Source: Liolophura sinensis (lineage: Eukaryota; Mollusca; Polyplacophora; Chitonida; Chitonidae). From it: a stretch of DNA of 64,000 nucleotides. The translations under genes were made by a program, and so were the position numbers. The DNA is taken from assembly GCF_032854445.1 (NCBI RefSeq), contig NC_088306.1, positions 17,517,764 through 17,581,763 of the forward strand. The letters run 5' to 3'. Below the pieces are notes generated by a model, which worked only from the letters and a program-made list of their open reading frames with translations, had not been told where the DNA came from and ran no database searches. This document shows, one piece after another, positions 1 through 64,000 of the stretch (position 1 is the stretch's first letter; each line of letters begins with the position of its first letter).

Positions 1-464
1 CCTCCATAATTATGAAACTTTATTCAAATGTATAATTAGCATTCAAGGTTTCTTTTTTACATACATACTGAGGCTATTTGTCCAAAAAGACTGATCCAAA
101 CAGGAATTTTTTCCAGGCAAATAAGGGTCATAAAATATTATCTTTAGATTCTGAAACACTGACCTTTCCAATATCATCCTACCTTCCAAAAAACTGAAAA
201 AATATCTTTCTAAGATGAACAGAGCTTTTGAAATTTGATTAAATAAGTAACTTTGTCATTTGCAAAATGTTAGGTCAGATGCAAAATATTCAGAATTTGT
301 GAAAAGATTTCTTCTACACACATAACTTTTTTCAGTTGCTCAAGCTGAGTACCCTTGTACCGGTCATAAATATTGTTTAAAATAAAAGCAGATTCTCTAA
401 GCTAGCTTACAACAGAACATGGCTAAGTAAATTACAAACTTTTTTTAAAATTTGTGGCAAACAC
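1..464. other. AT-rich non-coding DNA, presumed Shark intron
   Basis: This stretch is AT-rich and shows no exon that continues the Shark reading frame. A continuation would need a phase-1 acceptor followed by ankyrin-repeat codons on the minus strand, and none was seen. The rest of the gene should lie beyond the left edge of the window. Confidence 0.5.
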
Positions 465-1862
465 ATGATCAAATTAAATCTGGCTCTAGTAAGACTGCTT
501 TATGGTCTAGTTGTCTATATGGCTCTGGTGAGACAGGTTTATGGTCTAGTTGTCTATTTGGCTCTAGTGAGACTGGTTTATGGTCTAGTTGTCTATATGG
601 CTCTGGTGAGACTGCTTTATGGTCTAGTTGTTTATATGGCTCTGGTGAGACAGGTTTATGGTCTAGTTGTCTATTTGGCTCTAGTGAGACTGGTTTATGG
701 TCTAGTTGTCTATATGGCTCTGGTGAGACTGGTTTATGGTCTGTCTATTTGGCTCTAGTTAGACTGGTTTATGGTCTAGTTGTCTATATGGCTCTGGTGA
801 GACTGGTTTATGGTCTAGTTGTCTATATGGCTCTGGTGAGACTGCTTTATGGTCTAGTTGTCTATATGGCTCTGGTGAGACTGCTTTATGGTCTAGTTGT
901 CTATATGGCTCTGGTGAGACTGCTTTATGGTCTAGTTGTCTATATGGCTCTGGTGAGACTGGTTGATGGTCTAGTTGTCTATATGGCTCTGGTGAGACTG
1001 GTTGATGGTCTAGTTGTCTATTTGGCTCTGGTGAGACTGGTTTATGGTCTAGTTGTCTATCTGGCTCCGGTGAGGCTGGTTTATGGTCTAGTTGTCTACA
1101 TGGTTCTGGTGAGACAGGTTTATGGTCTAGCTGTCTATTTGGCTCTGGTGAGACAGGTTTATGGTCTAGTTGTCTATTTGGCTCTAGTGAGACTGGTTTA
1201 TGGTATAGCTCTCTATCTGGCTCTAGTGAGACTGGTTTATGGTGTAGATGTCTATATGCCTCTGGTGAGACAGGTTTATGGTCTAGTTGTCTATTTGGCT
1301 CTAGTGAGACTGAATTATGGTATAGCTCTCTATCTAGCTCTAGTGAGACTGGTTTATGGTCTAGATGTCTATATGGCTCTGGTGAGACTGGTTTATGGTC
1401 TAGTTCTCTATTTGGCTCTAGTGAGACTGGTTTATGGTCTAGATGTCTATATGGCTCTGGTGAGACAGGTTTATGGTCTAGTTGTCTATTTGGCTCTAGT
1501 GAGACTGGTTTATGGTATAGCTCTCTATCTAGCTCTAGTGAGACTGGTTTATGGTATAGCTCTCTATCTAGCTCTAGTGAGACTGGTTTATGGTATAGCT
1601 CTCTATCTGGCTCTAGTGAGACTGGTTTATGGTATAGCTCTCTATCTGGCTCTAGTGAGACTGGTTTATGGTATAGCTCTCTATCTAGCTCTAGTGAGAC
1701 TGGTTTATGGTATAGCTCTCTATTTGGCTCTAGTGAGACTGGTTTATGGTCTAGTTGTCTATTTGGCTCTAGTGAGACTGGTTTATGGTATAGCTCTCTA
1801 TCTGGCTCTAGTGAGACTGGTTTATGGTATAGCTCTCTATCTAGCTCTAGTGAGACAGGTGA
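465..1862. repeat. 39-bp minisatellite, about 35 copies, in Shark intron 4
   Basis: A 39-bp unit containing 'ggctctggtgagactggttt' is repeated about 35 times. There are two main variants: units with 'tctagttgtctat' dominate the left half and units with 'tatagctctctat' dominate the right half. One unit near 738 is a few bases short. Because 39 is a multiple of three, long open frames run through the array on the plus strand and encode a hydrophobic 13-residue repeat; this is a by-product of the period and not a gene. On the minus (Shark) strand the array starts about 10 nt after the donor of coding exon 4. Confidence 0.95.
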
Positions 1863-1874
1863 GACTAGTCATAC

Positions 1875-1946
1875 CATCAGCATTCTTCTTGTTAACATCA
1901 GGGTGATTGACTGAATTCAGAATCTCCTGTGTGATCTGAACATTAC
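1875..1946 (-). CDS. Shark-like kinase coding exon 4 (ankyrin repeat)
   Basis: The acceptor 'tattattttcag' precedes 72 nt encoding G-NVQITQEILNSVNHPDV and the following NKKNAD, an ankyrin-repeat helix-turn pattern. The donor is GATG|gtatga. Phase 1 at both ends matches exon 3. The exon is too short to stand out as an open frame. Confidence 0.85.
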
Positions 1947-4900
1947 CTGAAAATAATAGAAAAGGACACCGTTGAAAGGAGGAGAAAAAAATACATAATT
2001 ATTTATTTGATTGCTTTTAATGTGATACTCAAGAGTTTTCATTCAGTTTTATGACATAGGTGGTGGAAATTGGAGTGTCCTAGGGAAGCCAGACTCATCT
2101 TTGGCAAGGTGAGGACACACTAACAGACAAAAACAGAATAAAAACAAACACAGATGCAGATAAAATGATAAGATCAGCTGAAACAGAATGGGTGAAATTG
2201 GAGAAAAAAACATCTGGGGCCAGTTTCATGAAGCATGCTTCGAGTTGCCCTTAGCTGAGTGCACTGTATATCTCTACAACATGCATTCCCATGGTAGATT
2301 AACTTAGCTAAGTGAGCTTCATGAAACCGACCCCAGATTCAGTGTAAGATCAAGATTACTTGATGAAAAATTCTGACTTGTTTTCCAACATATAAATGTC
2401 TCACAGCCATGCACCACAGCATTTCTTTTGGCACGTAACACTGCTTTGTGTTTTTCTGAAATATGTAAAACGTTTGCTTTGTTATTATTTACTTATAATT
2501 CACCTACAACCATCACCTTCTTAGATACTTGTACTTCCTCGGGATAGATCAAGCCCTTTGTGACTTTATTCCTGCAATGCTTTACTTTCTGTAAACATAT
2601 TTTACGAATTCTACTTATGGTGAATAAATACAAAAAAAAAAAAACAACTGTAAAGTTTATAAAAATTAACGGCAATAAGTGTTTTCCTTTTTGGGGATTT
2701 TTTTTGTGCAAAATTTTGTTATGTACAAAATTGAGGAAACATTCTTTGCAAAAAGAATTCATTAATTATTTTTAATATATGAATACCGGGAAAAGGCAAG
2801 TGAAAGGTGTGCGGAAAGATAATTTGGTGATGTCAGCAGCAGAGAGCATGCTGGTTTGTTTAATAATGTGATGAACAAGGCAGTAAATGTATATTACCCT
2901 CGCCCACGGCTCTGTGAAGAATATTGGTATGACCAAACTTCCTGGCCTGGTGCGGGGGTGGCTGATCGATACAGAACTGTGTCAACTTGTGAGGTAATCC
3001 GTGGTCATTCTCCTTGTAACGCTGAATCAGCTCATCCAGACCTGCTCAAACAACCAAAAATAACAAACCATATGTTCAAGTGGCCCAAATCTGATATGAC
3101 ACTTGAGTATGCACAAAGTATGTCAGGATTGTGAAATGTGCGGCCAAAAATTGCAGTTGTTGAATCCTTCAGAGGAAAACAAAAGGAAAGCCAAAAAAAT
3201 TTTCATGCACGCTATATCAATTGACATTTTCTATAACAATTTACATTTAATTTCCGACACATAAATTATTGAAAATAACAAATAATATCTCAAGACCAGC
3301 GAAAATACTGGCTCCAGATAAACTCAAACCCATGACTTAACGGTGTCAAGCTAGTTTTCTCTGGTCTCAAGACAGTTATTTCAGTGTCCGAAATTCAATG
3401 TACACTGACGTATTCTCTGATGATGAGGGAATTTTCCACATGTATATCCAGAGGCAGTCTTCAAAAACCCATGCGGTTTGAAGCCATCAAAACAGGACAA
3501 AAAGTATGATTCAGCTTGGAAACGCTGATTGTACTGTATAGTACAACAACTACAACTTGATACATGAATTTCCCAAGCCTTTGAGACAATAATCACAACA
3601 AAGGTGCATGTCTGTCCTACCTGTTTAAAAGGAGACCAAAATTGTGATTTAAGTTGTAATTGCTTATACAGTACCTGCACATACCTGTGTTGGTTTTGCA
3701 CTATGTTTGTAGGTAGATTTTATGACTTTAGTGAGAAAAACCTAACAAAGCAAGGGCAAGTTTATTATTGGTAAAACAAAGAGAAAATAAAAAAAAACCA
3801 TATTGCCCTATCTGGCTGTACGTAGGAAGGTCTGTCAGCAACCTGTGGATGGTAGTGGGCTTCCCTGGGCTCTACCCGGTTTCCTCCCACCATAATGCTG
3901 GCAGCTGTCGTATACATGTAAGTTAAATATTCTTAAATACAGTGTAAGACACCGATCAAGAAAAAATATTGTTTTAGTAAGATGAAATGTTGAACATACT
4001 CTTAATGATCTTTACGACTGGTCAGTGTAATGTGTAAGTGTTCAATCAATCAGTCAGTCAGTGTAATTAGATGGTGGGCAACAATTATTTCAGTCAACTC
4101 AGCTTTACACTAAAACTGGGCCAGTACAGGGAAGTCCCAACTAAGCACTAGTCTCACCAGAATGATTTAGACTTATCAAGTGCCTGGATAACTCTATATA
4201 AACTCTTAGTGTATAAACCCTCTGGTATACATCAGGCAGGGAATACTTAGATGCCAGTATGTAATTCAGTTTTAGTTTTGAAATTAGTTTTGAAAGAAGA
4301 GACGATAAAGTCCAAAGAAAGTCTTTAGGTATTTTTTTTTTTTCAAAAGAAGACATAAAAAAAAAGAACGACTGCTCATTCCCATCAAACATGTTTTAAC
4401 ATAAAAACTACAGTGATGGAAAAGTTCAGGTATCAAATACAATAGTCCCCAAAAGTCAAGATCAATCAAATTTAACACTACCTTAACGTGAACATAAAGT
4501 CTGTCACTATATATACATACAAAATGACATACGACACAGTTATCACAGAAAAATATGTGAAAAATTTGATAAAATTTTGAAAGCCAAGAAGATGAAGTTC
4601 TGCAATGGGATATGGCACTGACGGACAATTCACTCTGAGTAGCCATATTGTGGAAGCCCTTATGAACTTGGCCAATCACTAGCCCTGCAAGGGTCACATG
4701 ATAATTGTCTGTCACGTCAAAAAACCTTTTTGCTCTCGATTGTCAGTGTGGTTTCTTATAGAGGATAGACGATATGGATGCAATAAATTGGATTTTGCGG
4801 TTGGGTTAAGTGTTAAACTGATGCATTTTGAACTATACTTTTATGAGCAGGGAACTGAGCACAACTGCCCGTGCCACAATGCTCACATGTTGGGCAGGAT

Positions 4901-7900
4901 ACTGTAGTAGCTTGTCAGGGTGAGCTGGTAAGAAAACTGCCTTGGGAGAATCATTGCTTGAAGAAAAATATTGTGACTTTACATTAGTTTCCTTAGCAAA
5001 GTCAGATTTAGTACGAAAATATCTTCCAGTAATCTCAATGAAAGGGTCTTATGTCAATCAGAAGGACCTGCTATGTTCGGTAAATTCCCTGAAGTCGGTA
5101 CAACCAGCTATGCCAAATGCTTTCACACTAATGCAGGACAAGGACAAGTCAGACCGCTAAAACATGATGCTTGTGTCTACGAAAATCGAACTGACCACGC
5201 GCTAAACTAAAAAAAGCATTGGCCCTTTGAACATGGAACAGAGCTGATATACTTTGGGTATCACGTGTTTTTGTTTTTGTGTTTTTGTTTGTATTTTCTC
5301 ACTGTCTCAATGTTTAATACTGATTGTACGGGAGAGCTCCTAGGTTTTGTGATGTCACCCTAGAACACGGCAAAATGGAGTCACCAAATAAGTGGCTAGG
5401 CACTGACTACTGTTTAGAATTTATTTTCTTGACAAGCAGTGTAGAATTTTCATAATATTTTTAGAACATTTCTGGAATACTGATCTATTAAGTAATTCAG
5501 CTTTAGTGGCAAACTTTAACCTTGCTCCCAGGAAACTGGGCAAAGTTAAAACTATTTCTTTTCACCCCATAGTTCTTTCAAAATATTGATCACAGAGGCA
5601 GTTTAAGCGGTTAGGGTAGTTTTTAAATCCTTTTCGAAATAATCATGATCCTGCTTTTGTGGGTTAAATACACATGCACAGTGGCAAACAAAACAGATCA
5701 TGAGCTGCCGAATACAGATACTGTCAGGTACCACGGCTTTCTAACTGCACTTCACACATGTCCATGCAAACACACAATACTGGCTAGACTATGGCCAATC
5801 CTGGATCAGATTCCTAGAAAAGCAAATAGTGTGTCGAGCACTTTTAACCAGGACTGATTATACATGGGCAAAGGATCTTGACACATTCCAAATTCTGAAT
5901 ATCATGAATAATTACAGGGAAGTAATAATTACATAACGTGAACATTTCTGTGAAAATGGTCGCATACATGTTGTATATCAAAACAAATGGGACGTAATAT
6001 AATCAGAACTTCATGTACCACTGGGTTATAAATGTAGACCGGCATGTACATTGTTTTAAAGGTAGACATTTCATCTTCAAATATCAAGCATATTTTTTGC
6101 CATTTTTTCCAAAATCATTACTTTACTACACCACTTTATTCATCAATGATAATTGACACTGTCAATATCCAAAACTTTCCCTGGAACACAGTCATGGTAA
6201 ACAATCATGTTGGTGACATAATCAGATTATAATGGCATACCTTTCAAGCCCTACACTTGTGTCATTATTTATTTAATTAGTTTAATGGTGTTTTACGGCC
6301 TACTCAAGAATATTTTGCTTACAGAACAGCAGCCAGCAGTATGGGGGAGGAAAACGGGCAGAGCAGTGGGGAAACCCACGACCATCCGCAGGTTGCTCCA
6401 CTTATGTAACACTTGTATAGACGAGAGCACTGAAACAACTAGTTCTCATATGATTCCCATCCAAGTAAAATGAGACACCGTAAAAAGAAACGATTCTTAC
6501 TTTTAACAAAGATTCTATCTCACTTTCTAACAAAAGTCTTAATCATACATCCTATCAACATATTTTACTCACTTTAAAGCCTGATTCTTACTTTCTGGCC
6601 AAATTTTATATTGACTTTCTGGCAAAGATTCTAACCGTCACTTTCCAGGAAGATTAGCGATCACTTACAACCAAAAATTCTACTTGTCTTCTCAGATTTT
6701 TACTAGCTTTCTGGTGTGATTTTAGAATGATTTTCAGCCACTTTCTAACAAGATCTGCAGTAACTTAAAAGCAAGATTTCTATTCATCTTCTATATAACA
6801 AGGCTCTATCAACTTTCAACTCAGACATTACTTACACTGCACTTTCTGGCAAGACTTTCACTAAAATACTCTAATATTAGATCCTTTCTGGGCAATATTC
6901 TTATTCATTTACAACTATTAGATTCCTTTTCTATTCCTACCAAACTTCTCACTTTCCACCATTATATATTTATTTATTTATTTATTTGATTGGTGATTAA
7001 CACCGTACTCAAGAATACTTCACTTGTATGATGCCAGCCAGCATTATGGTGGGAGGACACCAGGAAGAGCCCCGAGGAAACCCACAACCATCCACAAGTT
7101 GCAAGACGTTCTCATGTGCGCCCAGAGAAGTAGCCAGCGTGCACTGGACTTGAACTCACAGTGACCACACTGGCGAGGGGATCCTTGGTCAAAGGCACTG
7201 CCCTGGCACGCTAACCACCTCAGTGAAACAGGCTCCATAGATTCACCCAGAACTTCAAATCAGGCTGTCTCAATCCCAACTTTCTCCTATTTTCCATATC
7301 TCTTTCATGTTAATTTTGTCAAAATAGGGCATCTAAAAGACTCTGAGACACCTGTCTAGCTAAGCCTATGGCCCTCTTCAACCTTATACAAGTCTACAGC
7401 AAAAGGTTGTCATGGATTTTTAAGGAAGTTTTTTACTCACATGATAGCACAGATTCTGTCTAGCTTTCTAACCACATTCTACTAGCTTTCTACCTGAATT
7501 TACACGTATTTTCACGAGATTTTTTCAGTGTAATTTTCGCCCTATTTCCTAGCAAGATATTTACTCATTTTCTAGACAGGCTTTCACTCTCTAGAAAGAT
7601 TTTTTACTCACTTTCTGGAGTTAAGAATTTTTCACCTGCATGAGGTGGGTCAGATTTATGGTTAGAAAAAATGGAAGAGAGCTTGTAATCTTTATTTAGT
7701 TTGTGGAACATTTGATGTACTCAAACTTTCTCAGCATTCTTTCTAAAATCTGGTTCTGGTCCATATGGTGAACAACTGCTTGTTGAGTTGGCCTTTACAT
7801 GTACATGTGTTCACATTCAAAGCTCGATTCAATGTCAACAACACCCACCACTTGTGTAGTGTCAGCAATAAATCACCTCTGTTTGTCATGTGAGAACCAG

Positions 7901-8388
7901 GCTTAAGGTGTAAGGGGTTTAAAGACAAGGCTCAGCCAGCTGTCAGGTGTCATTCACCTGATTCTTAAAGTGCTATGCCACTGATATACGTTATGAACAC
8001 AGTCAGAAACAACTCATGTGGGGAAAACACATGATGAAGAGGGAGCAAATGGAACAGGTTCAAGTGATTCACTTCCCGGGCCACTTACAGGTCTCTCTAA
8101 TACTGATGAAAAATGTTGCAAATATGTCCCTAAATCAAAAGCAACACAGTTGAACTTTTCAATAGTATTACATGTAGCTCACAAACTGAATCTTTACAAG
8201 CAATGCTTCATAGGAAACACGTCACACACCCAGATCAGAATAAAGCAATCTGCCTTTTAGTAGAACACAAACACAGTCCAACACATCCTAATAAAACGTA
8301 TGCAGGAATGTGGTGTTCATCATTATCAGTACTAATAAAGTAGCTTTCAATACTTACTTCAAGCCTGCAGAGTGTACCACAAGGTATT

Positions 8389-8426
<38 letters not shown>

Positions 8427-11400
8427 GATAGTTAGAGACTATGCATACAATGTACAATAATCCCATTCACCTTAAGGCTATTTATCACGGGGTTTTTTTC
8501 TTTGTTTTTAATAATATGCATGAATAATTATCGGCAGGTGAAATACAGGTCTATAAATCGGTGTACACGCATATATTATCTCTCGAGCTAAGTTATCTCT
8601 ACTAAAGGAAATTAAAATGAGAGTTAAGTAAGGTTTGGAAAAAAAAAAGAATGAATGATTTACAAACAAGCTCTGCGCAGTGGAATAAGTAAATATATGG
8701 TATGCTACGGTCTAAATGAACCTGGACTACTGAACAGTGTCTTGTTCAGAATAAATACATGTACAGTACATAATTTTACTGAAAAATACATTGTAGCAAT
8801 TATAGCCAACAAATTACTTGATTACATCACAATCAGCCATCTGCTGCATCAATGAATAGGAGAATTTCGAGTTTGAACTCTTTTGCTGTTGCAAATCGCA
8901 TTGGTGAGAGACTCCTGGGCAGTTAGAACAAGGAAACGGGACTGGTTTTCACGGTGTCAGTATAATGTGACTTGGTGGAGTGTCATGCCTAGTGTCTTCG
9001 ACATGATACTTCACCTGCGGCAGTGCTTGGTGGCATGGACTCATCCTGCCACAAGAAGAAACAATATATGTTTTACGCCGTACTCAAGAATATTTCACTT
9101 ATATGACGGCGGCCAGCATTATAGTGGGAGGAAACCAGGCACAGCCAGGGGGAAACCCACGACCATCCGCAGGTTGTTGGCAGACCTTCCTACTTACGAC
9201 TGGAGAGGAAGCCAGCATGAGCTGGACTTGAACTCACAGTGACCGCATTGGTGAGAGGCTCCTGGGTCATTACGCTGCGCCAGCGTGCTAACCGACTGAG
9301 CCATGGAGGACCCCTCCCTCTCAACCTTCAGCGTGCATACGCACAACTACAGCACTCACCATGTATCACTGGTCCTTGATCTATCCTGTAGTGACCTTCA
9401 CATTGGTTCTGAATGACAAAGTGATAAGGTTCCCTGTTGTACATCAGAGAAAGGACGAAGTCCTTCGGTGACGCAGTGCTCTCCCTTACCAGAAACAGCC
9501 CATCTATGTTACCATGGTCAGCTATGCCTGAAAAGAAAAATAAGACTGAATTTATGAACTTAATTTCCTGAATTTTCATCCATTTTTGACAAATGCTTTA
9601 GCTATAACATATGTACAATCATCTGCTCTATGGCTGATAACACATTTACTTGAGAAGACATTAAATATTACTCTCTGATTAGTCAATCAATATCATTGTT
9701 ATCAAGTTGGATTTATTTATTTATTTATTTGATTGGTGTTTTATGCTATACTCAAGAATATTTCACTTATACGACGGCGACCAGCATTATGGTGGGAGGA
9801 AACTGGGCCGAGCCAGGGGGAAATCCACGACCATCCGCAGGTTCCTGACAGGCCTTCGCACGTACGGTGGGAGAGGAAGCCAGATTGAGCTGGACTTGAA
9901 CTCACAGCGACCGCATTGGTGAGAGACTCCTCGGTCATTATGCCGCACTAGTGCGCTTACCAAATGAGCGACTGATGCCCCCTTATGGATGGTATTTTAT
10001 TGATGGATATTTAATGTATAGTCTCACAGTTTTGAATTTTAGCCCAAGTTATGGGAATCAAACTGATGACCATATTACAAAGCTGTTTTTAACACTGTAA
10101 TCATAAATCTTATGTAACTATAGGTAAATCCACAGAATTCTATTGAGACAAAAACCTGTCCTGCAAAACAGTGGAATGTAAGTTTAAGTATAAATGCAGT
10201 GATATCACTATCACTGTCACACCAGATATGAGGCACCACCCATTCATTTAATACCAATCTGGCCTAATGCAGTCAGGTGGACATAATACAGCCGCATAAA
10301 GACCAAGGTGGTTAATGTTCCAGCATAGCAAGAGCCTCTCACCAATATGGTCACGGTGGGTACGTGGGAATGTCAACAACCTGTGGATGGTTGTGGTTTC
10401 TGCCTAGGCTCTGCTCGGTTTCCTCCAGAGTAATGCTGGCCGCCGTCGTAGAAGTGAAATATTCTTGGTTATGACAAAAAAACACCAATTAAATACCTAA
10501 ATAAATACAGCCACAAAACAATGCCTTACTAAAATGCCATGTCAATTAAGACAATGGATATGACTACATTACAGTACATACATGTGGGCATTGGTCTGTC
10601 AGTGCTTTAAACCCTCATTCTATTCTCTTTATACCACACATACCACTTTCCATTATTTTTTTTCATTTGACTTAGCTACAGTATTTAAGTGCTATGAAAA
10701 TATACTGATTCCAGTCAGTTACAGTTTCATATCATAAAAATACAACATTTCAGATAAGAGACAGATAGGAATGTTCAATGTCACTTTGTCTTTCAAAGCT
10801 ACAACATGTGAGGTGAGTGTTCAAACCTTCACAAGGGTTTTGTTGATTCTCCTGTTCACTGCTGTGGGGAAAATAAGCAGTTTAGGTATTACCTTCTTTG
10901 ATCAATCAACAAGTATCGTCGACAGCTTATTGTCACAATGGCATTTAAACACAGTGACAGGAGGGAACAGTGATTTCCTTTGCCATTCAAGGCAGTCACT
11001 TCATGCTTCAGTTATTAATTCAGCGAGATAAATAATCTCCTACCAAATAAATGTCAAAATATAAAGCATGTAGGTAGTACATTTAAGCTGGGATTAAGAC
11101 AGACGTGTCTTAATTCCATGTTGTTGAATATACAGCTGTAAAAGAGGTCCTAAACATTTCACTTTTTGTGGGTTTTTTTAAATTATATTTTATTTTATCT
11201 CTTTTTGGAGTAATGCTTAATTCCAGCATTAGTGTCCTTATGTGACAGGTACTTTTTTGTTCACCTTTATGGCCAAATAGGATCTGTTTTCAGCGGGTAC
11301 TAACCTTGACGTAAAATAGTCTCTGCCGTTTCTCGTGAGATTTTGCCATGGTACCAAGACACTTGGGCTTCCGCAATCTCCTCTTTCTCACGGTCCTGCC

Positions 11401-11473
11401 GTAAAAGTTCTCTAAGTGATGAACGTGACAGTTGTTCGCACAGCCTGGGCACTGTTTCGTCTTGATCATCCAT
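1875..11473 (-). CDS. Shark-like SH2-ankyrin-SH2 tyrosine kinase, N-terminal part
   Basis: Four coding exons join in phase 1 on the minus strand: 11473-11305, 9527-9360, 3041-2898 and 1946-1875. They encode 184 residues. Residues 1-37 are a charged lead. Residues 39-112 start an SH2 domain: 'WYHGKISRETAETIL' is the alpha-A region and 'GLFLVRES' holds the phosphotyrosine-binding arginine (Arg71). 'HGLDELIQRY' closes the SH2 domain, and 'PPPHQARKFGHTNILHRAV' leads into the first ankyrin repeat. This order and the PPPH linker match the invertebrate Shark/HTK16 family, cytoplasmic tyrosine kinases with SH2-ANK-SH2-kinase architecture; fly Shark works downstream of the engulfment receptor Draper. 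The rest of the ankyrin region, the second SH2 and the kinase domain would lie past the left edge. An in-frame ATG two codons upstream (11479) is possible, but 11473 has the better context (A at -3, G at +4). Confidence 0.88.
2214..2336. mobile_element. Short palindromic element with terminal inverted repeats
   Basis: The ends 'ctggggccagtttcatgaag' and 'cttcatgaaaccgaccccag' are inverted repeats (18 of 20 match) around a 123-bp segment with further internal inverted pairs such as 'cttagctgag' and 'cttagctaag'. It has no coding capacity. It looks like a small non-autonomous DNA transposon or fold-back element in Shark intron 3. Confidence 0.65.
2898..3041 (-). CDS. Shark-like kinase coding exon 3 (SH2 end, linker, ankyrin start)
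   Basis: The acceptor 'gtttgagcag' precedes 144 nt that begin G-LDELIQRYKENDHGLPHKL and end HTNILHRAVGE, with donor GAGG|gtaata. LDELIQRYKE is the last SH2 helix. PPPH and LHRA are typical of the Shark SH2-ankyrin boundary. The exon is phase 1 at both ends. Confidence 0.88.
3813..3960 (+). mobile_element. SINE family 1, 5'-truncated
   Basis: This matches the SINE body and tail ('gaaggtctgtcagcaacctg', 'ggtttcctcccaccataatg', diverged tail 'cttaaatacagtgtaagaca'). The tRNA head is absent. Several substitutions suggest an old copy. Confidence 0.85.
6265..6402 (-). mobile_element. SINE family 1, 5'-truncated
   Basis: The reverse-complement tail 'ggtgttttacggcctactca' and the body segment ending 'accatccgcaggttgctcc' are present. 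The tRNA-like head is missing. Confidence 0.85.
6480..6962. repeat. Degenerate tandem repeats of about 25-35 bp
   Basis: Loosely periodic copies of motifs like 'cactttctggcaagattct' run through the segment with irregular spacing and many substitutions. The same motif returns at about 7430-7640, after an inserted SINE, so one old array may have been split by that insertion. Confidence 0.6.
6967..7233 (-). mobile_element. SINE family 1, near full length
   Basis: It runs from the tail ('tttatttgattggtgattaa') through the body to the tRNA-derived head ('cacgctaaccacctcagtga') in reverse orientation. Diverged from other copies at many sites. Confidence 0.88.
7430..7640. repeat. Degenerate tandem repeats, continuation
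   Basis: Irregular repeats of 'ttttactcactttctgga'-like motifs resemble the array at 6480-6962 on the other side of a SINE. Confidence 0.5.
8392..8423. repeat. AT dinucleotide microsatellite
   Basis: About 16 uninterrupted AT units. Confidence 0.95.
8955..9066 (+). mobile_element. SINE family 2, partial
   Basis: 'gtgtcagtataatgtgactt' and 'ggactcatcctgccacaaga' match the body of the longer copy at 36735-37095. A SINE family 1 copy follows directly, so one element probably inserted into or next to the other. Confidence 0.7.
9069..9314 (-). mobile_element. SINE family 1, near full length
   Basis: A well-preserved reverse-orientation copy, from 'gttttacgccgtactcaaga' to the head 'ctaaccgactgagccatgga'. 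It lies about 45 bp past the donor of Shark coding exon 2, inside intron 2, in the same orientation as the gene. Confidence 0.92.
9360..9527 (-). CDS. Shark-like kinase coding exon 2 (SH2 core)
   Basis: The acceptor 'atttttcttttcag' and donor CATG|gtgagt flank 168 nt. The translation holds GLFLVRESTASPKDFVLSLM, the beta-B strand with the FLVR arginine and beta-C, then YHFVIQ and YRIDQGPVIHG. Phase 1 at both ends. Confidence 0.92.
9711..9982 (-). mobile_element. SINE family 1, full length
   Basis: Reverse-orientation copy with a tail of four ATTT units, a complete body and the tRNA-like head ending 'gagcgactgatgccccc'. It lies in Shark intron 1. Confidence 0.92.
10330..10507 (+). mobile_element. 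SINE family 1 with internal deletion
   Basis: It starts within the head ('aagagcctctcaccaatatg'), lacks the segment after the B-box, and continues through the body to the AT-rich tail. Confidence 0.82.
11305..11473 (-). CDS. Shark-like kinase coding exon 1 (start, SH2 alpha-A)
   Basis: The ATG at 11473 has context gacaATGG. The exon encodes MDDQDETVPRLCEQL, a charged helix, and then WYHGKISRETAETILRQ. The donor is CAAG|gttagt. The position of the tryptophan and of the HGKISR motif is typical of SH2 domains. Confidence 0.9.
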
Positions 11474-11781
11474 TGTCATTAAAATATATCTTTCAAAAAA
11501 CCTAAATTAAACGCATTGTTATCATCGTTAGTTACCCTACGATATCTTGCAACTTCACTTCCTGGACCAGCCAAGGTGCAGCATCAACTCTGACCTCGCA
11601 CATAAGGTCAAGGTCATCGTATCCTCGCGCTCAATTTTGTCTTATTATTTTGTTATTTTTTGTCGGAAAGTTCCAGTTGCTTTTGGAAATTTTTATATTG
11701 TAATTTAATTGCTTCTAGGGAATGAAGTACGAATAATATTTTAACAAATCAAAATTCGTGAAGTTTTCAACTAGGAACAAG
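11474..11781. promoter_or_regulatory. Bidirectional promoter between Shark and RNF7
   Basis: The two start codons are 308 bp apart and divergent, so both promoters and 5' UTRs must share this space unless untranslated exons lie elsewhere. I saw no TATA box in a convincing position. The RNF7 ATG sits in 'caagatggcgga', close to the YY1/TISU consensus found at starts of mRNAs with very short 5' UTRs. Confidence 0.65.
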
Positions 11782-11920
11782 ATGGCGGATGAAAACGAAG
11801 ACCGTGAAAACGCGACAAAACCAGACAAAATGTTTACCCTGAAGAAATGGAATTTGGTTGCAATGTGGAGTTGGGATGTTGAGTGTGACACGTGTGCTAT
11901 CTGCAGAGTACAAGTAATGG
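11782..11920 (+). CDS. RNF7: RNF7 exon 1
   Basis: The exon encodes MADENEDRENATKPDKMF through CAICRVQVM, with donor ATGG|gtcagt and one base carried over. The start ATG follows 'ctaggaacaag'. Confidence 0.95.
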
Positions 11921-14900
11921 GTCAGTAGAGGTTTTATTGTCTTAAAATCTTAGGATGAAAACCACTGTTACTTTACCGCAACAACAACAACATAACATTA
12001 ATCAGGAGAAAACTGGAACCAATTTAGGGGCCTGTTTTTTCAGACTAATGACGTCATTGGGGAAAGTAAATGAGGCAGTTGTAAAGACTATCGTGTCTGC
12101 AGGGTGCCTTTCAGAATGACCCGACATAGTTCGGGGCTTAAAATAACCAGGCACCACTTGTGACTAGTTCAAAAGGCATTTTTGCGGAAGAAAATTACGC
12201 TGTGTTCACCGTGGTGACTTTGCACTTTTGCAGGGGGGTGGTTGTTACACATCTGTTATGAGTTATATAGTTATGGAGTGGTTGGTGATTGGGTAAATGG
12301 CAAACTACGAACCAAATTATCCAAATGCGCAAGATCAGACACCAGAGTTTTCTTAGTTTCGTGCCACAGTTAAATTATATGGAAATTATAAAGACTTGGA
12401 ATGAGAAATCCTGAAAGCAGAAGAAAGATGTGAAATGATCATGAGGTTAATATTGGCCTTGGTTTACATCACAATATCTTTTTTTTTTTGGATAAAATGG
12501 AGAAGGGAGTCAAACACAAATTTTTGTTTAAATTATTATACCAAACCTGATGGACTCCCTGACCTGTGGAAACAAAACTACTTGTTTAACAACAAGGTCA
12601 AGAAGTTCTGGTAGTTTCAATCAACTGTTATCTTTTTTATTTATTCATTAACAGGGATTGTGAGCTAATCTCAGTTCAGGAGTTTTATATTTTTCTCTGA
12701 ACGTACTCCACCCAGTGGAACCAGATTTCAATGCCTGATAAATTTAGTTTTCATTTAGGCCCACTTCAGATGCTATGTATGACTTCACAGTCTGCAGGAA
12801 ATTGTCAGAACACAAAAATTTAGTTGACTAATTTCATGATTGTATCTGCTAATTTTTACGAGAGGTTTTAGTAGATATGATTGGCACAACTCAGATGTCA
12901 TTAAATTTATAATATTAAATTCTGTTAATTCATGTGTACTACATAAGTATATTTTTTATGCTACAATGAAAAATGGCTTCTGAAACAAAGCATTTGGTCA
13001 CTTGAAATTTTTAGTCCATGGACCACTAAATTTGTCCCAAAATTGACGCCAATGGTGCTGTTTCAATTTTGGTGCATGTTTATTTATACATCTGCAGTTT
13101 TTGCTCAGATGATTATGTTTACTGAAGTGTTGAATTTAAATTACATCAGTTTGTAATGATCCTTTTAAATGTACGAAAAGGAGTATAAGGATGATTGATG
13201 ACAAAGATATGAGGAATTTTGCTTACATAGCTTTTTTGTTTGGTGTAATGCTAACTACCCAGTGAAAAACAGCCCTACCCAAAAGTGTTACCCAAAATCT
13301 ATATTTATTTTATTGAGTTGAACAGATGGCAATTCAGAAGTAATAATCTGAACAATTTTCACATTTAATGCCCATAAAATGTGTATTTCAGGGTGAAAAA
13401 AATCACAGCCAACCTACCAACCCAAAATTTACAAATTCAGCTTATTACCATGAACAAACAGCTTTGCGATTTTGACCCTATCCTTGGCATACCCTTTGCA
13501 TACCCTTTGCATATTTTTTCACTGGGACATGTTTATGGTCATGATGTAAACATTTATACATTGAAAATAAATAATTTGACAGTACAAGCGATCCACACAG
13601 GCTTACTGCAAGGAGAGGTCATGCTTAGATGAGTTGTCATGACGTAAGTGTTGTGGTGTCTGTAAACACTTACCTAGCAGGGAACGATCCTGTGTTTCAC
13701 ACTGTGTACGTGTGCATTTTGCATGATATATACTTAACACATCCCAACTCCATTGCTTTATCAATTTCCTTGTATTAATTTCAGATGCCTGTTTGAGATG
13801 TCAGTCAGAAAATAAGCAGGATGACTGTGTCGGTAGGTACTTCTATATTAACTGTATAATAGAGTGTGTGTGGGTGGGTGGGTGTGGTTCATGGTTAAAA
13901 AAAAAAACAGATAAAATTCATAAACTGTATGTGAGGAAAAATTTTGGCCGTGAATAAGTTATTTGTTTACCCTGGTTTTGAGAGTGGTCTTAACAGAGTG
14001 TTTTGATTTTTTAAAAAAAAAATTATTTCTCATTTCTTTTTTGGAAGGTAAAACAATATCCTGGAGGAAAATTTTTTTTTTTTTTTTTTTGACAAATTTA
14101 AGGCAAATACTGTAGTTTTGATTATTTCATCTGTGACTTTATGTCAGGAGGGTTTGTCAGGTAACCTGGTTCATGAGAGAAAGTAATTGCTAACTTTTAT
14201 GACTTTAGACTGGGCATGTATGACAGTGCATGTAAAGTGTATTTGCAAGTTGCTTTGGTCCCCTTCATGAAATAATCGTTTAATCTATTTTTCTAACCAA
14301 ATAAATATGGTAGAGTGATGATGTAAAATTATGGTGGTTTCCTCCAGAATAAACTGTTTGGGCACATTTCAGGGAAAAGATACATGTATTGGGTACATTG
14401 TAACTATTAAGAACAGTTCCTACCAGGCTAGCAGTTCTCTAGAGTGGCAAGCCAGTGGCACACAGCTAGTCTCCCAGTGGTTTACATGTGATGCACTTGT
14501 AGTTCACCATGCTCGCAGACATCAGCATTTTATGTAAATGTGCTTACTTACATTCAGTCAATGAAGATTTAATAGTAAGTGACTCTATCGCATGTGAATG
14601 CCAGAAGCCTGCTGAAGGTGTGCTTATGGAGAGCTTTGAGTCCATGGCCCGATTCAGATATTATCTGTAGCCACCTATGGTCTGTTAGTGGGCTAAGGGT
14701 TATTTAGCTGACTAAAGCAGGCTACGAAAGAAAGAAAAGACGACTAAATGATAAAGTTACAGAAAGTCGAAGCCAAACAACAATAGATGAGTTTTGGTGA
14801 TTTGTGAGATTTAAAAAATCTTCATTTGCGGATGGAAGCAAATTTAGTCCTGTTTTTCTCCAATCAATAAATGGACTTTCAAAAATGGTACGGGTAAGTT

Positions 14901-15790
14901 TGTTTCCTAGCCACCTTCGGACGTTGACTAAGGGTTTGGGCTATCTATCAAAATTTAGGACAAAAAGCTACAGTGAATAGCCAGTTATTTTCTTTGTGAA
15001 ACGCCTTAGAGAAAACAGCTGTTCAGCTACCTGAGCTAGGTGTCTAAACTTTAGACTTCTGGTGGAACAGGCCTCCCTTGTGCTGTCCCTTTTTCTGCAC
15101 AATGATTGCTTTGGTCTGTGTCAGATTGGACATTTATATTACTTTCAATACATTATAAGGGATTCATTAGAAGGTTGTTACCAACTATTGTGAAGTACTT
15201 AATTTTGGCGTGGAAGCATCCCACATCTGAAGAAAATGTATCAGGTAGCCACCTACTTTGATCAGTGCTCCTATTTTAATTATTTTGCTTTTTTATCGAG
15301 TAGCTGGCTATTTTTCTACTGTAGCCGTCTGATGAAAAAGATAATAAAATCCCTGCATCACCAGTTTGCCAGCGAATCATGGATTACTTTCTCAGAAAGT
15401 TTGTGGATCAGTTTTTCTTAAGTTTTGTTTGTGAACGACTTTGCCTGAAAGTTATGGTATTGTAATCTAGGCATCGTCTTTTACAAACGAAGTTATGGGA
15501 AATGTGACTTATGAAATTTTGTGACAGTGGCCGAATTAATGACAAAGGCAGGAATGAACATTACACTAATCAGCTTTGGTCTGAATTACTTTAGGTGGGA
15601 AAGTCCCTTAAGAGTCATTGATTCTGCACTTGTACCAGTTATGTAAAACTTACATTCTGACTTTGTTTCAGTGGTGTGGGGGAGGTGTAACCATTCCTTT
15701 CACAACTGCTGTATGTCTCTATGGGTGAAGCAAAACAACAGGTGCCCACTATGTCAACAAGAGTGGCTGGTGCAAAAGATAGGCAAGTGA
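11782..15790 (+). CDS. RNF7: RNF7/RBX2 RING-box protein
   Basis: Three exons (11782-11920, 13785-13832, 15672-15790) join in phase 1 to give 101 residues; human RNF7 has 113. RBX2 is the RING-H2 subunit of cullin-RING ubiquitin ligases, chiefly with CUL5; it recruits the ubiquitin E2 and supports neddylation. 'KMFTLKKWNLVAMWSWDVEC' is the cullin-binding strand. The zinc ligands follow: Cys35, Cys38, Cys41, Cys49, Cys52, Cys61, Cys68, His70, His73, Cys76, Cys87 and Cys90. The protein ends in WLVQKIGK. The N-terminal lead before KMF is shorter than in vertebrates. Position 67 is Arg (VVWGRCNHSFH), where I recall Glu in vertebrates. DKMF and WSWDVEC favour RBX2 over RBX1. Confidence 0.96.
11921..13784 (+). 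other. RNF7 intron 1
   Basis: About 1.9 kb of AT-rich DNA. No exon, SINE or clear tandem array was recognised in it. Confidence 0.7.
13785..13832 (+). CDS. RNF7: RNF7 exon 2
   Basis: A 48-nt exon behind 'gtattaatttcag' encodes D-ACLRCQSENKQDDCV, the insertion loop of the RING-H2 fold. The donor is GTCG|gtaggt. Confidence 0.95.
13833..15671 (+). other. RNF7 intron 2
   Basis: About 1.8 kb with a few poly-A/T tracts and no recognisable exon. The segment from about 14645 to 15080 contains phrases resembling the ends of palindromic elements, but I could not define its borders. Confidence 0.6.
15672..15790 (+). CDS. RNF7: RNF7 exon 3
   Basis: The acceptor 'ctttgtttcag' precedes V-VWGRCNHSFHNCCMSLW and CPLCQQEWLVQKIGK, then TGA. 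Confidence 0.96.
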
Positions 15791-16059
15791 GGAGAGCTGG
15801 AGAAGGGAACACTGGGTGAATGGATTAAGGAACTCCAGAAGATTTCGAGCGTAAATGTCAGGCCGTGAGCAGATGTTGAAATGTTCAGGGTCCGATTGCA
15901 CCGGCAGGTGTGGGAAGTAACAAGCTTTATGCTTCATGTAGCTGCCAAATTGTGATAGGAAGAATGTCTTCTGGAAGCCTTATTTGTGATAAGAGCACCA
16001 GTCCAGATCCAACTGAGGCTTAAAACAATCAGTCATTCCACCCATCCATCACTGATTGT

Positions 16060-16065
16060 ATTAAA
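16060..16065 (+). promoter_or_regulatory. Possible RNF7 poly(A) signal (ATTAAA)
   Basis: ATTAAA lies 270 nt after the RNF7 stop and is followed by GT/T-rich sequence. It is a variant signal; others further downstream could be used instead. Confidence 0.35.
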
Positions 16066-18272
16066 ATAGCGTGGGTTATTCATGTACAAAATAAGCGTCC
16101 ATGAGCTAATCATACAAAGTGTTTATTGTTCAGTATGCAGTGATGTGAGAAACCAACACATGCGAATGATGTTTTCGGTTCAATGGAAAAATATACTTTT
16201 AATACATTAGTTCCAAGCTGTGATGCTTTATTAAGTGCTTGTGAACTACCTGCATGCTCTATGACTGTTACAAACTATACACCCAACAGGTGCATATTGC
16301 AGCAAGGGACAAGAGTACATGGCTCAAAATAGGCCTGATGATGCCTGCCCTGTGCACCAGTCAGTCTCTATAGACTTGAAGGGTGGTTTCAAGAACTATT
16401 AACATGTATGGAACACTGAATTTTATAAGTCAAATTTAAATTATTTAAGACCTGAATTATTTTGTAATATGTTGTGAAAATGTTGTGAACATGCAGCATG
16501 AAAGATTATAGAGGTTAAACAAAGTGGCAAAGATTGTGTGGCAATGAAATAGATTGTATTCTGTGTTCCACAATTGTCAACACAATCAAGAATAATTTAA
16601 ACTGAATTGATTACACTGTAATTTGTTGTCTTTCTCGTTGGAAAGTTATTATTTAGGTGGAGGTCAGGCAAAACCAGGACACTCGCATAAGGTTATTTTA
16701 TACAGTAAATGAGTAAGTTGCATATTTGGCCCAATTGTAGAAGTTCTTTTGATCTTAAAAACATGTTTTGATGTCTGATTGGAAGGTATGATGATATCCT
16801 AAATGTAAGTTTCAAACTGAAGAGACAGTTTCTTTGCCTCTTTTTTTTTCTTTTTGTTTATGTGAAATTGAAGGTCATTTGCAATAATTCTGGCAAGTGT
16901 TGAAAATATAAGAGGATGTTTGTCAGTCAATCAGCAGGATCCATATGTACTAGCAAGATGTCAAGTCTTGCTTTCGGCAGGACTCCTGTCTACAGTGATG
17001 CAGCATCAGTTTGGGGTGATGGTCAGACAGTACAGGTACTTGCCTTTCAATCACTAGGATATTAGAGGTGCGAGTACAAACCCGGACCTGGGAAGGGAAT
17101 TTGTGGAATGACAAGAAGGTATACAGTGCTTATCATGTCAGACAATCGTTCATTCATAATTCAACCCAAGACTTCGGACTTGTTCTATCTCATGCAGCTA
17201 TAGGATTAATTGTGCTGAAGGAGACGCTTTGAACTTTTCAGCTAAATGAATGGATGGAAACTAAGCAGAGACATTTACTTCTTTGATTGATTGAAGTTTT
17301 ATGCCGTGCTCAAGAATATTTCACTTAAACGACAGCAGCCAGCAGGAGGGATGAAACTGTGGAGAAACCCACGACCGTTAGCAGGTAAAAGACCTTTGTA
17401 CGCCTGGGAAGGAAACCAGCATACACTGCGATTATCTCATCAATTCCCTTTGTGAATTTTTCATGAACAGATGACACAAATCACAGTCGGGTGTTTCATG
17501 TCATTTTTAATATTAATACAGTGAGCTATCTTTTCAGCGACTGAGGTGTTCCTTGCAGAATGCGCAACTGTATGCAATGAGCATGGGTCACAGAGAGGTT
17601 GGAGATGAAATGAACAGTGATTTTGGATCATCAACCTGGTTTTGTTATGACTTGACACAAGGTTAATAATTCGAACTGAAGCAGCAAGATTAAGTCAACC
17701 AAAACTGAAGTTACCACTGCCTAAACTTAATGAAGTTGGCTTGTGTGTTGAGCCCATGCCATTGGGATGTGGCTTATACATGTATTTGTGCCCATAAACC
17801 TGTCGGTGTTGGAAGTTGAATATTCCGTAGAGAAAATTGTTTATGAAGTTGAACATTTCGTTGTAAAGAGTGCAGTTGTTAAGCCCTACCTCGGTAGATG
17901 AATATGCCTGTGTCGCTGTAAGGAGAGTTCACAGTAAAAATTCACAGCATCAATGTAATATTCGTGTTATGCATAAGAGTGCCATTATGACTAACTGTGA
18001 GGTGGGTGGGGGGATTAAAGGAATTGCACTAATTATAGAAATGACTCACTATATGGTTTAACTGTATGATCTACATCCTATCTACTATTACACACAACAG
18101 AACAGTGTTTGATTTAGGACAGGCCTGCTAGCCTGATGTATACATCAGAATAATTCTCAACCCTTAACAAATGTAACATACAGATTAACAAAGAAATATA
18201 TCAGCTGTACACATGCACCTAGTATAGATGTATATTTACTTATAACGCATGTCTCATTAAAATGTTAACTAC
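16066..18272. other. Intergenic DNA downstream of RNF7
   Basis: No gene was recognised. There is one degraded SINE at 17283. The segment near 17055-17090 contains a weak tRNA B-box-like motif ('gtgcgagtacaaacccgg') that may be another decayed SINE head. Confidence 0.6.
17283..17433 (-). mobile_element. SINE family 1, degraded
   Basis: Reverse-orientation tail and body ('ttatgccgtgctcaagaata', 'gaaacccacgaccgttagca') with deletions. The head is missing. Confidence 0.8.
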
Positions 18273-18440
18273 TACCCTAATTCCTCAACTTTTTCACATA
18301 TGAAAAAACAACATTCAGTGCACTTTATGCACATGTTTAATTTTGATTCTGCAGACAAAAACTACGTTATACACAGAATACTGCCTTCAGAATATGCCTG
18401 GATAAAAACCTTGCAAAAGTGAAAATGTTGAATTACAGTA
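18273..18440. mobile_element. TA-flanked MITE, family M1
   Basis: The ends 'taccctaattcctcaac' and 'gttgaattacagta' are imperfect inverted repeats, each bounded by TA, as in Tc1/mariner-type MITEs. The interior ('agtgcactttatgcacatgt', 'aatactgccttcagaatatg') matches the copies at 31680, 51947 and 53261. Confidence 0.75.
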
Positions 18441-18477
18441 CATGCAAACCTTGTAGATGTGTACGCTATAGAGACCA

Positions 18478-18500
18478 TTTATATATATATATATATATAT
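18478..18500. repeat. TA dinucleotide microsatellite
   Basis: About 11 TA units, continuing as 'gtatataga'. Confidence 0.9.
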
Positions 18501-18657
18501 GTATATAGATCGCATATCCTCAAATGTGATACATTTCTCGTAAATATATCAATTCTTCCATGTTTTCCTCAGTGGAAAGAAACTTTAAAATTCAATTAGT
18601 TAATTGAGCATTGAACAAAAGAATGCATATGATACTGCAGTTTGCCCAATTCTGAGG

Positions 18658-19231
18658 TTTAAAGGAGAAGAAAACGTAAAAACATGACAATATGGGCTGA
18701 ACAGGCACATGTGGTGGTGCCTGCTGCATAATTTTGCGATTTATCCTTGCCATACATGTAAAGCCTGAAAACAGCAAAGCTGGCATAAATTGCTGAGTCC
18801 ATGACGTCCTCCATCTTTAACACCCTGTAATTTATGCTGGAGGTGTGTTGCCTCTCAGCCAATGAGAGTTCTTAAAACTGCTGGCTTGTTCGTGTAAACT
18901 CTGAACCTACATCCAACATTCCGTTTTCCCGATCGTGAAGCGGAAAACTAACTGTACTGTTCGCTGCTTTCTGGGAAGAAGAGTTCTACCGGAAATGTAC
19001 GAACTGCATTTCGGCGGTTTCCGACGGCAATTCTCCTCCTAACACAGAAAACTTCGGGAGTAGTTCTTGGCAAAATGCAGTCGCCCACAGCGGATTTTGG
19101 CGCTGGCTTTATTTATAATTTATCAACTTGAGGTACATATTAGAATTTGTTTTGTGGCATGCACCTGCGAGGAAATGCATACTGTTTTCAATGGTATTTG
19201 ATTAATATTTAAATTTTTCTTCTCCTTTAAA
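18658..19231. mobile_element. 574-bp element with 17-bp terminal inverted repeats
   Basis: The left end TTTAAAGGAGAAGAAAA recurs exactly, inverted, at 19215-19231. The interior is richer in CG than its surroundings and contains an inner inverted pair around 'cgttttcccgatcg' / 'gaagcggaaaac', an inverted CCAAT box near 18860, and a minus-strand frame starting 'aaagATGGAGG' with no recognised similarity. A non-autonomous DNA transposon is the simplest reading. The exact duplicated target (TTAA or TTTAA) is unclear. Confidence 0.68.
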
Positions 19232-21000
19232 GGTTATGTAGGAATTTTCCACATCGAGGAAAATAGTGTTCTCGTAACAGGATGAAGTCCCTTATGAAAA
19301 TAGACAAATGTGAAAAACAAAAAGCAACAGACTACCTAAGTAATTGTCCCACTTATGTTTTATCAGAGAATATATGTTCACATATGTTTATATCAAAATG
19401 CTTCCTAATTCAGGAGAAACAATTATCACAATGTGGAGAGTAATGAAGAATATGACATAGATTAATTCAGATCAGACAAAACAGAGACATGAACAAGGAC
19501 GTGTAGATTATGTGGACGTCAAAAGTTTCATTCAATAATGCATGTGAACAGGACATATAATATGAAGGTAAAGATAATGCCTGGAGACATGAATATAGTG
19601 CACTAAATTAGTGAAAAGCTTGAATAAACCATAGCAAGTACTAAGAGGTATTTATTTAAAATCAGGCAGACCAATGGAAAAGCCACTACACCTTGACAGA
19701 CAGGGACTTCGCATGGAGCCTTAGTGATCCCAGTCTGAAACTTCAAGTCAAGGGTTAGGGAACTTCGAGCGGAAGCCCAGATACCCATGTGGACAGCATT
19801 GGCCATGATATTAGCAAATACACGTACTCTGTGTAATTAGTGTAGGATCAAAATTTGACTCTTTGAGCATAAAAAACGAAACAAAGGAACAAAAAAAAAA
19901 ACAATATATTCCTGTGTAAAATGTGTAAATCAATCCCCGTGTATGCATTGATCATGATGATCAAAAATCCATTTGTTTCCCCATAAAGCTGACTGCCTTT
20001 ATATTATAAATGACATCTTGTAGAGTATAGTGTAAACAAAATTAAAAAAAAAAACCCAAAAAACAATTCAATATCAATCATTAGATCCTATCCCACTCTG
20101 CAAACTACAACAAAACATTGTACAAGAAAGCTTATACATGTATTTGTTGTAATGAAATTGTAAAACATGCAATAAAATTTTAACTACTACTTGCCTCTTA
20201 TCTTCAAGATGGAATTCTTATTTTCTTAGGCTTAAATAAGACCTCTAAAGTCTTAATTAAATAGGCTTTAATTTATCTCTTTGACAAATTAAAACAGGAA
20301 ATATTTACTGATTTAAAAAAAAACACACACACACACTGTAAATATTTGTCTTTCAAAACCTTGACACACTTTAAATATTGTGTATACAGATGTATATCTG
20401 TAGATAGATCTGTATAGATGTATATTAACGAATTCTGCTAATAATGTTTTGAGTCTTATCAGTCATCCTTGGTAAATTAAACCTGTATTCGATTTTAACA
20501 GTAGAACAATATCTTTCAATTTGGTCATGAGAAGTAGTAAATAGATGCTACATCAAAAATACAAAGTTAACACTAATAGCCTACAGAGAAAAACTAGACA
20601 TACAGGTAAAATCTGCAATAACGAACAATATAAACATAGAAGCAAAACATAACACATTGAAATTCATAAAAAAAAATGGCACATAAATACTATGGAGTAA
20701 ATTACTTATATTTTCAGCTTTCTTAAAAACAGCAGTTTTTCCACGCTTATCTTACTGGCACTCTTAGATACAATAAAGACGAAGAAACCAAAAGTCACTA
20801 AAAAAGCAACCTTCAGATCAATTAGCAAGAACAATTAGTAAACATCAACAGTATGCAGGAAGACTGTATGAATTAAAACAATAGGTTGAGTTGCTAAACT
20901 TGAAAATTCCCTGAACATAAAATTCACTTATTCTTAAGCATAAAAGTCTGGAATCAACAAACAACCACTGTTTTTGTACTAAGTCAATGTGCACCGATGG
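19232..21000. other. AT-rich intergenic DNA
   Basis: No exon, RNA gene or clear repeat was recognised. Short poly-A runs and a CA run near 20320 are the only low-complexity features. Confidence 0.6.
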
Positions 21001-21002
21001 TG

Positions 21003-21176
21003 GACTGGTGGTACACTACCGATTTTCAGACTGATGGCACACTACTGATTTCAGACTGATGCACACTACTGATGTCAGACTGATGGCACACTACTGATTT
21101 CAGACTGATGGCACACTACTGATTTCAGACTGATGGCACACTACTGATGTCAGACCGATGGCACACTACTGATGAC
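21003..21176. repeat. 25-bp tandem repeat, about 7 copies
   Basis: The unit contains 'gactgatggcacactactga' and is repeated seven times with small variations (gatttca or gatgtca). Confidence 0.92.
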
Positions 21177-21857
21177 AACCTCAGTGACGGCTCAACACAG
21201 AACTGTTGGCCAGGTTATGAACAAGTGGTTCTGCACTGGAAAGACATACTATACACTTAAGTATATCAACTAGTCACTAGGCTGACACAGATGACTCTGT
21301 ACTCAACAAATAACTCAGCAATGGACAAAATCACTCAGCACAAACTGTAAACAGATGATTCTGCACAGAACAGACATGACAGATGGGTGCATACTTAAAT
21401 GATGACTCGTAATCCACTGACCACAAGAAAGTGATTAGAAGACTCAGTACAGAATTGTCTCAGTACAAGATTTAGCATAATATCAATGCAAACAATCTTT
21501 ACATGTACATGTCAACAATAAGAACATCAGGATAGCTATATCACTGTTAACAATCAGTCATTTAAATCAAATACTATTTAAAAATGATAAAAAAAAAATA
21601 TTAAAATTCTGTTCAAAAATGTCCATTAAACTTGGCTTCACTACAAAAACACGTTGCTGGATTATTAACATGGAACGATAAAACGTTCAGGTGTATAAAT
21701 CAGTAAATCTACTCTAAACCTGTTGAGATTGTTAAAACAGTATAAACTTCTGTGAACTAAACAAGACCACATTTACTAACATTTACGGATACTACGGTAT
21801 GATACTCAGAATGGGGGTTACATATACCATCTCACGCTACTTTTAATAATAAATTCA

Positions 21858-21938
21858 TCAGCTACGTATTAACTTTGCCCAATGAACACCCAAAATGCCC
21901 TGAATTGCTGTTGAGTGGCGGCCACTGTTAAGGATATC
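21858..21938 (-). other. Candidate terminal exon (unassigned)
   Basis: A good acceptor ('cttctctattttccag') is followed by an in-frame 26-codon stretch starting Asp-Ile-Leu-Asn-Ser-Gly and ending in TGA. In phase 0 it could join the donor of scramblase exon 6, but it lies beyond that gene's probable poly(A) signal. No family was recognised. It could also be chance. Confidence 0.2.
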
Positions 21939-22253
21939 CTGGAAAATAGAGAAGAAAAACAAGATTCCTCCATTAATTTTCAGCTGTACTTATGTCATCA
22001 CCACACCATGCATGGGGTTAGCTGGATCTATTTCAATCCTCCCAGCTTAGCTTTCAGAAATACAGGGGCGAATTTTACAAAGTGCACATGATCTTCTGAA
22101 CACGTCAAAGCTGTATGCTACAGAAACATGTTTCCTATAATCTTAAACTAAACGTACAAATAACTCTGACTTCAATCACCTCGTAGTTATTTGTGAATAT
22201 TACAGACCATAAGGTCACAATTAACACAAGTGTACTGGTCACATTGAAGTAAA

Positions 22254-22301
22254 CTAAACTTCGCTCAGCTCCATTTTAGCAAACGTGCAATCAGCATTAT
22301 C
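22254..22301 (-). other. Second candidate terminal exon (unassigned)
   Basis: The acceptor 'ccatgtttttcag' is followed in phase 0 by DNADCTFAKMELSEV and TAG. Like the candidate at 21858-21938 it begins with GAT and could in principle attach to scramblase exon 6. The evidence is only splice-site shape and frame. Confidence 0.18.
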
Positions 22302-22765
22302 CTGAAAAACATGGAAACTATTGCATTGAAATTCTTATTATTGTTTCAATAACAAACAGTAGGAACTATAAGCAGCTATCATGAAAAAAGAAACAAGATT
22401 AATTTACACAAGAACAGCCAAGCCCAGCAACGAAGATACATGATACGAAAAACTGTTTGCAAAAATCGAATACTGTTTCGAGTAGATGCTTGAGTTACAT
22501 CAATGTTAACTGGGAGATGTAAGATCTTTATTATCTCAGCATAATCATGTGATATGAATTCAAAATTACTGTAAGATCACATGGCACCTCTGTTTTTGTT
22601 GTATACAGCCATGACACTTTAAAGACAGCGCAGGCAAGAGGGCTGAGTTCCAGGTTTGTGAAGGGAGTAGATTTGAGTAGTTTTTAAGTTTCGAGTAGGG
22701 AGGCTGTCCAGTTTTCATTATTTCCTATCCCTCCTACGTAGGTTAAGCACTGACAGCAGGGAGTC

Positions 22766-22910
22766 CTGGGCCCAGTTTCACACAGATGTCATACATGTAC
22801 ATGTAAGCGCACATACAAGGCTATCTTACGGTAAAGTGACATACAAACATTATACGACAAATGTAGGGATAAAAAAATGTTTGTATGCCACAGGGTGAAA
22901 TTGGGCCCAG
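22766..22910. mobile_element. Short palindromic element with terminal inverted repeats
   Basis: The ends 'ctgggcccagtttcac' and 'gtgaaattgggcccag' are inverted repeats (15 of 16 match) around 145 bp, with inner pairs such as 'cttacggtaaagtgacatac' and 'gtttgtatgccac'. The end motif resembles that of the element at 2214-2336, so they may be related. Confidence 0.62.
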
Positions 22911-23064
22911 ATAGCTCAGCCAACAAGACAACGTTCTTATAACCTCTTCACCTCTGCCTTCTTGTTTAGTGCTAAGATTTTTACTAAATTTATGATCTGA
23001 ATTTCATGAATGTCACCGGCAGCTTCGGTCACTCTTGCATGCAGTCAGGAAATTTTTGTACCGG

Positions 23065-23350
23065 TCAAGGGGGATCAGCTGAATAAGGGGAGATAACTAG
23101 AGGATTATGCTCCCTTGATGGCGGTGCCCATTCCTTGAGTAATGCATTCTAGTTTGTTTATTTCCGTCAGGTTTTTGTGTCATATTCAGAATAATTTGGC
23201 TTGAGTATCAAGGGGGATCAGCTGAACAAGGGGAGATAACTAGAGGATTATGCTCCCTTAATGGCGGTGCCCATTCCTTGAGTGATGCATTCTAGTTTGT
23301 TTATTTCCGTCAGGTTTTTGTGTCATATTCAGAATAATTTGGCCTTGAGT
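23065..23350. repeat. 143-bp direct tandem duplication
   Basis: The segment beginning 'tcaagggggatcagctgaa' occurs twice back to back with very few differences (gaataagg/gaacaagg, cttgatgg/cttaatgg, gtaatgc/gtgatgc). The near-identity implies a recent event. Confidence 0.95.
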
Positions 23351-24110
23351 AGCCAACATATGAATAAACTTCTGGTGTCATTTAAATGGTCAAACATTCA
23401 GTTCCTTGGTTCATGGTGTCCGTAAAGGGTGTCTTTAAAGTATACATGAAATGGTTTGATATTATTTCTTAATGTGCAGATTATCATGTGTAATTACATA
23501 TAACAGTACAAACAAATTTTTCAACTTTCACCTGGGGTTGGGGGGGAATGATTTTAAAGTACACTTTTCTTAATTCCCCATTGGTCACTCCAGAAATTAA
23601 GTAGCTTGCAGTGGTGACGTCAATGATGAGCCCTGTTTAAAATGAACTCTGTCGGGGACAGACTGAACGGGCCTGGGGCAAATGGGGGTAAGGGTGTGGT
23701 GAACAGACCGAATAGAGGGGAGCTAAGCTGGCCCGAAGAAGCCATGCTGTATCTATGCACAGGTCACCCTGTCCATACTGTAGCAACAGGGTTCACTGGG
23801 GCACTTTGGGGGTGTTCACCAAGTTCCAAGCAAGATCAACGATGACGTAATTTCTGAAAAAAATCTGACGGTTGACAGAAAATATGCATAATATAGAGGG
23901 GTAATTAAAAATACCCCCAAAATGAAATTTTTTAAAAAAAATTCCAGGTTATAATTTTCTTCATTTGGCATAGCAGCATAACTGTTTTATAGTTACTTTT
24001 CAGGTATCCTTTAAAAGCTGTCAGCGAGATCTCATCATTTTAGATATAGCTGCTTCCTTGTTTGGGGTAAATGTCACTTTCCACATTACTTCTGTGAATC
24101 TCTGCAGTGT
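23351..24110. other. Intergenic DNA downstream of scramblase gene
   Basis: No gene recognised. An open frame at 23642-23845 (plus) has no similarity or splice context that I can defend. Confidence 0.55.
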
Positions 24111-24116
24111 TTTATT
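24111..24116 (-). promoter_or_regulatory. Scramblase poly(A) signal (AATAAA)
   Basis: AATAAA on the minus strand, about 300 nt after the scramblase stop codon at 24415, is the first canonical signal seen downstream. Confidence 0.55.
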
Positions 24117-24194
24117 TTAACAATGCTGACACATTACAGCGCTGCCTCACTGAATTAACAAGTAGTTGACACAAGATGTTTCACCAGAATACAT

Positions 24195-24366
24195 GTTGAT
24201 ATGGTGGGTATAAAAACATAGGTGGATATAAAAACATGGGTTTTATAAAAATGTGGGTGGGTGAATATAAAAACATGGGTTTTATAAAAACATGGGTGGG
24301 TGTATATGAAAACACGGGGTTTATAAAAACATGGGTGGGTGTATATGAAAACACGGGGTTTATAAA
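24195..24366. repeat. Minisatellite in scramblase 3' UTR, unit about 39 bp
   Basis: Copies of 'aaaacatgggtgggtgtata' and 'gaaaacacggggtttataaa' recur four to five times. In the minus-strand transcript this places a C/T-rich repeat 50-220 nt after the stop codon. Confidence 0.88.
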
Positions 24367-24414
24367 ATAAACATCGGCAACAACATAAAAGCATTACACA
24401 TTTGGTTCTTACCA

Positions 24415-24468
24415 TTAATGTTTGATCTTCTTCTTGGATTTTGGGCCTACTTCAAAGAACATGAAATC
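24415..24468 (-). CDS. Scramblase coding exon 7 (terminal)
   Basis: The acceptor 'cttgtttttttgcag' leads into [17 protein letters not shown] and TAA. DFMFFE is the conserved end of the scramblase membrane helix. The exon is only 54 nt and was found by searching for the expected motif 3 kb downstream of exon 6. Confidence 0.93.
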   Translation of the reverse strand, partial: DFMFFEVGPKSKKKIKH

Positions 24469-27400
24469 CTGCAAAAAAACAAGACAAAACACATGTCAAG
24501 TGTGTGAAATGCAAAAATCAATCAAAAACAATTATTTCTGATATGGTACTTACATTAGAGAGAATTTAAAAGTAACAAGGCAGAAACACAACTCCACATA
24601 TGATAATGCAAATTACAAACAGAAGGAAACTGCCTATGTATCATTCAGAAAAAGCAGTAAATTTTGTTGCATGATGGGGTCAATAAACAACCAATACGGT
24701 AAATGCCCTAGAGTTTCACATGTGAGTTTCTGTCATTTACTTTCGCACAATCTGAGTTGGCGGCAAGACGGCAGAAGAGAATGATTAGCTCCCCACCTCC
24801 ACCCCACCTGTTTCAGTACCCCGCACTTGGCAGCTCTGGGCGCTAATCCTTGCCACGTGGGGTCAAGTCACTGACAGAGAGGTGTGCAGGTTTCCCAAAT
24901 CGTAGGCCTGCAGGAACATCTCTAAATATACCGATGAATGAAATCGAAGAAAGAATTAAGACAGACGATGTCTATTACAAACCTTTAAATTCCAAACACT
25001 GTCTGAAAGCATGACCACGCCAAAAAAGGAATGTACATGCACAATGTATTCTGCAGATGAATTGATTATTCGGGTTAGGCCTACGTGAAAGTCACCTCAC
25101 ACCGTTATCTGGTGAACGATTGTCTGCTGAGAGCCCTCATTATACAACGAATATGTGTACAAATGGATTTCACTAAAAAATATCTCTTGTCAGCTTCCTG
25201 TGTCCATGTATTTCCAAATTAGTACTGGTATGTCAGTCTACATGCACATTTTGTTTTGTTACACTCCAAACTGTCCTCCTATTGCAGAAGAGTTACCTTT
25301 CCCACGTTTTGAAATCGGGAATCTCCCCATTAAACACGGAAAACATAGTTTCTGAAAGCAACCATGAGTAACTTTGACCCCTTTACAGTAGCACTGTGTG
25401 CGGAGTTCACCACATCAGGAGTCAGACAGGATTTGTTCCTGTTGTTGACAGATTAGAAGTTCACACCACACTGATTGGCTATACATCAAAATAAAGTACA
25501 TGTTTGACGACTACCAGTATGCAAATATGCCCAGGTGTCGCCAGTGACAGGTAAGATCATTTTGATGCCTTTCTTGGCAAAAATTACGCCATCAACGAGT
25601 GTAATGGACACGTGGACTGTAAGTTGTCGCTCTAAACGCAGTTTGATTCATGACCTGCTGGTAACTGGCAAGAGAAGATTTGTGGGGTGCTATATTCTAT
25701 TATAGTTTAGTACATGAAGAGCTCTGAATGCATATTAAGGGATATCTGACATGCCACTTCACACGTGTAAAGCTACTAGATGGTCACATTCAAGTTCATC
25801 GATCTCCAGAGAGTTTTCTCCTGAATTCCCTTTCATCATTTAATGGCGACCATGAAAGGATCAAGATGCACCTTTTGTGAAGAAAACTAAATTCAATATG
25901 ATTAAAACTGAGAAAAAGATGAACTGTTGGTGGCAGGAGCATAAACTGACTGCTCAGTGAAACGTGAGTGGACTGTCCATATAAGCCCTGACCACTGTCG
26001 ATGCTCTGCCGCGGCGCATAGTCAGTCAGAACCACAATCAACGCTAGGAATCCTGGGATACACCTTACGAGTCCCATGGTGAAAATTTACTTCATTTACC
26101 GTAATACAGGCCACTGCCTTCTCTGAAATACATACATGTAACACTATATATACAGGAGCCATATATAGACATCCTTGTGACAGCTGACTCACATTGTTGA
26201 AATTCAAATGCTTCCTGTTTGGGTACACATCGGTAGGTCAGTTAGCTTGACCAATCAGTGATAAACCCCTGACTCGTACAATGGCTTTTCCATAACAATC
26301 AAAGACCTGGAATCTTGTGATATTCACGTGTTTGTAAATGTCACATTTTATCTGACACACAGAAAGTTTTGATACAAGCAACATGTGACTTTTTGTTTAC
26401 TTTTCTTTTAACAGTGGGAATTGCAACATCAAACAAAATATCACTTTACTTTTGGAAAATAATGTACATTGGTCCCAATTAATTCAATATTCCTTGATTC
26501 TAATAGTATGAAAATAATTATTGTATAGGATTTTATCGCAGTACTTCAGATGATTTCACCTAGATGGCACTGGACATGATGCTCCAATCAGTCCCAGTAC
26601 ACTGACACCAGACAGGATGCCCCATCCAGTCCCAGTATGCTGACACAAGACAGGATGCCCCAACCAGTCCCAGTACACTGACACCAGACAGGATGCCCCA
26701 ACCAGTCCCAGTATACTGACACAAGACAGGATGCCCCAACCAGTCCCAGTATGCTGACACCAGACAGGATGCCCCAACCAGTCCCAGTACACTGACACCA
26801 GACAGGATGCCCCAACCAGTCCCAGTACACTGACACCAGACACGATGCTCCATCCTGTCCCAGTATACTGACACCAGACATGATGCCCCAACCAGTCCCA
26901 GTATACTGACACCAGGCACGATGACCCAACCAGTATGTGCCAAGCCTAACAAGTACAGTGCCAAGAGTGCTGATTTTAAGATGTCAGGTATACATGCATT
27001 ATTTGGCTAGGTACTTAACCCTGAATCTCCCTCTTTGTGGGGGCCTCCGTGGCTCAGTCGGTTAGCGCGCTAGCGCAGCGTAATGACCCAGGAGCCTCTC
27101 ACCAATGCGGTTGCTGTGAGTTCAAGTCCAGCTCATGCTGGCTTCCTCTCCGGCCGTAAGTGGGAAGGTCTGACAGCAACCTGTGGATGGTCGTGGGTTT
27201 CCCCCGGGCTGTGCCCGGTTTCTACCTACCATAATGCTGGCCGCCGTCGTATAAGTGAAATATTCTTGAGTACGGCGTAAAACACCAATCAAAAAAAAAA
27301 AAAAAAAAAATCCCTCTTTGTGTGGTGGACATTCCACTCTACTGCAGTGCATAAGGATCCTAGGGAATAACTGAGGTGTAGTTTTGACAATTTCTGGTAT

Positions 27401-30400
27401 TTATTTGCCTGGCTGGATTTTTCAGTTCAATGATTAAAGATTGAGGCAGACATACATCAGATATTGTTGAAAACAGACCTCAACATTTAATTTAATTGAA
27501 CTACCCACAGTAGTGTCTACGGAGCATTACACTCACGATTAAGAACACAGCTCCCAGCATGACTGCCTTCATGTTAACGTCCAGGTCCATGGGGAAGGAA
27601 ATACCAAAGTTGTCTGCATCGGTGAAGTACTCCTTGCCCAGCCCTGACCACTGCTTGGTTATTCTGCCCACACGACTACTGCCATCCCCTGTCAACACCT
27701 GCAACACCATTATTTCGTTCTTGTTAAATGCCTTACTCATGAATTTTGTGCATCCCCTAATTCTTCAACCTTTTCAACTGCTATTTTGAAGGTGTATTTA
27801 TTATATTGTGTATTTTTATGGTGGAGTAAACCACTGCTCTACACCAGGATATCAAAGCTGTCTTAGACTTGAGTCAGTCTAAGTCTAAACTTGCGGTATT
27901 GCTCCTGAACTTACATTTGAACGTAAATGCCATGAATCCTAATGTACAATGTAAGTCACAATTTTAGTGCTGGAAACTATTTGGAAGACAAGTTTCACGA
28001 AAACAGCTTCGTGATCCTCGGGTCAGACCTCGGGATCATGAAACGATCTTAGCCTTAAGTTAAAATTGTTATTTCTAATGTAACAAGGTCAAATTATTAC
28101 TTGACAACATAAATTCTGGGAAATTTATTGCATAACAAATTTAAGCCAAAATAACAGAAAGAAATATTGAAACAAGTTTAATTATTCAAATTTTGACATA
28201 AGTCTAAGATTGCTTTGTCATCCTGGGGCCAATGAGCAAACAAACCCCGATATGTAAATGCATATGAACAGCAAAACTTACGTCAAATTCCACGTCTCCG
28301 CACATGCTCCAAGTACAGCATGGGCCCGAGATCTTCAGAACCGTCTCGTCCTGTGCGTTCCTAATGGTGAATCGTGGGTAACACGGACTGCACTGTTGAC
28401 GGATATAGCCCACTATGTTACCAGGGGGTGCCTCCACTTCTACTTTCTAAACAACAACACAATATAACCTTAATGACAAGCGGTAAATCAGGGGTAACAC
28501 AGGACAAAAATAACGTCCCATATAGCCAACTATGTTAGATAGGATGCCTCTACTTCCTTTTTATATTAAAAAACAACAACAAAGCACAATCTCAAGACCT
28601 GTTTACAACTATTAAAAATGAATTTGTTTATTTAATGCTGTACCCAAGAATTTTTAACTCATAAGATGTCAGTTTTATAGGCAGGGGATTTAAACCATAT
28701 GACAAGGCACCACAAATAAACAAGAACGGGTGATTTACAAATTATCTGCCCAAAGCCGGGTATGAACCCACACCATATGTGTCCTGACAATCTGCAGACT
28801 AGCATACATGTTTGCATCTCTGCCCTATGCTGGAGTGAAATTTTAGTACAAACCATTTCTTAAATCGATGTATTTTAATTTTGCTACATATGTAAAACAT
28901 TCTGGATGCAGCTAACAAATAATTAAAATAAAACAAAAACATGGAAACTTCCGCAGTGGCAAATGTTGCGAAATGTCACACTTACACTGAGCAAACCAAA
29001 GTTGCATGACACAAGATTCTACCTAAATCAAAATGAGTGTAACAAGGTATAGCCAACAGAGCAATTAGAATCACATATAAAGGATATGAGATACAAAATG
29101 CGTAAAATTTTGTGCATGATTCATAGACTTTAAGAAACTATTTCAACACTATTTTTTTTTTATTTAAAATACATCAAGCATGTACATGTACAGGATTTTA
29201 CAATCCAATTCAACACTGAGAAATGTACATAATATAAACCAACCTTTTTAACCACTAAAGTACTTTTTTCACTGGAATTTATTCAACCATTCAATATGAA
29301 AATGACGCAAAAAAAAAAAAAGACTTGTTTGTGCCACTCAGAATGTTTCAAAATACTGGTTGCAGAGGTGGTTGAAAAGGTTGACGAATTAGGGCATGTA
29401 ATATGATTTCAAAGGCTACTCTGATATGGACTTGTGTAATAATTGAATCACACAGACATGCACGTTTCTTCAGCTTTTCTTACAAACCCAGAATAGAAAA
29501 GTGTGCATTGTAGTTGGAAACACGATACCTCACAGCTCGTGTCAAAATATACAGAAACCGTCTGTTCACACCTCAGTAGTTCTGCTTGCTGGTATCGTGC
29601 ATAAAGTCTCATTTCCCATACCTTACATGTAGGAGAGACAAAATACGAGATATCAACGACTTTAATCAGATAGGAGTCTGGGCTGATGGGTCGGTTCTGA
29701 TGGAACACCTGTTGACAGTTATAACATCGCGCTACTAAAGTTTTACACCGGCATACCTGTAGACAGCAGAAGCAGAAGCAGGATTCACACCTGAACGCTC
29801 GGTTCAGACGGATCACCTGTTGACAGGTGTTGTCCATGATACGCATGTGGAAAGGACGACGAGCGCCACAGCAATTACGAACACAAAAGTTTGTTTCTGC
29901 AAGATACGAAAAAATAAAAATCAACATGCATTATCATCACATTACTGGATAAATGGCAGTGTATTTATAGCAGGGTCATTTCACATGTGCAGTTACCTTG
30001 CAAGTGTTAAGTGTCCCATGAAACCCCACCCAGTCACAATATACTGACACCAGGCAGACAGAAAAGTAGCAAGAATGGCATTTTAAACATCTTGTGTGTG
30101 ACCAGACTTGGGATTGAACCAACAATCTCCACCGTGTAAGGTAGACAACTTTGGTTATTGTTCATTTGCAGTATTCTGGCACAATCAAGTCTTGTACACG
30201 TCTCTGTCATGGATTTCTGATATATTTATTTATCTGATTGCTGTTTAATGTCCAACTCAAGAATTTTGCACTTGTATTATGGCGATCATTTTTATGGGTG
30301 GAGGATGCTTGAGTACCAGGCGTAAACCACCAACCTTTGGCAAGTTACTTACAAACTGTAGCACACTTGCAGATATGCAAACACAATACTGATGGAAGAC

Positions 30401-33400
30401 AACATTACATTGTGTATATTACAGTCATCCAAGTATCTTCAACTGTTTATTGTCAATCCAGGTGCGAGTGACAGCCACTGCTGATAGGTCAAGGCCTAAA
30501 CAACTTGTAACTTGTCAAGAACTGTATAATCAGATATTTCTCATTTAAGTGACAATCATGTGTATCAGTGGAGTAAACCTAGGCGACCAGAATAAACCAC
30601 TGCTCTTTAAAATGTCAGGTACAGTAAAGAGTGAGAAGGTGCTTGAGGTTTAATGTCATACTTAACAATTTTTCAGTCATATGACGACGCAGGAATCCTT
30701 ATTGTGCTTGTAATGTGCCCTCTTGTTGCAGGACGGATTTCCACCGCTCTTTTATCTAGTGCAGCTTCACTAAGACGCCATACCAAAAGCTAGTAAGCTG
30801 CTCCGCCCGAGCCATTATACTGATATGGGTCTACCAGTTCTACTGCACTATCCCCTTCACGCTAAACGCCCAGCGAGCAAGTTAAAACTTCCTCTTTTAT
30901 GGTCTTAGGTGTGACTCGAGCCAGGACTGACCCTGGATCTAACGCTCCTGAAGCGGACATTCTACCAACTGTGCCAGGTACAGTACATGAACCAGTACAT
31001 TATAAAGAGGGACAGGATTTTAAAACTTTGGTTACTGTATTTGTATTTCGCCTAAGTTTAGCATTTTACAGGTGACAGATTTTTCTTGATTTTGATTGAT
31101 TTATCCATGTAATACCGCATCCTGAAGAGTTTGTTTTTTTGGGGGGAAAGTTTGACTAATTTTTTTTTTTCACAAAAACTTAAGTGCTGCCTTCTAAAAT
31201 ATCATTTTAAGGCTTGGTGCTTCTGAAAGTGAAAGTGAAATTTTTTTCATGCCAAACTTAAGGTTAAATACAGTATTTTAAGACCCTCCATGTACATATA
31301 CATCACAAAGTTAACTGGAGTAGGTGTATTCCTGGAGCAGTAAATGGTTCTCATTATATCCTTGTGTGATGTCGTACACATTTAAAAACGGGAAACTTCA
31401 CCAATGGCTATAATTCTGATTCATCTGTGATGGGCTGAGTGCCTGTCTGACTTACATTCATTAAACATGTACTGACGCTGCAACAACGCCATCCATTTAC
31501 CATGTTTACACAAGGTGAAGGGTCCTCATTATACAGCTATGTGATTTTGAGAGTATGTACACTTTTCCCTCACAAATGTGTTCCCTAAATTATTTACCAT
31601 GTTGCTGTTGTACTGTTGCACATAGTTCCAGGAACCTTCACATTATCTATCCTAGCAGTGAGACATTTACAAGTTTACTTACTGTAATTCTTCAATCTTT
31701 TTGCGTGTTTGCAAGGTGTTTATTCAGGCATATTCTGAAGGCATTATTCTATGCAGACTGATAAAATTATACTTTTAGTGAAGCCCTGAAAATGGCCAAT
31801 CTAATCAATGTTTTGTCTCCAAAATCTCATTGTCAATGTGTGTAAATTTGACTGAAAGTTGCACTTTCGGATGCGGAAAGGTTGACGAATTAGGGTGTCA
31901 GAGGAGTTTTGCTCCCTAAAAGCCCTCATATACTGCTGACTTGACTTTAACAATTACATGTGCCTGCATCATCCCACTGTGTTCCTTCCTATATTATACA
32001 TGCACAGGTCTGCCAGCAAACTGCGGATGGTTGTGGGTTTCCCCTGGGCTGTGCCCGGTTTCCTCTCACCACAATGCTGACTGCCATCTTATCAGTGAAA
32101 TATTCTTGAGCTCGGCGTAAAACACGAATCACATAAATAAAATAAACATACATGCATACAACAGGCTTCAACTTGTCACAGGCTACCATTGGCTAACATA
32201 CAACATGCCCCACTTATATGAACACGGTATTACTGAGACACAAACCCCTACTCCCAAACAACATCATTGTACTAATGGAGACTGATGTTAGAGGTAAGGC
32301 ATGAATGCGTTTCTACCATGTCCCATGAACAATTAGTACTGTCACATAGCATTGATTCACAAATCAAAAAAAGAGCTAGTTCATTCAGTTTTGGTTTCTG
32401 ATCAATAAACAATAACCGTTCAACATCTGCAGGAACTGTGAAGCCTATAGCTTTCATGTGAAACTGTTCAGGCTATCATAACAGGCCCCAACTGACATAT
32501 TCATACTAGCTCTGGTCTACAGAGAGATAATTGTGCGTACATTACAAGTGCTTTTGCCTGCCATGCTGAAGAGGGGTTAGTCAGACAGGCTAATTACATG
32601 TACACTGTACCAGTATTATATCTCCAAACTGGCTTTAATGGAATACATATACAAGTACCGTAAATATGTAAAATATTTGAATCACAAAATGTGTGAAAAA
32701 AAAAAAAAAGTGAATAATCAGCAGCAGGTATATGAAGTGCTAACACGTCAAATGCATGTAAAAGAAACCTTAAATGTACACGATGTCCTAAATTTTACAT
32801 CACATTTTACATATCATTTCTTATTACAAATGCATTATTATTTTTCAACATGTATCTGCAAGGTAACCTTAATGTAACAGGATTCTGGTTATTTACAATG
32901 TTCTTCAGCCACTGATCGTATCCTTTCAAGTCATTCTTTCTTTTCAAGTCAAACTCCATCACAGATATATGGACATACACACACGTGCATGTATACACGT
33001 ATTACGATATTTGTCCTAAAAAAAATAGCCACTTCTAACGTACTGAATTAAGACTACTGGTATAGGGTCAATGCCTATCTGTTTGTAAGGGGCCTCTGTG
33101 ACTCAGTTGGTTAGCGGGCTAGCGCAGCGTAATGACCCAGGAGCCTCTCACCAATGTGGTTGCTGTGAGTTTATGTCCAGATCATGCTGGCTTCCTCTCC
33201 GGCCACAAGTGGGAAGGTCAGCAACCTGCGGATGGTCGTGGGTTTCCCCCAAGCTCTGCCCGGTTTCCTTCTATCATAATGCTGGCTGCCGTCGAATAAC
33301 TTAAATTATTCTTGAGTTAAATATTCTTGAGTACGGCAAAAAACACCAATCAAATAAATAAATCTGTATGTATAAATTGAATGATGAGACGGCACAGCAA

Positions 33401-35721
33401 CTCGCCATGGGCAATTATTGTGAAAAAAAATATGTCAGGTTATTCAAACATCCCCTCTGATGATAGCTTTAAAAAAATCCTGGGTTAAAAATCAGGGTTG
33501 GATACGTGGTCTCGTTGTGTCAGATGGACTCTTCTAAAAAATCAAATGGTCCAAGAAATAGAAAAAAATCAAATGATTTTGTCGAAAATTGAGATCTTTT
33601 TTTATTAAATCTGTGTTTTAACATTACCCCCTGAACCTTTTACTACTGTAGTCGCCAACAGCAGGATCAGCGGAGAAGCAAAAACACTCCCACGTCTTTG
33701 TGTTTCGAGCGGCAGACGCGTTCATGTGAAAATTTGGAGCAGGTGTCACACTTGTTTACACATGCACAGTGCAACCAGTTCTGGTGTATTGCTTGGCAAC
33801 ATGTCTTGTGTGTACATGTGCTTCTGTTAAGCATTTTACATTATGCGGAACCAGCTATTAAAACCAAGTAAGTTCTTGCTGATTATTAGTTTTTCTGCCA
33901 AAAATGCCGTCTTGTGTTTGTCATTGGTGTTTTATGCAGTATTCAAGAATATTTCAGTTTATGATGGCGGCCAGTCGTAAAACCATTGTGGGAGGAAACT
34001 GGGCAGAGCCCATTGGAAACCCACAGCCATCCGCAGGTTGCTGACAGACCTTCCCACTTACAGCCAGAGAGGAAGCCCCCCATGAGCTGGACTTGAACTC
34101 ACAGCAACTGCACTAGTGAGAGGCTTCTGGGTCATTACGCTGTGCTAGCTCGCTAACAGACTAAGCCACGGAGGAATTTGTTACCCTATTTCCTTGACCT
34201 GTTTGCCTGTTCACCCGGTGTTGATTCAAGCATATTTTGAGTTCCTAGGACTGACCTAAAAATGAGGCCTCAGTTTCTAGGACTGAGACCCCACTTCCAA
34301 GATTAAGCCCCTTCTTCCAAGACTGGGGGCTAGGTTCTAGGTTTGAGGTCCTGTGTTTCCAAGACTGAGGTCCAGTTTCCAAGACTAAGGCTCAGTTCCT
34401 AGGACCAGTATCGTTCCATTTCTAGGACTGAGAGACTGAGGAAGTTTCTAGGATTGAGGCCCCATTTCAAGGACTGATGAACATTTCCCTGGGACTGACG
34501 CCCCATTTCTGATCCTGAGAATCTATTTTCGGGACTGAGGGCTTATTACTCAGACTGAGGCCACATTTCTGAGATTGAGGTCAGATTTCCAGGGCCAAAG
34601 AGATAAGTAGACTTACCTTCTGCTGCATAATAAACCCTTTGTCCAATGGAGTTCAGGATTTCATATTTGTTATTGGTTTCAAATCCAGAAAAAGCTGTGA
34701 GAAGAAAAACAAAAAGAACAATAGTCTACACATATACATTGTATTTGATTTTTTTTTTTTTTGATTGGTGTTTTATGCCGTTTTCAAGAATATTTCACTT
34801 ATATGACGGCAGCATTGTATTTGAATGAATGGCTGGTAGTCCTTTACAATTTCAACCAATCATTTTGCACTATAGTCAAAACCATGTGACACATTTAGAA
34901 AAACTACAACGGACTAACAACTCAAGATCAACCAGCCGCTGAATCATACATTCTCACCAATATCGAGCAAGAAACATTTGAATCTCAGAGTTATTTAATG
35001 TAACTTGTAAACAGTAATATGACAAGAAGAATCAAACTAAGCTCGCCCTGGCCATAGTTCATCACATACACGTTGTATTAGCGTCGTACCTTCAAGAATT
35101 TCCATTTTCTGTTTGACCAGCAGTTGGTCTATCTGACTAAGGTATTCCAGACCCGGAGGGCAGTTCGGGGGAGGGGCATGTGGCATAGCCATCCACCCTG
35201 GACCCATAGGGCCACCTGGTCCAGCTGGCATGCCTGGCTGATAAGGCTGGACTGAAAATATCACCAAGCACAATTTTACTACAGAAAATATGAATACCCT
35301 TTCAAATCAGATCTTCCTTTATTTGTTTGACAATACAAAAGACACTATGCAAAGAAGTTTCTTTTTAAATATGCTAAATGCCTTAAAGTTTTGTTACAAA
35401 AGTTGCATTTTTACAGTCAAATAAGTGTCACAAAATAGGATATGTACTTTTGCAGCTGAAACTTTCACATTTCCAGTAGGATATATCATTCCCACCTTAA
35501 GCTTTCTAAGACAAACTGGACTCTTAAGAATCAATATTCACGCCAAATGTGCAACTTGGTCAACTTGAGTGAAGTCTTAGGTCATTTACAGAATTGATCA
35601 GCAAGATGCAATCTGACTTACTTGGCTGCATGGTGATAGGCTGGCCCTGACCCTGGTGATAACCTTCACCTGGGGGGTACTGGGGATTTTGCGGGTAAGG
35701 AGGATTTTGTGGGTACGACAT
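24415..35721 (-). CDS. Phospholipid scramblase (PLSCR1/2-like)
   Basis: Seven coding exons join in consistent phase: 35721-35622, 35251-35090, 34694-34617, 29896-29757, 28446-28282, 27698-27537, 24468-24415, giving 286 residues. Scramblases of this family move phospholipids between membrane leaflets in response to Ca2+; vertebrate PLSCR1 also has nuclear roles. Residues 1-60 are rich in Pro, Gly and Gln. The domain starts at [19 protein letters not shown] cysteine cluster (Cys150, 153, 155, 157, 158) matches the palmitoylated CCCPCC site of PLSCR1. [12 protein letters not shown] (242-253) is the Ca2+-binding loop. Residues 256-275 form the C-terminal membrane helix, ending FLIDFMFFE, followed by a basic tail. 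Reading through the exon 6 donor would give a different end ([11 protein letters not shown]) that lacks DFMFFE, so the spliced terminal exon is preferred. Confidence 0.95.
25796..26077 (-). CDS. Unrecognised 93-aa frame with signal-peptide-like start
   Basis: The ATG has an excellent context (ttcaccATGG). The first 23 residues ([20 protein letters not shown]...) have a basic n-region and a hydrophobic core, like a signal peptide. The remainder has no recognised domain. About 70 bp upstream is a TATA-like run ('gtatatatag'), and about 110 bp upstream a TGACTCA AP-1-type motif. It lies inside the last intron of the scramblase gene on the same strand. It could be a nested small gene, the first exon of a longer one, or chance. 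No coding similarity supports it. Confidence 0.22.
   Translation of the reverse strand: MGLVRCIPGFLALIVVLTDYAPRQSIDSGQGLYGQSTHVSLSSQFMLLPPTVHLFLSFNHIEFSFLHKRCILILSWSPLNDEREFRRKLSGDR
26145..26195 (-). promoter_or_regulatory. TATA-like and AP-1-like motifs upstream of the 93-aa frame
   Basis: 'ctatatatac' near 26145-26156 and 'tgactca' near 26184-26191 have the order and spacing of a core promoter for the frame starting at 26077. Motif evidence only. Confidence 0.2.
26565..26936. repeat. 38-bp minisatellite derived from SINE family 2
   Basis: About 9.5 copies of a 38-bp unit containing 'accagtcccagtacactgac'. The unit aligns with the reverse complement of 36892-36930 in a SINE family 2 copy ('gtgtcagtataatgtgacag' then 'ggtggggtgtca') and with a single-copy fragment at 30017-30055. 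The flank at 26938-26985 continues the same SINE. All three minus-strand frames stay open through the array and encode a Trp/Gly/Val repeat; these are not genes. Confidence 0.9.
27040..27310 (+). mobile_element. SINE family 1, full length with 12-bp target-site duplication
   Basis: This is the best-preserved copy: a tRNA-derived head with A box 'tggctcagtcggttagcg' and B box 'gtgagttcaagtcc', the conserved body, the tail 'aagtgaaatattcttgagta', and a 20-A tract. The flanks 27028-27039 and 27311-27322 are the same 12 bases (tccctctttgtg). The long A tail and intact duplication point to a recent LINE-driven insertion. It lies antisense in scramblase intron 6. Confidence 0.97.
27537..27698 (-). 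CDS. Scramblase coding exon 6 (Ca2+ loop, membrane helix start)
   Basis: The acceptor 'aatggtgttgcag' precedes [19 protein letters not shown]. The exon continues through [17 protein letters not shown] and ends AVFLI|gtgagt, phase 0. If the donor is ignored, the frame stays open for 11 more residues to a stop at 27501. Confidence 0.95.
27755..27800. mobile_element. Solo end of MITE family M1
   Basis: 'cccctaattcttcaacctttt' matches the terminal repeat of family M1, but no partner end or interior follows within the usual 220 bp. Confidence 0.45.
28282..28446 (-). CDS. Scramblase coding exon 5
   Basis: The acceptor 'gttgtttag' precedes [18 protein letters not shown]. The exon ends with [16 protein letters not shown] at donor GAC|gtaagt. 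The KISGPC and CGDVEF motifs are scramblase signatures. Phase 0 at both ends. Confidence 0.95.
28447..29756 (-). other. Scramblase intron 4 (between coding exons 4 and 5)
   Basis: A 1.3-kb intron with a degraded SINE family 1 tail near 28624-28690 and a solo M1-type end near 29375-29396 ('aaaaggttgacgaattaggg'). No further exon. Confidence 0.65.
28624..28690 (-). mobile_element. SINE family 1 tail fragment, degraded
   Basis: 'tatttaatgctgtacccaag' and 'tttttaactcataagatgtc' fit a strongly diverged reverse-orientation tail. Confidence 0.45.
29757..29896 (-). CDS. Scramblase coding exon 4 (cysteine cluster)
   Basis: The acceptor 'acgtatcttgcag' precedes [20 protein letters not shown]. The exon includes [11 protein letters not shown], a likely palmitoylation site, and has donor CAG|gtatgc. 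It begins in phase 1 and ends in phase 0. Confidence 0.95.
30010..30150 (-). mobile_element. SINE family 2, partial
   Basis: 'cacccagtcacaatatactg' and 'gggattgaaccaacaatctc' (a B-box-like end in reverse) fit the SINE family 2 body and head. This segment carries the single-copy version of the unit amplified at 26565. Confidence 0.6.
30220..30345 (-). mobile_element. SINE family 1, degraded
   Basis: 'tttatctgattgctgtttaa' followed by 'caactcaagaattttgcact' and 'ggtggaggatg' matches the reverse-orientation tail and body at low identity. Confidence 0.55.
30645..30983 (-). mobile_element. SINE family 2, full length
   Basis: In minus-strand order, the element begins with a tRNA-like head (A box 'tggcacagttggtagaatgt', B box region 'cagggtcagtcctggctcga') and ends with the tail 'gtcgtcatatgactgaaaaa', followed by the reverse complement of 'gtttaatgtcatact'. 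The same tail appears at 37030-37065 and 55403-55441. Confidence 0.75.
31680..31896. mobile_element. TA-flanked MITE, family M1
   Basis: The ends 'tactgtaattcttcaatctt' and 'aaggttgacgaattagggt' are inverted repeats. The interior matches the copies at 51947 and 53261 in reverse ('gaaggcattattctatgcag', 'agtgaagccctgaaaatggc'). Confidence 0.75.
32006..32146 (+). mobile_element. SINE family 1, 5'-truncated
   Basis: Body and tail from 'aggtctgccagcaaactgcg' to 'cataaataaaataaa'. Confidence 0.88.
33088..33362 (+). mobile_element. SINE family 1, full length with tail duplication
   Basis: The head, body and tail are present. The tail motif 'ttattcttgagt' is partly doubled ('taaattattcttgagttaaa' then 'tattcttgagtacggc'). 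The flanks 'tctgtttgta' and 'tctgtatgta' look like an imperfect target-site duplication. Confidence 0.9.
33921..34175 (-). mobile_element. SINE family 1, near full length
   Basis: Reverse orientation, from 'cattggtgttttatgcagta' to the head 'ctaagccacggagga', in the same sense as the scramblase gene. Confidence 0.9.
34240..34597. repeat. Degenerate array of 'aggactgaggcccca' motifs
   Basis: About 13 irregular copies of a 25-30 bp unit built around 'tttctaggactgaggcccca'. On the scramblase strand it starts about 20 nt after the donor of coding exon 3 and gives the intron a strongly biased 5' end. Confidence 0.8.
34617..34694 (-). CDS. Scramblase coding exon 3
   Basis: The acceptor 'cttctcacag' precedes [20 protein letters not shown] and VYYAAE, with donor GAAG|gtaagt. 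FETNNKYEI and GQRVYYAAE are scramblase signatures. Phase 1 at both ends. Confidence 0.96.
34749..34812 (-). mobile_element. SINE family 1, tail-only insertion with 12-bp duplication
   Basis: Only the last part of the element is present ('gattggtgttttatgccgtt', 'tatgacggcag') behind a T tract, flanked on both sides by 'cattgtatttga'. It sits about 55 bp upstream of the acceptor of scramblase exon 3, in the sense orientation. Confidence 0.9.
35090..35251 (-). CDS. Scramblase coding exon 2
   Basis: The acceptor 'gtgatattttcag' precedes [20 protein letters not shown], then [20 protein letters not shown] and KQKMEILE, with donor GAAG|gtacga. Phase 1 at both ends. Confidence 0.95.
35622..35721 (-). 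CDS. Scramblase coding exon 1 (start)
   Basis: The ATG at 35721 (cctgaagATGT) is followed by [20 protein letters not shown] and ends QPITMQP, with donor CCAA|gtaagt. The acceptor-like 'atttgcttcag' 17 nt upstream of the ATG (exon start about 35738) implies an untranslated exon further upstream. Confidence 0.92.
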
Positions 35722-35875
35722 CTTCAGGGGCACAATTTCTGAAGCAAATTACCTGTCAAGTCATGGGCTACAACTACAAATGAAAAAAACTAATAATAAT
35801 TACATACATACAGATATATGTATATGTGTATAGCTTCATTTCATTGTTGTTAGTTGTTCACACTGATCAGGAGCT

Positions 35876-36697
35876 ATTGATCTGGGCTCAGGCAGTATGG
35901 ACAGCTCAGCTTCTGAGGGTCACCCCTACTATTGATCTGGGCTCAGGCAGTATGGACAGCTCAGCTTCTGAGGGTCACCCCTACTATTGATATGGGCTCA
36001 GGCAGTATGGACAGCTCAGCTTCTGAGGGTCACCCCTACTATTGATCTGGGCTCAGGCAGTATGGACAGCTCAGCTTCTGAGGGTCACTCCTACTATTGA
36101 TCTGGGCTCAGGCAGTATGGACAGCTCAGCTTCTGAGGGTCACCCCTACTATTGATCTGGGCTCAGGCAGTATGGACAGCTCAGCTTCTGAGGGTCACCC
36201 CTACTATTGATCTGGGCTCAGGCAGTATGGACAGCTCAGCTTCTGAGGGTCACTCCTACTATTGATCTGGGCTCAGGCAGTATGGACAGCTCAGCTTCTG
36301 AGGGTCACCCCTACTATTGATCTGGGCTCAGGCAGTATGGACAGCTCAGCTTCTGAGGGTCACCCCTACTATTGATCTGGGCTAAGGCAGTATGGACAGC
36401 TCAGCTTCTGAGGGTCACCCCTCCTATTGATCTGGGCTAAGGCAGTATGGACAGCTCAGCTTCTCAGTGTCACCCCTACTATTGATCTGGGCTAAGGCAG
36501 TATGGACAGCTCAGCTTCTGAGGGTCACCCCTACTATTGATCTGGGCTAAGGCAGTATGGACAGCTCAGCTTCTGAGGGTCACCCCTACTATTGATCTGG
36601 GCTAAGGCAGTATGGACGGCTCAGCTTCTGAGGGTCACCCCTACTATTGATCTGGGCTAAGGCAGTATGGACGGCTCAGCTTCTGAGGGTCACTTCT
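35876..36697. repeat. 55-bp tandem array, about 15 copies
   Basis: The unit runs 'attgatctgggctcaggcag', 'tatggacagctcagcttctg', then 'agggtcaccccta'. Copies are nearly identical. The right half carries 'gggctaagg' in place of 'gggctcagg', and the last two have 'gacggctc', showing stepwise spread of variants. It ends about 140 bp upstream of the scramblase exon 1 acceptor. Confidence 0.97.
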
Positions 36698-36734
36698 ACA
36701 ATACATGTACTTATTTCACTTGGTGCTCAACAAT

Positions 36735-37095
36735 GTTCTAACATGCCTAATGGTTAGAGCGTCTGCCTCTAAGTCAAGACCTCGGGTTGAGGCATACATA
36801 TACCAAAGACTTTTAATATGGTACTTCCTGCTGCTTCGCTTTGTTCTTAGCACAGACAGTTTACAGCAAGGAAACAAGTTTGGACCCTAGTGTCAGTATA
36901 ATGTGACAGGGTGGGGTGTCAGGCCTGGTGTCTTTGGCACAATACTTCCGTGGTGGCCACACTTTTGGCCACATGGACTCACCCTGCCACAAGAAGACAC
37001 AATATGTGTACACACACCTAATATTTCCTCGCCATATGAAAAATTGATAAGTACGACATTTAACCCCAAGCTTACGAACATACATACATATTTAC
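36735..37095 (+). mobile_element. SINE family 2, full length
   Basis: It has a tRNA-like head ('taatggttagagcgtctgcc', 'cctcgggttgaggc'), a body with 'gtgtcagtataatgtgacag' and 'gactcaccctgccacaagaa', and a tail 'cgccatatgaaaaattgata' followed by 'agtacgacatttaacccc'. It begins about 40 bp from the end of the 55-bp array. Confidence 0.8.
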
Positions 37096-39134
37096 ATTAC
37101 ACTCACTGACAGAAAATTAAATATAAAATAGAAACTAGAAACTCTGGTTAAAGTACACAGCTACGTTCACAGTTCTATGCTCTTTCAAGAAGTAGCAGAA
37201 TAAATGTAGCCTGTAGCTTCCTTGTCACGAATTTCTTGAAACTAAAGTCGAAGCCAAATGACTGAGAGGTGTATTCAAGCCTCATTGGTTCAGTAAAAAT
37301 CAGCAAATCATTCTTTCATTTGCACAATATTTGTTAGGTATGGCTTAGTTTTGACCAGATAGCACAATGTGAACCAGAAGGGCATAAAAAAGTAAGTTTG
37401 GCTGCCGGCATCGCCAACCTCATTGAGACTGGTTCCACTGAGGCTGGGATGGACTCAGCGTTACAATGAATTTCTGAATATTTAAATGGCACACTAAGGC
37501 TATCTAGATGGACTACTGTAGGAGCAAAGCAGTTAAGTCAATGTTGAAATTTTTCACTCTGAAAAGGTCATTTTTCTACATCAATAGCAGCCATTCAAAA
37601 CACAGTTAAAATGCATGGCACACACAAATCAATCATTGTGGAGTGGGGTAAATCTTACTGAGTGACACAACTGCAAAAGTTACAGAGCGAAACAGCCCCA
37701 ATGTGTTGGATTAACGGTAAGGAACATTTACAGCTGTTCACACGCGCATTAAATCTTCCCTAGCATAGTCCATAGCAATAACACAAATTGAGACAAAAGA
37801 ACAATTTCAGGGCCTACTGTAGTGCAGCCAACATCTCGATAACTCATGAACTGCTATGGTATAGGTCCTGAAAATGTGTTTATTTTTTGTGGACAGATGT
37901 GAGTGCCATAGCACAATCCTAGGGCTAGCCTAGCCCTACCACATGGCTTTGCTTTAACCTAACTGACGGCGAGAGTGCACTGAAGTGCTTGTAGCCTTCT
38001 ATCAAATTGAATGTTTCTATAGGTATTCTTAGTAAAACCCACATATTGTTTGGGCGTTGGCCTACCTTACTAGAAAGAAATTCCAAAATAAATGGCAAAA
38101 CTCCGGCTCGACGTTTTTCTCCACCGCTACATTTGGATTCGCTTACATGATGGTACATCTGGCAACACATCAAATTCTAAACCATCACCCACCCACCCAC
38201 CCTTACGCACCGAATGTCTGCTATTGGTACTATACCAGACTATCATAGGCACTGTCACGACCAGAATTCTATGGAAAATCATTATGGACAGAGAAACCTG
38301 CTACAGTAAATTGTGCCGTATATTCGAAATATTTGTTTCTAATTACAGAGACCACACGATTGACGTTGACTCATGATAGGGAAGATTTAATGCGCCTGTG
38401 AACAGCTGTAAATGTTCCTAATTTCCATCAATCTGACAGATGCAGGGCTGTTTCTGTTCTGTTTGCAGAATGTTCAAAAAGGGCAAGTAGCAAGCTGCAG
38501 ACAGCTGTCTACTGCCTCCCTGTGGCTGCCTACTTTTAATATTCTCGCTATTTAAATCAATAGTAATTGTGGCATAATTGTGGCATCAATTTGGTCGCCT
38601 ACTTTTGCACTCTGACCTCCTTGTCTAATTCTAAATGAAAATCCTGCGTTTGTAACTCTTGAAACTACGTTGTTCGATAAGAGTTGCCCCACTCCACACC
38701 TATGGCCAACCGGCAACAGTTGGCTTGCCAGAGGATCTTCATAAAATAACCAACGGCGAATGGAACCGAAATAAAATTAAAGAAAATAAACGATTTTCAC
38801 TTGTGCAAGTTCTGGTGCAACACTGAAGTTGTTTGTCATCTTATCCTTTATTTTAGTACTGCGATAAATTAATCACGCGAACTGATGGCGAACGTTGTGG
38901 ATGCTAAAAAGTGCTCCATAAGTATAACTTTGGACTGGCTATGTTTGTATTTGCGGCCAGTACTCGAAGCTGTCAAACTAGAAGTGAATTGAACAACAAC
39001 AACAGCCGCATACTTCAGGCGCCTTGGTTCAAGCAAGTTATGTCTGAGCTCAATATTATATTGACAACTTCAGTTCAAATGCATCTGCCAGTTAACAAAA
39101 TTAGCTCTAAGATGCGGATCTCGTAACTGCTTAC

Positions 39135-39250
39135 CTGTTTTTCGTGAAACCTGTCAGCCGTGGCGAGTTGATAATGTTTAGACAGTTGACGAGAGAACTG
39201 ACGTAGCATCCGTCGACAGATAATTGGCGCTTGCACTAGCAGAACGGAAA
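39135..39250 (-). other. Probable untranslated first exon and promoter of the scramblase gene
   Basis: On the minus strand the segment ends with 'gaaaaacag|gtaagc', a strong donor, and is richer in CG than its surroundings. Splicing to the acceptor at 35739 would give a 5' UTR. The transcription start is not defined by any motif I can see. Confidence 0.4.
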
Positions 39251-41067
39251 TGTCATAGTCTGCCGAGCACTACGCATGGGCACAACATATGGCGGGATAT
39301 ACAAACTCCGCCATGAGAGCGGAGGGGGAACAGCATACATTTAGTCCAAGTCACCGATTCGTGTAGAAAGATAATAGCTTTAAAAAAAAATAATAATAAT
39401 AAAAAATCAATTCTTATATTTAGGTTAAATTTCAGGTATTTGTTTTGCATTCTGTGGGACTGTGTGGGAAATTTTGTTTTGTGTTCATTCAACCCTTCTG
39501 TCTTAAAAACCACTATTCGGATATAATGCTGCATGACATAGCCTATATATAGGCGTAATATTACTCTCTGTTGTCTTCGCTTCGTACACTCGAGTGTGTT
39601 AGGATGTCGGAGGCCCCGTGGTTCATATAGGTTATATATGTAGGTGTCGTGGAAGTGTGCTTCTACAACAAATCGATTGGTGCACGCGGACTAGAACAGA
39701 CCAATCAAATACACGGAGCAGTTATCAATTATTATTTGGAACTTGAACAACTAATTCTCGGACCTTGAGTAGCCTAATTAAGGCGTCAGCCCTCACCGAA
39801 TTATCTGGCGCTGACCTACACATACCATCTGCAGACATCTCGATTCCTGATTTATACGCTTATCGTCGATCTAGCTGCTTTCTAGCAGCCTATTCGAGAC
39901 CGCGCACATCCGAGCACCTCACTCGTAGGCAGCATCAAGCAGTCGAAGAGGTGAAAGGTAACATGGGATTTAAGGTATAGGGAAATAAACAACATTGGAT
40001 TATATTCAGAGAAGTATTGATAATAATTGGAAATTATAGTGATAATAATCAGAAATAACAGGTAATTGATAAATCATAATAATCAGAAATTATAGTCGCC
40101 GTGCGTGTTAATTCTTTTCTCCAGCACCGTCGTTGCGAGGGTTACGGAGAGAAACAGACCCAAATCGGTTGGATTGAGTGTAAGGAACATTTACCGCTGG
40201 CAAATGCCCGGAGGTTTTCGGTCAAGAATATGTTCATCACAGGGAATTAATTGAAAGAATTTCATCATTAATTGTTGTGCTGTAATAAAACAGGTCACCT
40301 GTGTAATGAGCTGTACATTAACATCAAAGGCATGCAAAAACCATCTTCGGTTTCAATAAATACAATGATTTCCATTGATTTGGTGTCTCGTGATTCATTA
40401 ATTGGGTTGCTTGAATTTTTTATCATTAACATTTAACTGTTAAGAAAGGAATCGCTGTAAGTATGCACACGATGTACCTGACCTTCACAACAGCTCATCC
40501 AATCGATTCCATGTATGCACAAATATGGGCAAACATTAAGTTGCTGTATTTCAAATCTTTTAACAGTTCGGTTAACCGATTGAGCGTTGTGCATGCACGA
40601 GGTACAATGGAACAGTCTGAGTTTTCTATCACCAGAAGAGGTAAAAATGAGATTAACACCATCCGTTTGCATGGATACTGAAATATCTATTTATTAAGAT
40701 GGAGGGGTCGTGCGTGGTCGGTCACGGAGTTGATGGTTCAATCTTTAGGCTCGATCATGGCATTTTCTAAAATTTTGTACACTTGTAGCTTTGTTCTCGG
40801 GGCCCGTAGGATTGTTCAGGTCGCCTTACATGAAGTCCATTCGCTGATCGCTCTCCACAAATATGGTGTACACACTGAACATAATCCGCGACGATGTCAG
40901 GTGTGAGGAAGTTCGTGAATTACTTTCCACTGGTACTTGGTATATTATGGTACCTGGGTTTCCTTCATTCAAAGTTGACCGCCGTCGCATAAGTGAAACA
41001 TTCTATCATACCGCATGTGTCAGACATGAATCAGTCTTTTAGTCGTTACTATGAAGCCATTACCGGA
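39251..41067. other. Intergenic DNA between scramblase promoter and beta-tubulin 3' end
   Basis: No gene recognised. Tandem copies of 'ataataatcagaaat' occur near 40020-40095. Short open frames at 39765-39980 and 40433-40681 have no recognisable similarity. Confidence 0.6.
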
Positions 41068-41306
41068 AACCTCCGTGACCGAGTGTTTAGCGTCCTAGCG
41101 CAACTTAATACCTCAGTAGCCGTCCACCAATGCAGTCACTGTGAGTTCAAGTCTGCGTTCATTCCATCCGGTTCCCCTCCGGTTGTACGTGGGAAAGTCT
41201 GCTAGCAACCTGGACGGCAATGCCATTCCCGGTTTCCTCCAACTAAATTGCTGTCTACAGTCGTATAAGTGAAATATTCTTGCGTACGGCGTAAAACACC
41301 AATCCT
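41068..41306 (+). mobile_element. SINE family 1, full length but diverged
   Basis: From the head 'acctccgtgaccgagtgttt' to the tail 'gtataagtgaaatattcttg' and 'cgtacggcgtaaaacaccaa'. Confidence 0.9.
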
Positions 41307-41362
41307 TTTTGAATGTTGTTTCACAGATCCAGATTAAACCACTTGTTCTACAGTATAGAGAG

Positions 41363-41368
41363 TTTATT
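41363..41368 (-). promoter_or_regulatory. Beta-tubulin poly(A) signal candidate
   Basis: AATAAA on the minus strand, about 270 nt after the stop. An ATTAAA lies only about 25 nt after the stop, which would leave almost no 3' UTR. Confidence 0.45.
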
Positions 41369-41638
41369 CAAATCTGACGTTCAGAATCCTGGACAAGGTA
41401 GGTAAGCATGACAAAAGTGCCATGTGCTGACATTTAACAGGCATGTGTATTTGATATTAAGAAAAACACCACAAAAAGATTAATATATGCGCAATTTAAA
41501 GTCTGGTGTCGGCGTTCATCAAGAATTACTCAGAGCAAAACTCATAAGTATAGACAGATATGCAAAACCATAGTCATAAAAAGGAGTCTTAAGAACTATA
41601 TCTCAACTTTAATTGTTCCGCACATGTAAAAGGAGGGT

Positions 41639-45175
<3,537 letters not shown>

Positions 45176-45177
45176 CC

Positions 45178-45262
45178 GGAGGCCCTGGCTGGTTCAGTCC
45201 TTGCGATCGCTCCGGGAAGCATGAGGTCATAAGCTCGAATCCAGCAGTCACTTCTTCGGCTG
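45178..45262 (+). mobile_element. tRNA-like segment, probable SINE head
   Basis: 'ggctggttcagtccttgcga' resembles an A box and 'taagctcgaatccagcag' a B box, spaced as in a tRNA. No closed acceptor stem is visible, so a SINE head is more likely than a working tRNA gene. Confidence 0.35.
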
Positions 45263-45430
45263 CATTTTTAATTTAGGAGGTTTGTCAGGTATATGTGTAC
45301 CTGTATGGTGTTGACTAATAAAGGGTAATACAAAAAGACATCAGCATGGGAGAGTATCTATTATTCAGAAGGGACGACAATGGGATAGTTGGCTAATGGT
45401 CCCATGTAACTACTGAAATACGGCCTCTGG

Positions 45431-45736
45431 TCAATTTACCTCAGTCAGGGTTTTATTGCAACTATTCATGTAATTGCTCATAGCACCAGGGCTTAAACAG
45501 AATTGCGTAAAAACAAATGAGTCCAGGGGTGGTAAATTCAGTGCACTGGAGTCCCCTGTTCTATAGAAATATTTGGAATACTGAGGGTTCGTCACATAAT
45601 AAACCTTTGCGTGAAAACAATGCAAGTGGAAGTCGGAGACAAATGGTTCACCAGTAGAATCCTGGTTTACAACTGCAAGCCATTCAGATTTCGCCGTTAT
45701 AAGTATAGGATTATTTCTAAAATGATCTATTATCAC
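45431..45736 (-). other. Unrecognised 101-codon frame upstream of beta-tubulin
   Basis: It has a mixed, protein-like composition and ends near a possible donor (CTGAG|gtaaat). No domain was recognised and no acceptable promoter or partner exon was seen. Could be an exon of an unknown gene or chance. Confidence 0.15.
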
Positions 45737-45779
45737 AAATTCTTTCCTCTTGGAATCTTACGTCAGTTTTAATATTATT

Positions 45780-46000
45780 TTGGCCGTATCACAACTGGCA
45801 TCGCCTCTTCATGCAACAGCAAAGTCTGGATGCTGACATATATAGTGCAGCCTCACTGGAACGCCGTGCCGGAGACACCAGACATGATCTGAGATTCGGA
45901 GTAGGGTGATGAATCAGTGGAACTACTGTCACTGCCCAACAGGCGAGCGCCAAAAGCTGCGTAGACCCCGTATCTGGCCTTTCCAGTGTGAGGTGCAGAG
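45780..46000 (-). mobile_element. SINE family 2-related fragment
   Basis: 'cagcctcactggaacgccgt' followed by 'gccggagacaccagacatga' parallels the segment at 46430-46485 and the body of SINE family 2 in reverse. Confidence 0.5.
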
Positions 46001-46334
46001 GTGCATATTAGGCGATTTTCTGATGACTAAGTTTATGAAACAGAAAGCCGAAATAAATTACTAAATATATTAACGGCAAATTTGTCCCACTGAGCGGAAC
46101 ATCATACATATATGTAATTTTGGATTACCAATTAAATCAGCGGAGGTATTATCCCAGCATCCCAGCCTGTCTATGCAATTGGCGAGTTTGCTGATGTCGC
46201 CTTTGCATTGTAAACTTTGACCTTTTCAGATTGCTGTAGGTTCTTCGTCGCGTTTGCTTTCTTTAAATTTCTTTAAACATAGCATTTTTAAATTCTGCAT
46301 TTCTGTATATATGGAATATATGTGGTTGGTTGTT

Positions 46335-46500
46335 TGACTGATTGGGGTTTAACATCGCTTTCAACATTAGTCTTATTCGGTTGTATCACGATTGTGTCGC
46401 CTTCTAGCAGACCGGACCCAATGCCGCCATATTCATAATACTGCCTCACTGGAACGTCATGCCGAAGACACCAGACACGCCGCATCACTCAGTCACATAT
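46335..46500 (-). mobile_element. SINE family 2, partial
   Basis: 'ggggtttaacatcgctttca' matches the reverse tail, and 'ctgcctcactggaacgtcat' with 'gaagacaccagacacgccgc' matches the body. Confidence 0.6.
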
Positions 46501-47416
46501 ACCATCTTCGTTCAATAAAGCCAGACACTATGTATATCGCTATGCTTTCATGTCACTCCGGTTCCAACCTTGATCCGACGGTTGTACTCGGAATCCTCCC
46601 TACATAAAGCAGTCTAACAAACCGTCATCCATTCCCATACTTACCAGCACACGCTTTCAGGATTTATGCAAAAATAAAATTTTCAGACGTACTTGTCTAT
46701 CAAATGCATTATGTATACAGTATTGTGAAAGCACGCACTGAAACGGCTGACTAACTTGGGAAGGCGAAAGCAAACTTCACGAAGTATTTTGACTAGGCTG
46801 TTTTCTGCCTTTTTTTTGTATCCACTCGTAGACGGAGTTGAAATTGCTCGTGTATCAGATTTTATCATCGGCTTGTGAATGCGAACAACCTGTGCATGTT
46901 GCTGGGAATACAGCGATGTCCAGTATTTCGGAGAAAATGAGTTTATAGATAAGGCGAATATAGATCGTTGACGATAGATGTGATAGATCAGCTGACGACT
47001 GGATTCTGGAGCTATGCAATGAACGCAATAAATTTAAGTGTTATATTTGCAAAGATTCCTAGACGGTAGTCATTTTATTTTATGGCTTCATGAGGACATA
47101 TCTTTCCGCGGGGAAGCATGCTTGTATTTTTTCAAACCGTTTTGATATAATTTATTCTCATTTATACACAGACCTATCTGCAACATAATTATATTCCGTA
47201 TGCGCATGTCCATTTATTTTGTACATACCGGCAAACGCCTAAAAGCTTCAGTTTATTTGTCATGCATGCAGTTATGTACATATATGTACAAACTTGTCTA
47301 TATATGTGGCACGCGTGTGGGAGACTTCTTTTGTAGGCATACACATGTGAAATAAAGTTTATTTGCACATTTTCCACACATGCATAACAGATTTTACCTA
47401 GATATACGTATCCGGC
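46501..47416. other. Intergenic DNA
   Basis: No gene or clear repeat recognised. Confidence 0.55.
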
Positions 47417-47549
47417 ATCAAGCCTGCGGATGGTCGTGGGTTTCTCCCCGTTTTTGCCCGGTTTCCTCGCACCATAATGATGGCTGCCGTCGTATAAGTG
47501 AAACATTCTTGAGTGCGTCGTTAAACTCTAATATAATAAATAAATAAAT
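47417..47549 (+). mobile_element. SINE family 1, 5'-truncated
   Basis: 'cctgcggatggtcgtgggtt' through 'gtcgtataagtgaaacattc' to an ATAA-repeat tail. Confidence 0.88.
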
Positions 47550-47984
47550 GAATTTCTGTACATTGACAGTAAACGTTTATTTCACATAGGCGTCCGCAAG
47601 TACAAATGCATAATGGGTGTTAAGCCCTATGTGTATCGACCTACAGTTGTTTTGCACATATGATAGGCCCTATAATCAGAGAATACATGCTCAAAATTAA
47701 CCTCTTGCCATAAAGACCGGCATGTGCACAAAATTTCATACAAGCCTCTGTTTAACCTTTTCCTTAAAATTGCTGAAAGACAGGTAAACGCCAGCAAAAA
47801 CATAACCTCGCTCAGTTTGGCGTAGGTTTATACAAAATGTGACTGCTTTAATGGGATTAGTGGGGGGTGGGGGTGGGAAGGGTTCTCTAGACAGTGAAAA
47901 AAAAACCAGTGCGTGAATCGTGGTGCAGGGGACATAACTCTCGCTGACGATGTCAGATAATATGCATGAACCGTCATAACAAGA

Positions 47985-48084
47985 TGGCAGCGCACAGAGG
48001 ACGCATGGCGTTGACATGAATGAAGGCAGTTCTGTGTGGCATGGCCGAGTATAAGCTAGCCATGCTGTCCTCAGTCTGCACGGT
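47985..48084 (+). other. Possible untranslated first exon of the mTERF gene
   Basis: 'aacaagatggcagcg' resembles the YY1/TISU start element and the segment ends at a strong donor (gcacggt|gtgagt). The frame from this ATG stops after 11 codons, so the exon would be untranslated for the mTERF protein. The link to the acceptor at 49753 is inferred only. Confidence 0.3.
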
Positions 48085-48791
48085 GTGAGTACAAACGAGT
48101 TGTCTTGTGCTGCGATGAACTTCACAAAGGATGACTGCAAACGATCAAGGTCACCCTCGTCACAGACTTCTTGTTCTCAGCTACCCCAACACGAACATTT
48201 AATGTCAGTTCAACAAAAAGGCTTAAATTTCTCTGGATAGACTGAGAAAATCTGGATAGAATGACATTAATGATTATACAGTATGCTGCTCTACAGTGTC
48301 ATTTTATGTGTGTTTATATCGTGCATGAGAGCACAGGCATTCGCATAGTCCGCATTTTCTGACTAGAACAGTGTAGAACTAGCAGCAGATATTGTGATAA
48401 GCCTGGAGGCATGCTGAAGTCGCTCCATTTTATAAAATTAAGAGTTTCCAACAACGTTGCTAACAGTAAAGTACCCACCTTATCTCCTTGTTTCACCTAG
48501 ATCCAACCACTGACAGTCATTCTCTCCTCATCCACATTTACTCTTTTGCCTGGTGGGTTCATTTTAAACAATATCTTGTTCAGAGCCTTCAACACCTCTT
48601 TTCCGTTAACACTTTCACTTGTTATGGACTGCTTACATCGCAAACGTGATACCTGTGATACATGTCATCGTTTTAAACGTATGTACGTGGGGAGGTCAAT
48701 CAATCAAAACAGCAGTCAAATAAATTAATAAATAAATAGATCGACTACTGACTAGAACTGCAGCATGCCGTCAGGCTTGTCACAAGCTCTG

Positions 48792-48961
48792 CTGCACATG
48801 CTGGCTTCCTCTCCGGCCGTACGTGGGAAGGTCTGCAGCAGCCAGCGGATGGTCGTGGGTTCCCCTGGGCTGTGCCCAGTTTCCTCCCTCCATAATGCTG
48901 GCTGCCATGATATCTGTGAAATATTCTTGATTACGGCATAAAACACCAATCAAATAAATAA
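48792..48961 (+). mobile_element. SINE family 1, 5'-truncated
   Basis: 'catgctggcttcctctccgg' through 'gaaatattcttgattacggc' and an AAATAAATAA tail. Confidence 0.9.
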
Positions 48962-49120
48962 GTCATTGTCTTTAGTCAGAAAATTGAAACTAGCATTTGC
49001 AGTGTTAAACACTAAGTTTAGAACAGAAGTGGTAAACGGTTCAAACAGTATCTACCAGTGTATCACTGCAACCTGGTTCTACGTAGAGAATGTTAATAGT
49101 GAAATATGTGACATGAAAGA

Positions 49121-49390
49121 TTTTATTTGTTTATTTATTGGATTGGTGTTTTACGCTGCACGCAAGAATATTTCACTTATACGACGATGGCAAGCATAAT
49201 GGTGGGAGGAAACCGGGCAGAGCCCGGGAGAAATCTACAACCATCTGCAGGTTGCTGACGGACCTTCCCACGTACGGCAGGGGAGGAAGTCAACATGCAC
49301 TGGACTTATCACACAAGGTCTGTATTAGTGAGAGGCTCTTGGGTCATTGTGCTGCGCTGGTGCGCTAACCCCTTCGGCCACGGAAACCCC
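49121..49390 (-). mobile_element. SINE family 1, full length with target-site duplication
   Basis: Reverse orientation from 'tttatttgtttatttattgg' to the head 'ccccttcggccacggaaacc'. The flanks 'acatgaaaga' (49111-49120 and 49394-49403) are direct repeats. Confidence 0.93.
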
Positions 49391-49448
49391 ACCACATGAA
49401 AGAAAGCTAATTCATAACCTGCCAAGTACAGGTGGCAGGTTACTCACT

Positions 49449-49543
49449 TGTGACTATGGTTTAAAACTGGCTGCCATTGTATCTGTGAAAAATGCTTGAG
49501 AATGCCTGTAAGCAACATTGCATCAAATAAATAAAAGATGCGC
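49449..49543 (+). mobile_element. SINE family 1, degraded tail
   Basis: 'ggctgccattgtatctgtga' with 'aatgcttgagaatgcctgta' and a CAAATAAATAAA end. Confidence 0.55.
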
Positions 49544-49801
49544 TCAAAAACATTGTTTTAAAAAAAAAAAAAAATCATGATGTCTATTTGTCAGTTTCAT
49601 AACTTTTACTTGAAATGGATCATTTGTCTGTTATGACCAGAAAATACATTACCATTAAGAAAATGACAGACGAAGTATATTTTGTACATTTAAAATAAAA
49701 CTGAACGCCATTGGAAATTCATGTGGATTTTATTTTTCTTTTTTTTTTTTCAGCCCGATACCCTCAGCTAATTGGATGATTGTTTTACACGCAGCTCCAA
49801 G

Positions 49802-49987
49802 ATGCTGACAACAGTTATCTCCGTGTCCTATACTTTTGGCACCCAGGTTGCCAGGGCAACCAGAACTTCCATCTGGAGACATATATCATCTAACCGTGGG
49901 AGACAACTGAGTGATCTGTATCCCAACCTAGCACTGAAGAAGTCTGTCACTGGCAGTGGGCCTGGTCACCTGATCTCTAAACAAGAG
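49802..49987 (+). CDS. mTERF-family gene coding exon 1
   Basis: Begins at the first ATG after an in-frame stop and ends SKQE at donor GAG|gtttgt. A polypyrimidine tract and cag at 49751-49753 form an acceptor upstream of the ATG, so a further 5' exon is likely. Confidence 0.82.
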
Positions 49988-51480
49988 GTTTGTAAACCTG
50001 TTTCAAAGAGAGTGTCGAATAAATCAAAGTTTTGTCTCTTGTATATGTAATGTGGCTTAATGGCCTTGGCCATGGAGGCCCATCCTGCTACTAAGGTTTA
50101 CTTTATTTTTAATACAAAATCAAAACTCTGATATCACTCATTCAGTTCTAAAAGCTTTGTAAATAAAGAGATTATCTGGTTCTAAGTGGCAGTTCACTAT
50201 GTTTAAAGGTGATGTTTGAGATGCCTGTCAAAGTTGAGGATCGTCATGAGCTGCAGAGCAAACTAGAAACCCTGGAGAGTGTAGGCTGTACCAAAGACCA
50301 GATACAGGAGAGTCCAGAAATCCTGCTACTGACAGAGCGCGAGATCCTGCGTCGCGTGGAGAGACTGAGGCGCTGTGGGATACGCCAGATCAATGTGATG
50401 ACGCTGAAGCTGGGACATATCCGGTCCAAGGCAGTACTGCTTGAGAGAGCGTCCACGCTGCAGGCAGCGACAGCTGGGAAGGACACATTGGCCGCGTCAA
50501 TGGCAGACAAGCTTCAGTATAATGAGATGGAATGGTACAGGGCAAGGAAAAAGTTTGTGTACCTGCGACACGTCCGTGATATGCCTTATTTCAACACCAA
50601 GGTCGATTACCTGTTTAACCTAGGATTCTCTATCGAGGACATTAAACAGAATATCATGGTGTTGAACAAAAGTCTTGGCTGTATGAAGATTCGTGTCAAG
50701 GCAGCAATGTCTGCGAACGTTCTCCCGACACTTACGCTACAGGTGATGAATATGACCGATAAAATGTTCAATAAGTGGCTTCAGACGGCCAGAATGGAAA
50801 AACAGGCGCTTGGCGAGTTCTCAGACAGATTCGAAGTATTTGCAGACTTGTTGGGCACATCAGCCGAGGACATTAAGCACAGCCCTGTGTTCAGAAGGTA
50901 CAGTTTACATCGTATGAAATCCCTGATAGAATTGCTGCTAGAGAATGGACTGAAGAAAGACGATATTCTATGTCATGCTCACATTCTGATACGTGGCAGT
51001 AAGTCTATTCTGCAGAGCCTGGACAAACTGAAGGAGTTAGGTTTCGTACAACCGTCCGTCGTACAAATTGTCAACATTATCAACGGGCGACAGGTGTCGA
51101 AACGACAATCCAAGAAAAGCGAATTGGTGACCCTGGCGGAGTTGCTGCAGACGGATCTCTCGCAGTTAGAACCACACAGACTCTTGCTGAGAACAACCCT
51201 CCTGAAGGGCAAATACTCCATCAGGAAATCTGTATATTACCTTCGTTCTCAAGGTTTTAGCAGCCAGGATATTCTCTGTTGTCCAATTCTGTTAGGACAT
51301 GACCTGCCTGTCCTGAAATCTTATGTTCAATCTTACAGGGATGTGGAAGACTTCAAAAAACTAGAGGCAGGTTTTGCAAATGACAAAGGCAAAATCTTGA
51401 ATTGGATTCAGTACTTGATTGAAAAAGACATCAACTTTTCCTCCCAAGAAGCCATTGCTGAGGAAGATGGTGTTGACTGA
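49802..51480 (+). CDS. mTERF-family mitochondrial protein
   Basis: Exons 49802-49987 and 50209-51480 join in phase 0 (KQE|VMFEM) to give 485 residues. mTERF proteins bind mitochondrial nucleic acids through a superhelix of repeated helices and affect mitochondrial transcription or ribosome assembly. The first 35 residues (MLTTVISVSYTFGTQVARAT, then RTSIWRH) are basic, hydroxyl-rich and free of acidic residues, as expected for a mitochondrial presequence. mTERF-type repeats include LFNLGFSIEDIKQNIMVL, LLENGLKKDDILCHAHIL and LRSQGFSSQDILCCPILL. The overall pattern is closest to the animal MTERF1/2 group, but I cannot fix the orthologue. It is longer than the roughly 380-420 residues of human members. 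An in-frame TAA at 49769 supports the ATG at 49802. Confidence 0.85.
50209..51480 (+). CDS. mTERF-family gene coding exon 2
   Basis: Starts at acceptor 'gtttaaag' with GTG ATG TTT GAG (VMFE). It carries all mTERF repeats and ends EEDGVD with TGA. Single long exon of 423 codons plus stop. Confidence 0.92.
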   Translation: MMFEMPVKVEDRHELQSKLETLESVGCTKDQIQESPEILLLTEREILRRVERLRRCGIRQINVMTLKLGHIRSKAVLLERASTLQAATAGKDTLAASMADKLQYNEMEWYRARKKFVYLRHVRDMPYFNTKVDYLFNLGFSIEDIKQNIMVLNKSLGCMKIRVKAAMSANVLPTLTLQVMNMTDKMFNKWLQTARMEKQALGEFSDRFEVFADLLGTSAEDIKHSPVFRRYSLHRMKSLIELLLENGLKKDDILCHAHILIRGSKSILQSLDKLKELGFVQPSVVQIVNIINGRQVSKRQSKKSELVTLAELLQTDLSQLEPHRLLLRTTLLKGKYSIRKSVYYLRSQGFSSQDILCCPILLGHDLPVLKSYVQSYRDVEDFKKLEAGFANDKGKILNWIQYLIEKDINFSSQEAIAEEDGVD

Positions 51481-51581
51481 GAAATGTATTGTTTTGTTTT
51501 TTTTATATATGTTAGTGTGTGATTTATAGAATCAAGTGAAACAAAAATCTGGTGAATGAAAGAAAGATTTTTCAAAGAGAA

Positions 51582-51587
51582 AATAAA
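51582..51587 (+). promoter_or_regulatory. mTERF-family gene poly(A) signal (AATAAA)
   Basis: Canonical AATAAA about 100 nt after the stop, followed by T/G-containing sequence. The adjacent SINE at 51621 inserted just past this point. Confidence 0.65.
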
Positions 51588-51620
51588 GTGTTAATTAAGC
51601 CATTGATCATTCATTCATTC

Positions 51621-51814
51621 CAATGCGGTCGCTGTGAGTTCAAGACCAGCATCTCCGGCCGTACGTGGGAAGGTCTGCCAGCAACCTACGGATGGTCGTG
51701 GGTTTCCCCCGGGCTTTGCCCGGTTTCCACCCACCATAATGCTGGCCGCCGTCGTATAAGTGAAATATTCTTGAGTACGGCGTAAAACACCAATCAAAAA
51801 AAAAAAAAAAAAAA
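51621..51814 (+). mobile_element. SINE family 1, 5'-truncated, recent
   Basis: It starts inside the B-box ('aatgcggtcgctgtgagttc') and ends in 18 A. It is flanked by 'tcattcattcattc' on both sides, a target duplication in a simple-sequence site. Sequence is very close to the copy at 27040. Confidence 0.95.
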
Positions 51815-51946
51815 TCATTCATTCATTCATAATTATAAGTGGATTAATATGGGTAGAGCAATTTAAAGATAAAATACTTAGATATGTGAAATCATATACT
51901 AGTATTTAAGTATACATGTACAATATTAAATCAGACAGTATCTACC

Positions 51947-52168
51947 TGCCCTAATTTCTCAACCTTTTCAAATATGAAAGAGTAACTTTCAGTGCAATTC
52001 ATGCACACCTTTAATTTGATTTAGGAGACAAAACTACGTTGGTTGGATTGGTCAGTTTCAGGGCTTCACAAAAAATAAAGTTTTATAAGTCAACACAGAA
52101 TAATGCCTTTAAAGTTTTCTTGAATAAACACCTGACAAACATATGAAAAGGTTGAAGAATTACAGTAT
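51947..52168. mobile_element. TA-flanked MITE, family M1
   Basis: The ends 'gccctaatttctcaacctt' and 'aaggttgaagaattacagta' are inverted repeats. The interior includes 'cagggcttcacaaaaaataa' and 'acacagaataatgcc', shared with 53261-53490. Confidence 0.8.
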
Positions 52169-53260
52169 ACATTGTATGTCAGTATGTGTTTTTCTCAACT
52201 GCCACATTGTCTTTTTAATAGTCAGGAAGGTTACTGCTGTGTGAAATAGTTTTGAAAGTAGTTTGACATTTTCTACAACAGTTATCATTCCCACTGGTTA
52301 GTGGTAGTTTACTTTACTCAGTTGTACATTTGTACATGTTCTATGTACTTTTGACATCTGACTTATTCTTCTTGCGAGGTCTCCTAGCTAACTGGCGGAA
52401 TGGGCTTAATCGGCATGAGTAATACCTAACTCTGCATTTATACATGTCAGATATCTTATACATCTTTAAACTAGTATCTCTTTTTCTCCATTAATTCTGA
52501 AATAAAGAATTATTATTATTTTATAATATTATTACATGTACCTTGAAATTTACTTGAGGCAACTTCACCTGATTAATACATGTACCAATTCATTTTGATG
52601 TGGCAATTTGTACAGATGTAATCAGGTACAGGCAAATTCGGAAGTTCTGTTTAGCATATTCAGATTTTCACTGTGTTCCAGAGGCACAAATGACACCTCT
52701 TTCTTTTAGGAACTTTCAGCTCCTCAATTTTTCCCCCAGCATTTGTCTGCTTTAAATTACGTTTTGTGGAACTTTTTTTCAGATTCTTGTGTTATAGTAA
52801 ATGCTAATAAAAATTGTTGCCTAACATTTTTGATAGGCCATATGATACAATAGGACTTTTTTACCTTTAGCAGTAAAAGAGTTTGAACTGGAAATTCTCC
52901 CATTACAGAAGGAAGTAACATTTCTTGAGATATCCTATCACGGTTCACAAAATACTGATATAAATGGGTGTATCCAAGATGATTGCTGTTTAGAGCAGAT
53001 AAAGGTGTACAAACAGATATATCTTCTGTCATCTGTTAGCTCCAGGTGGCCTGTTAACTCCATTTTTGTGGTACACACATTGCTGAAGCTAAGATGTATT
53101 AGATAAGCTTTTATAATATGGTCATTATACTGTGGTGTGCATGTTCAATGTAAGTAGTTTGAGGGCATTACCTGGTTAATTATGTTAACGTACTTGATAT
53201 TAATATTCATATTGAGGAGCTCTTTAACAAACCTCTAGATGCATATCTTAAGATTCCAAG

Positions 53261-53490
53261 TACCCTAATACCTCAACCTTTTTGCATATGAAAGACCATG
53301 TTTCAGTGCAATTTATGCATGTTTTCTTGTTTCAGTTTGATTTTGAAGACAAAACTATATTTTAGTTCAATTGACCAGTATCAGGGCTTCACAAAAAGTA
53401 TAATTTTTATCGGTCTACACAGAATAATGCCCTCAGAAATTGCTTGAATAAACATGGTGTAATCATGCGAAACGGGTGAGAAATAACAGA
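53261..53490. mobile_element. TA-flanked MITE, family M1
   Basis: The left end 'taccctaatacctcaacctt' is clear and the right end is eroded ('gggtgagaaataaca'). The interior 'atcagggcttcacaaaaagt' is shared with the copy at 51947. Confidence 0.72.
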
Positions 53491-54399
53491 AATAATGTGC
53501 AGAGATTGCATTTGAAGTCCTTACAGTCGAGAAGTTTGAGGAACAAATGTATGTATCCATTTTTTTTTTTTTAAGTAGTAATCAAGGACAGTTAGACAAG
53601 CAGTGTGCTGAATCCGGTCTGCCTGTCATTGATATATCTACATCACTGGTTAAAAGTTAAGGATTTTGATTTGAAACTGAAAGTTAAAATAAATATATAT
53701 ACATAAATATACATTTTGTGTTACTTTATATGAGTATGAAATTTGCAGCTTTCTGCAGTGGCCAGAAATGAATTGCACAAATCAACACAGTTTAACTTCC
53801 TCACAGTGCAATGGCATTGTTCCCTTTGGATATCTGAACGTTTTGACATTAAATCGGCCCATTTATTCATCTGACTCTACGACATAAAAACTGTTAGATT
53901 TCTGTAAACATGACTGACGGGCACAACCAATGACATCACAATGTTCTAGAAACAAAGACAGGTAAGCAATGAACATTTTCCGAACAACATTTCATTGGAT
54001 AATTGAAAATATTTAATTTATACATGTATTACACACACTTAATGAATTTTTTTCACGATGAAAACTTCCATAATGCTACACAATAATGGGAGAGGCCTGC
54101 ATGGGTGCAGTTTTGTGAAAATTAGAAGCATTGCCGTTCACCTTTAGTCTACATGTATAACCTGTTAACTGATATCAAGAGCATACAAATTCTGAAAAGA
54201 ATGTTGCTGTATTTTTTCCATGGTGATTTCAGCAAGAATAAGGATATTATTAAAATGAAATAGAAATAAAAGCTTGTGAAAACGAATTTGGGTGCATTTT
54301 GTTAACTTTATGCAGATAAAATTTGTACATGTATTTCACCAGTCTCTGGTCACATGCCCAATGTGGGACTTTTGGCCCCCGCCCCCTGCCCCCCCAACA

Positions 54400-54960
54400 A
54401 CCAGACTTGTAGTCAGAATCCTATGGCATGCCTAGTCAATACCGCTTTGGCACTTAATTGTAGACAGAACAGGCCTGTGGCACGTGGACATATAGTCTGA
54501 ACCCCATGGTACACAAAGTCAAAACGGAGCCTCCGTGGTCAAGGGCGTCAGCACGTCAGCGAGGCGCAATGACCCAGGAGCCTCTCACCAGTGCAGTCGC
54601 TGTGAGTTCAAGTCCAGATCATGCTGGCTTCCTCTCCAGCGGTTTGCCCCAGGCTCTGCCTGGTTTCCTCCCACCATAACGCTGTCCGCTGTCATATAAG
54701 TGAAATATTGTTGTGTATGGTGTAAAACATCAATCAAACAAATAAATAAATAAATAAATAAACATAGTTAAAACCTTTTGGCACCTATAGTCAGAAACCC
54801 ATCCCACTTGTAGTCAGGACCCTATGGCACCTGTAGTCAGAACCCTACATGGCACTTGTAGTCATTACCTTGTGGTACATGTAGACAGAACCTTGTGGTA
54901 CGTACACAGAGCGCCTGTGTCACTTGTAGTCAGAATCCTTTGGCACTTTTATTTATAATC
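54400..54960. repeat. Loose array of 'gtagtcagaaccctatggca' motifs, split by a SINE
   Basis: Irregular copies of a roughly 30-bp unit occur before 54525 and after 54762. SINE family 1 at 54526 appears to have inserted into the array. Confidence 0.7.
54526..54762 (+). mobile_element. SINE family 1, full length with short internal deletion
   Basis: Head 'gagcctccgtggtcaagggc', B box, body lacking the segment around 'gtgggaaggtctgccagcaa', and a tail with six AAAT units. Confidence 0.9.
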
Positions 54961-54965
54961 TCCTC

Positions 54966-55018
54966 CAGTCATTTCTGGGAAGGTCTGCAGCAACCTGTAG
55001 ATGGTCGTAGGGCCTAAT
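54966..55018 (+). mobile_element. SINE family 1 body fragment
   Basis: 'tgggaaggtctgcagcaacc' and 'tgtagatggtcgtagggc' match the body only. Confidence 0.6.
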
Positions 55019-55299
55019 AGGATTTGCCCGCGCTCAGAAATCTCTGTCACGTATATTTATGCCTGGGATTTGTAGTATCTGCTGGTAGGCCCTACAGAAA
55101 TCTGCGGCATAAAGTTTGTTATCAAATCTCCTGTTAAACCACCTTCTATTAATTTGGTGATCTCATTTAGATGTTGAAATTCAAACTGTAACAGCCATGA
55201 CATTTCAAGCTTTCTCCGAACACCAATTAGGCTTAGACCTTTTACATGTATATGTGTACTATGCACCTACCCGGTACCAAATGTATATATATGTAGAAT

Positions 55300-55470
55300 G
55301 TACCCTTTTCCCATATGTTGGGCACTGAGCATATACATAGCATATATGTGGCCCTGCCACAAGAACACACAATATATGAACACACACTTGATGTCTCTAA
55401 GTCGTCATATGACTGGAAAATTGTTACATACGACGTTAAAACCCAAGAGTACATATTTTCATGCATCAAT
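55300..55470 (+). mobile_element. SINE family 2, 3' part
   Basis: 'tggccctgccacaagaacac' and the tail 'cgtcatatgactggaaaatt', then 'gttacatacgacgttaaaac'. Confidence 0.7.
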
Positions 55471-55640
55471 GAGCTGAGGACTGAAAATGATATGAATGTA
55501 CAGATGTAGTTCTAGAACAAACATCCAGACTTCACGAGACATCTCAATCGTTCATTTGGTTTGTTTACTAGGTGTATATCATATATCATAGAAAATAATT
55601 TACAACGTTTCAACACGAATCTAATAGTTATTGTAATTTT

Positions 55641-55868
55641 GTTGCGGGTATGTTAGACGTCACCATTTTTGCACGAGGTTTGAAAACCTTGAAGATAAGG
55701 GGAGCTAACTGATACCTGAACGACAAGCCCGGAGCTCTTTCGTAAAAGAAGGAAGAAAAGCCTTAGTGGTAAAGTAGCAGAAGAATTTGTTGTTGCAGCG
55801 GCTGACGAATTTCGGTTTTGATATCTCTGACATTTCAGGTTGTTTTGGGAGGTGCTACAACAGAAAAA
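55641..55868 (+). promoter_or_regulatory. ATG3 upstream region and 5' UTR
   Basis: Precedes the ATG3 start. 'gacatttcag' at 55829-55838 could be a splice acceptor, so part of the 5' UTR may come from an upstream exon. No TATA box seen. Confidence 0.4.
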
Positions 55869-55940
55869 ATGCAGGATGTCATAAACGCCGTTAAGGGGAC
55901 AGCGCGAGGTGTGGCAGAGTACTGGACCCCAGTTTTAAAG
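55869..55940 (+). CDS. ATG3: ATG3 exon 1
   Basis: Encodes the 24-residue membrane-binding helix, ending TPVLK at donor AAG|gtaatt, phase 0. The ATG context is aaaaATGC; it matches the start of known ATG3 proteins. Confidence 0.95.
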
Positions 55941-58900
55941 GTAATTCTGTGGTGCAGGATTCGGTGGTTAAATTTCAGATTTTCCCTTGTGATCCCGTGC
56001 AATTTGACAGGTGGGCGGATACGGTGACCCGTATTTATTGACATAGGCGTTACGGTTTACTGACCCCTTAACTGGCAATACATGCCTAAATAGGAAGCAC
56101 AGCTGGTACCTGGCTGTCTCTTGGTTATCTGTCAGTGTCTGAGCCTCACTCAGCCCGTGTGGTCCGGAAGGCCTACTGACGGTAGAAAGAAGATTATCGC
56201 CTGTCCGGCTATCGTCTGATGAGTCAGTATCAAATGACCGTTAGTTGTCACGATACCACACTGCAGGAACAGTTGGTTAGAGCTAAAAAGTAGATTTGTA
56301 CAAAACTGGGGAATTTTCAACTAGCAGTTGTTTTCATATTGTAGAGTGACATCAATTCATTGAAGTAGCAGCTTTTGAGAATGAACATCTGAAAAGGGGC
56401 TCATTGACTAACTAAAGCATCCAAAATTTATTTCATTTATTTATTTGATTGGTGTTTTATGGCATACTCCAATATATTTCACTTATACAATGGTGGCCAG
56501 CATTATGGTGAGAGAAAACCAGGCAGAGCTTGAGGGAAACCGGTGACCAGCCACAGGTCAACTGCTGAAAATTGTAGGCATTTAGACAAAGCAAGGAAAC
56601 CGGAGAGGGACGGGATGGGATGTGTCTGTGGGTTTGTGTAAGACACCATGTTGTGACATATTTATGTTTGTCTTGAAAAAACATAATCAAGGAAGAAGGA
56701 AATATAACAGACTCAGCAGATTTTTAGTTTTGTGACCTAGTAAAGGTGCAAGCCAGATCAGTGTGTTCAGTGGTGTTGGGCTTCCATCAACCCATATTCA
56801 GTCAGATTAGGGGTGTAATTAATGTGAATGAGATGGGTAAGCAGTAGGGTATGAAATATAAAAAAATAATGATATCCCCTTTGCGTAGGCCTGTGAACAG
56901 TAGGTTTATGCAGTGTATCACAAGCTTAAAAGATATAGCAAATTAAGAAATTTTCTTTTTGCGATATTCAAAAATGACTTAAATTGCACATTTCAGAAAC
57001 ATTTTTAAAAGTAACTTTTAATTGACAGCGATGTGATTTTCAGACAGTATCACATTGTTCCAGTTTTTATTCCTCCATGTACAATACTTCAAGACAGTTC
57101 ATGCAACATATCATCTTCCCTTAGCATTAAAGGGCCGTACCGATCTGATAAGTGAAATATTCTTGGGTACACCAATCAAATAAATAAATAAAACCATTGA
57201 GGAAAATTCCAGCAGCACGCCACTAGCCTGCCACCCAGTTGTTGACCTGTGATGCTCACAGTAACTGAACCTAACACATTTTATAGTTAGATGTATTAAT
57301 GAAGATTATCCAGTATTGGAGCACCTTTCAGAAAATTTAGCCTGTGTAGCACTGTAGACTGGATAATTACATTTTATACATCTACAAGGAAATTATAGGC
57401 CTATGAATGAACAACACCATTATTGCCCTTCAGTCATTAGGACACACATGGCGATGGTTCAAACATTGGGCTGGGTATTAGTAGATTCCATCTCTTATGG
57501 TCCGCAAGGCCTTGATGACTATAAGAAGCTTGTGTGAACGGTTATCCTGTCTAATGTTTGTTCAAGCCAACTTGTCTTCAACCATTATGGTGTACATATC
57601 TGTACATCACATGTGGGAAGGTTTGTCAGTAACTGATCATCCTATTAGTGAAAAATTCTTCAGTTTGGCTTTGTCATTTTGTGATTTATAAATCATGTAC
57701 ATGTGGTTTGTCAATAACTTGTCAAAGGGTTGGTAGTTTATGTTTGGTATTTTGGTCTCCTCTGCCCATAAACTGATCATCGCATTAGTGAAAAATTCTT
57801 CAGTTTGGCATTTGTCATTTTGTGATTTGTAAATCACATACATGTGGGAAGGTTTGTCAGTAATTTGCCGAAGGGTTGGTGGTTTACGCTTGGCACTTTG
57901 GTCTCCTCTGCCCATAAACTGAACATCGTATTAGTGAAAAATTCTTCAGTTTGGATTTGTCATTTTGTGATTTATAAATCACATACATGTGGTTTGTCAG
58001 TAACTTGTCAAAGGGTTGGTAGTTTATGTTTGGTATTTTTGTCTCCTCTGCCCATAAACTGATCATCGCATTAGTGAAAAATTCTTCAGTTTGGCATTTG
58101 TCATTTTGTGATTTGTAAATGACATACATGTGGGAAGGTTTGTCAGTAATTTGCCGAAGGGTTGGTGGTTTAGGCTTGGCACTTTTGTCTCCTCTGCCCA
58201 TAAACTGATCATCATATTAGTGAAAAATTCTTCAGTTTGGCTTTGTCATTTTGTGATTTATAAATCACATACATGTGGTTTGTCAGTAACTTGTCAAAGG
58301 GTTGGTAGTTTATGTTTGGTATTTTTGTCTCCTCTGCCCATAAACTGATCATCATATTAGTGAAAAATTCTTCAGTTTGGCTTTGTCATTTTGTGATTTA
58401 TAAATCACATACATGTGGTTTGTCAGTAACTTGTCAAAGGATTGGTAGTTTATGTTTGGTATTTTGGTCTCCTCTGCCCATAAACTGATCATTATATTAG
58501 TGAAAAATTCTTCAGTTTGGCTTTGTCATTTTGTGATTTATAAATCACATACATGTGGTTTGTGAGTAACTTGTCAAAGGGTTGGTAGTTTATGTTTGGT
58601 ATTTTGGTCTCCTCTGCCCATAAACTGATCATCATATTAGTGAAAAATTCTTCAGTTTGGCTTTTGTCATTTTCTGATTTGTAAATCACATACATGTGGG
58701 AAGGTTTGTCAGTAACTTGCCAAAGGGTTGGTGGTTTACGCTTGGCACTTTGGTCTCCTCTGCCCATAAACTGAACATCGTATTAGTGAAAAATTCTTCA
58801 GTTTGGATTTGTCATTTTGTGATTTATAAATCACATACATGTGGTTTGTCAGTAACTTGTCAAAGGATTGGTAGTTTATGTTTGGTATTTTTGTCTCCTC

Positions 58901-61900
58901 TGCCCATAAACTGATCATCGAATTAGTGAAAAATTCTTCAGTTTGGATTTGTCATTTTGTGATTTATAAATCGACATACATGTGGGAAGGTTTGTCAGTA
59001 ACTTGCCAAAGGGTTGGTGGTTTACGCTTGGCACTTTGGTCTTCTCTGCCCATAAACTGAACATCATATTAGTGAAAAATTCTTCAGTTTGGCTTTGTCA
59101 TTTTGTGATTTATAAATCACATATATGTATGTGGTTTGTGAGTAACTTGTCAAAGGGTTGGTAGTTTATGTTTGGTATTTTGGTCTCCTCTGCCCATAAA
59201 CTGAACATCATATTAGTGAAAAATTCTTCAGTTTGGCTTTTGTCATTTTGTGATTTGTTAATCACATACATGTGGGAAGGTTTGTCAGTAACTTGCCAAA
59301 GGGTTTCTGGTTTACCCTTGACACTTTAACCTCCTCCACCTATAAACTGATTATCGTATTGGTGAAAAATTTTTGAGTATGGCATTTGGCAGTTTGTGAT
59401 TTTTAAATCACATGCATGTACATGTGGGAAGGTTTGTCAGTAACTTGCCAAAGGGTTGGTGGTTTACCCTTGACACTTTAGCCTCCTGAAAAAATGAGGT
59501 TGTAAAATTCTTCAGTTTGGCATTTTTCACAAATATTTACAATGAACAGTATGACGAACTTAAAGTCTAAGGATGTTTATATTGACTCAGGCTGATGTCT
59601 GTACTATTAACTCGAGATGTGTCTGAATACATTACATAGATGTGTTAGTGTGAATTTCATACAAGTGTCATCTGTGCTTGATCCACAGGAATCAAAGTTC
59701 AAGGAAACAGGTGTGATTACCCCTGAAGAGGTATGTTAAATATAGTGGTTGCCATACGGACCAATGAAAAATGTAGACCTAAAATTTCTCCCAGAAAAAG
59801 GCATTTTTGAGGCAAATGAATGTCAGAAAATATTATTTTTGGTGCTGAAAAATTACAATTTTCCAATAGAATACCATTCAGTGTTCCAAGCAAACCTGAA
59901 AACACCTTTCTAAAATCAGTGGAACTGTCAGAATCAGGAAAAATGGGCAAATTAGACATGGACAAAATTTAAGGAAAACAAGAGTTATATCCAGAATTTT
60001 GTGTAGAGGACTTCAATTCCACATTTTGTGTTAATTGAAAGGCATTTGAAAAAAGTAGGTTCCATTCAGTTAAATACAATTTCCTAAAATAGGAAAGAAG
60101 CATTTTTAAAAAGGCAATCAATTTAAGGATTTAATCTTTCCTACCAATTTTTTCATGATGTTTGAGAAAAGACAAATTGAGACCATGCAGCACATATATA
60201 CATCATAGGAGCCACAGATAGGACCATCTGATCACAAATAGCCTTATTTGCAGAGCCATGGATTCATTTGCTGTTTAATTGTGTTTCAGTTTGTGGCAGC
60301 TGGTGATCACCTTGTCCACCACTGTCCCACCTGGCAGTGGGCTGCAGGCGATGAAACCAAGACAAAACCTTACCTCCCTAAAGATAAACAATTCCTCATC
60401 ACTAGAAATGGTATGTAGTTGTATAGGCTTCATATAACCTATATATTTGTGTTTATGATGATGTATTTGTATATTACATTATTCATGACCCAACTGACAA
60501 TTATTATTCGTAATAGTTTGTGATTTGATGTCACTCAAAGTGAACTTGAAAAGGTCAAATGGTGGGGAATCATCTCTTTGGGGGGTTTTAACAACAACGT
60601 TGATCTTTGTACATAAGTGACATTAAATCAAAGAGATATTACCACTGGATCAGTCACAGGCGTTATTTTATCTTCTTACATGCAACAGGTACTTCTGTCT
60701 TCTGTATTTATGGCTATAAGATCTTCTCACCTATCATGTTAACTGTAACTAGTCATGATTTAAAATGAAATACCCTAAATGAGCTAAAATTTCACCCACA
60801 GTAGTGCATTTTTAGAGGCCAGTAAATGTTACAAATATTATTTTGTAGTGCTGAAACTTTCAGTAGAATATTATCCCATGTTCCAAGCAAACCTGACAAC
60901 ACCTTTCTAAAATCAATAGAACTCTCAGAATCAGGAAATGTGGGCAAGTTAATCATGGATGAAATTTATTGTCATTTAGGGTATGAATGTTAACATGTTT
61001 TAAGTTTAATGTTTACCTTTCCAGGACATAATTTTTCAACAAAAAAAAGGAAAGGGAAGAAAACCTGTTATATAAGATAGTGTCTATATTGCAGCATGTT
61101 TGTGTTTAGCATGTTTAATGAAGTGGACTGCCAAATTTTGGTGTGTTTCAGGAGTAATTTACAGTTAGCAGACATTACATTAAGTGCTGTAATTTAATAC
61201 TTCCTCCAATGCAACATTTAGTTTCCTTGTTCCAATATTGTATATTGTATTATGTAACAATCCTTGTCTTCCTGTGAATTCATGTCCCACTCAAGGGGGA
61301 AAGATTAAAGACATTATAGGATCCAATGCTCCGAAATATTTGTGTTGGCTTCTGTCTAACTATCCTAAGGAGACATACTGAGTGTGAGATATATCCGGGT
61401 GCAGCACAATGACCCAGAAGCCTCTCACCAATGCGGTCGCTGTGAGTTGAAGTCCATCTCATGCTGGCTTCCTCTCCGGCCTTACGTGGGAAGGTCCTGA
61501 TTTATTCCCTGGTCTCTGCCGGGTTTCCTCCCACCGTAATGCTGGTTGCCGTCTTATAAGTGAAATATTCTTGAGTACGGCATATAACACCAATCGATTA
61601 AATAAATAAATAAAAGATAGATCCAGAGTTAAATATTTAAATTTAATCTTTATTTTTATTTCAATTTTTGCACGTGTACAATGTAGTGCCATGTTACAAA
61701 CGGGTCAAGCAAATGGATAACCATCAGGAAGACCAAGAGAAAGTAATAGAGGAGGAGGATGGGGATGGAGGATGGGTGGACACACACCATTATGCAGGTA
61801 ATGTAACTACAGTGTATGAGTGTCACACATCATTAAGCAGGTAATGTGATGATAGGTGGACACATCATTATGCAGGTAATGTAATGATAAATGGACACAC

Positions 61901-63901
61901 ATCATTATGTGAGTAATGTAATGATAGGTGGTCACACATCATTATGTGAGTAATGTAATGATAGGTGGACAATATACATCATTACACAGGTTAAGTAATG
62001 ATAGGTGAACACACATCATTATACAGGTAATGCAATGATAGGTGGACAATACACATTATGCAGGTAATGTAATGATAGGTGAATGCACATCGTTATGCAA
62101 GTGATGTAATGATAGGTGGACACACGTCGTTATGCAGGTGATGTAATGATAGGTGGACACACATCATTATACAGGTAATGTAATGATAGGTGAACACACA
62201 TCATTATACAGGTGATGTAATGATAGGTGGACGCACATTGTTATGCAGGTAATGTAATGAGAGATGGACACACATCATTATGCAGGTAATGTAATGATAG
62301 GTGGACACATATCATTATACAGGTAATGTAATGATAGGTGGACACACATCATTATACAGGCAATGTAATGATAGGTGAACATACATCATTACACAGGTAA
62401 TGTAATGATAGATGGACACACATCATTACACAGGTAATGTAATGATAGATGGACACACATCATTACACAGGTAATGTAATGATAGGTGGACAAACATCAT
62501 TATACAGGTAATGCAGTGATAGATGGACACACATCATTACACAGGTAGTGTAACGATAGGTGGACACACATCATTACACAGGTAGTGTAACAATAGGTGG
62601 ACAATACACATTATTCAGGTAATGTAATGATAGGTGAATACACATCACTATGCAAGTGATGTAATGATAGGTGAATGCACATTGTTATGCAGGTAATGTA
62701 ATGAGAGATGGACACACATCATTATGCAGGTAATGTAATGATAGGTGGACACATATCATTATACAGGTAATGTAATGATAGGTGAACATACATCATTACA
62801 CAGGTAATGTAATGATAGATGGACACACATCATTACACAGGTAATGTAATGATAGATGGACACACATCATTACACAGGTAATGTAATGATAGGTGGACAA
62901 ACATCATTACACAGGTAATGTAATGATAGGTGGACAAACATCATTATACAGGTAATGCAGTGATAGATGGACACACATCATTACACAGGTAGTGTAACGA
63001 TAGGTGGACACACATCGTTACACAAGTAGTGTAACAATAGGTGGACAATACACATTATTCAGGTAATGTAATGATAGGTGAATGCACATCACTATGCAAG
63101 TGATGTAATGATAGGTGGACACACATCGTTATGCAAGTGATGTAATGATAGGTGAACACACATCGTTATGCAGGTGATGTAATGATAGGTGGACACACAT
63201 CATTATACAGGTAATGTAATGATAGGTGAACAAACATCATTATACAGGTAATGTAATGAGAGGTGGACACACATCATCATGCAGGTAATGTAATGATAGG
63301 TGGACACACATCATTATACAGGTAATGTAATGATAGGTGGACACACATCATTATACAGGCAATGTAATGATAGGTGAACATACATCATTACACAGGTAAT
63401 GTAATGATAGATGGACACACATCATTACACAGGTAATGTAATGATAGATGGACACACATCATTACACAGGTAATGTAATGATAGGTGGACAAACATCATT
63501 ACACAGGTAGTGTAACAATAGGTGGACACACATCATTACACGGGTAGTGTAACAATAGGTGGACACACATCGTTATGCAGGTGATGTTATGATAGGTGGA
63601 CACACATCCGTATACAGGTGATGTAATGAGAGATGGACACACATCGTTATGCAGGTAATGTAATGATAGGTGAACACACGTCATTATGCAGGTAATGTAA
63701 TGATAGATGGACACACATCATTATACAGGTAATGTAATGATAGGTGTACACACATATACATATATAATGGGTTTATCAGAAGAGATTACTGATCAAATTT
63801 CAGCGAATTTGCATACATGTTCTAGTAATTGTGATATTCTTGCAGATTCCACGACAACATCAGTACAAGAATCCATAGCAGAGATGACACTAGATTCAAA
63901 A
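55869..63901 (+). CDS. ATG3: ATG3, E2-like autophagy conjugating enzyme, N-terminal part
   Basis: Five exons (55869-55940, 59689-59730, 60290-60410, 61687-61797, 63846-63901) encode the first 134 residues; the gene runs off the right edge. ATG3 receives ATG8-family proteins (LC3/GABARAP) from ATG7 and transfers them to phosphatidylethanolamine on growing autophagosome membranes. [19 protein letters not shown] is the N-terminal amphipathic helix that senses curved membrane. [20 protein letters not shown] and HHCPTWQW open the E2-like core. [10 protein letters not shown] and [15 protein letters not shown] match human ATG3 closely. The acidic segment just after is the start of the flexible region that binds ATG7. 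The catalytic cysteine and the C-terminal motifs lie outside the window. Introns carry extensive arrays. Confidence 0.97.
56428..56562 (-). mobile_element. SINE family 1, 5'-truncated
   Basis: Reverse tail 'tttatttgattggtgtttta' and body 'ccagcattatggtgagagaa', ending 'accagccacaggtcaac'. Confidence 0.88.
57134..57193 (+). mobile_element. SINE family 1 tail fragment
   Basis: 'ccgatctgataagtgaaata' and 'ttcttgggtacaccaatcaa' followed by AAATAAATAAATAAA. Confidence 0.75.
57600..59510. repeat. Satellite array, unit about 143 bp, derived from SINE family 1
   Basis: About 13 copies. Each unit carries 'gggaaggtttgtcagtaact', 'ggtctcctctgcccataaac' and 'attagtgaaaaattcttcag'. These align in order with the SINE body and tail segments 'gggaaggtctgccagcaacc', 'ggtttcctcccaccataatg' and 'gtataagtgaaatattcttg'. 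Two variants (with 'cttgtcaaagggttggtagt' or 'tgccgaagggttggtggttt') are interspersed. Open frames on both strands follow from the repeat and are not genes. Confidence 0.93.
59689..59730 (+). CDS. ATG3: ATG3 exon 2
   Basis: A 42-nt exon behind 'cttgatccacag' encodes [14 protein letters not shown], with donor GAG|gtatgt. Phase 0 at both ends. Confidence 0.96.
59760..59972. mobile_element. MITE family M2, eroded copy
   Basis: The interior 'tgttccaagcaaacctgaaa' and 'acacctttctaaaatcagtg' matches the copy at 60771-60983. The ends ('agacctaaaatttctcccag', 'ggacaaaatttaagg') are diverged. Lies in ATG3 intron 2. Confidence 0.7.
60290..60410 (+). CDS. ATG3: ATG3 exon 3
   Basis: The acceptor 'aattgtgtttcag' precedes [20 protein letters not shown]. 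The exon ends [10 protein letters not shown] plus one base at donor AATG|gtatgt. Confidence 0.97.
60771..60983. mobile_element. MITE family M2
   Basis: The ends 'taccctaaatgagctaaaat' and 'atttattgtcatttagggta' form imperfect inverted repeats bounded by TA. It has no coding capacity. Confidence 0.75.
61397..61614 (+). mobile_element. SINE family 1, slightly truncated
   Basis: From 'gtgcagcacaatgacccaga' through B box and body (with a short deletion after 'gtgggaaggtc') to 'tattcttgagtacggcatat' and an AAAT-repeat tail. Confidence 0.92.
61687..61797 (+). CDS. ATG3: ATG3 exon 4
   Basis: The acceptor 'gtgtacaatgtag' precedes [20 protein letters not shown]. The exon ends [16 protein letters not shown] plus one base at donor GCAG|gtaatg. 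Its last 27 nt ('gatgggtggacacacaccat' and 'tatgcag') are the founder-like copy of the array that follows. Confidence 0.96.
61798..63755. repeat. 37-bp minisatellite, about 50 copies, repeating the exon 4 donor junction
   Basis: The unit is 'gataggtggacacacatcat' followed by 'tatgcaggtaatgtaat'. The exon 4/intron 4 junction itself matches the unit at 34 of 37 positions. Most units keep CAG|GTAATG; some have caggcaatg, caagtgatg or caggtgatg. A longer pattern of about 440 bp (12 units) is visible when 62255-62690 is compared with 62698-63110. It fills nearly all of ATG3 intron 4. Confidence 0.97.
63846..63901 (+). CDS. ATG3: ATG3 exon 5
   Basis: The acceptor 'gtgatattcttgcag' precedes [19 protein letters not shown], with donor AAA|gtaagt. 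It aligns with the region of human ATG3 containing ITLENK. The intron after it runs off the window. Confidence 0.93.
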
Positions 63902-64000
63902 GTAAGTGAGTGATTGTGAAGTTATGTTTTATTGGCATTTGGCCATTTGTTTTACAATATCATGGTGCTGTTGACTACATTATTGGTTAAATGCGATGAA

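Follow-up and report, generated by a model that had tools for sequence, protein, structure and literature searches.

Intron 4 of the ATG3 gene in the chiton Liolophura sinensis contains a 37-bp minisatellite, the unit of which reproduces the end of exon 4 together with the 5' splice site that follows it. We consider it likely that the array was seeded by this exon-intron junction, grew by the duplication of blocks, persists as a neutral by-product and leaves splicing to the first donor. According to this scheme, a segment of 27 nt of exon and 10 nt of intron across the exon 4/intron 4 junction gave rise to tandem copies that extended into the intron. Amplification added about 52 units, and blocks of about 12 units were duplicated afterwards. 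Of all the copies, the first alone remained coding, because as the real exon end it is under purifying selection.

The array was identified in a window of 64,000 nucleotides (C12:17517764-17581763), and the genome searched comprised 609 Mb. The assembly was published under the name Liolophura japonica, with a reported size of 609.5 Mb, 632 scaffolds and a heterozygosity of 1.24% (PMC11068029), and the species name was reported as corrected to L. sinensis (PMC12441733).

Structure of the ATG3 Gene

The ATG3 gene is located on the + strand and contains 10 exons with a coding sequence of 957 nt for a protein of 318 amino acids. Exons 1 to 5 are located in the window and exons 6 to 10 just past it, with exon borders set by protein similarity and splice signals. 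The coding part of exon 1 (55869-55940), exon 2 (59689-59730), exon 3 (60290-60410) and exon 4 (61687-61797, 111 nt), which codes for a stretch including VPCYKR and is the source of the repeat unit, were placed by tblastn and the spliced coding sequence. Exon 5 (63846-63901, 56 nt), with the acceptor TTCTTGCAG, was placed by the spliced coding sequence, and its tblastn match had an E value of 0.0455 and 95% identity to its own translation. The spliced protein matched profile positions 1 to 193 of the 193 positions in PF03987 (E 2.2e-66), and with 10 exons, 318 residues and the whole of this domain the gene is complete. Intron 4 spans positions 61798-63845 (2,048 nt, + strand) according to the exon map and the spliced coding sequence, and its predicted authentic 5' splice site, CAG/GTAATG, places the GTAATG at 61798-61803.

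The Junction as the Source of the Array

A 37-bp array at positions 61771-63755 had been proposed from the sequence, and TRF returned the same interval and period with 53.5 copies. A wrap-around alignment divided the array into 53 full units, the first of them the exon unit, and a partial unit of 17 nt. The junction unit at 61771-61807 (+ strand) takes 27 nt from the end of exon 4 and its remaining 10 nt from the start of intron 4, and is in register with the intronic part at 61808-63755 (+ strand), for which TRF, the unit table and the donor counts gave 52 further full units and the partial one. The estimate that the junction had been copied about 50 times was thereby supported. The junction 37-mer shared 33 of its 37 positions with the TRF consensus, whereas the 34 of the original prediction was obtained if the common G variant was used in one column. 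Elsewhere in the window, the best ungapped match to any rotation of the consensus was 25 of 37 upstream on the + strand, 24 upstream on the minus strand and 20 downstream. The position of the exon as the first unit, in register and with an identity far above this background, indicates that the array was seeded by the exon 4/intron 4 junction, as had been suggested.

A tree of the units had been named beforehand as one test that could overturn this origin. In the tree, the exon unit was placed inside the array units and clustered with A07, A22, A34, and B05 (support 0.80). It was no outlier, with a mean of 6.1 differences to the other units versus 5.2 between units, and ranked as the 11th most distant of the 53. 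Only columns 4 and 17, corresponding to a G in the codon for tryptophan and to a single C, set the exon apart from all other units, which points to a single altered founder copy, or to a later change in the exon at column 17.

The heptapeptide GWVDTHH, encoded by the end of exon 4, could be aligned with ATG3 from distant organisms. It is covered by the PDB peptide 8afi_F, and the PDB chain 3vx8_B, ATG3 of Arabidopsis, reads GWLATH there. Human ATG3 has GWVDTYH at the corresponding position. Since the exon end is shared with distant ATG3 sequences, the exon is the source of the unit and predates the array. The similarity could instead be secondary, if an unrelated satellite came to lie at exon 4 by chance or if gene conversion from the array had replaced the exon end, and minisatellites are indeed common in this genome. 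This reading is already contradicted, however, by the in-register identity of the junction far above the rest of the window, by the sharing of the exon stretch with distant ATG3 sequences and by twelve other junctions with the same pattern. Furthermore, in a DNA search of the genome that passes over very common words and restricts scoring to the best candidates, the array was listed at ATG3 and its second copy alone (21 matches listed). We therefore assign a secondary similarity next to no credence.

Growth and Divergence of the Units

The longer period of about 440 bp in the original prediction was recovered in the unit comparisons, where units 12 apart (444 bp) had the lowest mean distance among lags 1 to 30, and 6 of the 39 pairs at this lag were identical. 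This confirms that duplication of 12-unit blocks has taken place.

Each intact unit had been thought to carry the donor CAG/GTAATG. This was an overstatement, as the exact motif was present in 32 of the 52 full array units, although the GT was retained in 50 of them. The number of inferred changes per column was 1.56 for the donor columns versus 1.96 for the others (P 0.32). Judged from these patterns, the extra donors in the array seem to have been neither weeded out nor preserved, and the copies look neutral.

A second view of the array was provided by the assembly itself, in which the segment C12:17580625-17591977 recurs with insertions and deletions from position 17592178, after 200 N. The BLAST identity of the two copies with gaps was 91% to 94% over three main pieces, the identity over 11,039 gap-free aligned columns was 97.1%, and the divergence outside repeats was about 2%. 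The simplest reading is that the two copies represent haplotypes placed side by side in the scaffold, because of the published heterozygosity of 1.24%, the high heterozygosity reported to be common in chitons (PMC12005716) and the gap between the copies; a true tandem duplication would be the less simple alternative. The region C12:17580625-17605389 (L011 to L013) contains the 3' half of ATG3 in duplicate, and a gene model built there may show a false second gene.

The second copy begins inside the 37-bp array. Its 22 full units follow one another as they do in the first copy, and the two sets differ at about 23 of 814 positions. The order and near-identity of these units show that the shared part of the array is not hypervariable between the copies; the remainder of the array is absent from one copy. 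These data also bear on whether the array could be an assembly artefact. The duplication of the downstream region across the 200-N gap suggests that the scaffold is locally faulty, but the second contig independently carries the array with the 22 units in the same order, and the assembly is described as having been built from HiFi reads (PMC11068029), which makes an artefact extremely unlikely.

Predicted Consequences of the Array Donors

Splicing was simulated from 50 array donors to exon 5, and none of the 50 gave a full-length ATG3 protein. The first array donor, with GT at 61841-61842, yielded a frameshifted product of 162 amino acids, while the other array donors yielded a product of 130 amino acids that ended at the read-through stop TAA at 61842-61844. 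The donor and the stop (61841-61844, + strand) were placed with the open reading frame list and the splicing simulation, and a stop soon after exon 4 had been anticipated. The notion that the addition of three units would restore the frame is of no use to ATG3, since the TAA terminates all extensions past the first array donor. Every simulated array-donor product ended at a stop that preceded the last junction by more than 55 nt, and use of the array donors is thus predicted to be harmful to ATG3.

Such transcripts could serve a function if array donors were used at a regulated rate, so that unproductive ATG3 transcripts acted as a dosage switch for autophagy. The retained GT dinucleotides, the 32 units that share the 9-mer of the authentic donor and the truncation of ATG3 after WVDT in 50 of 50 tested extensions, with a premature stop far before the last junction as this would require, are all compatible with such a switch. 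On the other hand, the donor columns were no more conserved than the other columns, similarly built arrays were found in unrelated genes (chaperonins, a proteasome gene and RPC1), and mirages in amphioxus, as far as the published accounts describe them, were reported without disturbance of splicing (PMC3087553, PMC3902484). We consider a regulatory role of this kind unlikely.

For the preferred reading, in which the array is neutral and the first donor is used, the authentic donor has to be chosen among many near copies. Donor strength was rejected as the selector, as the authentic site tied with 32 copies when scored with a donor matrix. The accessibility of the RNA in predicted structures was also rejected, with array donors being the more accessible in 38 of 52 cases for an 80-nt window and in 22 of 52 cases for a 200-nt window. 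The feature that distinguished the context of the authentic donor from the array was the density of purines and GAR motifs. A purine-rich and GAR-rich tract in exon 4 (61721-61776, + strand) contained 80% purines and 12.5 GAR per 100 nt, versus 60% and 1.2 in the array. Only the last 6 nt of the tract fall inside the repeat unit, and the array has the lower values because the unit begins at 61771, near the end of the tract. With purine richness taken as a proxy for enhancer activity, the tract is a candidate exonic splicing enhancer. We infer that the donor choice is fixed by exon definition: the authentic donor would be favoured by being the first to be transcribed, by the normal size of the exon that it closes and by the enhancer-like tract immediately before it, which is absent from the units.

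Other Arrays in ATG3 and in the Window

Two more arrays were associated with exon borders in the part of ATG3 that lies past the window on C12. A 74-bp array ending in exon 6 contained 9 and 11 units in the two copies of the region (L011:1045-1721 and L012:2497-3300), and its units carried variants of the exon 6 acceptor TACTCTGTAG/GAGCCTGCTCC. A 53-bp array ending in exon 9 contained about 12 and 13 units (L011:3984-4595 and L012:5574-6206) with TTTGTTGCAG/ACATGCTGATGT or variants thereof, corresponding to the exon 9 acceptor followed by the initial 12 nt of exon sequence. The number of units thus differed by 2 in the 74-bp array and by 1 in the 53-bp array between the presumed haplotypes, while the unit order in the 37-bp array was the same where both copies exist. 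The direction from exon to array is less certain for exon 6, because the first residues EPAPAAGPAGAQ are absent from the human ATG3 sequence used for comparison.

Three of the four TRF arrays in ATG3 with units longer than 20 bp were located at junctions. The sole exception was a 140/286-bp tandem array in intron 1 (57631-59487), which touches no exon. Other minisatellites in the window were located at 481-1860 (39 bp), 26573-26934 (38 bp), and 35874-36693 (55 bp). We also noted a dispersed repeat ending in AAATAAATAAA at 61430-61615 and 54530-54760, which resembles the tails of mollusc SINEs.

Comparison with Mirages and Related Systems

The arrays resemble mirages, tandem duplications of exon-intron boundaries described from amphioxus in the genes for Adh3, globin, troponin C, and PGBD5. 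Mirages are reported to occur at both 5' and 3' boundaries and, despite the many cryptic signals in them, to leave splicing undisturbed (PMC3087553, PMC3902484). Minisatellites born at boundaries have been put forward as possibly general in cephalochordates (PMC3087553). Judged by the sequence features that can be compared, the ATG3 array is of the mirage kind, in a new phylum, the molluscs. The original description of the Adh3 mirage is said to be that of Canestro 2002.

As in amphioxus, the repeats in ATG3 span exon-intron boundaries, namely the donor of exon 4 and the acceptors of exons 6 and 9, and the unit consists of exon and intron parts with a splice signal, here 27 and 10 nt with GT in 50 of 52 units. 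Both 5' and 3' boundaries are affected, in ATG3 within a single gene. Unit lengths are similar, with 10 to 72 bp and 150 to 160 bp given for amphioxus and 37, 53, and 74 bp observed in ATG3. In amphioxus, copy number differs between haplotypes; in the chiton, the second and third ATG3 arrays differ in unit number between two copies that may be haplotypes. The host is a mollusc rather than a cephalochordate, and ATG3 contains about 52 extra units as compared to the 6 and 3 repeat units given for two BflGb6 haplotypes in amphioxus. The presence of arrays at three junctions in one gene is a feature of chiton ATG3 unlike the amphioxus mirages. Somatic length instability is a feature of the amphioxus Adh3 mirage. 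Splicing in amphioxus was reportedly examined by RT-PCR, whereas the ATG3 arrays are known here from their sequence.

Two other systems are partly similar. The human IFI6 gene reportedly has a minisatellite with a 12-nt unit that adds four residues, of which several donors are said to be used in the mRNA with a functional protein as the outcome. IFI6 and ATG3 both have a minisatellite at an exon end with a 5' splice site in each unit, but the 37-nt unit of ATG3 is not divisible by three, and the full-length protein resulted from 0 of the 50 simulated array donors. In a model for intron gain by tandem duplication of segments bearing AG/GT, as outlined in PMC3087553, the duplicated segment also carries splice signals; in ATG3, by contrast, an existing intron has grown. 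Among titles and abstracts in the literature, which cover subscription papers poorly and so leave absence unproven, we found no boundary repeats of this kind outside amphioxus, and the portion consulted of a study of intronic minisatellites in earthworm metallothionein genes (PMC12783039) did not describe boundary repeats.

Junction Arrays Elsewhere in the Genome

Ten junctions beyond ATG3, distributed over nine genes, look alike in having an array at an exon end (L037, L045, L048, L072, L019, L022, L023, L025, L027, and L028). This gives a total of 13 junctions in 10 genes, 7 of which have a family or structure match and 3 of which are known only by an open frame or a presumed resemblance. 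The genes among the ten include CCT genes, a proteasome gene, a GCNT-like enzyme, RPC1, a GH31 glucosidase, and three weakly named exons. Across the ten exon tails compared, ATG3 included, each matched its own array best, with a mean identity of 0.91 (lowest 0.73), versus a mean of 0.47 (highest 0.65) for other arrays. The genome thus appears to carry at least a dozen other arrays of the mirage type.

Six of the 16 donor arrays inspected on C1 started at the end of an apparent coding exon that matched the unit sequence. Three of these genes encode the GCNT-like enzyme (PF02485), RPC1 of RNA polymerase III (PDB 7a6h, E 2.4e-8), and the GH31 glucosidase (PF01055). We take L025 to resemble DERA and L027 to resemble an ARFGEF/MON2-like protein, names for which neither Pfam nor PDB gave support, and L028 was an open frame with no match in Pfam. 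A start at an exon end was not demonstrated for the other 10 arrays: for L015, L018, L024, and L029 the retrieved sequence started at the array edge or no more than about 120 bases from it, and no clear exon was seen at the array in L016, L017, L020, L021, L026, and L030.

Other loci were chosen by protein family, regardless of repeats. The best 24 of the 50 listed matches to the chaperonin domain PF00118, with 1.5-kb flanks and a total of 66,981 distinct bases, contained 14 distinct arrays (17 rows, 3 of which were duplicated; TRF score of at least 80), 3 of which span a donor. Of the remaining 26 matches, 11 were inside the first loci, 2 were left out and 13 were fetched, which yielded 2 arrays, none spanning a donor. 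In total, 3 of 16 arrays in the chaperonin genes span a donor. A 41-bp array in the chaperonin gene at L046 (989-1531 on the gene strand) abuts the exon acceptor with no clear entry and was left uncounted. The 21 listed matches to PF00227, with 500-bp flanks, gave a single array (score of at least 60), which overlaps the end of the proteasome exon in L072 in such a way that the donor is not placeable.

Under a rough model of uniform seeding, in which the exon counts and lengths are approximate, 1.44 junction arrays were expected and 4 were observed (Poisson P 0.058); if the other three arrays of ATG3 were added, the values were 1.80 and 6 (P 0.010). The excess over random seeding is suggestive but not decisive. 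More than half of the unit consisted of exon sequence in 9 of 10 donor arrays (P 0.02, small numbers), with the value for RPC1 set by hand from the tail matching, that for L037 ranging from 0.64 to 0.86 by method, and L072 dropped. The DERA-like L025, with an exon share of 0.30, went against the trend.

Genome-wide, three occurrences of AGGTAAGT at a spacing of 22 to 52 gave 566 overlapping matches versus 397 for the reversed motif. When distinct arrays were counted by eye in roughly the first 100 listed places per motif, the donor motif gave 16 (C1, 0.5 to 93.4 Mb) and the reversed motif 15 (C1, 3.1 to 90.4 Mb), and a genome-wide enrichment of donor-bearing arrays is not supported by these numbers. 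They also bear on the reading that the U1-like sites act as a sink or hold back premature polyadenylation in this long intron, with the array selected for U1 binding. The 50 array units in ATG3 that keep the GT lie within 2 kb, as such a sink would have it, but the near-equal counts of distinct arrays over about the same stretch of C1, despite the raw difference of 566 to 397, the lack of excess conservation at the donor columns and the arrays at acceptor junctions, which would need a separate explanation, make selection for U1 binding very unlikely.

The junction arrays are thus recurrent, and a preference for junctions goes beyond the evidence. A more far-reaching reading is that minisatellites in this genome arise preferentially at splice junctions, through seeding coupled to splicing or transcription that would also lengthen introns in two distantly related phyla, molluscs and cephalochordates; segments across a junction would then be duplicated at a higher rate than other parts of introns, and the break on the intron side would usually fall a few nt past the donor. 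We regard this whole as possible but rather doubtful. The repeated finding in a chiton means that minisatellites born at boundaries arise in distant animals, and they may be a general route of intron growth. Each junction array is also a natural test of 5' splice-site choice, with dozens of identical donors downstream of the one that the protein needs, and the chiton supplies replicates with different unit lengths, both in frame and out of frame.

It was noted that the unit length is divisible by three in four of the junction arrays, namely L023 (39 bp), L028 (36 bp), L037 (66 bp), and L045 (60 bp). Unlike in ATG3, use of the array donors at these loci could yield a longer protein in the same frame.

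Eight clustered matches to the haemocyanin beta-sandwich domain PF14830, which is typical of molluscs, were also found in the genome.
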